Part shown: one piece after another, positions 1 to 64,000 of the stretch
How positions within the stretch are numbered: position 1 is the stretch's first letter
How the letters are laid out: each line of letters starts with the position of its first letter
Source of the DNA: Hufsiella arboris
Lineage (GTDB): Bacteria; Bacteroidota; Bacteroidia; Sphingobacteriales; Sphingobacteriaceae
Reading direction: 5' to 3'
Assembly (NCBI RefSeq): GCF_009834875.1
Contig: NZ_WVHT01000001.1
Span: 310,001 to 374,000, forward strand
DNA: 64,000 bases
Translations under genes and position numbers: made by a program
Notes under the pieces: generated by a model
Databases searched by the model: none
Seen by the model: the letters and a program-made list of their open reading frames with translations, nothing else
What the model was told of the DNA's origin: nothing

Positions 1-1244
1 ACGTCGCGGGTTGTACTTTTATAATTCGGATCGCCAGCCTGTGCTGCTTTCCAGTCAGCGTAGAATCCAGGGATGGTAATTACTCCTATACGGTAAGTTT
101 TACCATCAGAATTAACTGTTTTAATTGTCTTTTTAGCAGACTGGTCTTGTAATACAATTTTGTCGCGAACCAGGCTTATTATTTTAGGCGACGATGTCAA
201 TTCCTGTCCAGCGGGAATCACTTTTAGCCGCACCGTTGTGCCTTTAGGCCCTTTTATTTTAGAAACCACGTTATCAAGCCTCCAGCCAATCACATCTTCA
301 AACTCGCCGTCCTTACCTTGCGCAACACCGATAATCCGGTCGTTTGCCTGTATAGTTTTCGCTTTGAACGCAGGTCCGCCGGGGATTATTTCAGCGATTT
401 TCACCACTTCGTTATCTAACTGAAGACGGGCGCCGATACCTTCAAACGTACGAGCCATCTCTTCATTAAACTCCTGCGCACGCACGGGAACAAAATAATT
501 AGTATGCGGATCGATTGACTCCGTAAAGGCATCCATCATGATCTGAAATGCATCCTGGTTATTTATTTTTTTTGACTGAGCCAATAGGTTTTCGTAACGT
601 TTTTTTAGCGTCTGAATGTTCTTGGTTTCGTCTGATGACGCTTTGGTGTCAGTAGCATCGGGACTTTTGGTACCAATCGGAATATTTTTATTTGTTCCTT
701 TATCTGTGTTTGCCAGCCGAAGATTTAACAGGTCGTATTCAACCCGGGAAGTCCATAAAGAATCTGAAGCCGCTTGTGATGCCAGCCATGGTAAATCTTC
801 CCTATTGTAAGAATATGTTCCTGAATTAAAAGTGAACGGCTTGTTCAGCTGTGAAATAGAATAATTAATTCGGCCTGTGTAACGTTGCTGGAAAACATTA
901 AAGATTCGGAAAAGTGATGTCAGATCGCCGTCCTTTAAATCGTCGTCCAAAGTTGTTCTGTACTGGTTAAAATCCTTAATATCGCTGGCAAGAAAATAGT
1001 TCTTATTCTGGTCCAGGCTTTTGATAAATCGATCAAGTATTACTCCTGACAGGGAATCATTAAGAGGAACTTTTTTATAGTGATATTTTTCAAGCAGGGC
1101 CACCAGGTTTTTTGTGACGATAGATTGCTGTATATCCGGTTTCAATCCGGAAGCATCGCCGGTATCATCGAGGTTGACCCGAGGACTGGCCTGGCAGGCC
1201 AACGTGGCTGCTATACAAGCTGATAAAAATATTTTCTTTAACAT
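1..1244 (-). CDS. Carboxy-terminal processing protease (S41, Prc/Tsp-like), N-terminal part
   Basis: The frame is open from the left edge to an ATG at 1244, giving about 414 codons; the C-terminal peptidase core lies outside the window. The start MLKKIFLSACIAATLAC reads as a signal peptide with an imperfect lipobox, so the protein is exported and perhaps lipid-anchored. A long helical N-terminal region typical of tail-specific proteases follows, with motifs such as LDRFIKSLDQNKNYFL and the ITESIDPHTNYF-type stretch (here TESIDPHTNYFVP). A PDZ domain lies at about residues 265-355, containing IIPGGPA. Family knowledge: Prc proteases degrade or trim periplasmic proteins by recognising their C-termini. 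The catalytic Ser/Lys cannot be seen here. Family assignment is firm; activity is inferred. Confidence 0.9.
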   Translation of the reverse strand, partial: MLKKIFLSACIAATLACQASPRVNLDDTGDASGLKPDIQQSIVTKNLVALLEKYHYKKVPLNDSLSGVILDRFIKSLDQNKNYFLASDIKDFNQYRTTLDDDLKDGDLTSLFRIFNVFQQRYTGRINYSISQLNKPFTFNSGTYSYNREDLPWLASQAASDSLWTSRVEYDLLNLRLANTDKGTNKNIPIGTKSPDATDTKASSDETKNIQTLKKRYENLLAQSKKINNQDAFQIMMDAFTESIDPHTNYFVPVRAQEFNEEMARTFEGIGARLQLDNEVVKIAEIIPGGPAFKAKTIQANDRIIGVAQGKDGEFEDVIGWRLDNVVSKIKGPKGTTVRLKVIPAGQELTSSPKIISLVRDKIVLQDQSAKKTIKTVNSDGKTYRIGVITIPGFYADWKAAQAGDPNYKSTTRD

Positions 1245-1310
1245 ATCCTTACAAGTTTTAAGATTCATTGATATGCGAACTAACAAAATAAAAATGACAA
1301 ACTATTCAAT

Positions 1311-1336
1311 AAAAAGAGGCAGCTTGTTACTGCCTC
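1311..1336 (-). terminator. Rho-independent terminator after the TPR gene pair
   Basis: Read on the minus strand, the 7-bp stem GAGGCAG/CTGCCTC (1316-1336) is followed by five T (1315-1311). It lies 64 bp beyond the stop of the TPR gene ending at 1400. Confidence 0.75.
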
Positions 1337-1399
1337 ATGGTAAATTCTTTACCAAAAAACGCTTTCTGTTTAACTCAAAAAAACTGTTTTTGTTACAGG

Positions 1400-2500
1400 C
1401 TATTTAGATAAAAACGACAGGTTACTCTGTAAATGACCGTACTCTGTTATTACATTACTTGCAGCAGTATAGTCGCCCATCTGGCGATAAGTTTCGCCCA
1501 TTCCACCTTTTATTTCAACGAGATTTGAAAGGTATTTATTTTGAGATGCAAGGTTTTCCGCTAATTTAAAATCCTCCAGGGCCAATTTGTGATCACCCGC
1601 GCTGCTTTTTAGCTGGGCAAGTTCGGTTAACAGGTTAATTCTTGACAATATATCGTTTTGAATATCAGCCATTTGAAGCGCCTGCAAGTAATACCATTTC
1701 GATTCGGTATATTTTGCCTGCCGTTCGTAAACCTTAGCAAGACATTCAAAGCTATGCATCTTACCGACTTTGCTTCCCATCCTCCTGAAAAGAGGAAGCG
1801 CTTTATGAATAATATACGTCTCAGCCTCTGAATAATTTTGTTGTAACGATTTTGTTTCAGCAATGCGCAGGTAATCTTCGGCTAATGGGATCGCCCGGTG
1901 CAAATTCATGTTCAACCGTGTAGCATAATCACTCATATTTAAGGCATCGTTATATTTCCCTGCTTTATTTGCTACCACTGCCGCGGCTGTAACCAGATAA
2001 CTCAGCTGCTCTTTATCTGCCATCGCTTCCGAAAGAGCTACTGATTGCTGCAAATAACCAAGCGCCTTTTCGTAATCTGCCTTTCTGCTATAATAACAAG
2101 CCAGGCTATTAAGACTTAAAATCCGGTTACGGTAGTCATTTGCACGTCTGAATGATTCATCCATTTGAATCAATGAGGCAATATTTTTTCCATCCGGCTC
2201 CTGGTAGAGATTTATTGGCGAAAACAAACTATTAATGGTTTGGAGCTCGGTTGCTGTCTTGAAATAGCTGCTTGTCGCGTAGTTTTTAAACCAACTGTCA
2301 ACAGCTTGTTTCCGTAAAGTTGCCGAATCAACTGGCGGCGGCAGAAAAAACGCTTCCGGTCCGACTTTTACTGTTTTATATAATTTTGTTTTTTGCTGCG
2401 CGTAAACGCTGTCAGCGCCAGGCAAATAGTTGTCTGCACCGTAACTCTTCAATGCAGTAACCGAAACCAACACCGCAATAACCCAATATTTGTTAATCAT
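1400..2500 (-). CDS. Exported tetratricopeptide-repeat protein
   Basis: The 366-residue product begins with a signal peptide (MINKYWVIAVLVSVTALKSYGA). The rest is helical TPR units, for example ACYYSRKADYEKALGYLQQS and AKVYERQAKYTESKWYYLQA, suggesting a periplasmic scaffold. An ATG at 2533 would add 11 residues; I prefer 2500 because it is preceded by AAGGGG and puts the signal peptide at the N-terminus. It is a diverged paralogue of the upstream TPR protein (3699 to 2785): both share the EAKWYYLQ/EAKWFYLQ and DLALRDLK/KLALEDFK type segments. Unlike the neighbour it has no C-terminal membrane segment. The two genes are probably one operon ending at the terminator at 1311-1336. Specific function is unknown. 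Confidence 0.8.
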   Translation of the reverse strand: MINKYWVIAVLVSVTALKSYGADNYLPGADSVYAQQKTKLYKTVKVGPEAFFLPPPVDSATLRKQAVDSWFKNYATSSYFKTATELQTINSLFSPINLYQEPDGKNIASLIQMDESFRRANDYRNRILSLNSLACYYSRKADYEKALGYLQQSVALSEAMADKEQLSYLVTAAAVVANKAGKYNDALNMSDYATRLNMNLHRAIPLAEDYLRIAETKSLQQNYSEAETYIIHKALPLFRRMGSKVGKMHSFECLAKVYERQAKYTESKWYYLQALQMADIQNDILSRINLLTELAQLKSSAGDHKLALEDFKLAENLASQNKYLSNLVEIKGGMGETYRQMGDYTAASNVITEYGHLQSNLSFLSK

Positions 2501-2582
2501 CCCCTTTTTAAAATCAGCTTTGTAATTATCCAACTCACCAATATAACTACAAAACTACATTTTTTCAATTACTATATGATTA

Positions 2583-2821
2583 TCACTTCGTTAAGATTTT
2601 TTTTGAAAGTATAATGATAAAGGCTATGACGATAAGCGAAAGTGGAAACACAACCCAAATCCAGTTGATTTTATAAGGATTAACTACAACAGGTCTTTTC
2701 AATTGCACTTCCTGTTTTTTAAAGAGATTGTGGACAAATTCAAGTGCATTGGCTGAATCCAATGCCTCTAATCGTCTAGCGGAATCAACCAGCGATAAGT
2801 AGTTTTCCTTTAAGATCTTGC
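2583..2821 (-). other. Out-of-frame C-terminal tail with a membrane helix
   Basis: Just past the A10 tract (minus strand, 2831-2822) the next reading frame stays open for about 80 codons, to a TGA at 2585-2583. It encodes a helical stretch (ENYLSLVDSARRLEALDSAN) and then a clear membrane helix (WIWVVFPLSLIVIAFIIIL) ending in basic residues (SKKILTK). It joins the TPR frame if one A is removed from the tract. The joined protein would have 371 residues with an N-terminal signal and a C-terminal anchor. Confidence 0.7.
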
Positions 2822-3699
2822 TTTTTTTTTTGACCCATTTTGGCGTATAGCTGGCTCATAGCCAGCTTCACATCGCTTAAAAGGCGTACCGATTTGGTTT
2901 TTTCGGCAAGCTGTTGGGCCTCTTTTAAATCGCGAAGGGCTAAGTCGTAATCATTTATTGAGATCTTAACCTGCGCAAGTTTAGTTAAGGAAGTGATGAT
3001 CATTGAAGTATCTCCAATAGTACGGGCAAGTTCATTACCCTGCAGGTAAAACCATTTAGCTTCCGAATACCGTTTTTGATCCTGGTAAGTACCCGCAAGT
3101 ACATTAAAGCAGCCTATTCTGCCGGTGTTATCTTCACCGTTGCGGAACTTCGGCAAGGCATCTTTCAAAATAATCGATTCGGCATCAATGTACTTTTTTT
3201 GTTGTCTTCTGATAGAAGCTATCTGTACATAGTTTTTCGCCTGACCATTTTTAATGGCCGCCTTTTCAAACCGGCTTATCGAATAAGCGAAGTATTTAAT
3301 TGCTTCGTCAGTATCATTTTTACGATAGTTGAGCCTGGCTATCTTAAACGCCAGCTCACCTGCCAAAGAATCACTTTCTGTGCTGGTGAGCAATAATAAA
3401 CCCTTCTCATAATAGCGCAGGGCGTCATCACTCATTTTATTTGCAGCATAAAAGTCAGCGTAGCTTTCGTTAACACTGGCTAAGCCAATTTGATTACCTA
3501 TTTTCCTGTATAAGCTCTCCGCCTTCAACAGTTCGGCAAAAGCGTCATCGGGTCGCTTTTGAGAGAAGTACTGCCTGGATGTAAGGTAATATCTGTTTGC
3601 CTTTTGGTTATTTTGCAGGAAAACGCTGTCTGAAGCAGAAATTTGCGCCATCAGCAAGCATGGGGCTAAAAACAAAAAAAGCGCGTATAAAAATTTCAT
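2785..3699 (-). CDS. Exported TPR protein, frame broken at an A10 tract
   Basis: The 304-residue product has a signal peptide (MKFLYALFLFLAPCLLMAQ) and about six TPR-like helical pairs, including YYEKGLLLL, EAKWFYLQGNELA and YDLALRDLKEAQQLA. The last 12 or so residues after QKKK look unnatural. The frame crosses ten consecutive A (2831-2822, minus strand) and then soon meets TGA at 2787-2785, while the next frame continues into a membrane anchor ending at 2583. This looks like a longer membrane-anchored protein with a one-base insertion, a slippage site, or a sequencing error. It is the first gene of a pair with the TPR gene ending at 1400. Function is not assignable beyond protein-protein scaffold. 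Confidence 0.8.
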   Translation of the reverse strand: MKFLYALFLFLAPCLLMAQISASDSVFLQNNQKANRYYLTSRQYFSQKRPDDAFAELLKAESLYRKIGNQIGLASVNESYADFYAANKMSDDALRYYEKGLLLLTSTESDSLAGELAFKIARLNYRKNDTDEAIKYFAYSISRFEKAAIKNGQAKNYVQIASIRRQQKKYIDAESIILKDALPKFRNGEDNTGRIGCFNVLAGTYQDQKRYSEAKWFYLQGNELARTIGDTSMIITSLTKLAQVKISINDYDLALRDLKEAQQLAEKTKSVRLLSDVKLAMSQLYAKMGQKKKQDLKGKLLIAG

Positions 3700-3780
3700 T
3701 TAGTATATAGAGGAATAATAATGAAATGTATGAACATACAGTTTATGAAAGTGTTTTAACAGGAATTATTATAAAGCAAT

Positions 3781-3797
3781 GCAGCTAATAAAGCTGC
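3781..3797. repeat. Short inverted repeat upstream of rarA
   Basis: GCAGCT, 5-nt AATAA, AGCTGC is a perfect 6-bp hairpin. It lies 27 bp before the rarA start codon in the divergent promoter region. It has no T-run; role unknown. Confidence 0.4.
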
Positions 3798-3824
3798 GCA
3801 TATTAAAAATCGGATATTTGTACA

Positions 3825-5099
3825 ATGGCAACATTACCTCCTTTAGCAGAAAGAATGCGCCCTACTAACCTTGATGAATATGTCGGGCAGCAACATCTTG
3901 TTGGAAAAAATGCCATTTTACGACGCGCCATAGAAAGCGGAAACCTTCCTTCAATAATTTTGTGGGGGCCACCTGGCGTGGGAAAAACAACCCTTGCATA
4001 TATCGTCTCCAAACAGCTGAACCGCCCTTACTTTAATCTGAGCGCTATTAATTCAGGAGTAAAAGATGTTCGGGATGTAATTGACAAAGCTGCCAAACTG
4101 AAGGAAGAAGGCGGCGATCTTCCGATTTTATTTATCGATGAAATTCACAGGTTTTCAAAATCTCAGCAAGATTCATTACTGGGTGCGGTTGAGCGCGGCT
4201 TGGTTACGCTAATAGGCGCCACAACAGAAAATCCATCATTCGAAGTGATATCAGCTTTGCTTTCCCGTTGCCAGGTTTATATCCTTAAACCACTTGAGGA
4301 AGAGGATTTGATTTATCTTTTGAACTATGCGGTGACTGAGGACGAATATTTAAAGTCGAAAAAAATAATCATCCAGGAGTATGAAGCTCTTTTGAGACTA
4401 TCTGGCGGCGATGCTCGAAAATTGTTAAATATACTTGAACTGGTAGTAAATGCCGTTGCAGATAAGCCGCTAACTAACGAGCTTGTTTTGCAGAATGTGC
4501 AGCAAAATTTAGCATTGTATGATAAAGCAGGTGAACAGCATTACGATATCATTTCGGCTTTTATAAAATCTATACGTGGAAGCGATCCTAACGCGGCGGT
4601 TTACTGGCTCGCACGAATGATTGCCGGCGGCGAAGATCCGCTTTTCATTGCCCGGCGATTGCTTATACTCGCTTCTGAAGACATTGGAAACGCCAATCCG
4701 AATGCTTTGCTGCTTGCCAATAATTGCTTTCAGGCGGTTAACGTTATCGGCTGGCCTGAATCGCGGATTATCCTGTCGCAAACTGTTACGTATCTTGCCT
4801 CTTCGGCAAAAAGTAATGCCAGCTATCAGGCTATCGGCAAAGCGCAGGAACTGGTATCGAGAACCGGAGATCTTCCCGTCCCGCTGCATATCCGTAACGC
4901 GCCAACCAAACTCATGAAAAATATCGGCTATGGAAAAGACTATAAATACGCCCATTCATACGAAAGTAATTTTATTGAACAGGAATTCTTTCCCGATCAG
5001 CTTAGCGGCACAACATTATATGAACCAGGCAACAACGCTTCTGAATTGAAACTCCGTGAAAATCTAAAGCGTTTATGGAAAGAAAAATACAATTATTGA
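3825..5099 (+). CDS. rarA: Replication-associated recombination protein A (RarA/MgsA)
   Basis: The 424-residue AAA+ ATPase is of clamp-loader type and acts at stalled replication forks in the cytoplasm. Walker A GPPGVGKT is at residues 48-55, Walker B LFIDEIHRF at about 102-110, and the sensor-1 stretch GATTENPSFE follows. The C-terminal half (about 250-420) carries MgsA_C signatures such as SIRGSDPNAAVYWLARMIAGGEDP (given here as SIRGSDPNAAVYWL), LASEDIGNANP and the C-terminal HIRNAPTKLMK. Length is normal for the family (about 420-450). The ATG follows a near-match to the promoter box (ATATTTG) ending 4 nt upstream, so the mRNA may lack a leader. It is divergent from the TPR operon. Assignment is secure. 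Confidence 0.97.
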   Translation: MATLPPLAERMRPTNLDEYVGQQHLVGKNAILRRAIESGNLPSIILWGPPGVGKTTLAYIVSKQLNRPYFNLSAINSGVKDVRDVIDKAAKLKEEGGDLPILFIDEIHRFSKSQQDSLLGAVERGLVTLIGATTENPSFEVISALLSRCQVYILKPLEEEDLIYLLNYAVTEDEYLKSKKIIIQEYEALLRLSGGDARKLLNILELVVNAVADKPLTNELVLQNVQQNLALYDKAGEQHYDIISAFIKSIRGSDPNAAVYWLARMIAGGEDPLFIARRLLILASEDIGNANPNALLLANNCFQAVNVIGWPESRIILSQTVTYLASSAKSNASYQAIGKAQELVSRTGDLPVPLHIRNAPTKLMKNIGYGKDYKYAHSYESNFIEQEFFPDQLSGTTLYEPGNNASELKLRENLKRLWKEKYNY

Positions 5100-5138
5100 T
5101 CGCCTGCTTTTATATCTTACACCACTAATTTTATTACA

Positions 5139-5894
5139 ATGACATATTGTTTAGGCATAAAAGTAAATGAAGGCCTGGTTGCATTAGCGGATACACGAAT
5201 AACATCCGGAACGGATACGACAGTTAAAAAAAAGATATTCACCGAACAGCGTGAAAACTATTCCATATTTATTATGACAAGCGGACTGCGCTCTGTTCGC
5301 GATAAAGCAGTAGTTTATTTTAAAGAACTTGTTCAGCGTGATGAGTATAATAAGCTGTATAAAGTTGTTAACGCTTTTGGCGAACAGGTACGAAGAGTCG
5401 CTAAAGAGGATCAGCAGTACCTTGAAAAATCGGGATTCCGATTTGACCTTAATACCATTATTGGCGGCCAGTTAAAAGACGATGAGGAGCACAAACTATT
5501 TTTACTCTACCCCGAAGGAAACTGGGTCGAACTCGGCCAGGGCGCTCCTTTTGTTATTATCGGCAATTCGGGCCATGGCAAGGCGATACTCAATCGTACG
5601 CTCGAGGCAGCCTCAAGCATGAAGCTAGCCTTGAAAACGGGCTTTCTTTCTTTTGACTCAACTCGCGTAAGTGCTAATAATGTTGATTTCCCAATTGATG
5701 TAGTGCTGTATAAAAAAGACAGCTTTTGCCTTACTGAACATCGTTACGAACAAAGGGATCTCGCCAACATATCGGCTCAATGGGCTGAAGAACTAAAAGA
5801 AGCGCTTAATCATATAAGTGAGGACTGGATAGATGCAGCCTTCAACAAAATGCCAGCAAAACCTGAAATATCTACATCCACCGAAGCAAAATGA
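5139..5894 (+). CDS. anbu: Anbu, proteasome-type protease
   Basis: The 251-residue Ntn-hydrolase belongs to the Anbu branch (ancestral beta subunit) of proteasome/HslV-like proteins. It starts MTYCLGI; removal of Met exposes Thr2 as the expected nucleophile, as in known Anbu proteins. Further family features are LADTRITSGTD, the TSGLRSVRDKA stretch and SVSANNVDFPID-like DSTRVSANNVDFP. It overlaps the next gene, a transglutaminase-like protein, by 4 bp (ATGA), so the two are co-translated. In other bacteria Anbu is usually encoded with a transglutaminase, an alpha-E domain protein and a circularly permuted ATP-grasp protein; the last two are absent nearby. Substrate is unknown. Family identity is strong; activity is inferred. 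Confidence 0.9.
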   Translation: MTYCLGIKVNEGLVALADTRITSGTDTTVKKKIFTEQRENYSIFIMTSGLRSVRDKAVVYFKELVQRDEYNKLYKVVNAFGEQVRRVAKEDQQYLEKSGFRFDLNTIIGGQLKDDEEHKLFLLYPEGNWVELGQGAPFVIIGNSGHGKAILNRTLEAASSMKLALKTGFLSFDSTRVSANNVDFPIDVVLYKKDSFCLTEHRYEQRDLANISAQWAEELKEALNHISEDWIDAAFNKMPAKPEISTSTEAK

Positions 5895-6736
5895 AGTTTA
5901 ACATCACGGCAAAATTGCTATACCAGGTAGTAACCCCCGGTACTATCATTTTAAATATTCATGCTTTGCACACACCGGGTCAGACGATCACGGAAGAAAA
6001 ATTTACTATTACGCCCTATTCGAAGTTTGAGGAGCTAACGTCTGCCCACGGCGAGAATCGTTTTATCAGGTTCGATCTTCCGCAGCAAGGTACTGTAGAA
6101 GTAAAGTATAGCGCCATCGTTGACAACAACACCAAACTTATCGATTTTACCGATCAGCCTGAAGTGGCAATTTGCGACCTCGATCCTGAAATATTTCCGT
6201 ACCTGTATCCAAGCAGATATTGCCAGTCAGACAAATTATACAGATTCGCTATGCACCATTTCGGCATGCTGAATAATACTTTCGAAAAAGTGGCCGCATT
6301 AACAGACTGGATTCATGAAAATGTACAATACTTAAGCGGCTCAACGAACTCACAAACATCCGCATTTGATACGGTAACAGAATTAGCCGGCGTATGCAGG
6401 GACTTCGCTCATTTAGGAATTGCGCTTTGCCGGGCGCTTAGTATACCGGCCCGCTACTTTACCGGGTACGCATACAAGCTTTCACCGCCAGATTTCCATG
6501 CTTGTTTCGAAGCGTTCATTGGCGGCCAATGGGTATTGTTTGACGCTACCAAATTAGCTCCTTTAAATGGCCTGGTTAAAATAGCAACCGGTCGCGATGC
6601 CGCTGATACCGCTATTGCCACTATTTATGGCGAAGTAAGTTTTCTGTCGATGGCGATAAACAGCGAATTTGCGGACAATAACTTCGAGCCTTTCTATTAC
6701 GATTCTAAAACACTTACAGGCATAAGTTATATGTAA
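5891..6736 (+). CDS. Transglutaminase-like cysteine protease/peptidase
   Basis: The 281-residue protein has an N-terminal beta-rich domain (about 1-120) and a transglutaminase-like core (about 130-230). The catalytic triad is visible: Cys169 in GVCRDFAH, His203 in DFHACFEAF and Asp218 in WVLFDAT. No signal peptide is apparent, so it should be cytoplasmic like Anbu. The ATGA overlap with the Anbu gene and the known Anbu/transglutaminase gene linkage suggest they serve one pathway, perhaps processing an isopeptide- or amide-linked product. That role is inference from context. The gene ends about 40 bp before the SDR gene, which has its own promoter box. Confidence 0.9.
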   Translation: MKFNITAKLLYQVVTPGTIILNIHALHTPGQTITEEKFTITPYSKFEELTSAHGENRFIRFDLPQQGTVEVKYSAIVDNNTKLIDFTDQPEVAICDLDPEIFPYLYPSRYCQSDKLYRFAMHHFGMLNNTFEKVAALTDWIHENVQYLSGSTNSQTSAFDTVTELAGVCRDFAHLGIALCRALSIPARYFTGYAYKLSPPDFHACFEAFIGGQWVLFDATKLAPLNGLVKIATGRDAADTAIATIYGEVSFLSMAINSEFADNNFEPFYYDSKTLTGISYM

Positions 6737-6752
6737 TCCTTAACAACCTTTT

Positions 6753-6760
6753 TATATTTG
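6753..6760 (+). promoter_or_regulatory. Promoter -7 box TATATTTG
   Basis: This perfect TAnnTTTG box ends 16 nt before the ATG at 6777. It separates the SDR gene from the Anbu operon. No clear TTG is present at -33. Confidence 0.55.
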
Positions 6761-6776
6761 CTGAAACCTATTTGCC

Positions 6777-7562
6777 ATGAACTTAGATTTAACAGGAAAG
6801 CGCGCACTGGTATGCGGAAGCACGCAGGGCATTGGAAAAGCTGCTGCAGTTGAACTGGCTTTACTTGGCGCAAGCATAACGTTGCTTGCGCGTAACGAAG
6901 ACGCACTTAAAGACACCTTACAGCATTTGCCTGCAGATGATACTGAGTCGCATGATTATCTGGTAGCTGATTTTAGTAAGCCTGATGAAGTGAAAGCGGT
7001 GGTTGAAAAGTACCTGAAAGACCATAACGTTGATATCCTGATAAATAATACAGGTGGACCTCCGGCGGGTCCCGCACTTGACGCAGCTGCAGCTGATTAT
7101 ATTCAGGCATTTAACAATCACCTGGTTTGCAACCAGCTTTTGGTGCAGGCAATAACTCCTTATATGAAAAAAAGCGCCTGGGGACGAATCGTTAATGTTA
7201 TTTCAACATCGGTCAAAACTCCATTGAAAGGTTTAGGCGTTTCAAATACTATTCGGGGAGCGGTAGCAAGCTGGGCAAAAACTCTTGCATCTGAATTGGG
7301 CCCATTTGGTATTACAGTGAATAATGTTTTACCAAGCACATCGATGACGGGGCGTCTTGAATCACTTATTAAATCACGCTCTGAGAAAGAAAGCAAATCA
7401 CCTGAAGAAATCCAGCAGGACATGATCAGCCAGATTCCTGCCGGACGTATTGGCACCGCCGAAGATGTAGCCATTGCGATCGCTTTTCTCACTTCTCCCT
7501 CAGCAGGATACATAAACGGCATCAATCTACCGGTGGATGGCGGCAGAACTCCGTCCCTTTAG
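6777..7562 (+). CDS. SDR-family oxidoreductase with atypical active site
   Basis: The 261-residue Rossmann protein resembles FabG-type reductases: cofactor loop GSTQGIGKA near the N-terminus, NNTGGP (the NNAG position) at about residue 90, INLPVDGG near the C-terminus. The catalytic YxxxK is missing. At its place the sequence reads LGVSNTIRGAVASW, where YSASKAAV-like residues are expected, so Tyr is replaced and Lys is Arg. The same variant is seen in a known SDR subgroup annotated as 3-oxoacyl-ACP reductase-like. It may bind NAD(P) without classical reductase chemistry. The gene overlaps the convergent epimerase by 4 bp. Family is sure, substrate is not. Confidence 0.85.
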   Translation: MNLDLTGKRALVCGSTQGIGKAAAVELALLGASITLLARNEDALKDTLQHLPADDTESHDYLVADFSKPDEVKAVVEKYLKDHNVDILINNTGGPPAGPALDAAAADYIQAFNNHLVCNQLLVQAITPYMKKSAWGRIVNVISTSVKTPLKGLGVSNTIRGAVASWAKTLASELGPFGITVNNVLPSTSMTGRLESLIKSRSEKESKSPEEIQQDMISQIPAGRIGTAEDVAIAIAFLTSPSAGYINGINLPVDGGRTPSL

Positions 7563-8380
7563 TCGGCAGACGTTTTGAGCCAGCTCAGTAAGTCATGTGT
7601 TTGATAACTGATATCAAGCAGCCTTGCGATACGGGAACCATTTATTTTTTTCCAGCTGTTTAGTTCATCTGTAAATTGCGGCGCTTCTAAATTCCTGACC
7701 GTCGCTGCTTCATAGTAAAACTGTTGCTTTTCGGGATGATCGGGGCTGCAAACATTGTAAATACCGCCGAACTTATGTTGCTTGATGATTTCGTAGACAA
7801 CCTGTATACAGTCGTCCAGATGAAGCAGGTTAACCGGCGACTTACCGTTTGGAATATTCTTTTTCCCGGCGAAAAACCTTCCCGGATGCCTTCCCGGTCC
7901 GACTAAACCAGCAAATCTCAAAACGGTTAACGTAAATGACCCATCCTCAAGTAACATATTTTCGGCCTCAAGTAAGGCTCTGCCAGAATCAGTTTCTGGT
8001 TGAGGAACAGTGTAATCATCTGCTTCGGTGTTAGCATTACGATAAACCGATGTCGAACTGATGAAAATCACTTGTTTTATCCTGTACCTGTTTATGAAAT
8101 TAATCAGACCGGATATTTTCGCGGCATAATTCTCAGTGTCTGGCCCTGGTGGAATAGCTATTATCAGTATTTCAGACTGCGAGAAAAATTTATGATAGTC
8201 ACCAATTGGTTTTGGCTCCAACTTTAACAAGTAAGCATCGATCTCATTGTCAGCCAATAGAGCAAGTTTAGCTTCAGTCGTGGTGGAACCTTTTACTGAA
8301 TATCCATTGCTTACTAAAAATTTTGCTAGCGCGAAGCCAAACCATCCGCAGCCAAAAACGTTTATAAACGGTAATTTCAT
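7559..8380 (-). CDS. NAD(P)-dependent epimerase/dehydratase-like SDR
   Basis: The 273-residue protein carries an N-terminal dinucleotide-binding motif (VFGCGWFGFALAKFL, GxGxxG) and an extended-SDR layout resembling YeeZ-type proteins. Other features are ISSTSVYRN near residue 105 and LRFAGLVGPGRHPGRF after the midpoint. The usual YxxxK pair is not obvious (the region reads DSGRALLEAENMLL), so it may bind cofactor without being a true epimerase. It is convergent with the SDR gene (4-bp overlap of the ends) and has no obvious partner. Cytoplasmic; substrate unknown. Confidence 0.8.
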   Translation of the reverse strand: MKLPFINVFGCGWFGFALAKFLVSNGYSVKGSTTTEAKLALLADNEIDAYLLKLEPKPIGDYHKFFSQSEILIIAIPPGPDTENYAAKISGLINFINRYRIKQVIFISSTSVYRNANTEADDYTVPQPETDSGRALLEAENMLLEDGSFTLTVLRFAGLVGPGRHPGRFFAGKKNIPNGKSPVNLLHLDDCIQVVYEIIKQHKFGGIYNVCSPDHPEKQQFYYEAATVRNLEAPQFTDELNSWKKINGSRIARLLDISYQTHDLLSWLKTSAD

Positions 8381-8441
8381 CTAATATCCTGACGAAGTTA
8401 CGTGTACCTAAGCTTATTATTAACTATTTAAAATAAAATTT

Positions 8442-9122
8442 ATGAAAACTATGAACATTAAAATAGCCACTTTATCGGTTGCATTTGCCGCATCTTCCCT
8501 TGTTATCAGCAGTTGTAACTCCCTAACTAAAACACAAAAAGGAGCGGCTATTGGCGCTGGCGCAGGCGGTACAGTTGGAGCTTTAATCGGTAAAGCAGCA
8601 GGAAATACCGCACTAGGCGCGATCATAGGCGGAGCAGTCGGTGGTACTGCGGGTGCTTTCATTGGAAGAAAAATGGATCGCCAGGCAGCCGAAATTCAGA
8701 ATACAGTTCCCGGAGCAACAGTTATTCGCCAGGGCGAAGGTATCATCGTAAAATTTGATTCGGGTATCCTGTTTGATTTTAACAAGTCAGATGTTAAAGA
8801 TGCCGGAAAAACAAACATATCCAACCTTGCAACATCGATGAAAAATAATCCTGAGACAAACATCCTGATTATTGGCCATACTGACGATGTCGGCAGTGAC
8901 ACGTACAACCAGGGATTATCTGAACGGAGAGCTAATTCTGTTCGTGACTATGCTGTAGCACAAGGCGTAAGTTCGGCACGTTTAAAAACTGAAGGTAAGG
9001 GCGAATCAGAACCAATAGGTGATAATACAACAGATGCCGGTCGCGCAGCTAACCGCCGGGTTGAAATTGTTATTGTCGCTAACGATCAAATGAAAGAACA
9101 GGCAAAACAAGCCGGCAATTAA
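8442..9122 (+). CDS. OmpA-family lipoprotein with glycine zipper
   Basis: The 226-residue protein has a lipoprotein signal with lipobox VISSC (Cys25). A glycine-zipper segment follows (about 33-80: repeated GAGAGG, GAIIGGAVGG, GAFIGR). The C-terminal OmpA domain is at about 105-215, with FDFNKSDV, the peptidoglycan-binding stretch IIGHTDDVGSDTYNQGLSERRA, and NRRVEIVI. It should anchor in the outer membrane and bind peptidoglycan non-covalently. The neighbours are unrelated, and a strong bidirectional terminator follows. Identity is secure. Confidence 0.95.
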   Translation: MKTMNIKIATLSVAFAASSLVISSCNSLTKTQKGAAIGAGAGGTVGALIGKAAGNTALGAIIGGAVGGTAGAFIGRKMDRQAAEIQNTVPGATVIRQGEGIIVKFDSGILFDFNKSDVKDAGKTNISNLATSMKNNPETNILIIGHTDDVGSDTYNQGLSERRANSVRDYAVAQGVSSARLKTEGKGESEPIGDNTTDAGRAANRRVEIVIVANDQMKEQAKQAGN

Positions 9123-9140
9123 CATAATTGGTATTAAAAT

Positions 9141-9168
9141 AAAAAAACCGCTCTTGGGCGGTTTTTTT
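9141..9168 (+). terminator. Terminator after the OmpA lipoprotein gene
   Basis: Stem CCGC (9148-9151), 6-nt loop, GCGG (9158-9161), flanked by seven A and seven T that extend the pairing. It follows the stop codon by 19 bp and could work in both directions. Confidence 0.9.
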
Positions 9169-9177
9169 ATTTTAATC

Positions 9178-9207
9178 TTGCCCTTTCGAAAACCTTGATT
9201 ATCTTTG
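9178..9207 (+). promoter_or_regulatory. Bacteroidota promoter (TTG-N19-TATCTTTG)
   Basis: TTG at 9178-9180 and TATCTTTG at 9200-9207 match the -33/-7 consensus with 19-nt spacing. The box ends 4 nt before the GTG start, so the message is probably leaderless. Confidence 0.75.
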
Positions 9208-9211
9208 TGTT

Positions 9212-9592
9212 GTGGTGAAAAAAGCATCAGTTTTAACTTTACTTTTACTTTATATCGTTGCAACGGCAGGATTCAGCATGAATATGCATCTCTGCGGCAA
9301 AAAGGTATCTGCCATATCTGTTAACAAACCAGCCAAATCCTGCTGCAGCAAGGCCGTTAAGTCCATGAAATGCTGTAAAGACAAACAAGTAAAAGTTAAG
9401 ATAACAGACAAACAACAGAAAAGTGGCACTTCTAAAGCACCTGCCTCGTCTGAAATTCTTTTATTCCGGTTACCCGGTTTCGCTGATTTGTTCCAATCTA
9501 ATATAACAGAACAGGAAACATCGCAAGGAATGCGGGCACCTCCAACGTCGCACATTTCCGCCTGCGTTATAAACTGCGTTTTCCGTATTTGA
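9212..9592 (+). CDS. HYC_CC_PP family exported protein
   Basis: The 126-residue protein has an N-terminal hydrophobic signal (ASVLTLLLLYIVATAGFSM). The pattern that names the family then appears: MHLCGKK (the HYC position, here HLC), two Cys-Cys pairs (KSCC and MKCC), and a later proline pair (RAPPTS). The Cys-rich region followed by Lys-rich linker suggests metal binding, but no activity is known. Tandem GTG codons at 9212 and 9215 can both serve as start. The genes downstream encode an HMA-domain protein and an outer-membrane protein, so this looks like a small metal-handling (probably copper or zinc) cluster. The family call is good; the metal role is inference. Confidence 0.75.
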   Translation: MVKKASVLTLLLLYIVATAGFSMNMHLCGKKVSAISVNKPAKSCCSKAVKSMKCCKDKQVKVKITDKQQKSGTSKAPASSEILLFRLPGFADLFQSNITEQETSQGMRAPPTSHISACVINCVFRI

Positions 9593-9646
9593 TTCTGACC
9601 GGCTTCCCTATCGGTAACTCGGACAATTTTTATTAAAATCAGAATC

Positions 9647-10171
9647 ATGAAATCACTAAAATTTTGGATGGCTATTGCCACCCTCCCTTTCATATCATTA
9701 TCCGCTCGCGCACAATTTTTAAAAGCTGAAATTCAGGTAAGCGGCCTTACCTGCTCAATGTGCCAGCTGGCAACTCAGAAAGCCTTGAAAACAATTCCGT
9801 TTATAAGCGACATCAAGCCGGATCTTAACAAAAACATCTACGTAGTAACGTTTAAAAAAGATCAGCCTGTGGAATTGGACCAGATCAAAAGCAAGATAAA
9901 AGGCGCAGGGTTTTCAGTGAGCGATTTGGCAGTCGTTTTTAATTTTGAAAACCAAAAAATCGAGAATAACTATCATTTCAAATACGGCGGGAATATTTAT
10001 CATTTTATGAATGTGCCGGCTCGGACACTCGACGGCCAGGTTAAGTTGAGCTTGCTGGACAAAGACTTTGTTCCATCTGCTGAGTTTAAAAAGATTGCTG
10101 CGCAAACCACTTACCCCTGCTACAAAAGCGGGTATATGGGGAAAGAGCGGGTGTATCACGTAACGATTTAA
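9647..10171 (+). CDS. Exported heavy-metal-associated (HMA) domain protein
   Basis: The 174-residue protein has a signal peptide (WMAIATLPFISLSARAQ). One HMA domain spans about residues 24-90 and holds the metal-binding motif GLTCSMC (Cys36, Cys39). The C-terminal 80 residues are not recognised. The HMA fold binds soft metal ions such as Cu(I); export places it in the periplasm, where it could pass metal between partners. It sits 55 bp after the HYC_CC_PP gene and 3 bp before an outer-membrane protein gene, so the last two are likely co-transcribed. Confidence 0.85.
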   Translation: MKSLKFWMAIATLPFISLSARAQFLKAEIQVSGLTCSMCQLATQKALKTIPFISDIKPDLNKNIYVVTFKKDQPVELDQIKSKIKGAGFSVSDLAVVFNFENQKIENNYHFKYGGNIYHFMNVPARTLDGQVKLSLLDKDFVPSAEFKKIAAQTTYPCYKSGYMGKERVYHVTI

Positions 10172-10174
10172 GCG

Positions 10175-10978
10175 GTGTATCAAATTATTTTTTTTGCGAT
10201 AGCTTTTTTGCTATCGCTGGATAATTCCTATGCGCAGGAATTATATGTTTCGACCGAGCCGGCCAGTAATATGGCGAGTCGATCTGTCGGCATTCGGCTG
10301 GCTAACGAAGGAATGATAAATAACGGATTTAAGAATCGCACCAATCTTGAAGTTATGACTGGTGTTTCTAAAAATCTGATGCTCCATGGCAATGCTTATT
10401 TTTCTGATTTCTACCAGGACAAGCAGAAGTTTGAAGGACTCTCATTCTATGGTAAGTACCGTTTCCTGAGTATTGACAGCGTAAAAAAACACTTTCGTGG
10501 CGCTTTTTTTGCAAAGTATTCATTTAGCAATGATCCATTGGTAAATGATGAGATAAGCCTGGAAGGTGACAATAGCGGTATACAGGGTGGTGTTGTATTC
10601 ACCAAGTTGCTTCATAAGCTCGCCGTTTCAGGTTCCGGAAATTACACCTACGCTTTTGACAATCAAAATTATGATTTCAGGCCGGGACAGGCACGCCAAT
10701 CAATTGGTTACACGCTTTCGGGCGGATATCTTTTGTTTCCTAAAACTTATACAAGCTATAAGCAAACAAACGTGAATCTATATATCGAGTTATTAGGAAA
10801 GACCAATCCGGGCAAAGGACAAAATCTGATGGATCTGGCGCCGGCCATTCAGTTCATCATCAACAGCACGTTTCGTATTGACCTTTCACAACGCATACAG
10901 CTATGGAACAATATGCAGCGTACAGCTAAAAACATGTACCTGGTCAGGCTCGAATACAATTTTTTTAACGTTTATTGA
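10175..10978 (+). CDS. Predicted outer-membrane beta-barrel protein of the metal cluster
   Basis: The 267-residue protein starts with GTG, 3 bp after the HMA gene stop. A signal peptide (MYQIIFFAIAFLLSLDNSYA) precedes alternating aromatic/polar strands such as SFYGKYRFLSI, AFFAKYSFS and LYIELLGKTN. It ends in the aromatic-rich VRLEYNFFNVY, typical of barrel C-termini. Homologues of unknown function are found next to HMA/metal genes in Bacteroidota. A role in metal efflux or sensing at the outer membrane is inference. No terminator with a T-run follows, only weak competing hairpins at 11002-11035. Confidence 0.75.
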   Translation: MYQIIFFAIAFLLSLDNSYAQELYVSTEPASNMASRSVGIRLANEGMINNGFKNRTNLEVMTGVSKNLMLHGNAYFSDFYQDKQKFEGLSFYGKYRFLSIDSVKKHFRGAFFAKYSFSNDPLVNDEISLEGDNSGIQGGVVFTKLLHKLAVSGSGNYTYAFDNQNYDFRPGQARQSIGYTLSGGYLLFPKTYTSYKQTNVNLYIELLGKTNPGKGQNLMDLAPAIQFIINSTFRIDLSQRIQLWNNMQRTAKNMYLVRLEYNFFNVY

Positions 10979-11044
10979 TTAAAGGTTAATTGCATGGCAT
11001 CTGGTGCAACACTCACCAATTAGTTGAATGTTGCACTTCCGGCA

Positions 11045-11581
11045 TTACCATTTATTCAATTTTCTGGTATTGATTATATGATTCAGATGATGGTTTCCGT
11101 GCCAAACATAAAGCCCAAGCATTTTCTTCAGGTTAGATTCGCCATGTTCGGCATGCTGGTAGCTTCTGTCAAAATCTTCTACATTTAATGTCTTTAAGAA
11201 AAACACCCAGCGTTTATGCAATGCGTCTAAAAGGTTGATCGAAACTTCAATCGGGCCATTCTTAGCCTCACCGCATTCGGCCCATATTTCTTCGTAATAT
11301 GGCCTTACAGTTGGGTGATCTTCCGTATAGGCCAGCTTAAAACGAATGTAGGCGTTCATATGACTATCCGGTAAATGATGGATCACTTGCCTAAGTGTCC
11401 AGCCACCCGGGCGATATGGTGTATCTAGCTGCTTGTCAGACAGCCCGGCTGCAGCCTCTCGTATCTTTGCAGGAAGAGCTGAAATTTGATCTATCCATTC
11501 ATCAAGCTGAACCTTACTAATATTTTCAGGCAGAACAAATTTTCCAATTGGATACCGCAGATTATCGTTCAGACTTTTCAT
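11045..11581 (-). CDS. YfiT/BstA-type DinB-fold metal-dependent protein
   Basis: The 178-residue protein is a typical member of the YfiT family, four-helix DinB-fold proteins that include bacillithiol transferases. Visible features are RYPIGKF at the N-terminus, RPGGWTLRQVIHHLPDSHMN and the C-terminal WHGNHHLNHI; the His residues in the two latter stretches form the expected metal site. Cytoplasmic. Whether this organism makes bacillithiol cannot be told here. The gene is divergent from the flavoprotein gene and probably monocistronic. Confidence 0.9.
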   Translation of the reverse strand: MKSLNDNLRYPIGKFVLPENISKVQLDEWIDQISALPAKIREAAAGLSDKQLDTPYRPGGWTLRQVIHHLPDSHMNAYIRFKLAYTEDHPTVRPYYEEIWAECGEAKNGPIEVSINLLDALHKRWVFFLKTLNVEDFDRSYQHAEHGESNLKKMLGLYVWHGNHHLNHIINTRKLNKW

Positions 11582-11757
11582 AATTAAAAATTTAATCGTG
11601 GATGTACTTTGTTAATTAGCATATTGTTCACTGCTGATCTACCGTATTTAAGCACTGCGCTTGTTAAATTTTGTTAAATACCTACCTTGGACACATCTTT
11701 ATACCTGAAGGTGTTGTAATTAACTGCATACCGCTGTAAATTCACACGAACTAAGAT

Positions 11758-12978
11758 ATGACAAAAAGATTTTTCGCGTTAGTATTTTTCGGCTTATTAA
11801 GCCTAAGTGCATTTTCAGAAACCTTTAAACCCGGCGTTGTAGTGATTGGCGGTAATTGTGCAGGCACGGCTTCAGCCTTCCAGGCATCGCGTTCCGGTGT
11901 TAAAACATTGCTCATCGAAAAGTCCACACAGCTCGGGGCTGATTTCACCCAACCTGTCGCATTTTATAAAGCCGGGCTTTACCAGGAGTTGGTGAAAAAC
12001 ATTTACAAGCTCCGTAAGGACAGCACATCATCAATCAATGCGGCAGCCGCTTCAACAATACTGAAAACAATGGCCGATACTGTGAAGAATCTCAAGCTAC
12101 AGCTCAACACAACGTATAAATCAATAAAGAAATCGGGAAAGGGCTGGGAGATTAAGTTAAGCGATGGCACGACCGTACACACCGATGTGCTGATTGACGC
12201 AACTAGCTCCAACGAGGTCGTTTCTGCAACGGGAGGAAATCAGCCAATCATCGCCACGCCGTTTGTAAAAGACTTTTATAGCAATAAACTTTACCGCACC
12301 AGCGTAAGTGTTGGGCATGATCAGCAAAGCGGTGAGCCTTATTTCGTTCCCCTTGCGGCGTTAATTATAAAAGGGCAAGTGAACCTGGTGGCCGTTGGTA
12401 AGATAGCAGCGCAACAATCGTCGGCAGATGCCATGTTAAGCGGGCAGGCAGCAGGAGCTTCCGGAGCTTTCTGCTCATTTTTTAAAACTACTACAGAAAC
12501 TTTAAATGTAAGGACGATACAGTCAGAACTGTTTAGCTATAAATCATTAGCCGTTCCATTTACAGATATTCAAACCAGCGATCCGGATTTTACAGCCATT
12601 CAACATATATCGTTATCCGGCGCTCTCCAGGGCAAAAAAAGCGGTGCAGAATTTAAGTTCAATCCTGATAGCACCGTTTCGACTGAAGAAATCCGGCTGG
12701 TATTTAAGGAATATGTATCACGCAGCCAGATCTGGTTCCTGGATAAAAAAATCGAAAAGATGACGCTGGGCGATATGCTTAGCCTGATTAAGTATACGGC
12801 TAACCGCGGCGATGAGTTGAATCGCGAAGTTGAGCGCGGCTGGGCCGGGTCTTTTAACTTCAAAGGAAAATTCGATCTCAAACATATATTGACACGCCGC
12901 GAGTTTGTGGTTTTATCTGAAAGTTATCTGAAGCCTTTCACCGTAAGGATTGATCTCACCGGCCGATTAGGAAGTTAA
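11758..12978 (+). CDS. Exported FAD-dependent oxidoreductase-like protein
   Basis: The 406-residue protein has a signal peptide (FFALVFFGLLSLSAFS). A dinucleotide-binding beta-alpha-beta unit follows at about 27-55 (VVVIGGNCAGTASA, then LLIEKS), and a second FAD-contact region reads VLIDATSSNEV. The family (FAD-dependent oxidoreductase, as in PF12831) is usually longer, often over 500 residues with GGG/GGT at the first loop; here it is GGN and the protein is shorter. Substrate unknown. The gene stands alone between a divergent promoter region and a distant terminator at 13160-13185. Confidence 0.75.
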   Translation: MTKRFFALVFFGLLSLSAFSETFKPGVVVIGGNCAGTASAFQASRSGVKTLLIEKSTQLGADFTQPVAFYKAGLYQELVKNIYKLRKDSTSSINAAAASTILKTMADTVKNLKLQLNTTYKSIKKSGKGWEIKLSDGTTVHTDVLIDATSSNEVVSATGGNQPIIATPFVKDFYSNKLYRTSVSVGHDQQSGEPYFVPLAALIIKGQVNLVAVGKIAAQQSSADAMLSGQAAGASGAFCSFFKTTTETLNVRTIQSELFSYKSLAVPFTDIQTSDPDFTAIQHISLSGALQGKKSGAEFKFNPDSTVSTEEIRLVFKEYVSRSQIWFLDKKIEKMTLGDMLSLIKYTANRGDELNREVERGWAGSFNFKGKFDLKHILTRREFVVLSESYLKPFTVRIDLTGRLGS

Positions 12979-13159
12979 TTATTGTACGCATCGTTTGATT
13001 AGTCAAAAAATGTGTAACGTTTTCTCACATTTTCACGGTTTTTAATACAAGCCCTGCAATAGATTTCTTCAAATGAAAGAGTTCTATATCTTTATTACGT
13101 AATCAAACTAACCAATTACAAACCGTTAAATTTTTCCCCCCTCTTTATTTACAAGTATA

Positions 13160-13185
13160 AGCCAGGGCGACGCCTTGGCTTTTTT
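13160..13185 (+). terminator. Rho-independent terminator, possibly of a small RNA
   Basis: AGCCAGGGC, 3-nt GAC, GCCTTGGCT forms a 9-bp stem with one mismatch, followed by T5. It lies 180 bp beyond the flavoprotein stop, leaving a transcribed non-coding stretch that also contains a C-rich run near 13135. Confidence 0.75.
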
Positions 13186-13205
13186 GCTTTACCGTTTAAC
13201 ACCTT

Positions 13206-13712
13206 TTATAAGATGCCTGGTTTCAAAAGCGCGTAAACATGCTCGTCAATGAAATTTCCATTTTTGTAAGCAGCTTTCCTTTGAATAGATTCTTTATAAA
13301 AGCCGGCCTTTTCAAGCACACGCATAGAAGCGGCATTGTGCTCAAATACGTTTGCGTACAATCTCACATAAGTTAGCTTATTAAAGGCGTGATCAATCAA
13401 CAGCGTCAAAGCCGCGGTCATGATGCCCCTACCGTGATACGGCTCACCCAGCCAATAGCCGACTTCTGCATTGAACCGGTTAATATCATACTGCGGCATT
13501 AAACCGATACCTCCGGCAAAATTGCCATCAACAGCGATAGCGAAATTCAAAACCGGACTAGCATTTTCGTTTACCTCGATCCATAATTCAGCGTCATTCA
13601 TAGTGTACGGGTGAGGAAAGCGATCGCGGGTGAAATGCGGGATCATTGCGTTATTGGCGAGGCGCTGCAGATCCGCAACATCAGAACGAAGGTATGGCCG
13701 GATTTCAATCAT
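13206..13712 (-). CDS. GNAT N-acetyltransferase (RimJ/RimL-like)
   Basis: The 168-residue acetyltransferase starts at MIEIRPYLRSDV. An upstream in-frame ATG at 13766 would add a stretch without homology character and push into the divergent gene's leader, so I prefer 13712. The GNAT acetyl-CoA motif is GYWLGEPYHGRGIM (Q/RxxGxG/A type). The following helix-strand (YANVFEHNAASMRVLEKAGF) is characteristic of RimJ/RimL-like enzymes acting on protein N-termini or small molecules. The acceptor is unknown. The gene is divergent from the S9 peptidase gene. Confidence 0.9.
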   Translation of the reverse strand: MIEIRPYLRSDVADLQRLANNAMIPHFTRDRFPHPYTMNDAELWIEVNENASPVLNFAIAVDGNFAGGIGLMPQYDINRFNAEVGYWLGEPYHGRGIMTAALTLLIDHAFNKLTYVRLYANVFEHNAASMRVLEKAGFYKESIQRKAAYKNGNFIDEHVYALLKPGIL

Positions 13713-13849
13713 GAAATTAAAATTAAGAATTGGCCAACGTACTTTGCCATCAGGCAGTAGATTCATTCAAGTTTATCTCTCTTTCTTTCGATTTCCCATG
13801 CTTACTCATATCTTGTACGCTTGTTTCAGCTTACTCATTATCAATTTCC

Positions 13850-16236
13850 ATGAAAAGAATTCTCATTATAATTTCCTTGTTAGCTCTTTTCCATACTTCG
13901 AATGCTCAAAAACTTACTTCGCTTACGGTTGATAAAATCATGCGGGACCCTAAATGGATGGGTGTGTCACCTGATAATATCCGCTGGAGCGACGACAGTC
14001 GTAAGATCTACTTCGACTGGAATCCCGATTCGGCCAAAAGAAGCCAGTTGTTCTCAATAACAGTAAATGGAAATCGTAAACCGACCAAACTGAGTGCGCC
14101 GGAAAAAAAGAACCTGCCCTCCGAAGACGGAGAATTTAATAAGCTATACACCCAAAAAGTGTACGACAAGGATGGAGATATTTACCTGCTGAATGTTAAC
14201 GACAACAAAATAACCCGTCTTACCAATACACTCGAATCCGAATATAATTCGCGCTTCAATGCTGATGGCAGCAAAATCCTTTTCATGAAAAACGACAACC
14301 TGTATTCGATGAAGTTAAACGGCGCAGAGTTAACGCAGTTAACGAATTTCATTCGCCAGGGAAATAACCGTACTAAATCAACAACCGAAAAAGAAAACGA
14401 GCAAGTCAAATGGCTCAAAAAAGAGCAGCTTGATCTGTTCGACGTACTTAAGGAAAAAGCAAAGGATGCAAAACTTGATTCAATCGAGAAAAAGGAAAAC
14501 CTTGTTAAAAGGCCAAAAGAGATTTCCCTCGGGAACAAATCTTTGAGTTATTTACAGATCAGTCCGGATAGCCGTTTTATTACATATCGCCTGATCACTC
14601 CCGCTGAGGATTCGCGCTCAGCCATTGTTCCGAATTATGTAACTGAATCAGGTTTCACCGAAGATATTCCCAACCGCACAAAAGTCGGCGCCAATCAATC
14701 GACCTTTGAGTCCTTTATTTATGATACCGTCCGTGATTCTGTCTATAAAATCTCAACTAAAGAAATTCCGGGAATCAAAGATTTGCCCGACTACCTGAAG
14801 GATTATCCGAAACTGCTGGAAGAAAAGAAAAAGCTAAACGCCGATCGTTCTGTAGTGACAAGCGGGCCGTTTTGGAGCGAAGACGGCAAGAACGCTGTAG
14901 TAATAGTTCTTTCAAGAGACAATAAGGACCGATGGATCATGAAACTTGACCCTGCAAGCGGCAAACTTGCTTTGCTCGACCGACAGCGGGATGAAGCATG
15001 GATCGGCGGGCCAGGCATCGGCGGTTATAATGGTGGTGAAGCCGGCTGGACAGATAACACACATTTCTATTACCAAAGCGAACAAAGCGGTTATTCGCAT
15101 CTCTACCTCGTCGACGTAATCGATAAAAACAAAAAACAGCTCACAAGCGGAAAATGGGAAGTACAGAGCCTCTACCTGTCGCGCAATAAAAAGTGGTTTT
15201 ACTTTACTGCCAATATCGAACATCCGGGCATTACCCATTTTTATAAGATCCCCGTTACTGGCGGCGCGCCGGTAAAACTTACTTCGATGAAGGGCGGCAA
15301 CCAGGTGAGCGTCTCACCCGACGAAAAATGGCTGGCGATCCGTTATTCGTACTCAAACAAACCGTGGGAGCTTTATTTGCAAGCCAATAAACCGGGAGCA
15401 AAATCAATTCAGATTACCCGTTCAACAACCGCAGAATTTAACTCCTACGCATGGCGCGAGCCCGAGGTGATTAAGTTTCAAAACCGTTATGGCTCGGATG
15501 TTTACGCGCGGATCTATCAGCCTAAAACGCAAGCGCCAACAAAGCCGGCGGTAATATTTGTGCATGGCGCAGGCTACCTGCAAAACGTTCATTACTGGTG
15601 GAGCAGCTATTTCAGGGAGTATATGTTTAACAACTTCCTTGCCGATAACGGGTACACGGTTTTAGATATCGATTACACGGCAAGCTCAGGCTATGGACGC
15701 GATCACCGCACAGGAATCTACCGCCACATGGGCGGTAAAGATTTAACCGACCAGGTCGACGGCGCCAAACTGCTGATTGAAAATTACGGCGTAGACCCTA
15801 AACGAATCGGTTTATACGGTGGCTCTTATGGCGGGTTTATGACGCTGATGGCATTATTTACGCAACCCGATGTATTTGCTTCAGGCGCGGCTCTGCGTTC
15901 GGAACCGACTGGGCGCATTACAATCATGGCTATACTTCCAATATCTTAAACGAACCGTTTACAGATGAAAAGGCTTACCAGCAAAGCTCGCCGATCAATT
16001 TCGCCAGTGGATTAAAAGGGCATCTCCTTATGTGCCACGGCATGGTAGACCAAAATGTAAACTTCCAGGACATTGTTCGGCTGAGCCAGAAGCTTATCGA
16101 ATTAAAAAAGGACAACTGGGAGTTAGCAGTTTACCCTGTGGAGGATCATGGTTTTGTACAGCCCAGCAGTTGGACGGATGAGTATAAGCGGATATTTAAG
16201 TTGTTTGAGGAGACGTTGAAGAAAAGAATCCAATGA
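13850..16236 (+). pseudogene. S9 family peptidase (prolyl oligopeptidase-like), one frameshift
   Basis: The start MKRILIIISLLALFHTSNAQ is a signal peptide, so the enzyme is exported. An N-terminal beta-propeller with DPP-IV/TolB-like repeats and the start of the alpha/beta-hydrolase domain (PAVIFVHGAGY, Ser motif GGSYGG) are intact to about 15900. Near 15902 the frame breaks: LRS is followed by an unrelated tail and a stop at 15949. The next frame continues as TDWAHYN onward with the catalytic Asp (CHGMVDQNV) and His (VEDHGFVQP) regions to 16236. One missing base (CGG.AACC) explains this; repaired length is 795 residues, normal for the family. As written the protein lacks Asp and His. It may be a real pseudogene or an assembly error. 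Confidence 0.85.
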
Positions 16237-16790
16237 AGAAAAGAATAGCAAAGCATATTAAAAATCAGGATTTTGTTAAAGTGTATATAACAAATACGGA
16301 TGATTACGAGATAGACCACTTTAACGGGATTATTTATGAGCAAAATGACAAATTCATTTTAATGTGCGACACATTTGATTTCAATTTTGATGGGTTTATT
16401 GTGTTAAGAAAATCTGATATCTCCGAGATAAAGTGCACTGAAAATGAAAAGATCTTTAAACAAATTATCGACAATGAACGAATCACAAACTCAATAACAA
16501 AAAAACGTCTGGCCATAAATGTTACGCTAAGTGCCTTCAAAGAAATGTTTATACAACTAATGTATTTGAAATTGCCCATCATAATCGAATGTAAATATGG
16601 AAAAGATGATAGATTCCAGATTGGGCCGATTTGCGAAGTAGATGAGAAAAAAGTAAAGCTAAAGCACTTCAATGCTTCAGGTGAATTTGATCTGAAACCA
16701 ACAACCGCTAGATATAAAGAAATTACATTTTTCAGGATAGACTCGCCTTATGCAAACATATTTTATAAATACGCCAAAGAAATTGAATGA
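16233..16790 (+). CDS. Orphan hypothetical protein
   Basis: The 185-residue product is not recognised. It begins in a 4-bp overlap (ATGA) with the end of the S9 frame. It is rich in Lys, Ile, Phe and Asp, with no signal peptide, membrane helix or catalytic motif. Its DNA is visibly richer in A/T than the flanking genes. Alternating beta-type segments ([27 protein letters not shown]) suggest two similar small beta domains at about 10-60 and 105-150. It lies between two copies of the S9 3' end (16191-16221 and 16969-16999), which suggests it arrived with an insertion or duplication. Function unknown. Confidence 0.65.
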
Positions 16791-16836
16791 TTAGCTCCTC
16801 TATGTGTTTATAATCTTTTCACAAACCATTCAATCT

Positions 16837-16887
16837 TTAAATCTGGAAATGAACAATTCGCATTACTATTAGTGAGCAGCCCCGGCT
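16837..16887. repeat. Dispersed repeat copy R1
   Basis: About 51 bp match, with some seven differences, a second copy at 18446-18495. Read on the minus strand both copies can encode GLLTxSNxNCSFPDL. See the R2 entry and findings. Confidence 0.65.
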
Positions 16888-16968
16888 TAGCTTGGACGTA
16901 TATTCCTTAAACTGGCCTAATACGATTTCCGTGTTTTTGCCTTTGCGTCAAAGATTTGCCAGCGACGG

Positions 16969-16999
16969 GAATATTAAGTTGTTCGAGGAGACGTTGAAG
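16969..16999 (+). repeat. Second copy of the S9 gene 3' end
   Basis: This 31-bp stretch matches 16191-16221 at 27 positions. It reads [10 protein letters not shown] followed by a stop, compared with [15 protein letters not shown] at the S9 C-terminus. It looks like the original or duplicated 3' end, displaced by about 780 bp. The rest of 16791-17112 holds R1 (16837-16887) and the inverted repeat at 17053-17080, with no gene. Confidence 0.65.
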
Positions 17000-17052
17000 T
17001 GAAGTAGAAGTACAAAACCCTGACAAGCATGTATTGACGAACAACAAAAAGC

Positions 17053-17080
17053 ACGTGCAATAAAATAGATACATGCACGT
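17053..17080. promoter_or_regulatory. Candidate operator of the toxin-antitoxin pair
   Basis: ACGTGCA (17053-17059) and TGCACGT (17074-17080) form a 7-bp inverted repeat with 14-nt spacing, 33 bp upstream of the antitoxin ATG and beside an A/T-rich promoter region. Antitoxins commonly repress their own operon at such sites. Confidence 0.45.
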
Positions 17081-17112
17081 ATATTATTTCTTATTTTTAT
17101 TAAACGGCAGCT

Positions 17113-17364
17113 ATGAATACCAAACTAACTCTGACGATTGAACGCAATGTCATTCAAAAGGCAAAAAGCTATGCGAAACAAAAAAATAGCAGTCTTTCCG
17201 GCATTATAGAAAATTATCTTAAAAGTCTGACCAAAGAAGATAGCAAAAACAAGAAGACCCAGCTTTCTCCCGTCGTTAAATCATTTAAAGGTTCATTTAA
17301 CATGCCAATCGATTTTGATTACAACGAAGAACTGAGAAAAGGCCTTCAGGAAAAGCACCTGTGA
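17113..17364 (+). CDS. Antitoxin (DUF6364-like, ribbon-helix-helix)
   Basis: The 83-residue basic protein begins KLTLTIERNVIQKAKSYAKQ and continues SSLSGIIENYLKSL, a pattern of one beta strand and two helices as in ribbon-helix-helix antitoxins of the DUF6364 type. The C-terminal half (about 45-83) would wrap the toxin. It overlaps the PIN toxin gene by the TGATG arrangement, the standard layout of VapBC-like pairs. An inverted repeat upstream may be its operator. The gene appears intact, whereas its toxin is damaged. Confidence 0.8.
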   Translation: MNTKLTLTIERNVIQKAKSYAKQKNSSLSGIIENYLKSLTKEDSKNKKTQLSPVVKSFKGSFNMPIDFDYNEELRKGLQEKHL

Positions 17365-17774
17365 TGGACCACGTGCTTATCGACACAGATGTAATACTTG
17401 ATTTATTCTTTGACCGCGAGCCGTTCGCTGAATTTGCTACCGAAATATTCCAACGTTGTGAAAGTCAAGAAATGAAGGGATTCACAACACCCGTCATAAT
17501 CAGCAACGTTTATTATATCCTAAACAAAGTAGCAAAGCACGAAGTGATCATTGAAAAATTAGAACAGCTTTTGGCATAATCGAGATTGCTGACATGAAAT
17601 AAAGAGATTGCTATAGAGGCTCTGAATTCAAAGTTTGGAGATTTTGAAGACGCATTGCAAAATTTTGCAGCTATCAATCACGGCGAGATCAGTATTATTT
17701 TAACAAGGAATATTAAAGACTATGAAAAAAGCAGTTTGGCTGTCTTAAGCCCCGAATTATATTTGAAAGGATAA
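17364..17774 (+). pseudogene. PIN-domain toxin (VapC-like) with two compensating frameshifts
   Basis: The first part reads MDHVLIDTDVILDLFFDREP, with the first PIN Asp, and stops at 17577-17579 after LEQLLA. One missing G near 17573 followed by one extra A near 17598 explains the break. In between, the +1 frame reads IIEIADM. After the second site the original frame resumes as NKEIAIEALNSKFGDFEDAL and ILTRNIKDY, the remaining PIN acidic residues, ending at 17774. Repaired length (about 136 residues) is normal for the family, which cleaves RNA. As written only a 71-residue N-terminal fragment is made, so the toxin should be inactive. Confidence 0.8.
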
Positions 17775-17921
17775 CTGGCTTTTAACTATTGTATCAGCAT
17801 AAATAAAGTATTTATTCACGCGATTTCGGAGCTATCCAAGTTAGTGAGGACACGAACCTGGAATAAGCGAGAAGATTACGAAGTCGTGCACCAGGCAATT
17901 GGATCTATTAAGCAGCGAAAG

Positions 17922-18389
17922 ATGAAAAAGATATCGGAACATATTAAAATATCTATTTCAGGCTTTCTGGCAATTGCCGCCTGGACATCATTTTTAACGA
18001 GCAGCTGTAAAACTGAAATTTATCGCTCGAAGAATCAAGTTAAAAAGATTTATGTTAGCGAGTTCAAATTGGTTTATGTTGAAAGTGTGCTGAAAAAATC
18101 CTTTAACAACTCCATAAGTATTCAGGAAATTTTGAACGAGGACAAGAGTGGTTTTACTGAACCAATTTTAACTTTAGAAGATCATAAATTCATTGACAGT
18201 TTGACGACAACTGAATGTCGGAACCTGCAAATCGATTCAGCAAATAGCATAGGGCGAACTGCTGAAGGCTCGGAAGGAAAACACGTCTTGAGTTTTATTA
18301 TAGAGAAAATTGAAAGTCGCGACTTACAGCATTTAGCAAAGAAACGTTATAAGATCGCCAAAGGGCATGGCAATTTCGCCTATTGGTAG
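17922..18389 (+). CDS. Orphan lipoprotein
   Basis: The 155-residue product is not recognised. I start it at 17922 (MKKISEHIKIS), preceded by a GAAAG sequence, because a hydrophobic signal and lipobox LTSSC follow directly; an ATG at 17844 would bury the signal behind 26 residues. The mature part is charged and mixed alpha/beta (YVESVLKKSFNNSISIQEIL). It ends YKIAKGHGNFAYW. It stands in the accessory stretch between the broken toxin and a repeat-bearing intergenic region. Function unknown. Confidence 0.6.
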   Translation: MKKISEHIKISISGFLAIAAWTSFLTSSCKTEIYRSKNQVKKIYVSEFKLVYVESVLKKSFNNSISIQEILNEDKSGFTEPILTLEDHKFIDSLTTTECRNLQIDSANSIGRTAEGSEGKHVLSFIIEKIESRDLQHLAKKRYKIAKGHGNFAYW

Positions 18390-18913
18390 CCGACGGTCAG
18401 CTGGCTGAGTCTGCAGATATCTTCTACGAAACAATCGACCTTCAATTAAATCTGGAAATGAACAGTTCTTATTACTATCAGTGAGCAGCCCCGCTTTTCC
18501 CTCCAAATCCTCAGTCGTACCTCCTTCCGGGTTTTCCGGTGCGGGTTTAAAATGAATGGTTATGCAACAAACCGGCGCCACGTTTTTTCCGATAAAAGTA
18601 TGTCCCAACGGTTTTAAACCCAACAGCAGCGGCAGCTTTTGCCGGGTAAAAGAAATTATAACCAAGCACAACCTTTCCCCGGCAAAACTATAGCGAATGG
18701 CGGGGCTATCGTAACCAAAGTGGCAATGCAAGTGCTTTTCAAAAAGAAAACTGAAACCTGTTAACTCTTACCGCGGTTCATATTTCATAAATTGTAAACT
18801 TTTATTCCACACGTTCGTGCTTCATGACCCGAATCATTTCACAACTCAGCGCTTCAACTAATTTGCCTGTTTTAAGTATCTTGAATTCTGTTTAACTCAA
18901 TAACTTTTACCTA
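18390..18913. other. Non-coding stretch with repeat remnants
   Basis: No convincing gene is present. It holds repeat copy R2 (18446-18495) and an imperfect hairpin: CTTTTGCCGGGTAAAAG near 18635-18651 can pair with CTTTCCCCGGCAAAA near 18664-18679. A minus-strand open frame of 132 codons (18731-18333) crosses R2 but overlaps the lipoprotein gene and has no recognisable domain. Confidence 0.5.
18446..18495. repeat. Dispersed repeat copy R2
   Basis: It matches R1 (16837-16887) over about 50 bp. The shared core includes AAATCTGGAAATGAACA and AGTGAGCAGCCCCG. Minus-strand reading gives GLLTDSNKNCSFPDL here and GLLTNSNANCSFPDL in R1. Confidence 0.65.
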
Positions 18914-19561
18914 ATGAATCAGCACCTTCCCAAAGCTATCGACGGCTTAATTTTCGACCTGGACGGAACGCTGTGGGATGCATCGAACACCTGCACCCAG
19001 GCGTGGAACCAAACATTTAAAGAATCCGGGCATGGCGATCACGTGCTGGACGATGCGACAATCCGCTCCTGGTCGGGAATGAAAGTTGAAAAGATATTTG
19101 ATCAGTACCTGGATTTCATTCCTAAAAGTAGCCAGGAGGAAGTTCTTGAACGCTATAAACACCAGGAATCCCTTTTTATGAAACGATATGGCGGGGAACT
19201 GTTTCCTGGCGTGAAAGATGTGCTGAGAGAATTAAGCGAATCCTTTAAACTTTTTATAGTGAGTAACTGCCTCGCGGGATATATCGAAAACTTTATCAGT
19301 TTCAACCAACTGGATGGATTGTTTACTGATTTCGAATCGTCGGGTAATACCGGTTTGGCGAAAAGTGATAATATTAACCTCATTATAGAGCGCAATGAAT
19401 TACATTACCCGGTTTACATCGGCGATACGGTTTGGGACCAGGAAGCGGCAGGAAAAAGTAACGTTCCTTTTATTTATGCGGCGTATGGTTTTGGAAAAGC
19501 CAATCGCCCGGAAATAACAATTGCCGCGTTCGACGAACTACGGCAATTGTTGCTGACATGA
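18914..19561 (+). CDS. HAD-superfamily hydrolase (subfamily IA)
   Basis: The 215-residue cytoplasmic phosphatase carries all HAD motifs: FDLDGT (nucleophile Asp15, acid Asp17), IVSNC near residue 117, and IGDTVWDQEAA near residue 175 for Mg2+ binding. The conserved Lys is in GLAKSDNI. A helical cap lies between motifs I and II (about 25-95), as in phosphoglycolate-phosphatase-like enzymes. The exact substrate is unknown. It is convergent with the DUF1501 gene and probably monocistronic. Confidence 0.92.
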   Translation: MNQHLPKAIDGLIFDLDGTLWDASNTCTQAWNQTFKESGHGDHVLDDATIRSWSGMKVEKIFDQYLDFIPKSSQEEVLERYKHQESLFMKRYGGELFPGVKDVLRELSESFKLFIVSNCLAGYIENFISFNQLDGLFTDFESSGNTGLAKSDNINLIIERNELHYPVYIGDTVWDQEAAGKSNVPFIYAAYGFGKANRPEITIAAFDELRQLLLT

Positions 19562-19582
19562 GCACCTGCAGGAATCGAAATT

Positions 19583-20779
19583 TTATACAAACCCTAAGCC
19601 CCGGAACTTCTTATTAAGCACCTGTTCATTATTCACATCCAGCCATTTATCCAGAACGGTAGCGTAAACATCCCTGAAATCAACCTGGTACTTTAAGTCG
19701 CCGTTATCCAGATTTTGAAGATCCGGCGCGTTGTTGAATATCCCGGCTTTATTAAGTTTTCCACCGAAAAGCAATACGTTGTTGGCAGTTCCATGATCGG
19801 TGCCATTGCTTGCGTTCTGCTCCACACGACGTCCAAATTCCGAAAATGTCATCACCAGGGTGTCATTCAGCTTGCCTGTTTGTTTCAGGTCTTTAATGAA
19901 AGCCGCCACACCTTCCGAGTATATTTTCAATTGGCGGCCTTGCTGATTCTGTTGCCCTACGTGAGTATCGAATCCGCTAAGCGAAACGTAATAAACCCGC
20001 GTATTCAACCCCGAATTAATAAACTTTGAAACGGTTTTGAGTTCATTTGCAAAAGGTGTTTGCGGATATTCGGCCGCTACTTTATAAGTTTTTGAGGTTT
20101 GTTGTATGTAAGAAGCTGACGAGTAAGTCTCGATCATTGTTTTATACAGGTATCCTAGATTATCTTCGTTCAGGTGCTCGTCGTGGTTATCGAGAAGGTC
20201 CTTGAAAAACGGCTCACGGGTGTTTTGAAACAGCTTGTTCGCATCCTGAACGGCAATTCCCTTTTTGCTAACGCCTTTCATGGCCAGTGAAAGTGTATCA
20301 TCAACCTCTATCGCTGTGTAAGGATATTTGCAGCTCTGACAATTGGAATCCAGATAACGGCCTATCCAACCGGTTGAAAGAAACTGATTAGAATCGCTGG
20401 CAGTTTGCCAGATATCCATTGAGCGAAAATGCGACCTGTCGGGATTGGGATAACCCACCGAATTGATTACCGACATCCATCCCTGGTCGTAAAGCTCTTT
20501 TAACGCTGCCATGTTGGGATTCAATCCCTGCATATCGGTCAGCTTTACGATCTGCTCGGGTTTAATGCCTATAGTGCGGCGCTTCTGATAATAGATATCA
20601 TTACCGTAAGGAACGATTGTATTCAGTCCATCGTTTCCCCCGGAAAGCTGGATAATTACCAGGTTTTTGTGTCCGGAAAGTTCATCGAAAGCAAGTGCTT
20701 CAAATGGCTTCAGGAATGATGGTATCATGAAAGCGCCTGAAGCAAGGGCCGTATGTCTTAAAAAATCTCTTCTTTTCAT
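19583..20779 (-). CDS. DUF1501 protein with Tat-like signal
   Basis: The 398-residue protein starts MKRRDFLRHTALASGAFMIP, a twin-arginine-type signal, so it is exported folded. The body matches DUF1501 (alkaline-phosphatase/sulfatase-like fold): VIIQLSGGNDGLNTIVP, NPDRSHFRSMDIWQTA, and TFSEFGRRVEQNASNGTDHG near the C-terminal third. It is second in an operon with the DUF1800 gene, 9 bp upstream. The two families travel together in Bacteroidota and Planctomycetota; their biochemical role is not established. Confidence 0.93.
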   Translation of the reverse strand: MKRRDFLRHTALASGAFMIPSFLKPFEALAFDELSGHKNLVIIQLSGGNDGLNTIVPYGNDIYYQKRRTIGIKPEQIVKLTDMQGLNPNMAALKELYDQGWMSVINSVGYPNPDRSHFRSMDIWQTASDSNQFLSTGWIGRYLDSNCQSCKYPYTAIEVDDTLSLAMKGVSKKGIAVQDANKLFQNTREPFFKDLLDNHDEHLNEDNLGYLYKTMIETYSSASYIQQTSKTYKVAAEYPQTPFANELKTVSKFINSGLNTRVYYVSLSGFDTHVGQQNQQGRQLKIYSEGVAAFIKDLKQTGKLNDTLVMTFSEFGRRVEQNASNGTDHGTANNVLLFGGKLNKAGIFNNAPDLQNLDNGDLKYQVDFRDVYATVLDKWLDVNNEQVLNKKFRGLGFV

Positions 20780-20788
20780 AGTCTGAAT

Positions 20789-22189
20789 TTAACAAAGCTG
20801 GTACTCCGGAGTGCTTACTGCTTCTATAGCCGCATTTTTAAGGCCACCGCTTTGTTTAAGCGTATTCATTATTTGTGACACCGGCTTGGGCTGCAATAGA
20901 AACTCTGCCATGAGTGAAGGGTCGGCACTAGCAGGGAACTGTGCCAGGAATTTATCCCAGTTTGCAAACGTCTGCAGCTTGCGCGAAGTTGTCTGCTTCT
21001 GGATTCCTTTCTTTAATGCAATCGCGGCTTCATCTTCCGGGTCGGCTTTACCGCTAAATTCGATCTCGCCATCGTTTAGTATCAGCGACGGAATTTTGAG
21101 ACGCAGCATTAATGACGAGCTGTCGATCCAGTTTTTACCTCCCGGCCAGCCAGCCACATTAGGCGGGTAGAACAGAGTCTGCCCAAGCGCCGACTGGAAC
21201 TTCAGTTGTACCTCTGGAATTTTATAATCGATGGAAAACTGCCTGTTAAGGCCAACGATTAATTCTGCGGGAGACTTTATCTTATTGCCCATATTGGCAG
21301 AATTGTAGAACCAATCCGAAGTAAACATCATGTGAAGAAGATCACCGATGTTATATTTGCGTTGATAAAAATAGTCCGCAAGTTCTTTTACCCGATTCTC
21401 GTCAGGTGTATCATTTACAAAGAATACATACAGCTTGCGGGTGATAAACTGCGCAGCTTCGGGCCTTTCCAAAATTATATTTATAATGTCGTTTCCGTCG
21501 AAGTTTCCTGTTTTCCCAAAGAATGTCTTTACGCCGTCATCATGTACAAACGGCCGGTTGATATATTCGCCATCGCGATTATAACCCCATCCGGTAAATG
21601 CCCTCGCTGATTCTTTAATGTCTTGTTCGGTATAATTTCCCCTTCCAAGTGTAAAAAGCTCCATCAGTTCACGGGCGAAATTTTCGTTGGGATGTCCTTT
21701 TTTGTTTTGCTGATTGTTTAGGAATTGCAGCATGGCCGGCGAGCGTGAAACGGCAAGCAGCATGTCTTTGAAATTACCAAAAGCATATTCGCGGTGTATG
21801 TTATTCAGTTGTTTTAACGGGCCGGGGAAAAACCCGCGGCAAGCGAAATGCCCATGCCAAAAGAGAGTCATTTTCTCACGCAGCTGTCCGCGCTCTGTCG
21901 ACATTTTATCATACCAAATGAGATTCATGTCTTTTGTGAGGCTGCGGGTATCTTTAATCAATTGTTTCTTTTCGTCCGGCGTCAGTTGAGCCATAGCCTT
22001 GATCGAACTTTTGGGAACGTATTCCTGGTCAAGCTCAAGTGGTTCCCATTTTTTAGATTCTGAAAATAGATCGTCGACTGCCTTGGAAATACTATGATGC
22101 TTTTTAGCTTCGAGGTCATTGTAGCTGATACCGAATCCGGCTCTTGAATAAAGATGTTTAATCTTCAACTGATTTGAAGTAAGTGCCAT
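20789..22189 (-). CDS. DUF1800 domain protein
   Basis: The 466-residue protein matches DUF1800: N-terminal HLYSRAGFG, then KMTLFWHGHFA, FARELMELFTLGRGNYTEQD, ARAFTGW, and LGQTLFYPPNVAGWPGG. No signal peptide is evident. It begins the DUF1800-DUF1501 operon. The promoter box TAAATTTG (minus, 22202-22195) ends 5 nt before the ATG, so the mRNA is probably leaderless. The function is unknown; partnership with DUF1501 is the only strong clue. Confidence 0.93.
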   Translation of the reverse strand: MALTSNQLKIKHLYSRAGFGISYNDLEAKKHHSISKAVDDLFSESKKWEPLELDQEYVPKSSIKAMAQLTPDEKKQLIKDTRSLTKDMNLIWYDKMSTERGQLREKMTLFWHGHFACRGFFPGPLKQLNNIHREYAFGNFKDMLLAVSRSPAMLQFLNNQQNKKGHPNENFARELMELFTLGRGNYTEQDIKESARAFTGWGYNRDGEYINRPFVHDDGVKTFFGKTGNFDGNDIINIILERPEAAQFITRKLYVFFVNDTPDENRVKELADYFYQRKYNIGDLLHMMFTSDWFYNSANMGNKIKSPAELIVGLNRQFSIDYKIPEVQLKFQSALGQTLFYPPNVAGWPGGKNWIDSSSLMLRLKIPSLILNDGEIEFSGKADPEDEAAIALKKGIQKQTTSRKLQTFANWDKFLAQFPASADPSLMAEFLLQPKPVSQIMNTLKQSGGLKNAAIEAVSTPEYQLC

Positions 22190-22194
22190 GTAAG

Positions 22195-22202
22195 CAAATT
22201 TA
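22195..22202 (-). promoter_or_regulatory. Promoter -7 box TAAATTTG for the DUF1800 operon
   Basis: This perfect TAnnTTTG on the minus strand is separated from the ATG (22189) by 5 nt. It implies transcription starting at or next to the start codon. Confidence 0.65.
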
Positions 22203-22231
22203 ACTTATGACCACTTTAACGCCTAATGGTT

Positions 22232-22239
22232 TAAATTTG
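22232..22239 (+). promoter_or_regulatory. Promoter -7 box TAAATTTG for aat
   Basis: A perfect box 21 nt before the ATG at 22261. Because it lies downstream of an in-frame ATG at 22207, it favours 22261 as the true start. Confidence 0.65.
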
Positions 22240-22260
22240 TCCGGCCTTTCCAATATTCTA

Positions 22261-22896
22261 ATGATTTTCCAACTTGATAATGACCTTTGGTTTCCGGATC
22301 CCGAACTGGCAGAAGATGACGGCCTGCTAGCCGTAGGCGGCGACTTAGGTCTTGATCGATTAAAACTTGCTTACGAACATGGTATTTTCCCCTGGTATTC
22401 GGATGATACCCCCATCCTTTGGTACTCACCTCATGAGCGATTTGTTCTTTTTCCTGAGAGATTGAAAGTCAGTAAAAGTATGCGAAAGGTCATGGAATCG
22501 AATCAGTTCAGTATTACCCAGAATCGATGTTTTGAAGAAGTTATCGAGGCCTGTTCGGAAGTTCCGAGAGAAGGTCAGGACGGAACCTGGATAACCATGG
22601 AAATGAAGAAAGCTTATATTGATCTCCATCAAACAGGATTCGCGCATTCGGTAGAAGTTTGGCATAACGGCGAACTGGTTGGTGGATTGTATGGGGTGCA
22701 GGTAAACAACATATTTTGCGGCGAAAGCATGTTCAGCAAAGTAAGCAATGCCTCAAAAGCTGCACTTATATGGCTTTGCCAAAACAAGAATTATAATTTA
22801 ATTGACTGCCAGGTACATACCGATCACCTGAGCAGCCTCGGTGCCGAAATGATTATGCGGGAAGAATACTTAAATATACTTAATACGATTAGATAA
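22261..22896 (+). CDS. aat: Leucyl/phenylalanyl-tRNA--protein transferase
   Basis: The 211-residue enzyme transfers Leu or Phe from tRNA to N-terminal Arg/Lys of proteins and so marks them for ClpS/ClpAP (N-degron pathway). Family signatures are FPDPELAEDDGLLAVGGDL, YEHGIFPWYS, PILWYSPHERFVL, DGTWITMEM and GGLYGVQVNNIFCGESMFS. The start at 22261 is chosen from the promoter box at 22232-22239 and from family alignment (MIFQLDNDLWFPDP). It is divergent from the DUF1800 gene. Confidence 0.96.
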   Translation: MIFQLDNDLWFPDPELAEDDGLLAVGGDLGLDRLKLAYEHGIFPWYSDDTPILWYSPHERFVLFPERLKVSKSMRKVMESNQFSITQNRCFEEVIEACSEVPREGQDGTWITMEMKKAYIDLHQTGFAHSVEVWHNGELVGGLYGVQVNNIFCGESMFSKVSNASKAALIWLCQNKNYNLIDCQVHTDHLSSLGAEMIMREEYLNILNTIR

Positions 22897-22973
22897 CATT
22901 CTTGTCACATTAACAATTAAAGTCTTATCACTTAATTAAGCTTTGTAACTTTACTTATTTATTTTAAGACGTT

Positions 22974-23813
22974 ATGGAAATTTACCTTGTGCCCACCGAC
23001 TTCTCACAAACTTCTATCAACGCCGCCAAATACGCGGCGCAGCAATCCACACAAACATCTCCATCAAAAATAATATTACTGCATTCCTACTATGTTTCGG
23101 AGTACGAAACGCTGCTTCCATCAGCGGATTTCACCATAACAACACCGGAGTATATAATTGCAGAAACAGAAAAAAGAGGAAAAACACTCGAAGACCTAAA
23201 AGTAACAATATCGGAGCTGGCGGGAGTCAATTGCATTGTCGAAACGCATATCAGCGCATTCCCAGTAATCCGGGCGGTACACAACGCTATCAGTGATTAC
23301 GAACCGACGTTGGTAGTCATCGGAACAAATGGCGGAGATCTCGACAATAGTGATTTGGGCAGCAACGCTTTGGTAATTTCGAAAACGAGCCCCATACCTG
23401 TTTTGGTAGTACCACCACAAGTGCGCTGGCAGCAAATTAAACGCGTTGTGTTAGCATGCGACCTGAAAAAAGTTAAAGAAGTTATTCCGTTGAAAAGCTT
23501 AAAGAAAATATTTGACACCTCATCACCTGTTCAGCTTCTGGTATTGAACATCTGCAAAGACAGCCAAAATCTGGATGAGTCTGAACATTCTGCGTTACAG
23601 GAAATACTTGCTGAATTTAATCCACAATATTTTTTCAGGGAGCATACTAATGTACTGCAAGGGATTGTTGAATTTACCAAGGAGCAGCACGCGCAAATAG
23701 TTATTGCACTACCTAAAAAGTACAGCTTTTTCACCGGTCTGCTACATACAAGCCTTACTGAGCAATTGGCGGATCATCTAAGTATCCCGGTTCTGTTGCT
23801 AAAAGACAATTAA
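22974..23813 (+). CDS. Tandem universal stress protein
   Basis: The 279-residue protein has two UspA-like domains. The first (1-145) starts IYLVPTDFSQTSINAAKYA and has the nucleotide-loop stretch VVIGTNGG near 115, ending in SPIPVLVVP. The second (about 150-279) starts RVVLACDLKKV and ends IPVLLLKDN, with its ATP loop degenerate. Such tandem Usps are cytoplasmic and respond to stress; no partner is indicated. It is convergent with the SNF2 gene, whose stop lies 4 bp away. Confidence 0.92.
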   Translation: MEIYLVPTDFSQTSINAAKYAAQQSTQTSPSKIILLHSYYVSEYETLLPSADFTITTPEYIIAETEKRGKTLEDLKVTISELAGVNCIVETHISAFPVIRAVHNAISDYEPTLVVIGTNGGDLDNSDLGSNALVISKTSPIPVLVVPPQVRWQQIKRVVLACDLKKVKEVIPLKSLKKIFDTSSPVQLLVLNICKDSQNLDESEHSALQEILAEFNPQYFFREHTNVLQGIVEFTKEQHAQIVIALPKKYSFFTGLLHTSLTEQLADHLSIPVLLLKDN

Positions 23814-23817
23814 GAAC

Positions 23818-26712
23818 TTAGTTTAAAAGTTCCCTGATATCATCAGCAGAAAGTGATTTAACGAAGCTTTCCTCTGTCGTGATCAGCGAGTCTGCCACAA
23901 CCTGTTTGCGGTTTTGGAGCGCGAGTATTTTTTCCTCCACACTGTCGCGGGTAATGAACTTATAAATGAACACATTTTTCGTTTGCCCGATACGGTGTGT
24001 ACGGTCGATTGCTTGCTGTTCGATTGCCGGATTCCACCATGGATCAAGGATAAAAACATAATCGGCACCGGTTAGGTTCAAGCCAACACCGCCTGCTTTA
24101 ATTGATATCAGGAATAACCGGATATCATCATTTTCCTGGAACTCGGTTACTATTTCGCCCCGATTTCGCGTTGCGCCGTCAAGGTATAAATATGATATTT
24201 CTTCTTTATCAAGATGATCGCGATAGATCTGCAGCTGCTTTACGAATTGGGAAAAAACCAAAACCTTGTGACCTCGCGATAACACGTTTTGCAATGTTTC
24301 GATAACCGTTTCAAACTTGCCTGAGTCGCCGGTATAAGTTTCGTCGACCATTGCCGGGTGGTTTGCTATCTGCCGAAGTTTTATCAGTCCTTGAAGAACT
24401 TTAATCTGAGTTTGCGCATACGTTCCGTCCTCTATTCCTTGTAAAAGCTGGTTACGGTATTCGGATTTTGTTTTTTCATAAAACTCAGCCTGTTCGTCAC
24501 TCATCTGGCAATAAAAAACTTTTTCAGTTTTAGGCGGCAGTTCGGTGGCAACCTGCGTTTTCGTCCGCCTTAAAACAAAGGGCTTGATTAATGCCTGGAG
24601 TCTTCGTGCCTTGTCTTCATCTTTCTTTTTTTCGATTGGCGTAGCAAAATCGTTTTGGAAGAAATGCTGATTTCCAAGCAGTCCAGGATTGATGAACGAC
24701 ATTTGTGTCCATAAATCATTTACTGAATTTTCTACCGGTGTGCCACTCAGAATCAATCTGTGCTTTGATTTCAACAGTTTAACAGCATGATACGCTTTAG
24801 ACGCCGGATTTTTAATATTCTGACTCTCGTCTAAGATGATATAATTGAAATATAAACCTTTGAGCAAATCGATATCGACGCGAACAACGCCATACGTGGT
24901 GAACACAACGTCATAATCAATAAATCGTTCAATATCCTTATTACGAAAGCTGCCAGTATGGGCCAGGACTTTCAAATCAGGTGCAAATTTCTCCGCCTCC
25001 TTTTGCCAATTATAAACCAGCGACGTAGGCATGATGATTAATGAGGGCGAATGCTCTCCAGCATTTTCTTCCTTAACTTTTTGAAGCAAAGCAAGGGTTT
25101 GAACAGTTTTCCCTAATCCCATATCATCTGCCAGGCAGCCACCAAAATTGTATTTCCGTAAGAAATGAAACCAATTGTAACCGGCTTTCTGGTAAGAGCG
25201 AAGTGTGCCTTTAAAGCGAAGAGGCACGCCAATGTCTTCAATTTCGTTAAAGTCAGACAAACGCTGAAGCTTTCTGTCTATGGTAATGCTCGCCAGTTCA
25301 CTATTCGCGAAATCATTAATTAAACCGATATGATGTTTCTGCAGCTTAAGCGAGTTCGTCCCTTCTGTGAAATGCAGCAGGTTGGCATATTGAGAGAACC
25401 ATTTATCTGGTATTACTGCAATTTCGCCGGAAGGCAAAACAAACTCATGTATTTTATTGAGGATATGATTTTTTAATTCAATAAAAGGTATTTGATACGG
25501 CCCGAAATACACGATGGCGTGAAGGTCGAACCAGTCGTTGGTTTCCTTGATATCGAGATCTATCTTACTTTTCCCGAATAGAAATTTCTTATTACCGTCC
25601 GGCTGTTCAAATACAAATCCTTTTTCAACGAGTTCTGTGTGGTGATCATTCACCCAATTTATGATGCTAAACGAAGCGTCAGTGTCTTCAGAAAGATCGG
25701 CACGATCAATTTCGAGATTTGAAAACAAGGTACCTGATGAAACCAAACCCAGGCCTATCAATTCATTTAATTTATTCGATTCCCACTTTAAGGAACGTTT
25801 AACACGATGAAAGATATAGTCGTCGCCAATTTTTTCAGTACGGACTGACACCTGCTTGTCGCTCGCTGCTGCAAAAGCATAGTTTCCATATTTGAAATAA
25901 AGCTGCAGCTGCGATACGCCACCGGGAACATAGATCATCTTTAAAACAGGCACAGCTTCATACTTTTCAGTACGAATCTCAAAGCCTTCGGCGTAAACAT
26001 GATATTTCTCAATAAGGGGACTTACAAACTTCTCGAAATACGCTTTCTCAGAGGTTTTTGGTATGGAAATGTATCGCTTGTTTAAAAATGGCTGAAGCTT
26101 TTTACCTTCTATATTTTGTTCGAAAAAGTAGAGCGTATCGTCCAGCAAAAGCCAGGCGGGCTGATTGCTGATAACCTGCGCATCTTTAAACATAAACTCT
26201 ATACGCATCGATTGGTATTTGATAGTTGGGAAATACCTGGTTTCATTCTCATCACGCCGAAAGTGGAAAAGAACCGATGCGGCTTCTTCAGCAAGGTACA
26301 ACCTGCGCTCCACGGGCCATCCCTCCTTGCTCATTAAATAAATTTCTTTGGCTTTCAGCAACGCGAAAGCGTCACTCATCCTTTTTTCAATCTTCGGACG
26401 GATGACTTCAAATAACTTGTCATCAAAAATTTTTGTAAAAAACTCGACCGGCCTGATAGGTTTTTTATAGTAACGCTTGATTATGTTACCCTGCTCGGTT
26501 TCTTCCAGCAATTTGATCAGCTTCCAATCGGTATCATCAAGAATTTTTGAAAATTCCTGTGCGGTTGCGGTGAACAATCGCTGATAGGTAAGCGAAAAAT
26601 CGCCATCCGGATTTAACTGAACAACATGTGGCTCAATCAAATAACCAAGATACTCGTGTTTACATATCGAGTAAACCAGCTTGCAGGGTTTGGAACTATC
26701 AACGCGTAACAT
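23818..26712 (-). CDS. SNF2-family DEAD/DEAH-like helicase
   Basis: The 964-residue protein has a long N-terminal region of unknown fold (about 1-500). The SNF2 ATPase follows: Walker A in DDMGLGKTVQT near residue 530, motif II as DESQ near 625, SGTPVENS (motif III) near 650. The helicase C domain has VFSQFVKQL, AGGVGLNLTGAD and QAIDRTHRIGQTK. No SWIM zinc finger is seen at the N-terminus, unlike several bacterial relatives. It is probably a cytoplasmic DNA translocase. A promoter box (minus, 26730-26723) lies 10 nt before the ATG. Confidence 0.93.
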   Translation of the reverse strand: MLRVDSSKPCKLVYSICKHEYLGYLIEPHVVQLNPDGDFSLTYQRLFTATAQEFSKILDDTDWKLIKLLEETEQGNIIKRYYKKPIRPVEFFTKIFDDKLFEVIRPKIEKRMSDAFALLKAKEIYLMSKEGWPVERRLYLAEEAASVLFHFRRDENETRYFPTIKYQSMRIEFMFKDAQVISNQPAWLLLDDTLYFFEQNIEGKKLQPFLNKRYISIPKTSEKAYFEKFVSPLIEKYHVYAEGFEIRTEKYEAVPVLKMIYVPGGVSQLQLYFKYGNYAFAAASDKQVSVRTEKIGDDYIFHRVKRSLKWESNKLNELIGLGLVSSGTLFSNLEIDRADLSEDTDASFSIINWVNDHHTELVEKGFVFEQPDGNKKFLFGKSKIDLDIKETNDWFDLHAIVYFGPYQIPFIELKNHILNKIHEFVLPSGEIAVIPDKWFSQYANLLHFTEGTNSLKLQKHHIGLINDFANSELASITIDRKLQRLSDFNEIEDIGVPLRFKGTLRSYQKAGYNWFHFLRKYNFGGCLADDMGLGKTVQTLALLQKVKEENAGEHSPSLIIMPTSLVYNWQKEAEKFAPDLKVLAHTGSFRNKDIERFIDYDVVFTTYGVVRVDIDLLKGLYFNYIILDESQNIKNPASKAYHAVKLLKSKHRLILSGTPVENSVNDLWTQMSFINPGLLGNQHFFQNDFATPIEKKKDEDKARRLQALIKPFVLRRTKTQVATELPPKTEKVFYCQMSDEQAEFYEKTKSEYRNQLLQGIEDGTYAQTQIKVLQGLIKLRQIANHPAMVDETYTGDSGKFETVIETLQNVLSRGHKVLVFSQFVKQLQIYRDHLDKEEISYLYLDGATRNRGEIVTEFQENDDIRLFLISIKAGGVGLNLTGADYVFILDPWWNPAIEQQAIDRTHRIGQTKNVFIYKFITRDSVEEKILALQNRKQVVADSLITTEESFVKSLSADDIRELLN

Positions 26713-26722
26713 ATAGGTAAAG

Positions 26723-26730
26723 CAAAATTA
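26723..26730 (-). promoter_or_regulatory. Promoter -7 box TAATTTTG for the SNF2 gene
   Basis: A perfect TAnnTTTG on the minus strand, 10 nt before the ATG at 26712. Confidence 0.55.
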
Positions 26731-26854
26731 TTTCAAGGTAGATGTCTGCTTTAAAAAAATTGTAAACCTAACGATAAATTAAATCATTAACAAGAAAAAC
26801 CTATTAAGTATATAGACTTTTCTTAAAAGAATTTTCATTATTGATAAATTGCGC

Positions 26855-26862
26855 TATTTTTG
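26855..26862 (+). promoter_or_regulatory. Promoter -7 box TATTTTTG for the riboswitch transcript
   Basis: A perfect TAnnTTTG that ends 9 nt before the first conserved riboswitch bases, placing the transcription start just before the aptamer. Confidence 0.65.
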
Positions 26863-26871
26863 CACATCAAT

Positions 26872-27064
26872 AAGGGGTGCCTTGTTTGTTAAGATCAGAC
26901 CATGCTAGCTAAAAATCTGCTTCAAACACAAAAACAGGCTGAGATTATACCCATCATTGAGTTGAAAGAGAAAGGTTCATAGTTGTAAGATTTACTTGCA
27001 ACTAACCACTTGATACTTGCAACTTCAATGAGCACCTGATCCGGATAATGCCGGCGTAGGGAGG
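26872..27064 (+). promoter_or_regulatory. TPP riboswitch (THI element) with enlarged arms
   Basis: The conserved blocks appear in order: AGGGGTGCC (26873-26881), GGCTGAGATTATACCC (26938-26952), and CACCTGATCCGGATAATGCC then GGCGTAGGGA (27033-27061). These are the hallmarks of the thiamine-pyrophosphate aptamer. The P3-type arm is long (TTGTTTG pairing CAAACACAA). An extra arm of about 80 nt sits between ATACCC and ACCTGATC, where most members have only a few bases. The region 27062-27128 is the likely expression platform and can form AGTTAA/TTAACT and CTGCATGCAG hairpins. It controls the TonB receptor starting at 27129. Confidence 0.93.
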
Positions 27065-27128
27065 TAAAAGTTAACGGATCTGCACGTTCCCCTGCATGCA
27101 GCATGTTTAACTAAGTATTCATTTTAAC

Positions 27129-29516
27129 GTGAAAAAATTTTCATTAGCCGTCCTTTGGATCATGCTTTTGCCATTCCTTGCACTGGCGCAATTTTCAGTA
27201 ACCGGAAAAATTTCGGCGAAACTCACCAAGCAGCCCTTAGCAGGCGCAAGTATTTCACTTTCAAACATTGGAAGAACCCAAACCGGCCCTGATGGATCGT
27301 TTCATTTTGAAAACATCAAGGAGGGTCGATATCAGTTGCAAGTGTCCTATCTTGGTTATAAAACCAATACACAAACCATTGAGCTGACCAGGAATACAGA
27401 ACTCGATTTGTCACTTGAACCTGCTTCTTTAATTACTGATGAAGTTATTGTAAGTGCAACACGAGCCGGAAAAAACTCTGCCACTACGTATACGAACCTG
27501 GATAAAGCAACGATTGAAAAATATAACCAGGGACAAGATCTTCCTTACATACTCAACCAAACGCCATCCGTTGTCGTGTCATCCGATGCCGGAGCCGGCG
27601 TTGGTTATACCGGTATCCGGATACGCGGCAGTGATCCGACCAGAACCAACGTGACCGTCAATGGAATCCCATTTAACGATGCAGAAAGCCAGGGAAGTTT
27701 TTTTGTAGACGTACCCGATTTTGCTTCATCAATTGACAACATCCAGGTGCAGCGCGGCGTTGGTACTTCCACTAATGGTGCGGGCGCTTTCGGAGCGAGC
27801 ATCAACATCCAGACAAATACCCGCCATGACAGTGCTTATGCTGAATTAAACAATACTTACGGTTCGTATGATACCTGGAAAAATACGGTAAACGTCGGCA
27901 CGGGATTGATCAATGGAAAATTCACGGTAGACGGCCGTTTGTCGCGAATTAAGTCTGAGGGCTATATCGATCGCGCTTCTTCTGATCTTAAATCATACTT
28001 TTTAAGCGGCGCATGGTACGGTAAAAACGACCTTTTGAGAGCCAATGTGTTTTCTGGCTACGAAAAAACTTACCAGGCATGGAATGGCGTGCCTGAGACG
28101 TTATTACAAACTGATCGAACTTATAACGGCTTCACGTATAATGACCAGACCGATAACTACTGGCAGGATCATTACCAGCTGCTATACTCTCACACTTTTT
28201 CAACGAAGTTCTTCGCTAACGCGGCCATTCATTACACCTATGGCCGGGGTTATTATGAGGAATACAAAGACGATCAGAATTTTGCAGATTATGGCCTCCT
28301 GCCGGCAGTTGTCAATGGCGAAACGATCGACGCAACAAACCTCATCAGACGCCGTTGGCTTGACAATGATTTTTATGGAGCGACTTACTCTTTTAATTAC
28401 AATCCTTCCAAAAACTTGAATTTTACGTTAGGTGGTGCGTGGAACGAATATGATGGAAAGCACTACGGACAGGTTATCTGGTCGCAATATCCATCCCCAA
28501 CCAACGAGGGAAATGAAAATTCAAATGCCGATCACTATTACGACGGACACGGCTATAAGAAGGATTTCAATACTTATTTAAAAGCCAGCTATACGTTTGG
28601 TGCTGCAACTATTTTTGGCGACCTGCAATACCGCAATTTAAATTATATCATCAATGGTCTTGACAAAAACCGAAATCCGCTTGACCAGCGACATAATTTA
28701 AATTTCTTCAATCCAAAAGTCGGGTTTAGTTATCAGCTGAATGATGCAAACAATGTTTACGCGTCATACGCTGTTGCACACAAAGAACCAAATCGGGATG
28801 ATTACATAAACAATAACACCGCGGAGACGAATCCAAAGCCTGAAAAATTGCAGGATATTGAAGTCGGCTATCGTCACAATCAATCAAATTTTAACGCCGG
28901 TGTCAATGCTTACGGGATGTTTTACAAAGATCAGCTGATTTTAACCGGCAGAATTAACGACGTGGGAGAATCAATTCGTCAAAATGTTCCATCGAGTTAC
29001 CGTATTGGTTTGGAAGCAGATCTCAGATGGAAACCTTTTCGCAATTTTACGTGGGCTGCTACTGCCTCGCTAAGTAAGAATAAAATTAAAACGTTTACTG
29101 AATTTATTCCCAATTACGACGATGGCAGCCAGACTGAGAATATTTATAAAGATCCGGACATTGCCTATTCGCCAAACTTTATCGCTTCCAGCGAACTGAC
29201 ATATCAATTATTAAAACACGCCGATTTAAGCTTCATTAGCAAGTATGTTGGCGACCAATATCTTGACAATACAGAAAACGAAGCCCGAAAATTGCAATCG
29301 TTTTTTGTTAACGACTGTCGGTTAAGATACAATCTTGGCGTAAAAGGGATAAAAAATATCGGCCTTTCGCTGCTTGTAAACAATGTATTCGGAGAACTTT
29401 ATGAATCAAACGGATACTCGTTCAGTTATATTTATGCTGGCGCACAAGCGACTGAAAACTATTACTTTCCACAAGCAACACGCAATTTTCTATTGTCGTT
29501 AAATTTGAAATTTTAA
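27129..29516 (+). CDS. TonB-dependent receptor, TPP-riboswitch controlled (probable thiamine-type uptake)
   Basis: The 795-residue outer-membrane receptor has a signal peptide (LAVLWIMLLPFLALAQ), a carboxypeptidase-regulatory-like domain (about 20-105: SVTGKISAKLTKQPLAGASI), a plug domain (about 115-225: RIRGSDPTRTNVTVNGIPFNDAES, GVGTSTNGAGAFGASINI) and a 22-strand-type barrel ending SLNLKF. Translation starts at GTG. The TPP riboswitch directly upstream is the best clue to substrate: thiamine, its phosphates or a precursor. Riboswitch-linked receptors of this type are known in Bacteroidota. No thiamine enzyme or inner-membrane transporter follows, so the receptor stands alone in its unit. 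Confidence 0.93.
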   Translation: MKKFSLAVLWIMLLPFLALAQFSVTGKISAKLTKQPLAGASISLSNIGRTQTGPDGSFHFENIKEGRYQLQVSYLGYKTNTQTIELTRNTELDLSLEPASLITDEVIVSATRAGKNSATTYTNLDKATIEKYNQGQDLPYILNQTPSVVVSSDAGAGVGYTGIRIRGSDPTRTNVTVNGIPFNDAESQGSFFVDVPDFASSIDNIQVQRGVGTSTNGAGAFGASINIQTNTRHDSAYAELNNTYGSYDTWKNTVNVGTGLINGKFTVDGRLSRIKSEGYIDRASSDLKSYFLSGAWYGKNDLLRANVFSGYEKTYQAWNGVPETLLQTDRTYNGFTYNDQTDNYWQDHYQLLYSHTFSTKFFANAAIHYTYGRGYYEEYKDDQNFADYGLLPAVVNGETIDATNLIRRRWLDNDFYGATYSFNYNPSKNLNFTLGGAWNEYDGKHYGQVIWSQYPSPTNEGNENSNADHYYDGHGYKKDFNTYLKASYTFGAATIFGDLQYRNLNYIINGLDKNRNPLDQRHNLNFFNPKVGFSYQLNDANNVYASYAVAHKEPNRDDYINNNTAETNPKPEKLQDIEVGYRHNQSNFNAGVNAYGMFYKDQLILTGRINDVGESIRQNVPSSYRIGLEADLRWKPFRNFTWAATASLSKNKIKTFTEFIPNYDDGSQTENIYKDPDIAYSPNFIASSELTYQLLKHADLSFISKYVGDQYLDNTENEARKLQSFFVNDCRLRYNLGVKGIKNIGLSLLVNNVFGELYESNGYSFSYIYAGAQATENYYFPQATRNFLLSLNLKF

Positions 29517-29603
29517 TAAGACAAACCTATATCGACACCATACATATATAGACTACCTCTATTTATCTATCAAGAAAAAGAATAAAGATTTCAGCTATTG
29601 AGG

Positions 29604-29634
29604 TTGTCAGATTACTACCGTGAAGTTACCTTTG
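29604..29634 (+). promoter_or_regulatory. Promoter TTG-N20-TACCTTTG for the peroxiredoxin gene
   Basis: TTG at 29604-29606 and TACCTTTG at 29627-29634. It supports the start at 29662 and excludes an in-frame GTG at 29620. An ATAG-N7-CTAT palindrome (29548-29562) lies about 40 bp upstream. Confidence 0.75.
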
Positions 29635-29661
29635 CGCCGTATTTTAAGAAACAATAGAATT

Positions 29662-30207
29662 ATGATTAGCATAGGACAAAAATTCCCTTCGTTTGAGAAA
29701 ACTATCGTTGTTAGCCTTGAAAAGGGAAAAGAATTCGAGACACTTTCTTCCGAGACATTAACATCTGATGACAGTACATGGACAGTATTTTTCTGGTGGC
29801 CAAAAGACTTTACCTTCGTTTGCCCTACCGAAATTGCTGAATTTAATAAAGCATACGGCGAGTTCCGCGACCGCGATACACGTTTAGTAGGCGCTTCAAC
29901 CGATTCAGAATTTGTTCACCTTGCATGGAGAAACAATCACGATGATCTTCGCGGATTAAAATTTCCAATGCTTGCTGATACTTCGAAGTCGCTTGCTGAA
30001 GACCTTGGAATTTTAGAACCAAAAGAAAAGATAGCATACCGCGCCACATTCATTATTGATCCTCAGGGAATCGTTCGCTGGGTTTCAGTTAACGATTTAA
30101 ATGTTGGCCGTAATGTCAAAGAAGTTTTACGTGTATTAGATGGCTTACAAACTGACGAACTTTGCCCTTGTAACTGGGAAAAAGGCCAGGAGACATTAAC
30201 AGTTTAA
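29662..30207 (+). CDS. Peroxiredoxin (AhpC/TSA family)
   Basis: The 181-residue thiol peroxidase has the peroxidatic Cys54 in TFVCPTEI and a C-terminal CPCNW pair (Cys168, Cys170), one of which should be the resolving Cys. It reduces hydrogen and alkyl peroxides in the cytoplasm. The next gene encodes an AhpD-like CxxC protein, so electrons probably come from AhpD rather than AhpF; no ahpF is nearby. An intrinsic terminator lies between the two, so most transcripts may stop after this gene. Confidence 0.94.
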   Translation: MISIGQKFPSFEKTIVVSLEKGKEFETLSSETLTSDDSTWTVFFWWPKDFTFVCPTEIAEFNKAYGEFRDRDTRLVGASTDSEFVHLAWRNNHDDLRGLKFPMLADTSKSLAEDLGILEPKEKIAYRATFIIDPQGIVRWVSVNDLNVGRNVKEVLRVLDGLQTDELCPCNWEKGQETLTV

Positions 30208-30225
30208 TTTTTATATCAAAAAATC

Positions 30226-30255
30226 AAAGGCTGTATCAATGGTACGGCCTTTTTT
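30226..30255 (+). terminator. Terminator/attenuator between peroxiredoxin and AhpD-like genes
   Basis: AAGGCTGTA, 7-nt loop, TACGGCCTT pair over 9 bp with one G-U, followed by a T-run that abuts the ATG at 30256. Partial read-through would set the ratio of the two proteins. Confidence 0.8.
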
Positions 30256-30852
30256 ATGAACAATAATATGAGCGAAGCAACAGAAACAATTAATGAATTT
30301 TTAGAAAGTATCGGTTTAGATACGCAGTATAGAACAGAAAGTTTAACCTTGCTTGAAAAAGGCGAATCACGTTACCTGCGTGATTTTAAAGTAAACTTTA
30401 ACAGCATTTTGTCATCAGAGCAGCTTTCGCAAAAAGAGATTGCACTGGTTGCGTTAAGTATTGCTGTAAACAATAACAACAAGCCTTTAACCGATTTTTT
30501 CACCTCTTTTGCAGAAAAGTCAGAATGTACGGCGGAAGAAATCGCGGAAGCTGCGGCATGCGCTTCCCTGCTGGCCTCGAATAATGTATTTTACCGGTTC
30601 CGGCATTTTACTCAAAAGGATAAATATGCGCAGATTCCAGCACGCATCAGAATGCAGATCATGGTTAAACCGGTAACTGGCAAAGAGTTTTTTGAATTGC
30701 TTAGCCTGGCCATATCGGCAGTTAATGGTTGTGAGATGTGTGTAAACGCTCACGAGGATTCTTTAATAAAGTTAGGCACAAAGGAAGAGCGCATTTTCGA
30801 CGCAGTACGTATAGCATCGTTGATAACAGCGACCGGAAAAATTATTTTCTAA
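30256..30852 (+). CDS. AhpD-like carboxymuconolactone decarboxylase family protein
   Basis: The 198-residue all-helical protein has the AhpD redox/acid motif CEMCVNAH (Cys159, Cys162, His166), i.e. CxxCxxxH, in its second half; the first half is a degenerate CMD repeat. AhpD couples peroxiredoxin to a dithiol reductant, which matches the gene order. A second ATG at 30268 (MSEATETINEF) is an alternative start, and is attractive because the first ATG directly touches the terminator T-run. A terminator follows at 30868-30912. Confidence 0.9.
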   Translation: MNNNMSEATETINEFLESIGLDTQYRTESLTLLEKGESRYLRDFKVNFNSILSSEQLSQKEIALVALSIAVNNNNKPLTDFFTSFAEKSECTAEEIAEAAACASLLASNNVFYRFRHFTQKDKYAQIPARIRMQIMVKPVTGKEFFELLSLAISAVNGCEMCVNAHEDSLIKLGTKEERIFDAVRIASLITATGKIIF

Positions 30853-30867
30853 GCTTTAAAAAATAAC

Positions 30868-30912
30868 AAAGGCACTCGGTTTCTTAACCTTCGTGCCTTT
30901 TATTTTTTTTTT
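30868..30912 (+). terminator. Terminator after the AhpD-like gene
   Basis: AAAGGCAC (30868-30875) pairs with GTGCCTTT (30893-30900), followed by a long T-run. Confidence 0.9.
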
Positions 30913-30993
30913 ACGACCATTATTTATCTAATGGTTTTTTTATCCAAAAAGCTCACTTTTTATTTGATAAAAATATTTTTATATGTAGCTTTA

Positions 30994-31140
30994 AACCTTA
31001 AGGTTGACCACCCCGGAACGTTCTCTTTTAATTTTGATTTCATAAAAAACTTACACAATTATTCAGATTGATTCGGGGATAAAGGTTTTAATTGTTAATT
31101 TTTGAACGCCGTTATGTGGAGCCATAACGGCGTTCTTGTT
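30994..31140 (+). other. Structured non-coding stretch, candidate small RNA
   Basis: The stretch holds a perfect 12-bp palindrome AACCTTAAGGTT (30994-31005), a possible long-range pair CCCCGGAA (31011-31018) with TTCGGGG (31072-31078), and a perfect 13-bp hairpin GAACGCCGTTATG (31104-31116) / CATAACGGCGTTC (31123-31135). The hairpin is followed on the plus strand by TTGTTTTT. No open frame of note. The AhpD gene already has its own terminator, so the last hairpin needs another explanation, such as ending a separate plus-strand transcript. Confidence 0.4.
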
Positions 31141-31148
31141 TTTAACAA

Positions 31149-32696
31149 TTAATGTACATCAACTGGTACGTTTGCATTCTTTTTAAATTTCTGCAGATAA
31201 AGCAGAGGAATCGAACAAAGCATAATCATTCCGGCAACCCAATATGCATCAACATATGTAAGCAGCATCGTCTGCCTTATAACAGTCCCCTCAATTGCTT
31301 TAGTCGCGATACTCTGAGCATCAAGCAAGCCGTAACCCTTAGCCATAAACCCTCTTACAAGCATATTAAAGCGATCCAGGTAAGCCTGGTTATACGGATT
31401 GATGTGATCTATCAATACACTCCTATGGAAACCCTGACGAACGTGGATCATGGTTGTAAGGAATGCAATACCAAACGATCCGCCTAGCTGACGCATCATG
31501 TTGTTCAAGCCTGTTCCCTGACCAATTTCCGGCCCTTTCAAATCCTGAATTGCCAAAGTAGTAAGAGGTACAAACAGTAGCGCCATTCCAATACCACGAA
31601 TGATCAGCGGCCAGAAAAAGTCGCTGGTTCCTGATAGCAAAGTAGAATTGCTTAACATTTTACAGAATAAGAAGAACAATAACATTCCTCCGGTAGCCAT
31701 AAACTGCGCCGGAATACCTTTCTGAAGCATCTTACCAATAAACGGCATCATCGCGATTGTTACAAGCCCTCCGGGAACCAACACCTCGCCAGTTTGCAAA
31801 GCCGAAAACCCCAGTAAGTTCTGGCAAAATATTGGGAACACGAATACGGAACCGTACAATCCAAACCCTAGTACAAACGAGGTAAACATACCGACGCTAA
31901 AGCTTCGGTGTCTCATAATCTTGAAGTTTACGATCGGATGGTCTGTACTGAATTCCCGCCAAATAAATAACAGCGTGCCAAGCACTGCGGCGACAGCAAG
32001 AGCGGTAATGTAAGGAGTCGAAAACCAGTCTTCACTTTCCCCTTTTTCAAGCACCGTTTGCAAACTGCCAACAGCCACGGCCAATAACACAATTCCCCAC
32101 CAGTCGACGGGCTTCCCTTTGGCGTCCTGCGGCGTTTTGACAACGAATAAGTACGTAAATATCGCTGCAAGGATACCAACCGGGATATTTACATAAAATA
32201 TCCACGGCCAGTTCGCGTGTTCAAGGATGTATCCACCGATAGTCGGGCCAAATGTAGGGCCAACAACGGCTCCCAAACCAAACAGCGCAGTCGCTGTACC
32301 AACTTCTTCTTTAGGCCATGTTTCCAGCAAAATCGCCTGAGCGTTGGAAATCAATCCTCCTCCGGCCAGACCTTGTAATATCCGGAAAATGACCAGCTCG
32401 CTTAAGCCTGTGGCGTTACCGCACAAAAATGAGGCGATAGTAAAAATGATGATGGATGTCAGGAAATAATTTTTCCGCCCGAAACGGCTTCCCAACCAGC
32501 CCGACATCGGCAATATAATTACGTTTGCAACAGCGTAACCAGTTGACAGCCATGCCACGTTTTCAAGAGTTGCCCCGAGGTTTCCCTGTATCTGGGGCAT
32601 TGAAACATTCACAATTGTGGTGTCAATCAATTCTAACAGCGATGCAGTAATTACTGTTATAGTGATAACCCACTTTTTTAAACCTTTTTCGGCCAT
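31149..32696 (-). CDS. DHA2-family multidrug efflux MFS permease (EmrB-like)
   Basis: The 515-residue protein has about 14 hydrophobic helices. It shows the DHA2 signatures ELIDTTIVNVSMPQIQ in TM1, GSRFGRKNYF after TM2 and GLGAVVGPTFGPTIGGYI (motif C) in TM5. I start at MAEKGLKKWV (32696), just after the HlyD stop; an ATG at 32723 would overlap that gene. With the HlyD adaptor and TolC channel upstream it forms a tripartite EmrAB-TolC-type pump spanning both membranes. The operon is under the TetR gene at 35736. Drug range is unknown. Confidence 0.94.
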   Translation of the reverse strand: MAEKGLKKWVITITVITASLLELIDTTIVNVSMPQIQGNLGATLENVAWLSTGYAVANVIILPMSGWLGSRFGRKNYFLTSIIIFTIASFLCGNATGLSELVIFRILQGLAGGGLISNAQAILLETWPKEEVGTATALFGLGAVVGPTFGPTIGGYILEHANWPWIFYVNIPVGILAAIFTYLFVVKTPQDAKGKPVDWWGIVLLAVAVGSLQTVLEKGESEDWFSTPYITALAVAAVLGTLLFIWREFSTDHPIVNFKIMRHRSFSVGMFTSFVLGFGLYGSVFVFPIFCQNLLGFSALQTGEVLVPGGLVTIAMMPFIGKMLQKGIPAQFMATGGMLLFFLFCKMLSNSTLLSGTSDFFWPLIIRGIGMALLFVPLTTLAIQDLKGPEIGQGTGLNNMMRQLGGSFGIAFLTTMIHVRQGFHRSVLIDHINPYNQAYLDRFNMLVRGFMAKGYGLLDAQSIATKAIEGTVIRQTMLLTYVDAYWVAGMIMLCSIPLLYLQKFKKNANVPVDVH

Positions 32697-32697
32697 T

Positions 32698-33741
32698 TTA
32701 TTTTTCTGTTGACACGGAAACATTTACGCTCATTCCTGGACGCAATCTTTCCATTAACTCTTTATTAGCTTTAATTTTAATCTTCACAGGTACACGCTGA
32801 ATCACCTTTACGAAGTTACCTGTAGCATTATCAGGCGGAAGAAGTGAAAACTTAGCACCCGTAGCCGGAGAAAAATTATAAACCTCTCCTTCTACTTTTT
32901 CGTCCGGAAAAGCGTCGATATCTATGTCTACGTGAGCTCCGGTGTGGATTTTTTCGAGCTGAGTTTCTTTAAAGTTAGCCGTAATGTATAAGCTATTGTC
33001 ATTTACTACCGAGAACAAGGTCTGTCCGGCTTGCACAAGCTGGCCTTTCTGAATATTTTTCTTAGAAACGATTCCGCTTGCCGGAGAATACACAGTAGTA
33101 TACGATACCTGTAATTTCGCAAAATCAACGTCGGCCTGCCGCTGATCAACGCCGGTATTTGTTACTGCAAGCTGTGAACGTGTAGAACCGACTTGCTGAA
33201 CTGCCGCGTTGTATTGATCTTTAGCTGCCTGGTAAGCTGCCTGGGCAGATTCTTTATTAGCTTTAGCCTGATCAAATTGTTGCTGTGTGACCGAACCGTC
33301 CTTTACCAGATTTGCGTAGCGAGCGTAATCTTTATTGGCAAGATCAAGTTTTACACGGGCGGCCTCAATGTTTGCTTTGGCAGTTGACGTATTTGCCGCA
33401 ACAGCAGTGATCTGAGCCTGGTTAACACCGATTCCTGCAGCTGCACCACGCTGGCCAGCCAAAGCTTGTTCTAATTTTATTTTATAATCGCGGTCATCTA
33501 GCTTAACTAATACCTGTCCCTGGTTTACATGTTGGTTCTCTTCAAATAAGATAGAGTCAACATAACCGCCAACACGCGAAACTACCGGGCTGATGTCGCC
33601 ATCAATCTGAGCGTCGTCAGTATCCTCATGCTTGGAGTAATAGATATATTCCCTGATACCGAAAATCGATCCAACAATTATTACTACAGCTAGTATAATA
33701 GGAATTACTTTATTTTTTGGTTTCTTTTCGTTGCTTTCCAT
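32698..33741 (-). CDS. HlyD/EmrA-type membrane fusion protein
   Basis: The 347-residue protein has one N-terminal membrane helix (VIPIILAVVIIVGSIFGI). The biotinyl-lipoyl halves are split around a long coiled-coil hairpin: EDTDDAQIDGDISPVVSRVGG before it, and VYSPASGIVSKKNIQKGQLV after it. The coiled coil spans roughly residues 95-205 with many Ala/Gln heptads. EmrA-type adaptors connect the MFS pump to TolC. It lies between the TolC gene (5-bp gap) and the MFS gene (1-bp gap), a tightly packed operon. Confidence 0.95.
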   Translation of the reverse strand: MESNEKKPKNKVIPIILAVVIIVGSIFGIREYIYYSKHEDTDDAQIDGDISPVVSRVGGYVDSILFEENQHVNQGQVLVKLDDRDYKIKLEQALAGQRGAAAGIGVNQAQITAVAANTSTAKANIEAARVKLDLANKDYARYANLVKDGSVTQQQFDQAKANKESAQAAYQAAKDQYNAAVQQVGSTRSQLAVTNTGVDQRQADVDFAKLQVSYTTVYSPASGIVSKKNIQKGQLVQAGQTLFSVVNDNSLYITANFKETQLEKIHTGAHVDIDIDAFPDEKVEGEVYNFSPATGAKFSLLPPDNATGNFVKVIQRVPVKIKIKANKELMERLRPGMSVNVSVSTEK

Positions 33742-33746
33742 CGTAT

Positions 33747-35087
33747 TTAAAAATTGATATTTGTGATTGTTCCAGTTGATTTGATTAATGAATAGTAAGC
33801 CAAACCTGCGTCAGCTTTTGCTAGTTCGATATTTATGAGTTGTAAGAATAATTGAGATTCGGCATCAACGCGATCGGTTGCCGAAGCGATGTTATTTTGA
33901 TATTTTGATTCTAAGATCTTGTCATTCTCTCTCGCCTGATCTACCGCTGTTTGCAATACCTTGATTTTATCAACAGCGTTCAGATAGTTTTGGAAGCTTT
34001 GATTTACATCAGTTTTAACGCGGTCTACCGTTAAATCCTTTCCTATCGCAAGCTGAGTTTTCTGAATCCTGGCCTCGGCAACTTTGTTTTTATTCGTCCA
34101 AAGTTGATCAAAGTTCCACGATAAGGATGCTGCTGCCGATATTGGAGTAATAAATCTTTCGGCAGGCGGAATGAATAAACTTCCAGCGTTTAAGTAATAG
34201 GCACTTACTCCTACACCAAAGGTCGGCAGCATATTTGCCTTCACCGATTTTATATTCTTATCAGCAACCTCACCGCGCAAATCATAAGCTTTTAACTCAG
34301 AGCGATTAGTCAAGGCAGAATCAATAAGATTATTTAAGGCAACTGATTGATTGGCACCTGCAGCTACCTGTGTAGCCTCCAACTGGGTATTTTCAGGTAA
34401 TCCCAATAAAACGTTAAGGTTGTAGTTGATGATTTTCCGGTTTGCATCAAGGTCCATACCGGTAATTTCGATGTTGCTCCGCTGCAATTGGAAACGCAAT
34501 ACGTCATTCTTCGTTACAATCCCTTGTTCAAAAAAGCGCTGCGACTGTTTAATTTGTTTATCAATTGCCTGAAGGTTCTGATCAACAACTTTCCTGCTTT
34601 GCTGAACTTTATATAAATTATAATATGCATTTATAACATTGTAAACGATGTCGTCTTTGTCCCTGTCAACGTCAAGCAATGCAACTTTGGTTAGCAGGTC
34701 GGTTGACTCTTTTGCATATTTTAATTTATTGCCGGCAAATATTAGTTGCTGCAATGAAAAAGTTCCAAGCCAGGCATCAGCACGCTTAGGTAACTCGATA
34801 GTTGTCGGTCCGGCTGTCAGCTTATTTTCAGGGATTTCAGCGTGATTATAAGCATAACTTACTTTCCCGGTAGGCAAGGCTGCATCTTTTGCCTGTTCGT
34901 ATTGGGTAATAGCTTCGTCAACTTTTGCGCGTGACAATTTTAGCTGCTTGCTGTTTTCAATCCCCAATTGTACGGCTTCGTTCAAGCTGATCTGTCGTTT
35001 CTCTTGCGCGTTAGCTGCCCCGTAAATAAAAAATAAGATCAGGAAACTAACCGCTTTAATCGCATATCGCGAGTTTTGCATGTTCAT
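33747..35087 (-). CDS. TolC-family outer-membrane efflux protein
   Basis: The product of about 446 residues has a signal peptide (AVSFLILFFIYGAANAQ). Two duplicated OEP halves of long helices follow, each starting near an LNEAVQLG/LNNLIDSAL-type stretch. Typical pieces are QYEQAKDAALPTGKVSYAYN and RVKTDVNQSFQNYL. The start is uncertain: ATGs at 35111, 35087 and 35081 are in frame, and the first overlaps the TetR gene end by 17 bp, so I use 35087. It is the outer-membrane channel of the efflux system. Confidence 0.92.
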   Translation of the reverse strand: MNMQNSRYAIKAVSFLILFFIYGAANAQEKRQISLNEAVQLGIENSKQLKLSRAKVDEAITQYEQAKDAALPTGKVSYAYNHAEIPENKLTAGPTTIELPKRADAWLGTFSLQQLIFAGNKLKYAKESTDLLTKVALLDVDRDKDDIVYNVINAYYNLYKVQQSRKVVDQNLQAIDKQIKQSQRFFEQGIVTKNDVLRFQLQRSNIEITGMDLDANRKIINYNLNVLLGLPENTQLEATQVAAGANQSVALNNLIDSALTNRSELKAYDLRGEVADKNIKSVKANMLPTFGVGVSAYYLNAGSLFIPPAERFITPISAAASLSWNFDQLWTNKNKVAEARIQKTQLAIGKDLTVDRVKTDVNQSFQNYLNAVDKIKVLQTAVDQARENDKILESKYQNNIASATDRVDAESQLFLQLINIELAKADAGLAYYSLIKSTGTITNINF

Positions 35088-35094
35088 ATATTTG

Positions 35095-35736
35095 TTAAAC
35101 TTCTGTTTCATGTTTTGTTAGATAAGTTTTCAGGAGATCATATAAGTATTCTTTCACTTGAGGTTTTACTTCTTCTTGCATTACTCTATCGTCCTGCAGG
35201 TCTTTGCCTAAAAGGCGCGAAGAAATATGAGTGGAGTTAACTATGTAGTACTTAGTTCCGAAAATGGTGGCGATCAGCATTTCAACGTTTACTTTCCTGA
35301 AAGAACCATTATCAATGCCATCCTGGATTATTTTCATTATTTCCAGAGCGTTTTTGTACACGCTGTCTGAAATATAATCCGTTAGCTCATTTTTATGTTT
35401 TAAGGATAACTCCCGCTGAACGATCTTATGAAAACAATTGTTAGTCATAAGCTTATCGGCATACGAGTCGATAAATACTTTCAACTTTTCCCATGATGAA
35501 ATTGAAAGATTATTGATTGAATTAAGCTGCTGCCGCGATGACAACAACCGGCGTTCGATTACCGCTTTATAGACCCCATCTTTTGAACCAAAGTAATAAC
35601 TGAGCATGGCCATATTCACCCCAGCCTCTGAGGCGATCAGACGAGTTGAAGCGCCTTCATATCCAAATTGTGAAAACAGCAATTCCGCCGCATCCAATAT
35701 GGCTTCTTTCTTTTTATCTGTTTTTTCAGCTGTCAT
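35095..35736 (-). CDS. TetR/AcrR-family repressor of the efflux operon
   Basis: The 213-residue regulator has a TetR N-terminal helix-turn-helix (about 10-58: ILDAAELLFSQFGYEGASTR, then VNMAMLSYYFGSKDGVYKAV). A C-terminal ligand-binding domain follows, with a TetR_C-like region near the end. It is the first gene of the TetR-TolC-HlyD-MFS unit. A perfect 24-bp palindrome overlapping its own promoter box lies 14 bp upstream, so it very likely represses itself and the whole pump. The ligand is unknown. Confidence 0.94.
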   Translation of the reverse strand: MTAEKTDKKKEAILDAAELLFSQFGYEGASTRLIASEAGVNMAMLSYYFGSKDGVYKAVIERRLLSSRQQLNSINNLSISSWEKLKVFIDSYADKLMTNNCFHKIVQRELSLKHKNELTDYISDSVYKNALEIMKIIQDGIDNGSFRKVNVEMLIATIFGTKYYIVNSTHISSRLLGKDLQDDRVMQEEVKPQVKEYLYDLLKTYLTKHETEV

Positions 35737-35746
35737 AAATCGAGTG

Positions 35747-35773
35747 CAAAATTAATCAATCGATTGATTAATT
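35747..35773 (-). promoter_or_regulatory. TetR operator overlapping the efflux promoter
   Basis: Positions 35750-35773 form a perfect 24-bp palindrome with half-site AATTAATCAATC. The minus-strand promoter box TAATTTTG occupies 35754-35747, so the palindrome covers the box edge and the -33/-7 spacer, where a bound dimer would block RNA polymerase. Confidence 0.85.
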
Positions 35774-35852
35774 AAAAGATTAAATTCTATATATTTTTTA
35801 ATGATGATTCTATGACATACGAATCGGCGATAGAGAGTTGCACGAAATTTTA

Positions 35853-35860
35853 TACCTTTG
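35853..35860 (+). promoter_or_regulatory. Promoter -7 box TACCTTTG
   Basis: A perfect box 20 nt before the ATG at 35881. It lies downstream of an in-frame ATG at 35812 and so argues for the shorter protein. Confidence 0.6.
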
Positions 35861-35880
35861 GCGCAATTAAATCAAGGTTT

Positions 35881-36072
35881 ATGTCAAATCATCCAGAAAT
35901 TAAAACGAAATCTAACGACTCAATCTATTACATTTTAGCATTGGTATTTGGTATGCTTACCGCTTGGATCGTAACCGGATCTATTTTATGGGTTATTATA
36001 GGTGCCGTTTTAGGCTTGCTTACAGCTGGTTTTTTTGTAAACGTTCTGGTTAATAAAAGCGACGAAGCTTAA
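35881..36072 (+). CDS. Small two-helix membrane protein
   Basis: The 63-residue protein starts MSNHPEIKTKSND and contains two hydrophobic helices (YYILALVFGMLTAWIVTG and ILWVIIGAVLGLLTAGFFVN) and a short charged tail. I place the start at 35881 because the promoter box at 35853-35860 excludes the upstream ATG. The stop overlaps the next ATG by one base (TAATG), so it is co-translated with the DUF2911 gene. Function unknown; probably inner membrane. Confidence 0.75.
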   Translation: MSNHPEIKTKSNDSIYYILALVFGMLTAWIVTGSILWVIIGAVLGLLTAGFFVNVLVNKSDEA

Positions 36073-36635
36073 TGAGAAAAGCGTTCGTTATAATTGTGTT
36101 GTTATTTTTGGCGGCACTAACAACCCGCGCTCAACAATTTCCTTTGCTCGATAAAAGTCCGGCAGATATCATCTATTTTCCTTTAAAGGCACCCTCAAGT
36201 AAAGATCCGGAGGTTAAACCAATTATTAAAGTCATTTATTCGCGACCGCAAAAAAATGGTCGTGAAATTTTTGGAGTGCTTGAACAGTTTGGCAAAGTGT
36301 GGCGCGTGGGCGCAAATGAATCAACGGAAATCAAATTTTTTGAAACCGTTAAACTGGGCGATAAAAAAATCAAGCACGGAACGTATAGTTTGTTTGCTAT
36401 ACCTAATTCCGATAAATGGATTATTATAATTAATAAGATTACTGATAAATGGGGAGCGTTTACTTACGATCAATCAGCTGATGTGGCGAGAATCGAAGTT
36501 CCTGTAATTAAATCCTCTAAAACTATCGAGGCCTTTTCAATCACTTTTATTCCGACAGATTCTGGTGCGAAAATGATGATGGGATGGGATAACACTATCG
36601 TGGAAGTCCCTTTCGTGTTTTCTGGAAAAAAATAA
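36072..36635 (+). CDS. DUF2911 exported protein
   Basis: The 187-residue protein has a signal peptide (FVIIVLLFLAALTTRAQ) and the DUF2911 pattern: IIKVIYSRPQKNGREIFG, VWRVGANESTEI, GTYSLFAIPN and GAFTYDQSADVAR. The family is common in Bacteroidota; its role is unknown. It is the second gene of a two-gene unit with the small membrane protein. A hairpin begins at its stop codon (36635-36662). Confidence 0.9.
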   Translation: MRKAFVIIVLLFLAALTTRAQQFPLLDKSPADIIYFPLKAPSSKDPEVKPIIKVIYSRPQKNGREIFGVLEQFGKVWRVGANESTEIKFFETVKLGDKKIKHGTYSLFAIPNSDKWIIIINKITDKWGAFTYDQSADVARIEVPVIKSSKTIEAFSITFIPTDSGAKMMMGWDNTIVEVPFVFSGKK

Positions 36636-36662
36636 AGCGTCACAGACGGTGCCGTGACGCTT
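36635..36662 (+). terminator. Hairpin after the DUF2911 gene
   Basis: AAGCGTCAC (36635-36643) pairs with GTGACGCTT (36654-36662) over 9 bp. There is no proper T-run, so it may act as an mRNA end stabiliser; a weaker AGATC/GATCT hairpin with T4 follows near 36684-36705. Confidence 0.5.
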
Positions 36663-36748
36663 CAACCTAAACCTTATCACAATAGATCAACTCGCGTCGA
36701 TCTTTTACTTTAACGCTGGTATTTCATAAATGTTTTCCTAAAAATAAA

Positions 36749-37243
36749 TTATTTGTGAAAAAGTCTTTTCCGTAGCCACCCATCAACCAGATACAGTCCC
36801 AGAATCACATCTGCAAACAAAAATCCCCATAAAACGGATTTATTGATTTTAGAAAATAGTGTTATAGCCGGCAATTTAAACTCTGGCACTTCAAATCCCG
36901 AATCGCTTTGCCATTGTAAATTAGCAAACAACATTACCAGCAAGGCGGAAATTGTCAGTATAAAAAACAACCCGATTCCCCTTACGATATTCTTATTTAC
37001 AATTGACGATACCGAGCCTGGTGCAGGACTAATTTTCACCTGCTCCATTACATTTGCGGTAAAACGCATGGATGGTTCCTCGAGATCAAGCACATTTAAA
37101 CTTTGCTGCAGTTCTATCAGTTGAGCGTATATCTCAGAGTATTGCTCATCATTTTCAATTAAAGCTTTGACTGCCTGATGCTCATTTTCAGGAAGAGTGC
37201 GGTCGATATAATCCCAAACACGTTGCTCAATTAACTGGCTCAT
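36749..37243 (-). CDS. Membrane-bound anti-sigma factor-like protein
   Basis: The 164-residue protein has a cytoplasmic helical N-terminal part (IEQRVWDYIDRTLPENEHQA, with the anti-sigma-like Glu-rich helices). Two membrane helices follow, at about 88-110 (GIGLFFILTISALLVMLFAN) and 138-155 (LWGFLFADVILGLYLVDG). No HxxxCxxC zinc motif is seen. It overlaps the sigma gene by 4 bp (ATGA), the usual arrangement for a sigma and its anti-sigma. The role is inferred from context and topology. Confidence 0.8.
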   Translation of the reverse strand: MSQLIEQRVWDYIDRTLPENEHQAVKALIENDEQYSEIYAQLIELQQSLNVLDLEEPSMRFTANVMEQVKISPAPGSVSSIVNKNIVRGIGLFFILTISALLVMLFANLQWQSDSGFEVPEFKLPAITLFSKINKSVLWGFLFADVILGLYLVDGWLRKRLFHK

Positions 37244-37818
37244 AACAACTCCTTTACTTCATGCTTAAGCATAATTTCTAACTTTTGTTTTAAACGCTGC
37301 CGCGCCCTGTGTAACTTCACTTTTACCGTCTGCGGGTCCATATGCAGGGCCTTGCCGATCTCCTCAAGCGATTGTTCGCCCTTGTAAAACATCGTAATTA
37401 TAGCCGAATCATCCGGAAGCAGCATTTCGATACATTTATTTACATAAAATGATCGTGATCTGTTCTCCGCATAACCATTTGCAGGTGATGCGTAACTTTC
37501 AAGTTCCACACTTACCGTTTCATCATCTATCGAATCCGTTAACAACTGCTTCTTTCGTAGATATGTCATAGAGGTCGTATAAACGATACTATAGAGCCAG
37601 GTGCTGAATTTTGCAGTACGCTGAAACGAATTTAGCGAACGGTATGCCTTTACAAAACAATCCTGCGCAATTTCTTCGGCGCTTTCCCTGCTTTTTGTAA
37701 AACGCATGGCCAGTGTGAAAACAAATCGTTGGTGACGGCCCACAAGCTCCGCATAAGCCTGCTGTTTGCCTGCCAACACTTCTTCAATTAACTCGGTATC
37801 GCTGCGGTATATCTGCAT
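37240..37818 (-). CDS. ECF-type RNA polymerase sigma factor
   Basis: The 192-residue sigma factor has region 2 (about 20-90: RFVFTLAMRFTKSRESAEEI, then AQDCFVKAYRSLNSF and FSTWLYSIVYT) and region 4 (about 130-185: EEIGKALHMDPQTVKVKLHRARQRLKQ, seen as LEEIGKALHMDPQTVK). It is co-translated with the putative anti-sigma. The promoter GTGTAACCT-N16-GTCATAG lies just upstream (37860-37829), and an identical one drives the divergent DUF6249 gene. This indicates autoregulation and a three-gene core regulon. Confidence 0.95.
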   Translation of the reverse strand: MQIYRSDTELIEEVLAGKQQAYAELVGRHQRFVFTLAMRFTKSRESAEEIAQDCFVKAYRSLNSFQRTAKFSTWLYSIVYTTSMTYLRKKQLLTDSIDDETVSVELESYASPANGYAENRSRSFYVNKCIEMLLPDDSAIITMFYKGEQSLEEIGKALHMDPQTVKVKLHRARQRLKQKLEIMLKHEVKELL

Positions 37819-37828
37819 TGTTCAACAA

Positions 37829-37860
37829 CTATGACCACATAACCTTAATACAGGTTACAC
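37829..37860 (-). promoter_or_regulatory. ECF-type promoter of the sigma/anti-sigma operon
   Basis: Minus strand: GTGTAACCT (37860-37852), 16-nt spacer, GTCATAG (37835-37829). It has the AAC/GTC layout of ECF promoters and ends 10 nt before the sigma ATG at 37818. Confidence 0.8.
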
Positions 37861-37908
37861 TTTATGGTAATCATTTACCGAAAAGTCTTTATTATTTTTT
37901 TAACGGAA

Positions 37909-37940
37909 GTGTAACCTCGCTATTTTTCATGTTGTCATAG
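37909..37940 (+). promoter_or_regulatory. ECF-type promoter of the DUF6249 gene
   Basis: Plus strand: GTGTAACCT (37909-37917), 16-nt spacer, GTCATAG (37934-37940). Both elements and the spacing match the divergent sigma promoter; the spacer sequences differ. Confidence 0.8.
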
Positions 37941-38000
37941 CTTTCAGATCAGTTGGTCAATAATTAATAACAACATCGTTTAACATTAAATTTAAATATT

Positions 38001-38366
38001 ATGCCTGGAGAATTAATTCCTATTTTAATCTTACTTGGTTTGTTTGCCATGATTTTTGGATTACGCTACCTGAACAACAAAGAAAACATGGCCATGATCC
38101 AAAACGGAATGGATCCGAAAATAAACAGGCCACAACCGCAGTCTCAACCCTACAAAAATCTTAAATGGGGGTTACTTCTTATGGGATCAGGAGTTGGCCT
38201 GTTTTTGGCCTTCGTTTTAGACAACTTTGTTTTTGATTTAAGAAACAAATGGGGCGATCACCGTCCGGAATCCGTATTCATGTACTTTTCTTTACTTGCC
38301 ATCTTCGGAGGCCTTGGTTTGATTGTTTCCTTCGCAATGGAAAAGAAAACACTGGATACTAAATAA
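38001..38366 (+). CDS. DUF6249 membrane protein
   Basis: The 121-residue protein has three hydrophobic helices: LIPILILLGLFAMIFGL (N-terminal), WGLLLMGSGVGLFLAFVLDN and FMYFSLLAIFGGLGLIVSFA. A conserved cytoplasmic loop lies between the first two (NNKENMAMIQNGMDP). It fits DUF6249. It is divergent from the ECF sigma operon and has the same promoter, so it is probably a direct sigma target and may act in the membrane response it controls. A strong terminator follows. Confidence 0.88.
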   Translation: MPGELIPILILLGLFAMIFGLRYLNNKENMAMIQNGMDPKINRPQPQSQPYKNLKWGLLLMGSGVGLFLAFVLDNFVFDLRNKWGDHRPESVFMYFSLLAIFGGLGLIVSFAMEKKTLDTK

Positions 38367-38378
38367 TTAGGTTAATTG

Positions 38379-38412
38379 AAGCGGCCCGTTTGAAACTTCA
38401 CCCGGGCCGCTT
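38379..38412 (+). terminator. Terminator between convergent DUF6249 and DinB genes
   Basis: AAGCGGCCCG (38379-38388) pairs with CGGGCCGCTT (38403-38412), a 10-bp perfect stem. The T-run is short (TTT), so efficiency is uncertain. Confidence 0.7.
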
Positions 38413-38417
38413 TATGT

Positions 38418-38924
38418 TTAAAGGTAACGCTCCTTGATGATCGCGACGTGATGAAGTAAATGTCCGGCAATAATAAATAAAAGCGCTCTTGCCGTCACTC
38501 CAGCTCCATTGGCAACACCGCGGCGGTTAAGCTGTATTTCACTGAGGCTTTTATACAAAAACAAGTTAGCCTTGCGTAAATAAACAAATTCCTGGATTAA
38601 TTCATCGAAGTTACGTGCCCCGGATTCAGCATTTGCTTCGTAACTGTCTTCATCGAAACCAGGTAATTGCTGCTGTTCATTACGCGATATGCTTACCAAC
38701 CGATAAGTAAGGATACGCTCAGTATCAAGAATATGTCCAAGCATTTGTTTAATCGTCCATTTTCCCTCAGCATATGCATAATTCACTTTTTCGTCAGGCA
38801 GCTGTTTCAAAAAATCCGGAAATTCCGTTACCTGATGTTCGAGGTCTGCTAAAACATCATCTTTAACATGTTTTATATAGTTCTCACAATAAGTGTCGTA
38901 GTCATTAGGCTGTGGTCGGTTCAT
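38418..38924 (-). CDS. DinB-family protein
   Basis: The 168-residue four-helix protein has DinB-like metal positions: GKWTIKQMLGHILDTERI (His) and the C-terminal AGHLLHHVAIIKERY (His-His). NEQQQLPGFDEDSYE between them is typical of DinB_2 members. Such proteins are metal-dependent thiol transferases or hydrolases; the substrate is unknown. Its start overlaps the upstream histidine kinase gene by 20 bp, implying translational coupling. Confidence 0.88.
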   Translation of the reverse strand: MNRPQPNDYDTYCENYIKHVKDDVLADLEHQVTEFPDFLKQLPDEKVNYAYAEGKWTIKQMLGHILDTERILTYRLVSISRNEQQQLPGFDEDSYEANAESGARNFDELIQEFVYLRKANLFLYKSLSEIQLNRRGVANGAGVTARALLFIIAGHLLHHVAIIKERYL

Positions 38925-40140
38925 ATTTCAAATTGCTTTTTAATATAATTCTAAATGTCGTTCCTTTGCCAAGCTCCGAATCTTTAACGAAGATCTGCCC
39001 TTTGTGATAAGCCTCTATAATCCGTTTCGTTAAAGATAAGCCCAGTCCCCATCCCCGTTTTCTCGTGGTGTATCCCGGCTGAAAAATTGTTTCAAACTTT
39101 AATCTTGGTATTCCTTTGCCGCTATCACTGATATCGATATACACCTGTTCCTTAGCCAGATTTTCGCTGATCGACACGTTTATTTTGCCGGGGCCGCCGA
39201 TGGCGTTTACAGCATTTTTTAACAGGTTCTCCAGCACCCAGTCAAACAGTGGAATGCTCATTAAAGCCTCGACCTGCTGATCGCCGGAAACAGCGAACTC
39301 GATTTTATCGCTTACTCTTACCTTAAAATAATCAACATAATCCTTTATAATATCATAAACAACCTGGTTATTCAAGGCCGGTTTTGAGCCTATCTTAGAA
39401 AATCTGTCGGCTACGATCTCCAACCGGCGTATATCATTTTCCATTTCCAGGATAAGTGGATCATCGTCCGCATTAAATTTCGACTTCATCAGCTCAATCC
39501 ATGCCATCAATGATGAGATGGGCGTTCCGAGCTGGTGCGCGGTTTCTTTCGCCATCCCAACCCACACCTGGTTTTGTTCGTTCCGCCGCGACGAGCTGAA
39601 AACCGAGTAGGCAATCACCAAAAATATCGTAATAACCGAAAGCTGGATATATGGAAATGCCCGTAATTGAGTAAGCAGTAAAGAATCCTTGTAGTACACA
39701 TACTGCACTTCGCCGCTTGTCAACGAAACCTTTATTGGAGTATGCTGGCTACGCATCTCACCAAGCTGTTGTTTATAATATTGAGGATCGTATGTCAATT
39801 TTGGATTTAATGAATTGGTTCCCTCATCCGGCAGGTTGATGTAGGTTTTTGTACTGTCCAGGCCCCGAACAAATTTTATTTCGCCCACTTCGTCGGTAAC
39901 AATTGCCGGAACCGTCAAACTGTCACGGATTGAATAAATAAACGTAATGAACTCGTCATTTACGTCGGGCATCTCTACGATGTTCTTGTTACTCATCGCC
40001 CACACTTCGGCCTTGGTACGCTCAGCCTTCGAGATGTTTTTTACGAGATAATTAGTATACCAGAGTGACGCTCCGGCGATTACCGTTGCAAAAGCGAGAA
40101 GAAGGAATTTCCAGCGACGTTTCTGAATATATGGATTCAT
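38905..40140 (-). CDS. Membrane sensor histidine kinase
   Basis: The 411-residue kinase has two membrane helices (about 10-32 and 164-182) flanking a periplasmic sensor domain of about 130 residues. The H-box is AKETAHQLGTPIS near residue 202. The ATPase domain has the N-box VLENLLKNAVNAI, G1 ISDSGKGIP and G2 GWGLGLSLTKRI. No response regulator is adjacent; the gene is followed by DinB in overlap. The signal is unknown. It is divergent from gltX. Confidence 0.93.
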   Translation of the reverse strand: MNPYIQKRRWKFLLLAFATVIAGASLWYTNYLVKNISKAERTKAEVWAMSNKNIVEMPDVNDEFITFIYSIRDSLTVPAIVTDEVGEIKFVRGLDSTKTYINLPDEGTNSLNPKLTYDPQYYKQQLGEMRSQHTPIKVSLTSGEVQYVYYKDSLLLTQLRAFPYIQLSVITIFLVIAYSVFSSSRRNEQNQVWVGMAKETAHQLGTPISSLMAWIELMKSKFNADDDPLILEMENDIRRLEIVADRFSKIGSKPALNNQVVYDIIKDYVDYFKVRVSDKIEFAVSGDQQVEALMSIPLFDWVLENLLKNAVNAIGGPGKINVSISENLAKEQVYIDISDSGKGIPRLKFETIFQPGYTTRKRGWGLGLSLTKRIIEAYHKGQIFVKDSELGKGTTFRIILKSNLKYEPTTA

Positions 40141-40260
40141 CAGGATTGATAATTTGCTAAGATGGCAATTTGCTAACGATAAACAAATAAATGAATTGTT
40201 TGCCCGGCGTAGAATTATAAACTATCTGACGGTATTAAAAAAGATGCTATTCATAAGTTT

Positions 40261-40268
40261 TATCTTTG
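40261..40268 (+). promoter_or_regulatory. Promoter -7 box TATCTTTG for gltX
   Basis: A perfect box 17 nt before the ATG at 40286. It rules out an in-frame ATG at 40154 as the start. Confidence 0.65.
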
Positions 40269-40285
40269 CTGCCCAAATAAGCATT

Positions 40286-41803
40286 ATGAGTGATAAAAAA
40301 GTAAGAGTACGATTTGCTCCCAGCCCCACCGGAGGTTTACATCTTGGCGGAGTGCGCACAGTTCTTTTCAATTACCTTTTTGCACGCCACCATAACGGCG
40401 AGTTTATTCTGCGCATTGAAGATACCGACCAAAACCGTTTCGTTGAAGGCGCGGAACAATATATTATCGACTGCCTCAGCTGGTGTGGCTTAAATCCTGA
40501 CGAGGGGCCTAATGTTGGAGGGCCATATGCTCCCTATCGCCAGAGCGAACGGAAATTACTGTATAAACAATACGCCGAACAGCTTGTAAAAGACGGGTAT
40601 GCCTATTATGCATTTGATACGTCAGAAGATCTCGAACAAAAACGTACGGAAGTTCCTAATTTCAGATACGATCATAGCAACCGCTTAAGCATGAATAATT
40701 CGCTGTCACTTTCAACAGAGGAAGTTGACCGGCTTATTCAATCAGGAACTTCTCATGTTGTGCGCATTCGAATGCCTGAAGATGAGACTTTATCATTTAC
40801 GGATATGATCCGTGGAGCGGTAAGTTTCGAAACATCGCAGGTTGATGATAAAGTTTTGCTTAAAGCCGATGGCATGCCGACTTATCATTTAGCCGTAGTA
40901 GTTGATGATTACCTGATGAAGATCACGCATGCTTTCCGTGGTGAAGAGTGGCTTCCTTCCGCACCGGTTCACTTACTCCTTTGGGAATACCTTGGTTGGA
41001 AAGAAGAAATGCCTCAATGGGCACATTTGCCGTTAATATTAAAACCGGATGGAAATGGCAAATTAAGCAAGCGCGATGGCGACCGTCTGGGATTCCCGGT
41101 TTATGCAATGAACTGGACCGACCCAAAAACCGGCGATTTGACAAAGGGTTTCCGCGAACTCGGTTTTCTTCCGGAAGCATTTGTAAACATGCTTGCGCTA
41201 CTGGGCTGGAATGACGGCACCGAACAGGAGATTTTCTCTCTCGAGGAATTAATACAAAAGTTTTCCATTGATCGCGTTAGCAAAGCCGGAGCCAAGTTCG
41301 ATTTTGAAAAAGCTAAATGGTTCAATGCCGAGTGGATTAAACAAACGCCAAACAATGAATTGCTTAATTTAATAAATCCTTTGTTGCAGGAAAAAGGCGT
41401 CTCATCAACACCTATCGATGTAAACAAAGTAATAAGTTTAGTAAAAGACAGGTTGGTATTCCTAAACGATTTCTGGGAGCAGGCCTCATTCTTTTTTGTA
41501 CCACCTCAGGAATACGACCTGCCATCTGTAAAACCGAAATGGACCGATGCCAAAACGAACTTCTTTAACAGTTTAACGGCTGTACTTGATAGCAAAAATC
41601 AAATCGATGCCTTGGATTTTGAAGCTAAATTCAAACAATTGGCAGAACAACAAAACCTAAAAATAGGTGAAGTTATGCTGCCTTTCCGCATTATGCTGGT
41701 TGGTGGCAAGTTCGGTCCGCAGGTTTTTGAGATAGCCGCCTTGCTGGGCGTAGCAGAAACCAAAAGCCGTATTATCAAAGCGCTGGAAGCCTTTACTGCT
41801 TAA
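40286..41803 (+). CDS. gltX: Glutamate--tRNA ligase
   Basis: The 505-residue class I synthetase charges tRNA-Glu. The HIGH region is FAPSPTGGLHLGG and the KMSKS region reads KLSKRDGDRLGFP. RIEDTDQNRFVEGAEQYI and HAFRGEEWLPSAPVH are also typical. The C-terminal anticodon-binding domain is present to the normal length. The start at 40286 (MSDKKVRVRFAPSP) fits the family and the promoter box. A 12-bp hairpin just after the stop overlaps the next gene's ribosome-binding site. Confidence 0.97.
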   Translation: MSDKKVRVRFAPSPTGGLHLGGVRTVLFNYLFARHHNGEFILRIEDTDQNRFVEGAEQYIIDCLSWCGLNPDEGPNVGGPYAPYRQSERKLLYKQYAEQLVKDGYAYYAFDTSEDLEQKRTEVPNFRYDHSNRLSMNNSLSLSTEEVDRLIQSGTSHVVRIRMPEDETLSFTDMIRGAVSFETSQVDDKVLLKADGMPTYHLAVVVDDYLMKITHAFRGEEWLPSAPVHLLLWEYLGWKEEMPQWAHLPLILKPDGNGKLSKRDGDRLGFPVYAMNWTDPKTGDLTKGFRELGFLPEAFVNMLALLGWNDGTEQEIFSLEELIQKFSIDRVSKAGAKFDFEKAKWFNAEWIKQTPNNELLNLINPLLQEKGVSSTPIDVNKVISLVKDRLVFLNDFWEQASFFFVPPQEYDLPSVKPKWTDAKTNFFNSLTAVLDSKNQIDALDFEAKFKQLAEQQNLKIGEVMLPFRIMLVGGKFGPQVFEIAALLGVAETKSRIIKALEAFTA

Positions 41804-41833
41804 ATCAATCTTAGAATAAAACAAACGCATTAG

Positions 41834-41873
41834 CCTCCTGTTTAAGAATCAAAATTAAACAGGAGGTTTTATT
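41834..41873 (+). promoter_or_regulatory. Hairpin burying the ypfJ Shine-Dalgarno (or gltX terminator)
   Basis: CCTCCTGTTTAA (41834-41845) pairs perfectly with TTAAACAGGAGG (41855-41866), loop 9 nt. The 3' strand contains AGGAGG exactly 7 nt before the ATG at 41874, an ideal but rare Shine-Dalgarno for this phylum. TTTTATT follows, so the same element could be a terminator of gltX. Confidence 0.7.
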
Positions 41874-42734
41874 ATGCGCTGGTTTGGCGGAGGAAGTGAT
41901 AATATTGAAGATCGTCGCGGCATGAGCGGCGGTGGCAAAGTTGCCCTTGGAGGCGGTGCAACAATTATCGTTGTAATACTAGGCTTGTTATTTGGTAAGA
42001 ATCCTAACGAGCTCTTGAGCCAAATGGGCGGTGCGGCACCAACCGAACAACAAGGTAAAAAAGGCGAGCCAACTGATGCTGAAGGGCAGGCGGTTTCCGA
42101 AGCGCTTAAATCAACAGAAGTAGTTTGGGAAAAAATATTCCAGGATCAGGGAAGAACTTATGAAGAACCTACGTTGGTTCTGTTTACCGACCAGGTGAGT
42201 GCCGCCGGATGTGGTATAGCCAGCAGCGCAGTCGGACCGTTCTATTGTCCGGCGGACAGAAAAGTTTATATCGATCTATCATTTTATAAAGAGCTTCAGG
42301 ATCGCTTTGGCGCTGCCGGCGATTTTGCACAGAATTATGTGATAGCACACGAGGTGGGCCATCACGTTCAAAATCTGCTTGGAATTTCCGAAAAAGTTGA
42401 TCGCCTTCGACGCCAGTCGGACGAAGTTGAATCAAATAAACTTTCGGTACGCATGGAACTGCAAGCAGATTTTTTCGCTGGTGTTTGGGCGCATTATTTA
42501 AACCAGATGAAAAGCGAAAATGGAGAAGCGGTTATAGAGCCGGGAGATATTGAAGAAGCTCTTAACGCGGCTAACGCTATCGGTGATGACCGCCTGCAGC
42601 AGGAAAGCCAGGGCCAGGTAGTTCCTGACGCTTTTACCCACGGGACGTCAGCTCAGCGAATGCGCTGGTTCAAAAAAGGATTTGACACGGGTGATATTAA
42701 CCAGGGTGATACATTTAATGCCTCATCATTATAA
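41874..42734 (+). CDS. ypfJ: YpfJ-type neutral zinc metallopeptidase
   Basis: The 286-residue protein starts MRWFGGGSDNIEDRRG. One membrane helix (GGGATIIVVILGLLFG) and a proteolytic domain with zinc motif HEVGH (His159-His163) in VIAHEVGHHVQNLLG follow. The next Glu ligand region is RMELQADFFAGVWAH, and GTSAQRMRWFKKGFD closes the family pattern. It should be a membrane-anchored protease; targets are unknown. Translation may be controlled by the hairpin at 41834-41866. Confidence 0.94.
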   Translation: MRWFGGGSDNIEDRRGMSGGGKVALGGGATIIVVILGLLFGKNPNELLSQMGGAAPTEQQGKKGEPTDAEGQAVSEALKSTEVVWEKIFQDQGRTYEEPTLVLFTDQVSAAGCGIASSAVGPFYCPADRKVYIDLSFYKELQDRFGAAGDFAQNYVIAHEVGHHVQNLLGISEKVDRLRRQSDEVESNKLSVRMELQADFFAGVWAHYLNQMKSENGEAVIEPGDIEEALNAANAIGDDRLQQESQGQVVPDAFTHGTSAQRMRWFKKGFDTGDINQGDTFNASSL

Positions 42735-43109
42735 TTATTGCGAACGGGTTATTTTAAGCTTTACACCGTTTGTTCCGGTAACTTCCATTCGTTGCGGGTT
42801 AGCATCTTTAATAAATTTGCCTGTGTACTTTACTGTCTCTTCAGGACCACTGGTAAAAGTAAAATTGACATCGTAATTTTTATAATGCCCCTCGAAACTT
42901 CTAACACTTCCTCCATCGTCAACTTCGTTCCCGCTAAAGTCTGATTCATTTTTTCCTTCATTGGCGACGGTAAAAAAGAAGAACTGTGAGTTCCTGTCAC
43001 TATCCCACCGCACTGCGGAAAGCAGGGGAATAAAAATAGCCACAACTTCTGCTCCGCAGGAAGCCATAAATGTGATTAAAAATACAATGACTAAATTTTT
43101 CGCTTTCAT
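42735..43109 (-). CDS. Small hypothetical lipoprotein
   Basis: The 124-residue protein has a lipoprotein signal (LVIVFLITFMASC). The mature part has no recognised domain and includes several beta-like stretches (SFEGHYKNYDVNFTFTSG and VKYTGKFIKDAN). It lies 15 bp after the hypothetical coiled-coil protein gene and ends one base from the convergent ypfJ stop. It is probably the last gene of the 44923-42735 envelope operon. Function unknown. Confidence 0.75.
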   Translation of the reverse strand: MKAKNLVIVFLITFMASCGAEVVAIFIPLLSAVRWDSDRNSQFFFFTVANEGKNESDFSGNEVDDGGSVRSFEGHYKNYDVNFTFTSGPEETVKYTGKFIKDANPQRMEVTGTNGVKLKITRSQ

Positions 43110-43124
43110 AACAATCGTTTTAAA

Positions 43125-44099
43125 TTAATTTGTGCCCGCTGTTCCTATGATCGCATTAAACGTCGTTATGCGCTCACTTAGATCATTGAGTTTTGTCGAC
43201 ATCGCGTCGGCATGTGTTTTTAGGTCGTTTGATAGATTTTTTAGTTCGCCTTTCTGCTTTCCGGCATCAAGCTGATTTATGGAATAAAGACGAATGATAA
43301 AATTATTTAAACCAAGAATATAGGGCTTATGGAAATCGTAAATTAACACATCAATAAGATTCGAGTATTTAGTAGCCAGCTCCTGGCTGTTCCAATAAAC
43401 GGCAATCGCCTGTTTATAAGTGTCTTTATATTTATCCGTAAAACTAAATGCTTCGTTATAGTCGACTATCTTTTCGCTTACCTGCGCGACCGTTTGGTTG
43501 CCAACACGCTGATAATTTTTCACAGTTTGCATCGCTGATGAAAGCATAGTGAGTGACGCGCTCAAATCTTTAGCCGTCCGCAAGTAAGTATTCATTGATT
43601 CCGTTATCAGGGGTAGAAATTCTGTTCGCCCCTTCATCTGCGCCGCAGCGCTTAACCCTTTGCGCTGGTTCTCTTTTAACAAGCGTAATATTTCATTGTA
43701 CCCTGTTGTAGTTTTCTTCTCCAATTTCGCGATGGCGGTACTTTGTGCAGTCAGCTTAGCTGAAACCAACTCCATTTTATCCGGATTTGGCTTTGAAATA
43801 TATATGTCAATAAACGTTGCAGGATCTTTTGGCAATATTGCGCGCCCTTCAAGCGGGTAACGAACGACGTAACTTTTCAGGTCCGACGAACCTATGTTCA
43901 CATATGTGGCCAGAGCGGGCAAACTCAGATTTATTATTCCCTGACGATCGGTAACCAGCTCCTGCCCGGTTATCAAAAATTTTGAATTACTCAAAGCACT
44001 GTAGTCTTCAAACCTGATCCGGAATTTGTAAGGCATATTTTGTGCGCTTGCGTTAAAGACAGCACCAGAGATAAGTAAAAAAAAGAGGTATTTTATCAT
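43125..44099 (-). CDS. Hypothetical exported helical protein
   Basis: The 324-residue protein has a signal peptide (YLFFLLISGAVFNASA), an N-terminal beta-sandwich-like part (about 20-110) and a long helical part (about 115-320). The helical part is rich in Ala, Ser, Lys and Asn with heptad-like spacing (MKGRTEFLPLITESMNTYL, ELKNLSNDLKTHADAMSTKL). I do not recognise a family. Two bases separate it from the upstream TAG-split membrane protein gene, which makes an operon likely. A periplasmic scaffold is possible. Confidence 0.75.
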   Translation of the reverse strand: MIKYLFFLLISGAVFNASAQNMPYKFRIRFEDYSALSNSKFLITGQELVTDRQGIINLSLPALATYVNIGSSDLKSYVVRYPLEGRAILPKDPATFIDIYISKPNPDKMELVSAKLTAQSTAIAKLEKKTTTGYNEILRLLKENQRKGLSAAAQMKGRTEFLPLITESMNTYLRTAKDLSASLTMLSSAMQTVKNYQRVGNQTVAQVSEKIVDYNEAFSFTDKYKDTYKQAIAVYWNSQELATKYSNLIDVLIYDFHKPYILGLNNFIIRLYSINQLDAGKQKGELKNLSNDLKTHADAMSTKLNDLSERITTFNAIIGTAGTN

Positions 44100-44101
44100 G
44101 A

Positions 44102-44701
44102 TCAGTCGACCGCTATGCTTAGAAAATCAGCTTTTGAAATAGTTCTTAAACTGTTATATAGTTCCTTTTTCCCCTTTGTAACAACTACTCGTGTTTCATA
44201 TCCGTTCTTAAAAGGAAGCACAAATGAAAAGTTTCCGAGACTATCGGATTTATAAATTGAGCTGCTGCCCTGAAATCGAATTTCTGCATTAGAAATTCCT
44301 TCTTTACTGGACAGTTCGAACACCCGTCCCTGGACGTTCACAGAGTCAGTTGCTTTATCCAGGGCGACAGTGAATTCGGTAAAACGCGACGAGTCACTTA
44401 GTTTGTAGCTCGCTGGGGATTTCAAAAAATACTCTGGTATGTCAAGAGACAAATTAATTTTCTCCCCGTGATAGTTTGCATCGATACCCGTAAACAAAAC
44501 ATTCCCATCCTCATCAATTTTTCTGCTTGCACGGTATTCCTTGATCGAAACCCGAACTGTTCCGGTGGTGACCAGCTCGTTAGCGCCCTGTGGACCGTTG
44601 AAAGTGAACGATAAACTCAAAGGCTCCCTGTTTCCAGGTTTGTATTGGTAAGCAATGTAAAGGATGATCAAAAAGATAACAACAGGCCCCGCTAGCTGCA
44701 G
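44102..44701 (-). CDS. Downstream part of a TAG-split membrane protein (carboxypeptidase-regulatory-like)
   Basis: The frame is open from directly after a TAG (44704-44702) to its stop at 44102 and has no ATG near its front; the first usable start is TTG at 44671. It begins with a membrane helix (LQLAGPVVIFLIILYIAYQY), followed by a periplasmic beta domain and a carboxypeptidase-regulatory-like fold (VNVQGRVFELSSKEGISNAE, DSLGNFSFVLPF). It is exactly in frame with the 73-residue protein upstream. Together they would form one 273-residue, three-helix membrane protein. Confidence 0.65.
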   Translation of the reverse strand: MQLAGPVVIFLIILYIAYQYKPGNREPLSLSFTFNGPQGANELVTTGTVRVSIKEYRASRKIDEDGNVLFTGIDANYHGEKINLSLDIPEYFLKSPASYKLSDSSRFTEFTVALDKATDSVNVQGRVFELSSKEGISNAEIRFQGSSSIYKSDSLGNFSFVLPFKNGYETRVVVTKGKKELYNSLRTISKADFLSIAVD

Positions 44702-44923
44702 CTATTTATTTTGCATCTGCATGTTGTATTTAGCCACCGACCGCAAAGCGCCCCCAATAAAAGCCGTTGCTATAAGATCGATAAAAATAACCAGCATAAA
44801 ATAAACTGGCGGCGAAAGATTGATCTGATTTGTAAACCTGATGATAAAATAGAAAAAAGCAAGGAAGACGATGAATCCAACCAGCGAAATAACAACCCAA
44901 TTATATGGCGTCAACTTTTTCAT
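44702..44923 (-). CDS. Upstream part of a TAG-split membrane protein
   Basis: The 73-residue protein starts MKKLTPYNWVVIS. It has two membrane helices (VVISLVGFIVFLAFFYFII and YFMLVIFIDLIATAFIGGAL) and ends NMQMQNK at TAG (44704-44702). The next codons continue in the same frame as a third helix and a periplasmic domain (44701-44102). An ATG at 45001 would add 26 residues without support. This looks like one gene with an internal stop: nonsense mutation, read-through or assembly error. Confidence 0.65.
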   Translation of the reverse strand: MKKLTPYNWVVISLVGFIVFLAFFYFIIRFTNQINLSPPVYFMLVIFIDLIATAFIGGALRSVAKYNMQMQNK

Positions 44924-45088
44924 TATCTTAAAAAGATTGATTAGATCAGTTGCCGTAATGAAGCATCCGATATTGCGGGCGGGTGAATTAAAGTTACACA
45001 AACTTTAACAACATGTAACAAATTAATCTATAAGTTTTGAGACGGTATGTTTTTGAATTAGATTACAGATATTCGCGTCATACATCAT

Positions 45089-45904
45089 ATGAAGAAGCTC
45101 AAATACGTGCTATCGGCAAGCGGACTTTTGCTTGCGGCGTGCTCCAAAAGCATTTATGCGCCAACAAATAAAATATATAAACAGCAGGCAAAATCGTTTG
45201 CACAAACCGTTGGTCAATATCCACCTGCTACTCCAGGCCAGGATTCGCTTGACCTGGCGAAGGACTTTGTAGGAACCATTAATTTTAATTTACGGAAACC
45301 TAATTTTGTCATTATTCATTATACGGCTCAGGATTCCGTTGCACAAACCCTCAAAACGTTTACATTAACAAGAACGCAGGTCAGCGCTCATTATGTTGTT
45401 GCCAAAGACGGTAAAATTTATCACATGCTGAATGATTATATGAGAGCCTGGCATGCAGGTGTTGGAAAGTGGGCCAACGATGCAGACATCAACTCCTCTT
45501 CTATCGGTATTGAAATTGATAACAATGGTACCGAACCATTTACAACGCCACAAATCGCCAGCCTCACTAAACTGTTAGGTAACCTGAAAAAAAACTATAA
45601 TATCCCAGCCGCGAATTTTATCGGCCATGCTGACATCGCTCCGAAACGCAAGCCTGATCCGGGTGTGCTTTTTCCATGGAAAGATCTGGCCAGGAAAGGT
45701 TTCGGATTATGGTACGATGATATTCTTGAGCTGCCGCCAGTTACTTTCGATTACCGCAAAGCTTTGCATACCATTGGTTACGATGTCAGCGACTACAATG
45801 CAGCGATCGTTGCTTTCAAAAAGCACTTTATACAAACCGATGTAAGGCCGCACCTTACGCAGCTGGACATGAACGTGATTTATAACTTATATCAGAAATA
45901 CTAA
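45089..45904 (+). CDS. N-acetylmuramoyl-L-alanine amidase lipoprotein (Amidase_2)
   Basis: The 271-residue protein has a lipobox (LLLAAC) and an AmpD/PGRP-like amidase core. The zinc ligand His regions are NFVIIHYTAQDS and FIGHADIAPKRKPDPGVLFPW (given as IGHADIAPKRKPDPG); further core stretches are SAHYVVAKDGKIYHML, RAWHAGVGKWA and SSIGIEIDNNG. A C-terminal helical extension (about 225-271) resembles a peptidoglycan-binding addition. It would cleave the amide between MurNAc and L-Ala in the periplasm, for wall recycling or daughter-cell separation. Confidence 0.94.
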   Translation: MKKLKYVLSASGLLLAACSKSIYAPTNKIYKQQAKSFAQTVGQYPPATPGQDSLDLAKDFVGTINFNLRKPNFVIIHYTAQDSVAQTLKTFTLTRTQVSAHYVVAKDGKIYHMLNDYMRAWHAGVGKWANDADINSSSIGIEIDNNGTEPFTTPQIASLTKLLGNLKKNYNIPAANFIGHADIAPKRKPDPGVLFPWKDLARKGFGLWYDDILELPPVTFDYRKALHTIGYDVSDYNAAIVAFKKHFIQTDVRPHLTQLDMNVIYNLYQKY

Positions 45905-45914
45905 AGTTGCCTGG

Positions 45915-46763
45915 TTATTTCCGGTACTGCATTCTGAAAGTTAACGGCGTCGTCCCTTCCGATTTTTTAAAGAGCTTAGAAAAATAGGTATGGTCGTCAT
46001 AGCCAAGTTCATTCGCGATTTCCTTGACATTGAGCGAGCTATAATAAAGCAAACGCTTCGCTTCGAGCAATACATGATACTGTATCCAATAGCTTACCGA
46101 ATATCCCGTTGCTTTCTTCAGTGATTCATTAAGGTAGCTTTCAGAAACATTTAAAATTGCTGCATAAGCTGCGGGACTTTTCAACGTCTTAACTTTTTCA
46201 AGCAGGAGATGCTTAAACTGCAACGCCAGTTCTTTAGGCCGTTTTGCTGTCAACGCGCCGTTAATCGGCTGATTAAAACACGAAGCAGCTATACCTAAAA
46301 AAGCATGAAGGATTGAATGAACCACCCCTTGAAAAAAGGGTGACTCCGGAGATTCGGCCGTTTTTTCCTTTAACAGGTTTAATAGCCGATTGCACTGTGA
46401 TATCAAATTATCGCTTAAGCAAAAAGGCTGATTCAGGGAAAACTGGCTGTCAAAAACCATTCGGTATTCACGGGGAATTAAATAAGCCTCGACCGCAATA
46501 AGCCATCCGCTTCCCTTTTCTTCCATCAGGCGACTATAAATCTGGCCAGGGAAAATATAACAAATTGATGGAGCGCTGATACTGACTTGCTGAAAATCCA
46601 GCATTAACGAGGCATTGCCATTTTCCAATAAATAAAAAAGATACCGTTCGTCGCGTTGTGTTTCCCAGGCTTCATTCATTGCCTGAGTAGCATTATTGAA
46701 ATGTTTCATATCAAAGCCGTGGCTGACTTTTTTCGCTAGCGGAGGGTCGGAAATATCGTACAT
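45915..46763 (-). CDS. AraC-family transcriptional regulator
   Basis: The 282-residue regulator has an N-terminal cupin-like sensory domain (about 20-130) and a C-terminal AraC double helix-turn-helix (about 185-282: LNVSESYLNESLKKATGYSV, then VKEIANELGYDDHTYFSKLF). Its ligand and targets are unknown. It is convergent with the amidase gene. A 600-bp poorly coding region lies upstream, beyond which the MFS transporter lies on the same strand. Confidence 0.93.
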   Translation of the reverse strand: MYDISDPPLAKKVSHGFDMKHFNNATQAMNEAWETQRDERYLFYLLENGNASLMLDFQQVSISAPSICYIFPGQIYSRLMEEKGSGWLIAVEAYLIPREYRMVFDSQFSLNQPFCLSDNLISQCNRLLNLLKEKTAESPESPFFQGVVHSILHAFLGIAASCFNQPINGALTAKRPKELALQFKHLLLEKVKTLKSPAAYAAILNVSESYLNESLKKATGYSVSYWIQYHVLLEAKRLLYYSSLNVKEIANELGYDDHTYFSKLFKKSEGTTPLTFRMQYRK

Positions 46764-47078
46764 GTAAGATCCGGTTTAAGAAGCTCAGATTTTTGACACA
46801 TTGAACCAGTAATAAATCATTGTTAAAAACACATTCTCAAAGACGTGCCTGAGCTGCATATCCTTGAATACATATACGGCAGTTTATTGACGAAAAGTTT
46901 TAAATTCCGTAAAAAATCAATCTGGCGATTTCAGCCTATTGCAAAATTTGATTTGGAATATTATCACACGCACTGCGAATGTTTTATAACCAAGCTATGC
47001 GACTATGGATTAGCCATTGCTTTAACCATTACAGATTATGTCCTTACGCTATCAATATCTTAGCAAGATAGGATTTCT
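46764..47078. other. Intergenic region without recognised content
   Basis: No coding region, repeat, hairpin or promoter box that I can support is present upstream of the AraC gene, apart from an unremarkable A/T-rich sequence. A 72-codon plus-strand frame (46845-47063) has no protein character. Confidence 0.4.
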
Positions 47079-47294
47079 TTATTGCTCAGACGCATCGTCC
47101 CCATCCGCAGACCGGGTACTTTCAGTATCTAATTCAAAAGACGGGACTGCAGCATCATACGCTCGTTCCAGTTCGTCATATTCGGCCGAGTTCTTATTTT
47201 CAACGCGTCCGCTAGCTGGATCGTTAAGAGGGTTTTTAGAGGAGTTTTGGGGAGTTTCTTCGTCCGGAGATGAAGAGTTATTTTCCGGTATCAT
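47079..47294 (-). CDS. Small acidic hypothetical protein
   Basis: The 71-residue product is highly acidic and disordered (MIPENNSSSPDEETPQNSSK, SADGDDASEQ) with a core LNDPASGRVE and YDELERAYDAAVPSFE. Short proteins with this core occur in Sphingobacteriaceae as far as I recall, but no function is known. Composition with few hydrophobics, and the lack of any other gene in 600 bp, favour a real gene. It could also be a chance frame. Confidence 0.5.
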   Translation of the reverse strand: MIPENNSSSPDEETPQNSSKNPLNDPASGRVENKNSAEYDELERAYDAAVPSFELDTESTRSADGDDASEQ

Positions 47295-47363
47295 ATCGTT
47301 AGAATTTATAGATATAAACCGTAAGCGCTTCTATTGTTTTAACTTTTATCTCATTGAGCATTT

Positions 47364-48662
47364 TTATTCGTTCATCCTTGAAAATTTCTCGGTATCACGC
47401 ATAGTTATACTTACAATCAGAGAAACACCAATGCAAGCGGTAAGATACCAATAAAAATAATTAGCATGTCCGCTTTGCTTACAAAGTAGGGCTACGTACT
47501 CGGCTGTTCCTCCAAAAAGAGCTACGGTAGTGGCATAAGGGAAACTCACGCCCAATGATCGTATGTTAGCGGGAAATTGTTCGGCTTTAATAATTGCCGA
47601 AATTGAAGTGCACATACTCAAAATAAACAACGATATTATTATCAGCGAAGTTGCAAGCCAGATATGATTGGCATGTTCCAGATTTGTCAGTATTGGAACC
47701 GTGGTCAGCATTCCGAGTACCCCATAGCAAATCATCATATTTTTCCGACCATACTTATCGCTTAACACACCGGATATAAGTTGAGCAAACATAAAGGCTA
47801 CAAGCGCAATGATTGTAATGGTGGTCGCATCATTTTTACTGAATCCGCTAGTATTAACTAAAAACTTCTGCATGTAAGCGGTGAATGTATAAAAGGCGAC
47901 TGTTGAGCCAATGGTTAAGCCAACGATTACACGAAGCTCGCGGCTAAATTTGAACATTTCCGACATAGACCCTTTAGTTTTTTCTGTTGCCGTTTCACTT
48001 CTAAACGAATGGGTTTCCGAAAGATTCCGACGAAGGTAAATTGCCGACAACGCCAGGATTGCCCCTACGGCGAAAGGTATTCTCCATCCCCAATCAGACA
48101 ATTGTTCCGGCGATAACAAGTAGCGTTGTAAAACCAATAAAATCGACAATGCGATAAGCTGCCCCAGAATCGTCGTTACATATTGGAAACTTGAATAAAA
48201 GCCCCGGCGATTTGACGGCGCTATCTCGCTTAAATAAGTTGCAGCAGTACCATATTCGCCGCCGATACTGATTCCTTGCAGCATCCTTGCTAAAACCAGA
48301 ATAATAGGTGCTACGATTCCAATTTGCTTATATCCCGGTACAAACGTGATAACCAGCGAGCCGGCGCTCATTAAAAGCACTGATAAGGTAAGTGCTGCCT
48401 TACGCCCTTTTCTATCGGCATACATACCCATAAGCCATCCGCCAAACGGGCGCATTAAAAATCCAATGGCAAAAATTCCCGCCGTATTAAGCAGCTGTGC
48501 CGTTTGATCGCCTTCAGGAAAAAAGGCAGAGGCAAAGTAAAGCGAAAACACCGAGTACGCGTACCAGTCGTACCACTCAACAAGGTTTCCTACCGAGCCT
48601 CCTAACACAGATTTGAATTGATTTTTAAAAGTATTCGGATAAGTATAATGTTCGATTGCCAT
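47364..48662 (-). CDS. MFS transporter of the metabolite:H+ symporter (MHS) type
   Basis: The 432-residue, about 12-helix transporter shows MHS-family features: GNLVEWYDWYAYSVFSLYFA in TM1, FGGWLMGMYADRKGRKAAL between TM2 and TM3, and RMLQGISIGGEYGTAATYLSE in TM4. The subfamily includes alpha-ketoglutarate permease KgtP, proline/betaine ProP and shikimate ShiA; the substrate here is probably an organic acid. Start chosen at MAIEHYTYPN (48662). Confidence 0.92.
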   Translation of the reverse strand: MAIEHYTYPNTFKNQFKSVLGGSVGNLVEWYDWYAYSVFSLYFASAFFPEGDQTAQLLNTAGIFAIGFLMRPFGGWLMGMYADRKGRKAALTLSVLLMSAGSLVITFVPGYKQIGIVAPIILVLARMLQGISIGGEYGTAATYLSEIAPSNRRGFYSSFQYVTTILGQLIALSILLVLQRYLLSPEQLSDWGWRIPFAVGAILALSAIYLRRNLSETHSFRSETATEKTKGSMSEMFKFSRELRVIVGLTIGSTVAFYTFTAYMQKFLVNTSGFSKNDATTITIIALVAFMFAQLISGVLSDKYGRKNMMICYGVLGMLTTVPILTNLEHANHIWLATSLIIISLFILSMCTSISAIIKAEQFPANIRSLGVSFPYATTVALFGGTAEYVALLCKQSGHANYFYWYLTACIGVSLIVSITMRDTEKFSRMNE

Positions 48663-48860
48663 TTTCGTCTGTCTTAAAAACAAAAAGATAAGGTTGCTTT
48701 GCGAACCCTTAACATACGAATAGCAAAAACAAAATCAACTCACAGATAATCAATTATTTAAAATTTTTATTGCGATCTTAGTTATACTAACCAAACATAT
48801 TACGATGCGAAAGACTGCAATGCACCCGCAATTAAATAATTAACTACAATCAAATAGCTT

Positions 48861-49649
48861 ATGAAGGAAGATCTATATCTAAAAACCGGGCGACTATTTT
48901 TAGGAATCGCCATAGCTGCGATAGGTATCATTCACATAGCCTCGGGTCATTTTCCGAATGGCTTGCTACCCGTTCCTCCGGCAATGCCCGGTCAAAGGCT
49001 TTTTTCAGCACTTACAGGCGTATTGTTAACTGCTTCCGGAATTTTGATCGTATCAAAAAAATGGACGTTTCAAGGTGCGATACTTGCAGCAATTGTCTGG
49101 TTTATTTTATTTCTACTGATTCATTTGCCTAAGCTATTTAATAACATGAAAGATGCTGGCGAATGGACAGTCGTTTTTGAAGTAGTTCCGCTTATTTGCG
49201 GTGCTGTTATTTTAATTGACAATTATTATCATGGCAACAGGCTGCAAAATCATCGAAAAAACTCAAAACTAAGTCTGTTTAGTGCATACTTTTTCGCAGT
49301 ATCCTTAATCGCCTTTGCAGTGCTGCATTATATATATGCAGAGTTTATAGCTACATTGATACCGGGCTGGATTCCCGGCCGGCTATTCTGGGCATATTTC
49401 GTCGGTGTGATATTTTTAGCCTGTGCAGTCAGTATAATTATTAACAAGCTCGTTCTGATTTCTTCGATACTTCTCAGCTTAATGTTTTTCCTTTGGTTTT
49501 GGATATTGCATTTGCCAAGAGTTATAGCAAGCTTACATACAGAAACTGAGTGGACAAGTCTGTTTGTAGTCCTGGCAATGAGCGGGATTTCGCTTTTAGC
49601 TGGATTTGCAATCAGCAGCCATAGTACCAACCTTACGAGGCGATATTAG
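48861..49649 (+). CDS. DoxX-like duplicated membrane protein
   Basis: The 262-residue protein has about eight hydrophobic helices in two similar halves. Half one begins GRLFLGIAIAAIGIIHIASG and half two FAVSLIAFAVLHYIYAEF, each with a following VPP/IPG loop (LLPVPPAMPGQRLFS and LIPGWIPGRLFWAY). This is the DoxX-like pattern of internally duplicated membrane proteins. Inner membrane; function unknown. It converges on glnS with a shared terminator. Confidence 0.8.
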   Translation: MKEDLYLKTGRLFLGIAIAAIGIIHIASGHFPNGLLPVPPAMPGQRLFSALTGVLLTASGILIVSKKWTFQGAILAAIVWFILFLLIHLPKLFNNMKDAGEWTVVFEVVPLICGAVILIDNYYHGNRLQNHRKNSKLSLFSAYFFAVSLIAFAVLHYIYAEFIATLIPGWIPGRLFWAYFVGVIFLACAVSIIINKLVLISSILLSLMFFLWFWILHLPRVIASLHTETEWTSLFVVLAMSGISLLAGFAISSHSTNLTRRY

Positions 49650-49687
49650 CCTTTTCGATATTGGTCAAGGTCTAAAGGCAAGGAAAC

Positions 49688-49720
49688 AAAAAAGGTTAAG
49701 CAAATGCTTAACCCTTTTTT
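49688..49720. terminator. Bidirectional terminator between DoxX-like gene and glnS
   Basis: GGTTAAG (49694-49700) pairs with CTTAACC (49707-49713), flanked by A6 and T6. It overlaps the glnS stop codon. Confidence 0.85.
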
Positions 49721-51381
49721 ATCTCTTTCGCCCAGGCATCCTTCAATGTCACCGTGCGATTAAAAACCAGCATTCCAGACGTTGAATCCTTATCAATTGT
49801 AAAATAGCCTTTGCGAATAAATTGATAGCCTTTCCCGTGCTCTGCATTTGCTAAATCCGCTTCTATAAATGCGTTTGGAATTACCTGCAAACTTTCTGTA
49901 TTGATGTATTCTTTAAAATCGCGCTCTTCGTTTCCCGGATCTTCTACTTTAAATAAACGATCATAAAGGCGAACTTCTGCAGTTTTCGCATGCGGGACAC
50001 TCACCCAATGAATCGTTCCTTTAACATGTATCCCACTTGTGTCGTGCCCGCTTTTGGACTCTGGGATGTATGTACAATGAATTTCGGTCACATTACCCGC
50101 TTCATCTTTAACAAAATCCTCGCATTTAACTATATAGGCATGTTTTAAACGAACACTTAAACCGGGTCCTAAACGGAAAAATTTCTTCGGTGGATTTTCC
50201 ATGAAATCCTCGCGTTCGACCCAGAGCTCGCGGCTAAAAGGAATTTGGCGACTTCCTTCACCGCCTTCAACTTCCGGATTGTTTTCGCCTTCCAGCATCT
50301 CATCCTGGCCTCCGGGATAATTGGTTATAACGAGTTTTACCGGATCAAGCACAGCCATACGGCGCCATGCAGATTTATTCAAATCTTCACGTATAAAAAA
50401 CTCCAGAAGGCTGTACTCTACAAGATTATCGCGTTTTGCAATACCTATCCTATCACAAAAATTCCTGATTGAAGCGGGTGTAAATCCTCTGCGGCGAAGC
50501 CCGCTGATCGTTGGCATACGCGGATCGTCCCATCCTTCAACAAACCCTTCGGTTACAAGCTGAAGTAGCTTTCTTTTGCTTGTAACAGTAAAATCAACAT
50601 TCCGACGGGCGAACTCATATTGCTTTGACGGATAAATTTCGAGCTTCTCTATCAGCCAGTCGTACAACTCGCGATGAGGGACAAACTCAAGCGTACATAT
50701 CGAATGCGTAATATTCTCAATTGAATCGCTTTGCCCGTGTGCGAAATCATACATTGGATAAATGCACCATTTGTTACCGGTACGATGATGGTGGGCATGT
50801 TTGATGCGGTATAAAATCGGGTCGCGCATTAACATATTAATGTGCGCCATATCAATTTTTGCACGTAACGTCCGCCTGCCATCTTCAAACTCACCATCCC
50901 TCATTCGTGAAAAAAGGTCGATATTCTCTTCAACTGAGCGGTTTCTGAATGGACTATCTTTTCCGGGTTCAGTAGGTGTACCTTTAAGTTCAGCCATCTC
51001 TTCCGCTGAAATATCATCGACGTAAGCAAGTCCTTTTTCTATAAGCTTGACGGCGTAACCGTAAAGAGTTTCGAAATAATCGGACGTATAAAGCTCCTCT
51101 TTCCAGGTAAAGCCAAGCCATCTGATGTCGTCTTTAATACTTTCCACATACTCCGTTTCCTCGGTGGTTGGATTCGTATCATCAAACCGGAGATTGGTAT
51201 AGCCGTTATATTTCTGAGTTAATCCAAAGTTTAGGCAAATACTGGATGCATGTCCTATATGCAGATAACCATTAGGCTCCGGAGGGAAACGGGTTACTAT
51301 TTTCTCGTATTTCCCCTCCTTTAAATCTTCTTCTATAATCTCTTCTATAAAATTCAGAGAGCGCTCTTCGTTTGTGATCAT
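49708..51381 (-). CDS. glnS: Glutamine--tRNA ligase
   Basis: The 557-residue class I synthetase charges tRNA-Gln. The HIGH motif is in [18 protein letters not shown], followed by [11 protein letters not shown]. The KMSKS position is [11 protein letters not shown]. The C-terminal beta-barrel anticodon domain is complete ([20 protein letters not shown]). A promoter box (minus, 51404-51397) is 15 nt from the ATG. Its presence beside gltX suggests that tRNA-Gln is charged directly in this organism. Confidence 0.97.
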
Positions 51382-51396
51382 ATGTTATATAAGGCG

Positions 51397-51404
51397 CAAA
51401 AATA
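51397..51404 (-). promoter_or_regulatory. Promoter -7 box TATTTTTG for glnS
   Basis: A perfect TAnnTTTG on the minus strand, 15 nt before the ATG at 51381. Confidence 0.6.
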
Positions 51405-51576
51405 ATAAAAATCGAGGCGATTATAATTGACAGGCAAAGGTTTCACTCACTTTATGTTATTTAAGCTACATAAAACTAAGATGAACCAATTATCGTAAGT
51501 TATGTTATTCATGTAAAATATTGTGAAATTATCACAACATTTTACCAAATCTTATCAGACTTTTTTAGCTTTAGAG

Positions 51577-51999
51577 ATGCTAAACGATGATTTTGAACGC
51601 CCGATACGTGTTCTGGTTGCGAAGATAGGACTTGACGGGCACGACAGAGGAGCTAAAATTATTGCTACCAGCCTTCGGGATGCCGGAATGGAGGTTATTT
51701 ATACCGGCTTGCGCCAAACTCCCGAAATGGTAATTAATACGGCTATCCAGGAAGATGTTGATGCGATTGGAATATCAATTCTTTCCGGGGCGCATATGAC
51801 GGTTTTTCCAAAAGTCATGCAGTTGCTAAAAGACAATGAGTTGAACGATGTATTGATAACAGGCGGAGGAATCATTCCTGATAAAGATGTCGAAAAGCTA
51901 AATGAACTGGGAGTCGGAAAGCTTTTCGCCCCTGGATCAAGCACGAATGAAATTGCCGTTTATATAAAAAATTGGGTGCTGAATAATCGTAAATTGTAA
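51577..51999 (+). CDS. Stand-alone B12-binding domain protein (methylmalonyl-CoA mutase C-terminal type)
   Basis: The 140-residue protein is a cobalamin-binding domain: DGHDRG (His22 as lower axial ligand), [15 protein letters not shown] and [15 protein letters not shown]. It resembles the C-terminal half of methylmalonyl-CoA mutase but has no catalytic barrel. I start at 51577 because a GTG at 51523 would add an unsupported stretch. The enoyl-CoA hydratase gene begins 3 bp downstream. It probably works with a separate large subunit elsewhere or binds B12 as a sensor or carrier. Confidence 0.88.
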
Positions 52000-52002
52000 C
52001 CT

Positions 52003-52785
52003 ATGATTTACAACACATTAATTACTAGTCTGAATAATCGCATTTTAACGGTTACGATTAATCGCGAGAATAAGTTGAACGCACTCAATAAGGAAACGCT
52101 TGATGAATTGCATAAATGCCTGAATGAAGCATTTAGTAATGAAGCGGTCGGCGGTATAATTATTACCGGTGCCGGAAAAAAGTCATTTGTTGCCGGTGCC
52201 GATATAGCAGAGTTCCAGGGTTTAAATGCAGAAGAAGCCAGCAATTTATCAAAATCGGGACACACGAAAGTATTTGATCTTATCGAAAACGGCCCGAAGC
52301 CTGTTATTGCTGCTGTAAACGGATTCGCTTTGGGCGGTGGACTGGAACTTGCGATGGCTTGCCATATTCGCATCGTGTCTGATAACGCCCGTTTTGGTTT
52401 ACCCGAAGTAACGTTGGGTTTAATTCCGGGATATGGCGGAACACAACGCCTTCCACAACTGGTTGGCAAAGGAAAGGCTATTGAAATGATCTTATCCGCG
52501 CAAATGATCGACGCAAACGAGGCCTTCAGAATCGGATTAGCCAACCAGGTTGTCACACTGGAAGAATTACTGCCTAAATCAGCCGAGTTATTAACAGTTG
52601 TTTTAAGCCGGGCTCCTTTAGCGGTTGCCGCGGCTATACGCGCAATAAACGCTGGATACACAGATGGAATTAATGGTTTTCAAACAGAAATAGAACAATT
52701 TGGCGGATGTTTTACAACAAACGACATCAAAGAAGGAGTTTCAGCTTTTTTAGAAAAGCGGGTTCCTAAATTTTGTGGAAACTAA
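52003..52785 (+). CDS. Enoyl-CoA hydratase/isomerase family protein
   Basis: The 260-residue crotonase-fold enzyme shows the oxyanion-hole segments GAGKKSFVAGADIAE and NGFALGGGLELAMAC, and the catalytic Glu regions LELAMAC and PEVTLGLIPGYGGTQRL. A reaction of 2-enoyl-CoA hydration in fatty-acid or amino-acid breakdown is likely. It directly follows the B12-binding gene, which suggests a linked acyl-CoA pathway. Length is typical. The antisense frame over it (52661-52008) is not coding. Confidence 0.93.
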   Translation: MIYNTLITSLNNRILTVTINRENKLNALNKETLDELHKCLNEAFSNEAVGGIIITGAGKKSFVAGADIAEFQGLNAEEASNLSKSGHTKVFDLIENGPKPVIAAVNGFALGGGLELAMACHIRIVSDNARFGLPEVTLGLIPGYGGTQRLPQLVGKGKAIEMILSAQMIDANEAFRIGLANQVVTLEELLPKSAELLTVVLSRAPLAVAAAIRAINAGYTDGINGFQTEIEQFGGCFTTNDIKEGVSAFLEKRVPKFCGN

Positions 52786-52868
52786 TTGGGGAATTTTTAC
52801 ACAAGTACCCGCGAATTAGTATATATTAGTCGCGTTTATGTTGTTTAACGAGGCCGCCTGAACCTTTT

Positions 52869-54272
52869 ATGAAAAGAATTTTAATCATTGATGACGAGAT
52901 CAACATTGGTCTGCTATTATCGCGTTTCCTGAACCGTAATGGATTTGTAGTTGACACTGCTACGAACGGCAACAGCGCGATGGAAAAACTCAGCGAAAAC
53001 GAGTACGTCCTTGTGCTTTGTGATTTTAGACTGGAAGACACCGATGGACGGGAAATCCTAAAAAAGATCAAGCAACTATATCCGAACACCGGTGTAATTA
53101 TTATAACAGGATATTCTGATATAAAATTGGCCGTAGAGCTTATTAAGCTTGGCGCGTACGATTATATAACTAAGCCGCTTTATCCTGATGAAATTTTAAA
53201 TACCATAAACAAAGCCATTGAAACACAGGAAGCGCTTTCAAAAAATTCACATGAACCTCTTCCTGTCAGCGAATCAAATACATCAAAAAATGGAAGTTCC
53301 CTCCCTGATGGTTTTGTCATTGGTCAAAGCACCACATCAAAAGAATTGGTTAGACAGATTCAATTAATCGCGCCGACTAATTACAGCGTGATTTTAACCG
53401 GCGAAAGCGGAACCGGAAAAGAATCAGTAGCTCAATCTATTCACTTGCAAAGTCCGCGGAAGGATAAGCCATTTATTGCGATGGATTGCGGCTCTTTAAC
53501 GAAAGAACTGGCTGCCAGCGAATTTTTCGGTCACGAAAAAGGTTCATTCACAGGTGCTTTATACACTAAAATCGGCCATTTCGAAATGGCAAATGGAGGA
53601 ACTTTATTTCTCGACGAGGTTGGTAATTTATCCTATGAAATACAAGCTGCCTTACTGAGAACTGTTCAGGAGAGAAAAGTGAAGCGCATTGGCAGCACAA
53701 AAGAAATCGACCTGGATGTTCGTATTATCGTAGCAACGAATGAGAACTTCCAGCAAGCGATACAAAACGGGCGCTTCCGCGAGGACCTTTATCATCGTTT
53801 TAATGAGTTTAGTATTCATTTGCCTCCATTGCGCGAGCGCGGTAAAGACATTATTCTTTTCGCCGAAAACTTCCTGAAAATTGCCAATCAGGAGCTAAAC
53901 AGAAACGTCACAGGGTTTTCCGAAGAAGTAGTTGAATGCCTGCTAACATATAACTGGCCCGGGAACGTTCGCGAAATGAAGAATTTTATTCGCCGTGCGA
54001 CGCTGCTTAGTGAAGGTTCGCTGATAACGCTGAAATCGCTGCCTCTGGAGATTGCCACTTATGCTCATATTTCATCGTACGACGGCACCACAACAAACGG
54101 TGTGAGCCAACCAGCTAAAACCGGCCTTAAAAATGTAGCCCTTGAGGCAGAATACGAAACAATTCTGAAAGTTTTGAAAGACGTCAATTTTAACAAAACC
54201 AAAGCCGCTAAAATACTAAACATCGATCGTAAGACTCTTTACAATAAAATGAAGGCTATAAATTTAAAATAG
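52869..54272 (+). CDS. NtrC-type sigma-54-dependent response regulator
   Basis: The 467-residue regulator has a receiver domain (1-120: IIDDE at the front, phospho-acceptor Asp in VLCDFRLED near residue 53, switch Lys in YITKPL). An AAA+ domain follows (about 145-380) with Walker A GESGTGKE, the sigma-54 loop GSFTGA (usually GAFTGA), and Walker B GTLFLDEVGNL. A Fis-type helix-turn-helix (AAKILNIDRKTLYNKMKAI) closes the protein. It activates sigma-54 promoters on phosphorylation. The following gene encodes a kinase-like protein that lacks a catalytic core. Confidence 0.95.
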   Translation: MKRILIIDDEINIGLLLSRFLNRNGFVVDTATNGNSAMEKLSENEYVLVLCDFRLEDTDGREILKKIKQLYPNTGVIIITGYSDIKLAVELIKLGAYDYITKPLYPDEILNTINKAIETQEALSKNSHEPLPVSESNTSKNGSSLPDGFVIGQSTTSKELVRQIQLIAPTNYSVILTGESGTGKESVAQSIHLQSPRKDKPFIAMDCGSLTKELAASEFFGHEKGSFTGALYTKIGHFEMANGGTLFLDEVGNLSYEIQAALLRTVQERKVKRIGSTKEIDLDVRIIVATNENFQQAIQNGRFREDLYHRFNEFSIHLPPLRERGKDIILFAENFLKIANQELNRNVTGFSEEVVECLLTYNWPGNVREMKNFIRRATLLSEGSLITLKSLPLEIATYAHISSYDGTTTNGVSQPAKTGLKNVALEAEYETILKVLKDVNFNKTKAAKILNIDRKTLYNKMKAINLK

Positions 54273-54275
54273 CGC

Positions 54276-54295
54276 ATGTGAATTACGATTCACAT
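54276..54295. repeat. Perfect inverted repeat after the NtrC-type gene
   Basis: ATGTGAAT (54276-54283), TACG, ATTCACAT (54288-54295). There is no T-run. It lies between the regulator and the degenerate kinase-like gene; it may be an operator or an mRNA-end hairpin. Confidence 0.45.
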
Positions 54296-54413
54296 CTTGT
54301 GGAACATTTGTAACAGACAAACTCCCTCTTACCTATAATTGACTTCATCAGCCAAAGGCACGGCTATTGTATCATTTGCCATTCGCAGCTAAACACAAGT
54401 AGCCGATAGGTTT

Positions 54414-55415
54414 ATGAAGTATATTAAGGTTTTATATGTCGATTTAAATTATGAAGCGTTCCTTCATATTCAATCACTTTTACAAAACCGTGATTCAGAA
54501 AACAGCTACGAGCTTGCCTGGTGCAATGATTATAAAATAGCTATTAATTCAATTTTAAAGCAACATTACGACCTTTATCTGGTTAGTAGTGACTTGGGGA
54601 AATGGAGTGGGCTCGACCTGCTTCATGAAGCCGTATGCTCTAATTGCAATGATCCTATTATCATGCTGAGCCCGGATAATGAGATTTATAGTCAGGCTTT
54701 GGAAGGTGGGGCATTTGATTCCCTATCAGTAAAAACACTCAAGCCGGCTGCACTGGAAACAGTTATTCGCTATGCTGTTGAACATAGCAGCACTATAAAA
54801 AAACTTAAAACAGACGGCGCTATGCTTCGGGATATTTTCGAACGCTGCAAAGAGCCGATAATTATCAGCAATAAAGAAGGAGAGATTTGTGACTGCAATA
54901 AATCTGCAATAGATTTTTTTAAGATATCCAAGGATCAGTTGCTTAAAACGCCTGTTAGCACACTTTTTTCCGACCCTGACGAATTAAAAAGATTCCAACA
55001 GCTAATTGAGGGAGAAGGTTCAGTTTCTGATTTTGAAACGTTTCTGAAAGCCGGCGATGATACATTACGATTCTGCACGCTATCATCTTTTGTTCAAATT
55101 ACACAGCGTGGAAGTACTGAGGTGTATCATTCGATCATACATGATTTAACAAGCCGCAGAAATAAGGTTATGGAAATCATGGCAAAACAGAAGCGGGAAG
55201 TTTCGAAGCAGCTAGCAATGAGCCTCGCGGAAAAAATTCAAAACCCGCTATCTACTGTCAATTTCGCCTTACATGAAATGAGTCAGAACGTTGGCAACGA
55301 CGCTCATGACCTAAAAGCTTATATCGATATCGTGAAAGAAAGCTGCGGACGTATCAGCAAATTAACAGCTGGCATACTATCTGATAGCTTTATAACAACA
55401 GAACAAATTAAATAA
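54414..55415 (+). CDS. Degenerate receiver-PAS-HisKA-like protein
   Basis: The 333-residue protein has a receiver-like N-terminus (about 1-125), a PAS domain (about 140-250: FERCKEPIIISNKEGEICDC) and a helical dimerisation-like segment (about 265-320). Conserved receiver acids are lost: the first pair reads VDLN instead of DD, and the phospho-acceptor position reads VSSDLG (Ser where Asp is expected). The H-box equivalent is LAEKIQNPLS, without His, and no ATPase domain follows. It should not phosphorylate; it may be an adaptor or dominant regulator of the adjacent NtrC-type protein or another kinase. Confidence 0.75.
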   Translation: MKYIKVLYVDLNYEAFLHIQSLLQNRDSENSYELAWCNDYKIAINSILKQHYDLYLVSSDLGKWSGLDLLHEAVCSNCNDPIIMLSPDNEIYSQALEGGAFDSLSVKTLKPAALETVIRYAVEHSSTIKKLKTDGAMLRDIFERCKEPIIISNKEGEICDCNKSAIDFFKISKDQLLKTPVSTLFSDPDELKRFQQLIEGEGSVSDFETFLKAGDDTLRFCTLSSFVQITQRGSTEVYHSIIHDLTSRRNKVMEIMAKQKREVSKQLAMSLAEKIQNPLSTVNFALHEMSQNVGNDAHDLKAYIDIVKESCGRISKLTAGILSDSFITTEQIK

Positions 55416-55437
55416 CGCTCGTTTTGGTTAAACAATC

Positions 55438-55470
55438 AACTTCCCCTGTGGTTAACAGTGGGAAGTTTTT
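55438..55470 (+). terminator. Terminator after the degenerate kinase-like gene
   Basis: AACTTCCC (55438-55445) pairs with GGGAAGTT (55460-55467), with inner CTGT/ACAG pairs, followed by a T-run. Confidence 0.9.
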
Positions 55471-55490
55471 TATTTTAGACCTTTACTTTC

Positions 55491-56555
55491 ATGTCACAAT
55501 TCAATTATAAACAACGTAATAACATTGTTCTTGTCATCCTCATTATTCTGGGGTGCTTAATCCTTTACTCGTTACGAACGATTGCCGGATGTCTTTTGTC
55601 GACAGTGGTGATGTATACTATTTTCAAACCAGTATTTATTGCCATACGCGACAAATGGAAATGGCATTCTGTAGCTGCGGCAGCCGCGGTAATACTAGGT
55701 TCGTTTATCATCATTGTATTACCAGTACTAACGCTTACGGTGATGGTAATTAATAAGATCACCGATTTTCAGCGCGATGCTTTTAAAATCCGGGTTTTAA
55801 TGGGAAAAATTGACGATTTCTTCGGATCAAAGTTAAGACAGCCTGATTTAATGGACCAGATGACAACTAAAGGTAAGGCCTTCATCGGCGATCTCTTTCC
55901 TTCGATATTAGGTGGCGCAGCTGACATTTTGCTTGGCGTAACAGTCATGTATTTTATTTTATATTTTATGCTTACCTGTACTGAAGAGTTTGAAAAAGCT
56001 CTGCTTAAATATTCGCCTTTCCAGGAACATAACTCGAAGAAATTCGGAGTCGAACTCAGGAATACGACTTATTCGAACGTTCTTGGGCAGGGTTTTATCG
56101 CGTTTGTACAGGGTGCACTGGTAAGCATTGCATTTTTCATCTTTGGCGTGAGCGATCCGATTTTCTGGGGCGTAATTGCAACGTTTTTATCTTTTTTGCC
56201 AGTGATCGGCGCTCCAGTTGTTTTTTTGCCGGCGGCAATCATTATGATTATGCAGGGAGATACTTTTAACGGCGTAGGATTGCTTCTTTTCGGAATACTT
56301 ATCATTACTAATATCGACAATGTAATACGCTTTATAATAGCAAAAAAGGTGGCCGACACTCATCCATTGATCACAGTAATAGGCGTAATTATAGGCATCC
56401 CGATATTTGGAATCCTTGGACTTGTTTTCGGACCCCTGCTCCTTTCCTATTTTATTCTTACTGTCCGCATTTATGAAACCAGTCAACTGGCAACTGAACG
56501 ATTAGAAAAAATCCGTGCGGCCGAAGAAAAGAACATTTCAGAAAACACTTTATAA
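55491..56555 (+). CDS. AI-2E family (PerM) transporter
   Basis: The 354-residue membrane protein has about eight helices. The PerM/AI-2E pattern includes GFIAFVQGALVSIAFFIFGV, WGVIATFLSFLPVIGAPVVF and PIFGILGLVFGPLLLSYFI. Members export autoinducer-2 or act as Na+/H+ exchangers; the cargo is unknown here. It is first of a run with YtxH, holin-like and unknown genes, all in the same direction within 40 bp gaps, so probably an envelope stress operon. Confidence 0.93.
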   Translation: MSQFNYKQRNNIVLVILIILGCLILYSLRTIAGCLLSTVVMYTIFKPVFIAIRDKWKWHSVAAAAAVILGSFIIIVLPVLTLTVMVINKITDFQRDAFKIRVLMGKIDDFFGSKLRQPDLMDQMTTKGKAFIGDLFPSILGGAADILLGVTVMYFILYFMLTCTEEFEKALLKYSPFQEHNSKKFGVELRNTTYSNVLGQGFIAFVQGALVSIAFFIFGVSDPIFWGVIATFLSFLPVIGAPVVFLPAAIIMIMQGDTFNGVGLLLFGILIITNIDNVIRFIIAKKVADTHPLITVIGVIIGIPIFGILGLVFGPLLLSYFILTVRIYETSQLATERLEKIRAAEEKNISENTL

Positions 56556-56594
56556 CTTTTCACTGTATAAATTATAAGCTAAAATATAACAATC

Positions 56595-56861
56595 ATGAAC
56601 GACAATTCGAAAGTAGTAATTGCCTTATTAGCCGGACTGGCCGCCGGTGCTGCACTAGGAATTTTATTCGCACCTGAAAAAGGTACTGAAACAAGAGATA
56701 AATTAAACGACGCCTTAAAAAATCTGGGCGATTCAATTAAGGACACCGCCGCTGAAGAAATTGAAAAGCTGGCTGAGTTTAAAGACAAAGTGGTTGAAAC
56801 AATTAAATCAAAATTGAATAAACCCGAAGAGGAATACACCGGTGTAACTGATCAAATCTAA
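56595..56861 (+). CDS. YtxH-domain small protein
   Basis: The 88-residue protein has an N-terminal glycine-rich membrane helix (VVIALLAGLAAGAALGILFA, then PEKGTETRDKL) and a long charged amphipathic helix, the YtxH pattern. YtxH proteins are stress-induced in several bacteria; mechanism unknown. It sits in the AI-2E/YtxH/holin run, 15 bp before the next gene. Confidence 0.9.
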   Translation: MNDNSKVVIALLAGLAAGAALGILFAPEKGTETRDKLNDALKNLGDSIKDTAAEEIEKLAEFKDKVVETIKSKLNKPEEEYTGVTDQI

Positions 56862-56875
56862 CAGAAACCCACATC

Positions 56876-57226
56876 ATGCCAGAGATAACGGAAAACAACC
56901 AGGATATCATTAGCTTGCTTAAGGAATATGTTGAAACCAACATTGAACTTGGTAAATTGACCATTAAAGAGAAACTTATCATCGCGATAGCAAATGCTAT
57001 CACCGATACTGCAATGGTTATCAGTCTTTTGATAACTTTTTTGTTTGCCTGCATAACACTTGGCTTTTATTTGGGAGAGGTGTTAAATTCTAATGCTGCC
57101 GGCTTTGGGATTGTCAGTCTGATTTTTCTTACCATCGCTATAATTGTTTACTTCATTAAAGATGGTATTTTAGAAAGAGGCCTCCATAATTTTATGGTTA
57201 AACGCATTTATCGAAAGAAAAAATAA
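56876..57226 (+). CDS. Phage holin family (DUF1469-like) membrane protein
   Basis: The 116-residue protein has two membrane helices (AMVISLLITFLFACITLGFYL and FGIVSLIFLTIAIIVYFI) between amphipathic ends (LLKEYVETNIELGKLTIKEK and LHNFMVKRIYRKKK). This is the Phage_holin_3_6 pattern, which in Bacteroidota is chromosomal and not phage-borne. Its stop overlaps the next ATG by one base (TAATG). Confidence 0.9.
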   Translation: MPEITENNQDIISLLKEYVETNIELGKLTIKEKLIIAIANAITDTAMVISLLITFLFACITLGFYLGEVLNSNAAGFGIVSLIFLTIAIIVYFIKDGILERGLHNFMVKRIYRKKK

Positions 57227-57687
57227 TGGGAAAAGTGTTTACGACTTTTGCTGAGATGCAAGCCGAAATTGTCCTCCTTAAAGTAAAAAAGCTCGAGCAG
57301 GAAGAACAGATTAAAGAGAAGTTTAAAAGCCCTGGTGCTATACTCTCAACAGTGACATCGCTTTTTAAACGATCGCCGGGTAAAGGTTCAAATTTTATAT
57401 CGGATCTGATAAGCCAGGATTTTATAACGAGTATCAGCAGACTGGTTCTGCCGGTTTTTATGAACAGTTTTATATTCAGAAAATCCAACTTTATTACCAA
57501 AGCGATAGTAGCATTTGTATCGCAGCGCGCGGCAAAAAATGTCGATTCTCACACATTAAACAATCTCGTTGAAAAAGCGAAGGGACTTTTTAGCAAGTTT
57601 ACGAGCAAGAAAGATCAGAAGCCGCAATCAGTTAAAATCTCAGCTGGAAAGGATTACGGAATCCCGCCTTACAGCGAAACATATTAG
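57226..57687 (+). CDS. Hypothetical protein of the YtxH/holin operon
   Basis: The 153-residue product is not recognised. It has an N-terminal coiled-coil-like helix (ATFAEMQAEIVLLKVKKLEQ written from FAEMQAEIVLLKVKKLEQEE), a Lys/Ser-rich middle, an amphipathic region about 85-110, and a positively charged C-terminus ending PPYSETY. It is co-translated with the holin-like protein and may bind it. A strong terminator follows directly. Confidence 0.8.
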   Translation: MGKVFTTFAEMQAEIVLLKVKKLEQEEQIKEKFKSPGAILSTVTSLFKRSPGKGSNFISDLISQDFITSISRLVLPVFMNSFIFRKSNFITKAIVAFVSQRAAKNVDSHTLNNLVEKAKGLFSKFTSKKDQKPQSVKISAGKDYGIPPYSETY

Positions 57688-57692
57688 TCAAG

Positions 57693-57722
57693 AGAGCGAT
57701 GAAATTCATCGCTCTTTTTTTT
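57693..57722 (+). terminator. Terminator of the AI-2E/YtxH operon
   Basis: AGAGCGAT (57693-57700) pairs with ATCGCTCT (57708-57715), extendable through GAAATTC, followed by eight T. It touches the end of the convergent fcl gene. Confidence 0.92.
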
Positions 57723-58656
57723 ATCGCTCTACATAACTTTTCAGAAAATCGTGGTAAGCCATTTCGATACCTTCGCGAAGTTCAATATTGTGTTTCCAGC
57801 CCTGTGCGTGAAGTTTTGATACATCCATCAGTTTTCGTGGCGTTCCATCCGGCTTCGATGAATCAAAAACAAGCTCGCCTTTAAAATCTATAACATCCTT
57901 AATAAGCAAAGCTAAATCTTTAATGCTTACATCTTCACCCGTGCCCACATTTACCAACCCGGATTCATTGTAATTCAGCATCAGGTAATAACAAGCTTCG
58001 GCTAAATCGTCGGCAAAAAGAAATTCCCGCTTTGGTGTTCCTGTGCCCCAAATAGTCACTGTCTTATCATTATTCGTTTTTGCTTCATGAAATTTACGGA
58101 TCAAGGCCGGCAGCACATGGGAATTTTGGGGATGGTAATTATCGTTATAGCCGTAAAGATTAGTCGGCATGACCGATATGAAGTTACATCCATATTGCTC
58201 ACGATAGGCATCACACATTTTTATGCCGGCAATTTTCGCGATGGCATAAGGCTCATTGGTATATTCAAGCGGGCCGGTGAGTAAGTATTCTTCTTTTAAT
58301 GGCTGCGGAGCCATTTTAGGGTAAATGCAACTCGACCCGAGAAACATCAGTTTTCTAACCCCGTTAACATAGGCGCCATGAATGATGTTATTTTGTATGC
58401 AAAGATTTTCATATAAAAAATCAGCACGGTAAGTATTATTGGCTATAATTCCACCAACTTTAGCAGCAGCAAGAAAAACATAATCCGGCTTTTCCTCTGC
58501 CATAAAATCAGCAACGGCTTGTTGATTACGAAGATCAAGTTCTTTCGACGATTTTTTTATAATGGATGTAAAACCTTCTTTTTCTAATTTACGAACGATG
58601 GCTGAACCAACCATTCCATTATGACCGGCAACATAAATTTTAGCGCTTTTTTCCAC
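57721..58656 (-). CDS. fcl: GDP-L-fucose synthase
   Basis: The 311-residue extended SDR converts GDP-4-keto-6-deoxymannose to GDP-L-fucose with NADPH. It has [17 protein letters not shown] (GxxGxxG), [19 protein letters not shown] and the YxxxK in [10 protein letters not shown], plus [22 protein letters not shown] start at 58656 (MEKSAKIYV) fits the family and the promoter box at 58683-58676; an ATG at 58755 would lie upstream of that box and overlap trmB. Fucose for surface polysaccharides is the likely use; no gmd is in the window. Confidence 0.95.
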
Positions 58657-58675
58657 AGATAAATGACTTAAGCCC

Positions 58676-58697
58676 CAAATATAAAAACTTATTTTTG
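58676..58697. promoter_or_regulatory. Divergent promoter boxes for fcl and trmB
   Basis: Minus strand TATATTTG at 58683-58676 drives fcl (19 nt before GTG 58656). Plus strand TATTTTTG at 58690-58697 drives trmB (15 nt before ATG 58713). Both match TAnnTTTG perfectly. Confidence 0.7.
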
Positions 58698-58712
58698 TGC
58701 CGGTAAACAAAC

Positions 58713-59378
58713 ATGGGCAAAGACAAACTACGAAGATTCGCAGAAGTTGATACATTTAGCAACGTTCTGCAACTTGATGAGGGCAAAGTAATGAAAGGGC
58801 AATGGGCCGAAAAACACTTCGGTAACACCAACCCTGTGATATTGGAATTAGCCTGCGGAAAAGGTGAATATACAGTTAACCTCGCACGCCTATTCCCGGA
58901 AAAAAACTTTATCGGCATTGACTATAAAGGAAACAGGATATGGAGAGGCGCCAAAACAGCGTTGGAAGAAGGCATTAATAACGTTGCTTTCTTAAGAATT
59001 CGGATAGAAAACATTCTTGACTATTTTGCTAATGGCGAGGTATCTGAAATCTGGATCACCTTTCCCGACCCGCAGCCGCAAGTAAGCCGCGAAAAGAAAC
59101 GACTAACGCACAACCGCTTTCTTGAAAAGTATCAATCGATCCTAATAAAAAACGGCATAATCCATTTAAAAACAGATAATGACGCATTGCACGAGTTTAC
59201 TCACGAAAAAATCGGCGAGTTAGGGCTTGAACTCCATGCGAAAACCGAAGATCTTTACAATTCGGATCTGGTAAATGAAGTTCTCTCTATTAAAACGTAT
59301 TACGAAAAGAAATATCTTGTTTACGACAAAAACATTAATTACCTGAAATTCAGTTTCGGTACAAATGGACAAGGATAA
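58713..59378 (+). CDS. trmB: tRNA (guanine-N7)-methyltransferase
   Basis: The 221-residue SAM-dependent enzyme methylates G46 of tRNAs. [15 protein letters not shown] is motif I, and [19 protein letters not shown] and [10 protein letters not shown] (family motif FPDPW-like) follow. The family C-terminus ([17 protein letters not shown]) is present. The ATG at 58713 follows a promoter box. Its last 14 bp overlap the next gene, so the pair is co-transcribed. Confidence 0.96.
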
Positions 59379-59706
59379 CTTTTTTGAGCAGGTTTACCAG
59401 GTTGTCAGGTTAATCCCAAAAGGAAGAATAACCTCTTACGGGGCCATTGCCGCTTACCTGGGAACAAAAGGTTCTTCGCGAATGGTTGGCTATGCAATGA
59501 ATGGCTGCTCGGGAATTCAGCCACCCGTACCGGCTCACCGCGTTGTAAACAGGGCCGGAATGCTTAGCGGCAAACATTATTTCGGCAGCGAAAACCTGAT
59601 GCAGCAACTTCTCGAAAGTGAAGGAATCACTGTTATTGATGACCAGGTTCAAAATTTCAAAGAACTATTCTGGGATCCGGCAGTAGAACTCGATCTCGAA
59701 AAATAA
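59365..59706 (+). CDS. Alkyltransferase-like protein (MGMT-family without active Cys)
   Basis: The 113-residue protein has the MGMT C-terminal fold: VYQVVRLIPKGRITSYGAIA, GSSRMVGYAMNG, and VPAHRVVNRAGMLSG. The O6-methylguanine transferase signature PCHRV reads PAHRV here, with Ala57 in place of the nucleophilic Cys. That places it with the alkyltransferase-like proteins, which bind alkylated guanine and recruit nucleotide excision repair instead of accepting the alkyl group. It overlaps trmB by 14 bp. Confidence 0.9.
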   Translation: MDKDNFFEQVYQVVRLIPKGRITSYGAIAAYLGTKGSSRMVGYAMNGCSGIQPPVPAHRVVNRAGMLSGKHYFGSENLMQQLLESEGITVIDDQVQNFKELFWDPAVELDLEK

Positions 59707-59711
59707 AACAC

Positions 59712-60056
59712 ATGGGAAAACTAGTTAACGAATTTAATGATTACCGTACCCGCATGAACGACCGGATTATGGAATCGGCTAACACCAATATTAAACGCTT
59801 TTTTGCCTTAGACACAACAACATATGCTGATGGTGCTCTAGATGTTAAAACCAAAGAAATGCTTGGCTTGGTCGCATCGATGGTTTTACGATGTGATGAC
59901 TGCATTAAATATCATTTAGGTAAATGCCATGAAGCCGGTGTGAACACTGCTGAAATGAATGAGATATTTATGATTGCCAACCTGGTTGGTGGATCAATTG
60001 TTATTCCGCATTATCGCAGGGCTGTTGAATATTGGGATGAGCTAAACGCACAATAA
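59712..60056 (+). CDS. Carboxymuconolactone decarboxylase family protein
   Basis: The 114-residue helical protein belongs to the AhpD-like CMD group. Its CxxCxxxH motif is CDDCIKYH (Cys61, Cys64, His68). It has the length of single-domain CMD proteins. It follows the alkyltransferase-like gene closely (6-bp gap). Function could be redox or decarboxylation; I cannot decide from the sequence. Confidence 0.9.
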   Translation: MGKLVNEFNDYRTRMNDRIMESANTNIKRFFALDTTTYADGALDVKTKEMLGLVASMVLRCDDCIKYHLGKCHEAGVNTAEMNEIFMIANLVGGSIVIPHYRRAVEYWDELNAQ

Positions 60057-60153
60057 TCGCCGGAAACCATGGATATCATTGGCGCTTTTGCCGCCTGAAC
60101 TCTATTCTGCTAGTGTATCACAAACTTTAGTTGTTCTACGCTGTACTAAAGTC

Positions 60154-61131
60154 ATGAAGAAGATTTTCCACGCACTCATTTTTGTGCTTTTTTCAGTTTC
60201 TGCATTTTCACAGCCGGATACCCTTTCGATAACGCTTGAAAATGTACAATATCCTTATCCGGTAAAGTTTCTGAATTTAACGGTAGAAGGCCAGGATTTT
60301 CGAATGGCTTACATGGATATAATTCCTGCTCAGTCTAACGGGAAGTCGGTTGTTCTTTTTCATGGAAAAAATTTTGGCGGATACTACTGGACGGACGTTA
60401 TCAAAGCGCTATCCGTTAAGGGTTATCGAGTCATTGTTCCCGACCAGGTCGGATTCGGTAAATCATCCAAACCATTTATTCACTATAGCTTTCAACAACT
60501 GGCAAAGTGGAACAAACAGTTACTAGATACATTAGGAATAACTAAGGCAAACATCTTAGGACATTCTATGGGTGGAATGCTTGCAACCCGATTCGCTCTG
60601 ATGTATCCTGAAAAAGTAGAAAAATTATTTCTTGAAGATCCAATCGGGTTGGAAGATTACAGGGAATTTGTTCCGTATGTCACAACCGAAGAGCAGTACA
60701 AAACGGAATTAAAAACCACTCCGGAAAGCGTCAAGAAATATTATCAGTCGTCCTATTTTCCGCAATGGAAGCCAGATTACGATTACCTCGTAAAAATAGG
60801 TGCCGGAGTTGCAAAAAGTGCTGATTTCCCCAGATACGCTAAAGTATCGGCGATGACGTTTACCATGATTTACGAGCAGCCGGTGGTCTACGAGTTTAAG
60901 GATTTGAGGGTTCCCGTAGTTTTGTTTATTGGCAAGGAAGATCGAACCATTGTTGGAAAGGCCCTTCTATCGAAGGAGCAGCAAAGCCAGCACGGGCAAT
61001 ATCAAATGCTCGGAAAAGAGACTGCGAAAAAAATACCAGCTTGTAAGCTGATTGAATTTGATGGCGTTGGCCACATTCCTCATATCCAAACTCCTGAACA
61101 ATTTATTGTATCCCTGCTTCAAAACCTGTAA
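60154..61131 (+). CDS. Exported alpha/beta hydrolase
   Basis: The 325-residue protein has a signal peptide (IFHALIFVLFSVSAFSQ). The alpha/beta-hydrolase fold shows the oxyanion loop LFHGKNFGG, the nucleophile elbow GHSMGG, the acid in FIGKEDRTIVGKA and the His in FDGVGHIPHIQTP. It is periplasmic; substrate unknown. An ATG at 60079 would add a non-signal stretch, so 60154 is used. It is last before the Uma2 pseudogene. Confidence 0.92.
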   Translation: MKKIFHALIFVLFSVSAFSQPDTLSITLENVQYPYPVKFLNLTVEGQDFRMAYMDIIPAQSNGKSVVLFHGKNFGGYYWTDVIKALSVKGYRVIVPDQVGFGKSSKPFIHYSFQQLAKWNKQLLDTLGITKANILGHSMGGMLATRFALMYPEKVEKLFLEDPIGLEDYREFVPYVTTEEQYKTELKTTPESVKKYYQSSYFPQWKPDYDYLVKIGAGVAKSADFPRYAKVSAMTFTMIYEQPVVYEFKDLRVPVVLFIGKEDRTIVGKALLSKEQQSQHGQYQMLGKETAKKIPACKLIEFDGVGHIPHIQTPEQFIVSLLQNL

Positions 61132-61153
61132 TCAAGATTTAAGTATTTTAGGT

Positions 61154-61761
61154 ATGGAAAAAGAAGAATGACTGCTATCTGACATAGATTTAAGCAGAAC
61201 ATACACTTATGCCGACTATAGGAAATGGCGGTTTGAGGAACGAATCGAGCTGATTAAGGGAAAGATCTTCAAGATGAGCCCGGGCCCCAATACAGTACAT
61301 CAAACGGTAGCCGGCAATATACACATGCCTTTCTTTGGAATTACTTAAAGGAGAAGCTTGTAAAGTTTTTTCCGCGCCTTACGATGTTCGTCTACCAGGC
61401 AAGTCAAAGCTAGATGAAGATATCATAACAGTTTTACAACCTGACATTTGCTTTGTTTGCGATCCAGGAAAGATCGACGAGCGCGGTTGCATTGGCGCGC
61501 TAGATATTGTCGTTGAAATTCTCTCCCCATTCTAACAATTCAAAAGAACTAAAAAACAAATATGAAGTTTACGAACAGGCAGGCGTAAAAGAATACTGGA
61601 TTATTCATCCAGTTGAAAAAACATTCATGAAGTACCTTCTTGTCCATGGAAGCTATCAGCCTTCGCGACTTTTTACGCTCGGAGATGTAGTAAGCTCTTC
61701 AGTACTTTACGGGCTTGAACTTCAGCTTGACGAACTTTTTGTTGGCCTTATTGACTATTAA
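61154..61761 (+). pseudogene. Uma2-family (DUF820) restriction-like endonuclease remnant
   Basis: Three reading-frame pieces together give a Uma2 protein of about 203 residues. Piece one starts MEKEE, has a TGA as sixth codon, then reads TYADYRKWRFEERIELIKGK and MSPGPNTVHQ. A frameshift near 61325-61332 leads to piece two (GEACKVFSAPYDVRLP, DICFVCDPGKIDERGC, DIVVEIL). A second frameshift near 61530 leads to piece three (KELKNKYEVYEQAGVKEYWI) with the C-terminus. The catalytic PD-ExK-like core (ELIKGKI, PDI, VVEIL) is split. Uma2 genes are often multicopy in Bacteroidota. It is a clear pseudogene as written. Confidence 0.85.
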
Positions 61762-63152
61762 GCCAGCTTTTCTACAATCGAATTTATCGTCAATTTTTCC
61801 TGGTCACCGGATTTCATATTTTTTAATGTCAGCAAACCTGATTGAATTTCTTCGCTCCCAATCAGGATTACGTAAGGAATATTTTTCCCATCGGCATAAC
61901 TCATTTGCTTTTTAAGTTTGGCAGACGCCGGATATAACTCTGCTGAAATATTTTGTGCGCGCAATTGGGCAAGTATAGGTAAAGCAAACTTTTCCGCTTC
62001 TGAATCAAAATTGGTAATCAACACTTTCGTAGTTTCTTCAGTACTTTCAGGGAACAGTTTCAATTCTTCCAGTACGTCGTAAATTCGATCGGCACCAAAT
62101 GAAATCCCAACACCGGTCAAACCCTTTAACCCAAACATGCCGGTAAGGTCGTCATAGCGGCCACCGCCACCAATGCTGCCGATAGATACATTGTTTGCTT
62201 TCACTTCGAAAATAGCTCCGGTATAGTAATTCAGGCCGCGAGCCAGTGTGATGTCAAGCTGGAGGTTTAAAGCTGAAGGGCCAATACCCGAAGCCGAAAG
62301 CTGGTGAACGTACCCAAATATCTGTTCGATTTCTCCTATTCCTTTTAAGCCTGTTTCCGACGAAGCTAAAACCTGCTTTAAACTTCTCAGCTTCTCTTCA
62401 TTCGACCCTTCCAGCAGAATCACCGGCTTTAGCTTGTCAATATCAGTGTCATTAAAACCGCGATCCAACAACTCTTTTATAACGCCATCCAATCCGATTT
62501 TATCCAGCTTGTCAATCGCGACGGTCATGTCGACAATCAGCTCCGGCTTACCGATGATCTCAGCGATTCCCGACAGTATTTTTCGGTTATTTAATTTTAT
62601 GGTGAAGTTAGTTAAGCCAAGTTTCCGTAAAGCTTCATCATAAATAAGAACGAACTCGGCCTCATTCAATAAACTTTCAGAACCAACAACATCCGCATCA
62701 CATTGATAAAATTCGCGGTAGCGGCCTTTTTGCGGACGATCTGCACGCCATACGGGCTGCACCTGAAAGCGTTTGAAAGGAAAGGAGATATCATTTTGAT
62801 GCATCACCACATAACGGGCGAAGGGCACCGTTAAATCGTAGCGTAATGCCTTTTCAGAAATTAAAGACACGAGCCTGGCACTATTTTCCTCTGCACCGAA
62901 ATCAAATAACTTCTTTTTTGGCTCGTTCAAATATTCACCACTGTTCAGAATTTTAAAGATCAGCTTATCCCCTTCATCACCATACTTTCCGGTCAAAGTG
63001 TCCAGGTTTTCCATACTCGGCGTTTGGATCTCCTGGTAGCCATATTTTTTAAAAACGGATTTAATTGTATCAAAAATATAGTTGCGTTTCACCATTTCTG
63101 TTGGTGAAAAATCTCGGGTGCCTTTTGGAACTGATGGTTTAAAATTAGCCAT
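61758..63152 (-). CDS. hisS: Histidine--tRNA ligase
   Basis: The 464-residue class II synthetase charges tRNA-His. Motif 1 is [12 protein letters not shown]; class II motif 2 is [20 protein letters not shown]. The histidine-specific stretches [13 protein letters not shown] and [14 protein letters not shown] are present, and the C-terminal anticodon-binding domain is complete. The start at 63152 (MANFKPSVP) lies 5 nt after a perfect promoter box, so the mRNA is probably leaderless; an ATG at 63188 lies upstream of that box. It overlaps the Uma2 remnant by 4 bp at its 3' end. Confidence 0.97.
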
Positions 63153-63157
63153 GGGCG

Positions 63158-63165
63158 CAAAAGTA
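63158..63165 (-). promoter_or_regulatory. Promoter -7 box TACTTTTG for hisS
   Basis: A perfect TAnnTTTG on the minus strand that ends 5 nt before the ATG at 63152. Confidence 0.65.
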
Positions 63166-63213
63166 CGTAATTCACATTTTATGAACATCTATTTAGAATA
63201 ATTCAAAATAATT

Positions 63214-63243
63214 TTGGTTTATGCGCGTTGCGTTATACATTTG
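63214..63243 (+). promoter_or_regulatory. Promoter TTG-N19-TACATTTG for the terminal TonB receptor
   Basis: TTG (63214-63216) and TACATTTG (63236-63243) match the Bacteroidota -33/-7 consensus with 19-nt spacing, 27 nt before the ATG at 63271. Confidence 0.8.
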
Positions 63244-63270
63244 CTGCAGTTTAGAATTAATCCAAATAAA

Positions 63271-64000
63271 ATGAACGTACCTTATCCTTTAAGAAAATCC
63301 ATATACCTAACATTCGCATTTTGCCTTTCTGTCATAACGGCATTTGCTCAGTCCGGAAAAATTAAAGGGCAAGTAACAACTGCTGATGGTAAGGCGGCCC
63401 CAGACGTTTCAGTAAACCTCGTCGGGACAAAAACAGGAACAACTACGGAAGAATCAGGCGCATACACATTGAGCGGCCTTAAACCTGGAAATTACACGAT
63501 TCGTGTATCAGCTCTTGGTTTACGAAGTCAGGAAAAGCAGGTTTCTGTAACTTCAAACTCAACGCAAACCGTCAACTTTTCTCTTACTGAAAATTCAGCC
63601 GAGTTAGATGAAGTAGTTATCAACGGCGGGCGTGTAAATAAATTTGATAAAAAATCGAGTGATTACGTTGCCAAAATGCCCCTAAGCCGCATTGAAAACC
63701 CGCAGGTATATACAACCGTGAGCAAGGAATTGTTAAACGATCAACTAGTCTACACTGTAGATGATGCCATGCGTAATGCTACCGGTATTCAAAAAATGTG
63801 GGAAGCAACCGGACGCGGCGGTGATGGCGGCTCATTTTATAGCACACGAGGCTTCATTACACAGAGTTCGTTGCGTAATGGTATTGCCGGACTTGTGACA
63901 AACCAGATCGATGCTGTAAACCTGGAGAGACTTGAAGTTATTAAAGGTCCATCTGCGACACTATTCGGCAGTTCATTAACTTCATATGGAGGCATGATTA
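63271..64000 (+). CDS. TonB-dependent siderophore-type receptor, N-terminal part
   Basis: The frame runs to the right edge (243 codons visible). It has a signal peptide (IYLTFAFCLSVITAFAQ), a carboxypeptidase-regulatory-like domain (about 30-110: GKIKGQVTTADGKAAPDVSV), and the start of a plug domain with NATGIQKMWEATGRGGDGGS, FYSTRGFI and VIKGPSATLFGSS. The TR(G/P)F, IKGPSATLFGSS and NATGI features are those of TonB siderophore receptors. The ligand cannot be told from this part. The barrel lies beyond the window. Confidence 0.93.
   Translation, partial: MNVPYPLRKSIYLTFAFCLSVITAFAQSGKIKGQVTTADGKAAPDVSVNLVGTKTGTTTEESGAYTLSGLKPGNYTIRVSALGLRSQEKQVSVTSNSTQTVNFSLTENSAELDEVVINGGRVNKFDKKSSDYVAKMPLSRIENPQVYTTVSKELLNDQLVYTVDDAMRNATGIQKMWEATGRGGDGGSFYSTRGFITQSSLRNGIAGLVTNQIDAVNLERLEVIKGPSATLFGSSLTSYGGMI

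Follow-up and report, generated by a model that had tools for sequence, protein, structure and literature searches.

Immediately upstream of a gene for a TonB-dependent receptor, the window (the whole 64,000-nucleotide stretch of Hufsiella arboris DNA that was analysed) carries a leader that is best read as a variant TPP riboswitch of the class Bacteroidia, placed ahead of the gene for a vitamin-B1 (thiamin) outer-membrane receptor. The features of the locus, with P2, P3 and J3-2 assigned from the sequence, are as follows.

26855..26862, forward strand: Bacteroidota -7 promoter box TATTTTTG, with the predicted leader start a few bases downstream
26874..26878, forward strand: P2 5' strand GGGGU, part of the TPP consensus core, partner ACCC at 26949-26952
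26879..26939, forward strand: P3 arm, GCCU/AGGC and GUUUG/CAAAC with an extra tip hairpin
26896-26899/26916-26919, forward strand: P3 tip hairpin CAGA/UCUG with the conserved loop AUGCUAGCUAAA
26940..26944, forward strand: J3-2 UGAGA, the TPP pyrimidine-binding loop
26949..26952, forward strand: P2 3' strand ACCC
26953..27033, forward strand: extra J2-4 arm, a long hairpin of 81 nt with 7-nt periodicity
26954..26964, forward strand: 5' strand of the arm's closing helix (UCAUUGA-GUUG), partner 27020-27031
26981..26989, forward strand: 5' strand of the nested stem, AGUUGUAAG (in DNA AGTTGTAAG), partner CTTGCAACT at 26995-27003, pairing probability at least 0.99
26994..27003, forward strand: ACTTGCAACT copy 1, partner in the nested stem
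27015..27024, forward strand: ACTTGCAACT copy 2, no competitor for the nested strand, its CAAC lying in the outer helix
27034..27062, forward strand: P4-P5, the pyrophosphate-binding half, ACCUGAUC CGG AUAAUG CCGG CGUAGGGA, conserved core
27069..27112, forward strand: putative expression platform, AGUUAA 27069-27074/UUAACU 27107-27112 with inner CUGCA 27080-27084/UGCAG 27097-27101
27129..29516, forward strand: TonB-dependent receptor with a carboxypeptidase-like N-terminal domain and a GTG start (PF00593, PF07715, PF13715)

Of 98 receptor leaders from the family Sphingobacteriaceae, 97 have a TAnnTTTG box whose end lies 10-21 nt (mostly 11-12) upstream of P2; in shuffles the figure is 3.7%. 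The receptor is assigned to the same orthologue class as the outer-membrane thiamin receptor under TPP control, a class with a single match in each of 241 of the 251 family genomes. The portion of Costliow and Degnan (2017, PMC5613172) used here places TPP riboswitches of B. thetaiotaomicron at OMthi (BT2390) and pnuT, and the Hufsiella riboswitches sit at the same gene types, a TonB-dependent thiamin receptor and PnuT; by analogy with those loci, the window receptor probably takes up thiamin. The genome has only one other TPP match (locus L002), ahead of a PnuC-family transporter, and that riboswitch likewise bears an arm in J2-4, of 76 nt. Upstream of it lies a cluster of matches to Flavo-1 RNA (RF01705; L002 positions 1906-1981, 2050-2145 and 2311-2397), two of which pass the gathering score while the third narrowly misses it.

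TPP riboswitches are the most widespread riboswitch class, and their aptamer is regarded as well defined, with crystal structures for those of E. coli thiM and Arabidopsis thiC. In the window the TPP-type aptamer spans 26874-27062, with UGAGA, P2, P3, P4 and P5 all intact; it has the P2 of the class (GGGU/ACCC, 26875-26878/26949-26952) and its P4-P5 core pattern (ACCUGAUC-GG-AUAAUG-CC-GCGUAGGGA, 27034-27062). RF00059 is by far the best Rfam family for the leader (37.4 bits, E 7e-6 to 2e-5), although the score falls short of the gathering score of 54.3 bits, which is a curated search threshold and not a structural feature, and a scan of the whole window at gathering level returned no RNA family. 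The match obtained at E-value level was threaded wrongly, with arm bases taken as P1. The low score is thus explained by a model that has no J2-4 helix and by the threading of P1 into the arm, and across the family RF00059 matches 144 of 151 genomes but exceeds the cut-off in only 83. The identification of a TPP riboswitch in an earlier, sequence-only reading of this DNA stands. The leader resembles the TPP riboswitch (THI element, RF00059) in its UGAGA loop, P2, P3, P4-P5 core and downstream thiamin transport gene, and differs from it in the J2-4 helix, the lack of a recognisable P1 and the sub-threshold score; we class it as a variant rather than a standard member because no P1 helix was found.

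The tip hairpin of P3 (26896-26919) has a conserved loop, AUGCUAGCU(A/C)A, which contains the self-complementary GCUAGC, on a stem that varies by species. A loop of this type occurs in nine receptor leaders, including those of the same-genus relative and of Pseudopedobacter, and could act as a dimerising or kissing loop.

J2-4, bounded by ATACCC (ending at 26952) and ACCTGATC (starting at 27034), measures 81 nt where the RF00059 consensus and arm-less relatives have 5 nt (in the relatives mostly UUUGA). The insert folds at -26.6 kcal/mol (z = -4.2), with none of 200 shuffles as good, and CATTGA-GTTG (26955-26964) pairs with CAAC (27020-27023) and TCAATG (27025-27030). The large closed arm, its closing helix and nested stem, and the coordinates and 21-bp spacing of ACTTGCAACT are all as the sequence-only reading described them. 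So too is the repeat character of the arm. ACTTGCAACT, with a chance expectation of 0.14 occurrences in the window, is found twice, exactly, within it. The 21-bp spacing reflects a 7-nt period of the long arms, of which 21 bp makes three repeats: lag-7 self-identity averages about 0.45 in arms against 0.27 when shuffled (0.446 for the window arm, 0.464 for the L002 arm), and the period is restricted to long arms (0.454 at 75 nt or more, 0.263 below 50 nt).

We examined the arm in relatives by anchoring each one on the two conserved flanking blocks, so that no alignment was fitted and a pair is simply base i with base -(i+1). For pairs 3-8 of the 91 non-redundant arms, canonical pairing holds in 85.9% of cells (0.859), whereas permuting the 3' halves among species gives 0.448 +- 0.020 with a maximum of 0.509 in 500 permutations; the set was thinned by shared 6-mers and without a tree, so these permutation figures are indicative, but the effect is large. 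Slipping the register causes a sharp loss, to 43-50%. At pairs 3 and 4, 96% of arms have canonical bases, and four and six standard kinds of pair occur there. The register of the helix is fixed across leaders as AU, helix, (A/U)GC. Homologous arms are also stable (mean z -3.5, with 89% below -2); their lengths span 16-97 nt and their forms run from AU-rich imperfect hairpins to GC-rich palindromes, and no shared motif or conserved loop was found among them. At the level of sequence, these comparisons show a closing helix maintained by compensatory change while the sequence and length of the arm turn over. The sequence-only reading had proposed comparing the arm in relatives, with plain variable filler lacking conserved pairing as the outcome that would count against it; the sequence is indeed variable, but the pairing is strongly conserved.

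The arm is also widespread. It is present in all 30 orthologous receptor leaders chosen by protein similarity and not by the arm (27-97 nt; called by script in 28 and by reading the sequence in two). A strict core pattern applied to 251 family genomes found inserts of 60-90 nt in 82, 30-60 nt in 43 and 91-121 nt in 18, and the reversed pattern gave zero matches; almost all named matches with an arm are Sphingobacteriaceae. In a sample of the class, 65 of 395 genomes, representing 32 of 197 genera, have 15-45 nt inserts, and the short-arm leaders that were fetched have the same receptor type or PnuT downstream. Inserts of 60-90 nt were not found outside the family, one spurious hit aside: this candidate, with a 62-nt insert (G408), was dropped on inspection for want of a TPP-like core. 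The J2-4 slot is no recent insertion; it dates back at least as far as the family, with shorter forms across the class. The earlier suggestion of a recent insertion applies at most to the present sequence of the arm.

Within the family, what distinguishes arm-bearing from arm-less leaders, besides the arm, is P1. In the family's arm-less TPP leaders, J2-4 is 5 nt long and a perfect 5-bp P1 is present in 27 of 27, a sample drawn from the top-scoring RF00059 matches and thereby biased toward standard forms; where genes were read beside them, these were of the hydroxyethylthiazole-kinase type or associated with thiC. In the family's arm-bearing receptor leaders, P1 positions pair at 0.58 against 0.51 when permuted, which is nothing above chance, and a search of these leaders in other registers likewise gave nothing above permutation, although the apparent absence could still reflect a P1 in an unusual register. 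Outside the family, a partial P1 accompanies arms shorter than 28 nt (0.77 over 4 pairs), compared with 0.58 for longer arms, so the arm and the loss of P1 do not go strictly together. The pattern nonetheless suggests that the arm takes over the part of P1 at the junction. We favour, with a probability of about 0.6, a TPP riboswitch variant whose sequence-free J2-4 helix probably serves as a junction scaffold in P1's place. The arm would be a passive scaffold, organising the P2/P4 junction as P1 otherwise does. If any stably closed hairpin suffices for this, the slot would tolerate and collect repeats, and its fillers would be 7-nt repeat hairpins in the window and in Pedobacter and REP-like palindromes in Mucilaginibacter.

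The alternative that we take most seriously, while considering it unlikely, is that the arm is a neutral, tolerated insertion: J2-4 would be permissive, hairpins would persist there since long inserts left unpaired would interfere with folding, and the arm itself would have no function. The complete turnover of arm sequence and length is what such an insertion would show, as are the REP-like elements in the Mucilaginibacter slot and a repeat-expansion period seen in long arms and not in short ones. However, neutrality sits poorly with an arm that is present in every one of the 30 receptor leaders and in none of the family's arm-less set with its 5-nt J2-4 and intact P1, with the conserved register and flanks, and with the co-occurrence of the arm and P1 absence.

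The material occupying the slot differs between genera. Mucilaginibacter-type arms (loci L062, L063, L065, L067 and L068) consist of a GC-rich, dispersed, REP-like palindrome, CCCCCTTCAGGGGGCCGGGGGGC, with 62 matches in one genome (G135) and 22, 21, 12 and 3 in four further genomes, the genus of the palindrome-bearing genomes being inferred from named loci; it has zero matches in the window's genome and in the Pedobacter genomes tried. These arms match many near-identical dispersed palindromes, as REP/BIME-type elements do, whereas the window's own genome contains no dispersed copies of its arm. As a candidate REP or other dispersed repeat the window arm was rejected, its only full-length 100% match being itself and the others covering 14-32 bp with E of at least 0.19. 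In Pedobacter, each genome contains a few partial relatives of its heptad arms, and heptad hairpins are rare in the window's genome (a few in 464 kb). One heptad-repeat hairpin lies in the S10 ribosomal operon, between apparent rplP and rpmC genes (L089, about 1478-1550; G000:C23:225927-225974).

Ten Pedobacter-type genomes carry two arm-bearing riboswitches each, one linked to the receptor and one to thiD (identified by PF08543), at loci L196/L197, L199/L200, L205-L210, L212-L215, L217-L219, L268, L221 and L139. Arms of the two riboswitches are more alike within a genome (0.843) than between permuted partners (0.710, p = 5e-5; ten genomes, their relatedness uncontrolled), while no effect of this kind is seen in the flanks on either side (0.642 within, 0.639 permuted). 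Two genomes, G217 and G247, have a different type of sequence in both arms. Compared between genomes, receptor leaders agree at 93% in their flanks but at only 72% in their arms. The simplest account of these concerted arms would be gene conversion by way of the conserved aptamer blocks, although parallel change could also have produced them. A fuller version of the scaffold reading, in which P1 has been abandoned, a sequence-free J2-4 helix organises the aptamer, and the slot accepts mobile or expanding repeats that are homogenised between paralogues of the same genome, is tentative. If it is true, genomic repeats (REP palindromes and heptad hairpins) would be working parts of a riboswitch.

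A third possibility, that the arm binds a factor in trans (a protein, an RNA or a hairpin-processing enzyme) for which shape and length matter and sequence does not, seems to us improbable: long stable hairpins in many species and similar heptad hairpins elsewhere in the genome, such as that in the rplP-rpmC gap, are in its favour, but a partner would have to accommodate arms of 16-97 nt, from AU-rich imperfect hairpins to GC-rich palindromes, that have no motif in common. Lastly, the proposals of the sequence-only reading that the nested strand can pair with either ACTTGCAACT copy, giving two alternative folds in a rigid aptamer, or that the arm is a second sensing module, draw on the exact copies 21 bp apart and are very improbable, since the partition function gives pairing probabilities of about 0.99 or more for copy 1 and about 0 for copy 2, forcing the copy-2 pairing costs 12 kcal/mol, such repeats are missing from the same-genus relative (L052/L297) and other homologues, and the 91 non-redundant arms share the closing helix only, with neither a conserved loop nor the conserved sequence that a sensing module needs.

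How the aptamer might control the receptor is suggested by the region that follows it. The leaders share an AGUUAA-stem-(C)CCCU loop-stem-UUAACU arrangement, read by eye, which ends shortly before the start codon; in the window its CCCCU loop (27089-27093) is complementary to AGGGG (26873-26877) in the P2 strand, and CCC is found in the platform region of 98 of 101 receptor leaders, compared with 24% in shuffles. RNAalifold on a MAFFT alignment of the downstream region, which was gappy, returned no structure, and minimum free energy folding of the whole leader did not recover the aptamer fold. From this complementarity an AGGGG/CCCCU switch is plausible, in which the empty aptamer would free AGGGG to pair with the CCCCU loop, and TPP binding would control the CCCCU hairpin and through it translation of the receptor. 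In the portion of the B. thetaiotaomicron study used here, thiamine left the mRNA of the OMthi and pnuT loci unchanged, which fits control of translation, and the authors call the riboswitch mechanism in Bacteroidetes uncertain (PMC5613172); RNA architecture is not among the subjects of that portion.

A known elaboration of the class is the optional P3a stem, described by Barrick and Breaker (2007, PMC2258182) and located where P2 meets P3. Like P3a, the arm is an additional stem-loop on a TPP aptamer; unlike P3a, it lies between the 3' strand of P2 and the 5' strand of P4. P3a is the sole such stem in the part of that paper used here, and RF00059 has no J2-4 helix. A literature search on J2-4 inserts, REP elements in riboswitches and riboswitch gene conversion, covering mostly freely readable papers with the early THI-element surveys outside its range, found nothing relevant. 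The J2-4 helix thus appears to be a new TPP variant, of which an earlier mention may exist.

With a covarying helix outside the consensus, many thiamin-uptake riboswitches of Bacteroidota fall below the Rfam cut-off and go unannotated. The two architectures, P1 or arm, amount to a natural experiment on the requirements of the junction. The arms also provide a case of repeat elements inside a functional RNA, and one of concerted change at two loci that the flanks do not share. Finally, for the mechanism of TPP riboswitches in Bacteroidota, described as uncertain in the part of PMC5613172 used here, the conserved CCCCU hairpin provides a candidate that can be tested.

Follow-up and report, generated by a model that had tools for sequence, protein, structure and literature searches.

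ECF sigma factors share a general set of hallmarks, namely promoters with AAC and CGT boxes, a co-transcribed anti-sigma factor and autoregulation (review PMC8103513). The SigW-RsiW (Bacillus), RpoE-RseA and AlgU-MucA systems each combine an ECF sigma factor made of regions 2 and 4 with a co-transcribed class I membrane anti-sigma factor, use promoters with an AAC -35 core and a GTC-type -10 element, and are positively autoregulated (PMC8103513). In the CirY-CirZ-Spy system of Phocaeicola vulgatus, a Bacteroidota ECF/anti-sigma pair lies beside an envelope-type target, and deletion of the anti-sigma factor induces most strongly the pair itself and the adjacent envelope genes (PMC13114119). The Das/Dma and EcfO-Reo systems of Bacteroides also couple an ECF sigma factor and a membrane anti-sigma factor to envelope-related outputs (PMC13088901, PMC13114119); the Dma and Reo anti-sigma factors extend as far as the outer membrane, and nigD is among the genes on which they act.

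The locus described here lies in a 64,000-nucleotide stretch of the Hufsiella arboris genome (the window). An ECF sigma/anti-sigma operon is transcribed away from a gene for a DUF6249 protein, and each is preceded by a copy of the same promoter-like element (Table 1). As the hallmarks above are common to ECF sigma factors generally, the module is of a known kind, an ordinary ECF autoregulatory module. It has the domain layout and promoter form of SigW-RsiW, RpoE-RseA and AlgU-MucA, with positive autoregulation predicted, and it differs from them in an apparent regulon that adds essentially DUF6249 alone, in a sigma mRNA predicted to be near-leaderless, and in an anti-sigma factor with two transmembrane (TM) helices and a short intervening loop. 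The likeness to CirY-CirZ-Spy is one of organization, the targets there being a Spy-like chaperone and two other genes rather than DUF6249. Unlike Dma and Reo, the window anti-sigma factor is small and of the inner-membrane type. The preferred reading, to which we assign a probability of roughly 87%, is that both elements are promoters of the linked ECF sigma factor, one of the envelope-stress type, forming a three-gene circuit with DUF6249 as its sole evident output.

Table 1. Features of the sigma/anti-sigma/DUF6249 locus (window coordinates).
Feature	Position	Strand	Basis
Terminator-like hairpin and T-run past the sigma/anti-sigma operon	36633..36664	-	13 pairs; the region would yield about two comparable sites by chance
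Membrane anti-sigma factor gene, 164 aa	36749..37243	-	RsiW profile match, Pfam matches in family members, AlphaFold fold matches
ECF sigma factor gene, 192 aa, regions 2 and 4	37240..37818	-	Sigma70_r2 6e-17, Sigma70_r4_2 3e-11 (Pfam)
-10 element (GTCATAG), sigma promoter	37829..37835	-	Narrow GTC-to-ATG gap across sigma promoters
-35 element (GTGTAACCT), sigma/anti-sigma operon promoter	37852..37860	-	TGTAACCT conserved in orthologs
-35 element (GTGTAACCT), DUF6249 promoter	37909..37917	+	Pattern match and conservation in orthologs
-10 element (GTCATAG), DUF6249 promoter, with upstream extension ATGTT (37929-37933)	37934..37940	+	Pattern match and conservation
Presumed start region (CA, 37945-37946) and 5′ hairpin GATC-AGTT-GGTC, DUF6249 mRNA	37945..37958	+	Conserved CARAT/CAGAAC after the -10 element; start inferred
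DUF6249 gene, 121 aa, three predicted TM helices	38001..38366	+	PF19762 E=7e-22

The sigma factor and its membrane partner

The sigma factor belongs to group IV, as it contains only regions 2 (residues 25-91) and 4 (residues 126-176) joined by a short linker. It matches TIGR02937 (sigma70-ECF superfamily) above the cut-off, and its profile matches the structures of AlgU, SigW and RpoE. The start codon of the partner gene overlaps the sigma stop codon (ATGA), an arrangement found in the window and in most orthologs. A Pfam search with the 164-aa partner gave nothing above cut-off, and its orthologs match RseA_N, zf-HC2 and DUF4880 weakly. Its profile matches RsiW with E=6e-4 (0.065 with a larger alignment), the two having the pattern 'YiDG ... 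FT.NVM' in common. The AlphaFold model has a pLDDT >85 at residues 1-50. Foldseek alone returned no significant match to this model; in the fold comparison the best six matches are RsiW, PupR, MucA (two entries), RslA and the SigK anti-sigma factor, with Z values of 4.7-6.4 that stand above the unrelated rows. Profile and model agree on the N-terminal fold of a class I anti-sigma domain (ASD I) at about residues 1-72, followed by the two helices, and by these signs the product is a predicted two-TM class I anti-sigma factor. The HxxxCxxC zinc motif is absent from the window protein and from the A2/A4 consensus; class I domains that lack it are already known (PMC7406223). About 6% of Bacteroidetes ECF sigma factors are reported beside a class I anti-sigma domain (PMC7406223), which makes this sigma subfamily one of the less common sort for the phylum.

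Identical elements in front of divergent genes

The original prediction held that GTGTAACCT-N16-GTCATAG occurs on both strands with exact identity of elements and spacing, one copy reading into the sigma/anti-sigma operon and the other into the DUF6249 gene. The sequence bears this out: the copies span 37860-37829 on the minus strand and 37909-37940 on the plus strand, the GTC of the first lying 14 nt from the sigma ATG and the second copy 64 nt upstream of the DUF6249 gene. The pattern matches twice in the window against 0.00 in 100 window shuffles. A genome-wide search, proposed as a check against random scatter, finds these two sites only in 4.80 Mb (56 contigs) and none for the reversed pattern. 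The twin pair is far above chance expectation.

The spacers had been described as different, with conservation confined to the functional elements. This holds in part: ATGTN just before GTCATAG is common to both spacers, and in relatives an extended -10 element (TGTN) and an A-rich spacer are conserved in the DUF6249 promoters. The common element reaches further than had been noted, to ATGTNGTCATAG. In form the promoters are of the ECF type, with TGTAACCT-N16-GTC in the window and in orthologs and CGTC frequent at the sigma promoters of relatives.

Promoter position and mRNA leaders

The two promoters are placed differently with respect to their genes. Between GTC and ATG there are 8-16 nt in 77 of 80 sigma promoters, with a median of 12 nt; the corresponding median for DUF6249 promoters is 59 nt. 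With transcription starting about 10 nt past GTC, the narrow gap predicts a sigma mRNA leader of roughly 0-6 nt across loci; for the window the start would fall at about 37823, giving a leader of about 5 nt. The sigma mRNA is therefore predicted to be near-leaderless, its promoter almost touching the ATG. Only about 3.7% of 5′ UTRs in B. thetaiotaomicron are shorter than 10 nt (PMC7366714), and by that standard the predicted leader is unusual. Little besides the boxes is conserved in the sigma promoter, and its position is tightly kept. In L169, L172 and L191 the sequence TAnnTTTG, which has been reported as the -7 element for the housekeeping sigma factor of Bacteroidota, stands just upstream of the ECF -35 element of the sigma gene and could be a source of basal expression.

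In Sphingobacteriaceae the DUF6249 promoter reads, from 5′ to 3′, a T-rich start, GGTGTAACCTG, an A-rich spacer, ATGTNGTCATAG and then CAGAAC or CAAAT about 10 nt past GTC, which is likely to mark the transcript start. The window DUF6249 mRNA would then carry a leader of ordinary length, about 55 nt. Hairpins of the DUF6249 leaders exceed dinucleotide shuffles as a set (z=-8.3, 0/300). The inverted repeat opening the leader varies in letters from lineage to lineage while its pairing is kept (GAAC/GTTC, CACC/GGTG, GATC/GATC, CAAATCA/TGATTTG); the signal is one of the set, and the hairpin is missing in several lineages. A tandem pair of motifs, about 65-100 bp apart, precedes DUF6249 in Chitinophagaceae and allied genomes (L145, L146, L147, L148, L149, L153 and L156).

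Presence and absence within the family

Family genomes were compared as 17 that carry the sigma factor, the window genome included, and 21 that lack it; the sigma factor is missing from the congener G001. These genomes are related and the counts across them are not independent. Both the sigma gene and DUF6249 have the motif upstream in 17/17 sigma-carrying genomes, each copy facing its own gene. In its strict form it occurs at 40 sites in the sigma-carrying genomes versus 2 in those without, the reversed control giving 3 and 5, respectively. Strong DUF6249 matches (E<1e-15) follow the same division (17/17 versus 0/21). Weaker DUF6249 paralogs inspected in sigma-less genomes (L267-L269) adjoin other ECF genes, and the canonical TGTAACC-N17-GTC was not found at them.

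The two distances vary independently of each other. The motif stays with each gene where one or more genes intervene (G021, G034, G043, G007, G031), and in G028 the DUF6249 gene has moved about 17 kb away and retains it. In Pedobacter sp. PLR (L134) a single motif is followed by DUF6249, sigma and anti-sigma on one strand. The spacing between the elements is not conserved, on which ground a palindromic operator is rejected.

Two identical elements in a single intergenic region might also be operators of an ordinary DNA-binding regulator acting between divergent genes, and the letters alone do not name their binder. This is extremely improbable here. The elements may be as little as tens of bp or as much as kilobases apart, and their layout varies from divergent to same-strand, while each element keeps its direction and its place relative to its own gene; both are built like ECF promoters (AAC core, about 16-17 nt, GTC), and their changes follow a residue of the helix with which the sigma factor reads the -35 element. 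The promoter reading is the one carried forward.

Paired promoters change together with the sigma factor

The strongest argument for the linked sigma factor reading both promoters comes from their paired changes and from the region-4.2 residue that tracks them. The scan was run with the AAC core and the set GTC/ATC/GAC fixed beforehand, concordance being tested within those classes, and 27 of 159 loci yielded no site pair; the loci come from related genomes and are not independent. Where an ECF-like site was present at each gene, the two genes share the -10 core without exception (132/132) and the third -35 base in all but three loci (129/132); none of 5000 partner permutations equalled either figure. 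Where the canonical motif is missing, the paired promoters are usually altered alike: both read TGAAAC in L205, L224 and L239, GGAAAC in L213 and L245, and TGCAAC in L261 and L270, while ATC replaces GTC in both promoters of L155, L176, L203 and L214, and GAC does so in L270. Across the 44 loci with no canonical motif at either gene, own pairs still match better than permuted ones (0/5000).

These changes are mirrored in the protein. The third -35 base is T where V or I follows the conserved lysine of the region-4.2 helix (121/122) and A or C where T, A or S follows it (10/10), an association with p=4e-14, uncorrected for ancestry.

The window genome encodes at least 18 other ECF-like genes, one of which might read both promoters, the linked sigma factor being merely a target. 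Such a cross-acting sigma is very unlikely, given that the motif is gained and lost with the linked sigma factor among relatives rich in other ECFs, that the next best paralog is 28% identical, and that promoter classes covary with the linked sigma factor's own residues. Autoregulation and direct control of DUF6249, both put forward in the original prediction, are supported as predictions by the conservation footprint, the tracking of sigma presence by the motif, the relocated DUF6249 gene of G028 that keeps its motif, and the change of the promoter pair together with the -35-reading helix.

Size of the regulon

The element had also been offered as a clean consensus with which to find the rest of the regulon, an expectation that failed: no further site rises above background in the window genome. 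TGTAACC-N17-GTC matches 14 times in the whole genome versus 10 for the reversed control, and the longer pattern with two mismatches 28 times versus 36. With relaxed patterns at background level, there is no evident wider regulon in the window genome, and one marked by two-mismatch sites is rejected, these being no more numerous than in the reversed control.

Two single-mismatch sites occur in the genome. One (L276, G000 C1:616064-616093) is located between two genes, downstream of a PspC-like one and upstream of an outer-membrane-protein-like one, and has most likely arisen by chance. Extra copies of the motif are present in two species of genus g4 (L272 at 1549- and 2480-, L273 at 1586-, L274 at 1523+, L275 at 1545+ and 2623+), a short way upstream of genes for exported proteins, head-GIN-like ones among them, and the GIN-like pair is matched between the two species. 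The g4 sites indicate that the regulon is not everywhere so small and suggest an envelope theme, though they may belong to another sigma factor.

A larger regulon, its remaining promoters being too degenerate to match these patterns, would accommodate both the single-mismatch sites and the g4 sites before GIN-like genes. It is unlikely, since chance alone would give an estimated 1.5 or so single-mismatch sites, the two-mismatch count does not exceed its control, and most sigma-carrying relatives have two to three strict sites each. The small regulon, of sigma, anti-sigma and DUF6249, is retained.

DUF6249 across Bacteroidota

DUF6249 is found in 89 of 296 Bacteroidota genomes, with an ECF sigma gene within about 2 kb at 77 of 80 loci inspected. 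A scan of named genomes added 80 further loci, in Daejeonella, Mucilaginibacter, Pedobacter, Chitinophagaceae, Flavobacteriaceae, Cyclobacteriaceae and Bacteroidales. Among 100 sigma loci analysed jointly (L070 and L125 being the same sequence), the strict motif is present at the sigma gene in 81 and at 78 of 92 DUF6249 genes. On a tree of 172 sigma factors the canonical motif is strongly clustered (19 changes versus 46.7 with shuffled labels), and in the starred clade containing the window sigma factor it is present in 65 of 69. By these comparisons the predicted circuit is conserved over much of Bacteroidota. The two highest DUF6249 scores in the phylum belong to proteins (L192, L193) encoded beside members of a distant ECF clade, in which the canonical motif is missing.

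The window protein is a DUF6249 member by its PF19762 score (77.8 bits, curated cut-off 33). Its AlphaFold model (mean pLDDT 82) has helices at residues 5-34, 52-82 and 91-120. In the fold comparison nothing but helical hairpins of a generic membrane type came up, with Z values (up to 8.3) that helical proteins commonly reach, and a sequence search against solved structures gave no match; both are uninformative on function. No earlier description of a link between DUF6249 and an ECF sigma factor was found in the open-access papers searched, which are not the whole literature; there the family is named in a plant-kinase context only, and no useful pairing of the TGTAACC motif with Bacteroidetes sigma factors was found.

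DUF6249 is the only evident output in the window genome, which favours a membrane effector: most likely it would restore or protect the membrane. Its near-obligate ECF neighbourhood also allows a role in feedback, and possibly it acts back on the anti-sigma factor as well. It might instead be purely a signalling part, one that partners the anti-sigma/sigma pair in the membrane or inhibits it by feedback. DUF6249 is rarely away from an ECF sigma factor (three exceptions among the 80 loci) and is predicted to be sigma-driven and, like the anti-sigma factor, a membrane protein; such a role would however leave the regulon of the window genome with no evident output, and we regard it as a real possibility but not the favoured one. 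The effector remains the preferred role.

A proposed circuit and its significance

In the proposed circuit the sigma factor would be held at the inner membrane by the anti-sigma factor, through its N-terminal class I domain and two TM helices, until released by an envelope or membrane signal. The released sigma factor would then transcribe its own operon, by way of the near-leaderless mRNA, and the divergent DUF6249 gene with its longer leader. Sigma, anti-sigma and DUF6249 would apparently be the whole regulon in the window genome. A bolder version, tentative and rather doubtful, gives a phylum-wide ECF circuit its own dedicated third component in DUF6249, which would be both effector and feedback on the anti-sigma factor. 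The three genes would form a closed loop of membrane homeostasis, its positive arm sped by the near-leaderless sigma mRNA, and the paired promoters would record many natural changes of ECF specificity.

DUF6249 is a widespread family of unknown function, and the circuit gives it a first functional context: in Bacteroidota it lies nearly always beside an ECF sigma gene, often with a visible ECF promoter. The predicted regulon is small enough for complete dissection in a cultured relative, for example Mucilaginibacter or Pedobacter. The many genomes with two promoters per sigma factor, including several apparent -35 and -10 switches, offer natural material for decoding how ECF sigma factors choose their promoters.
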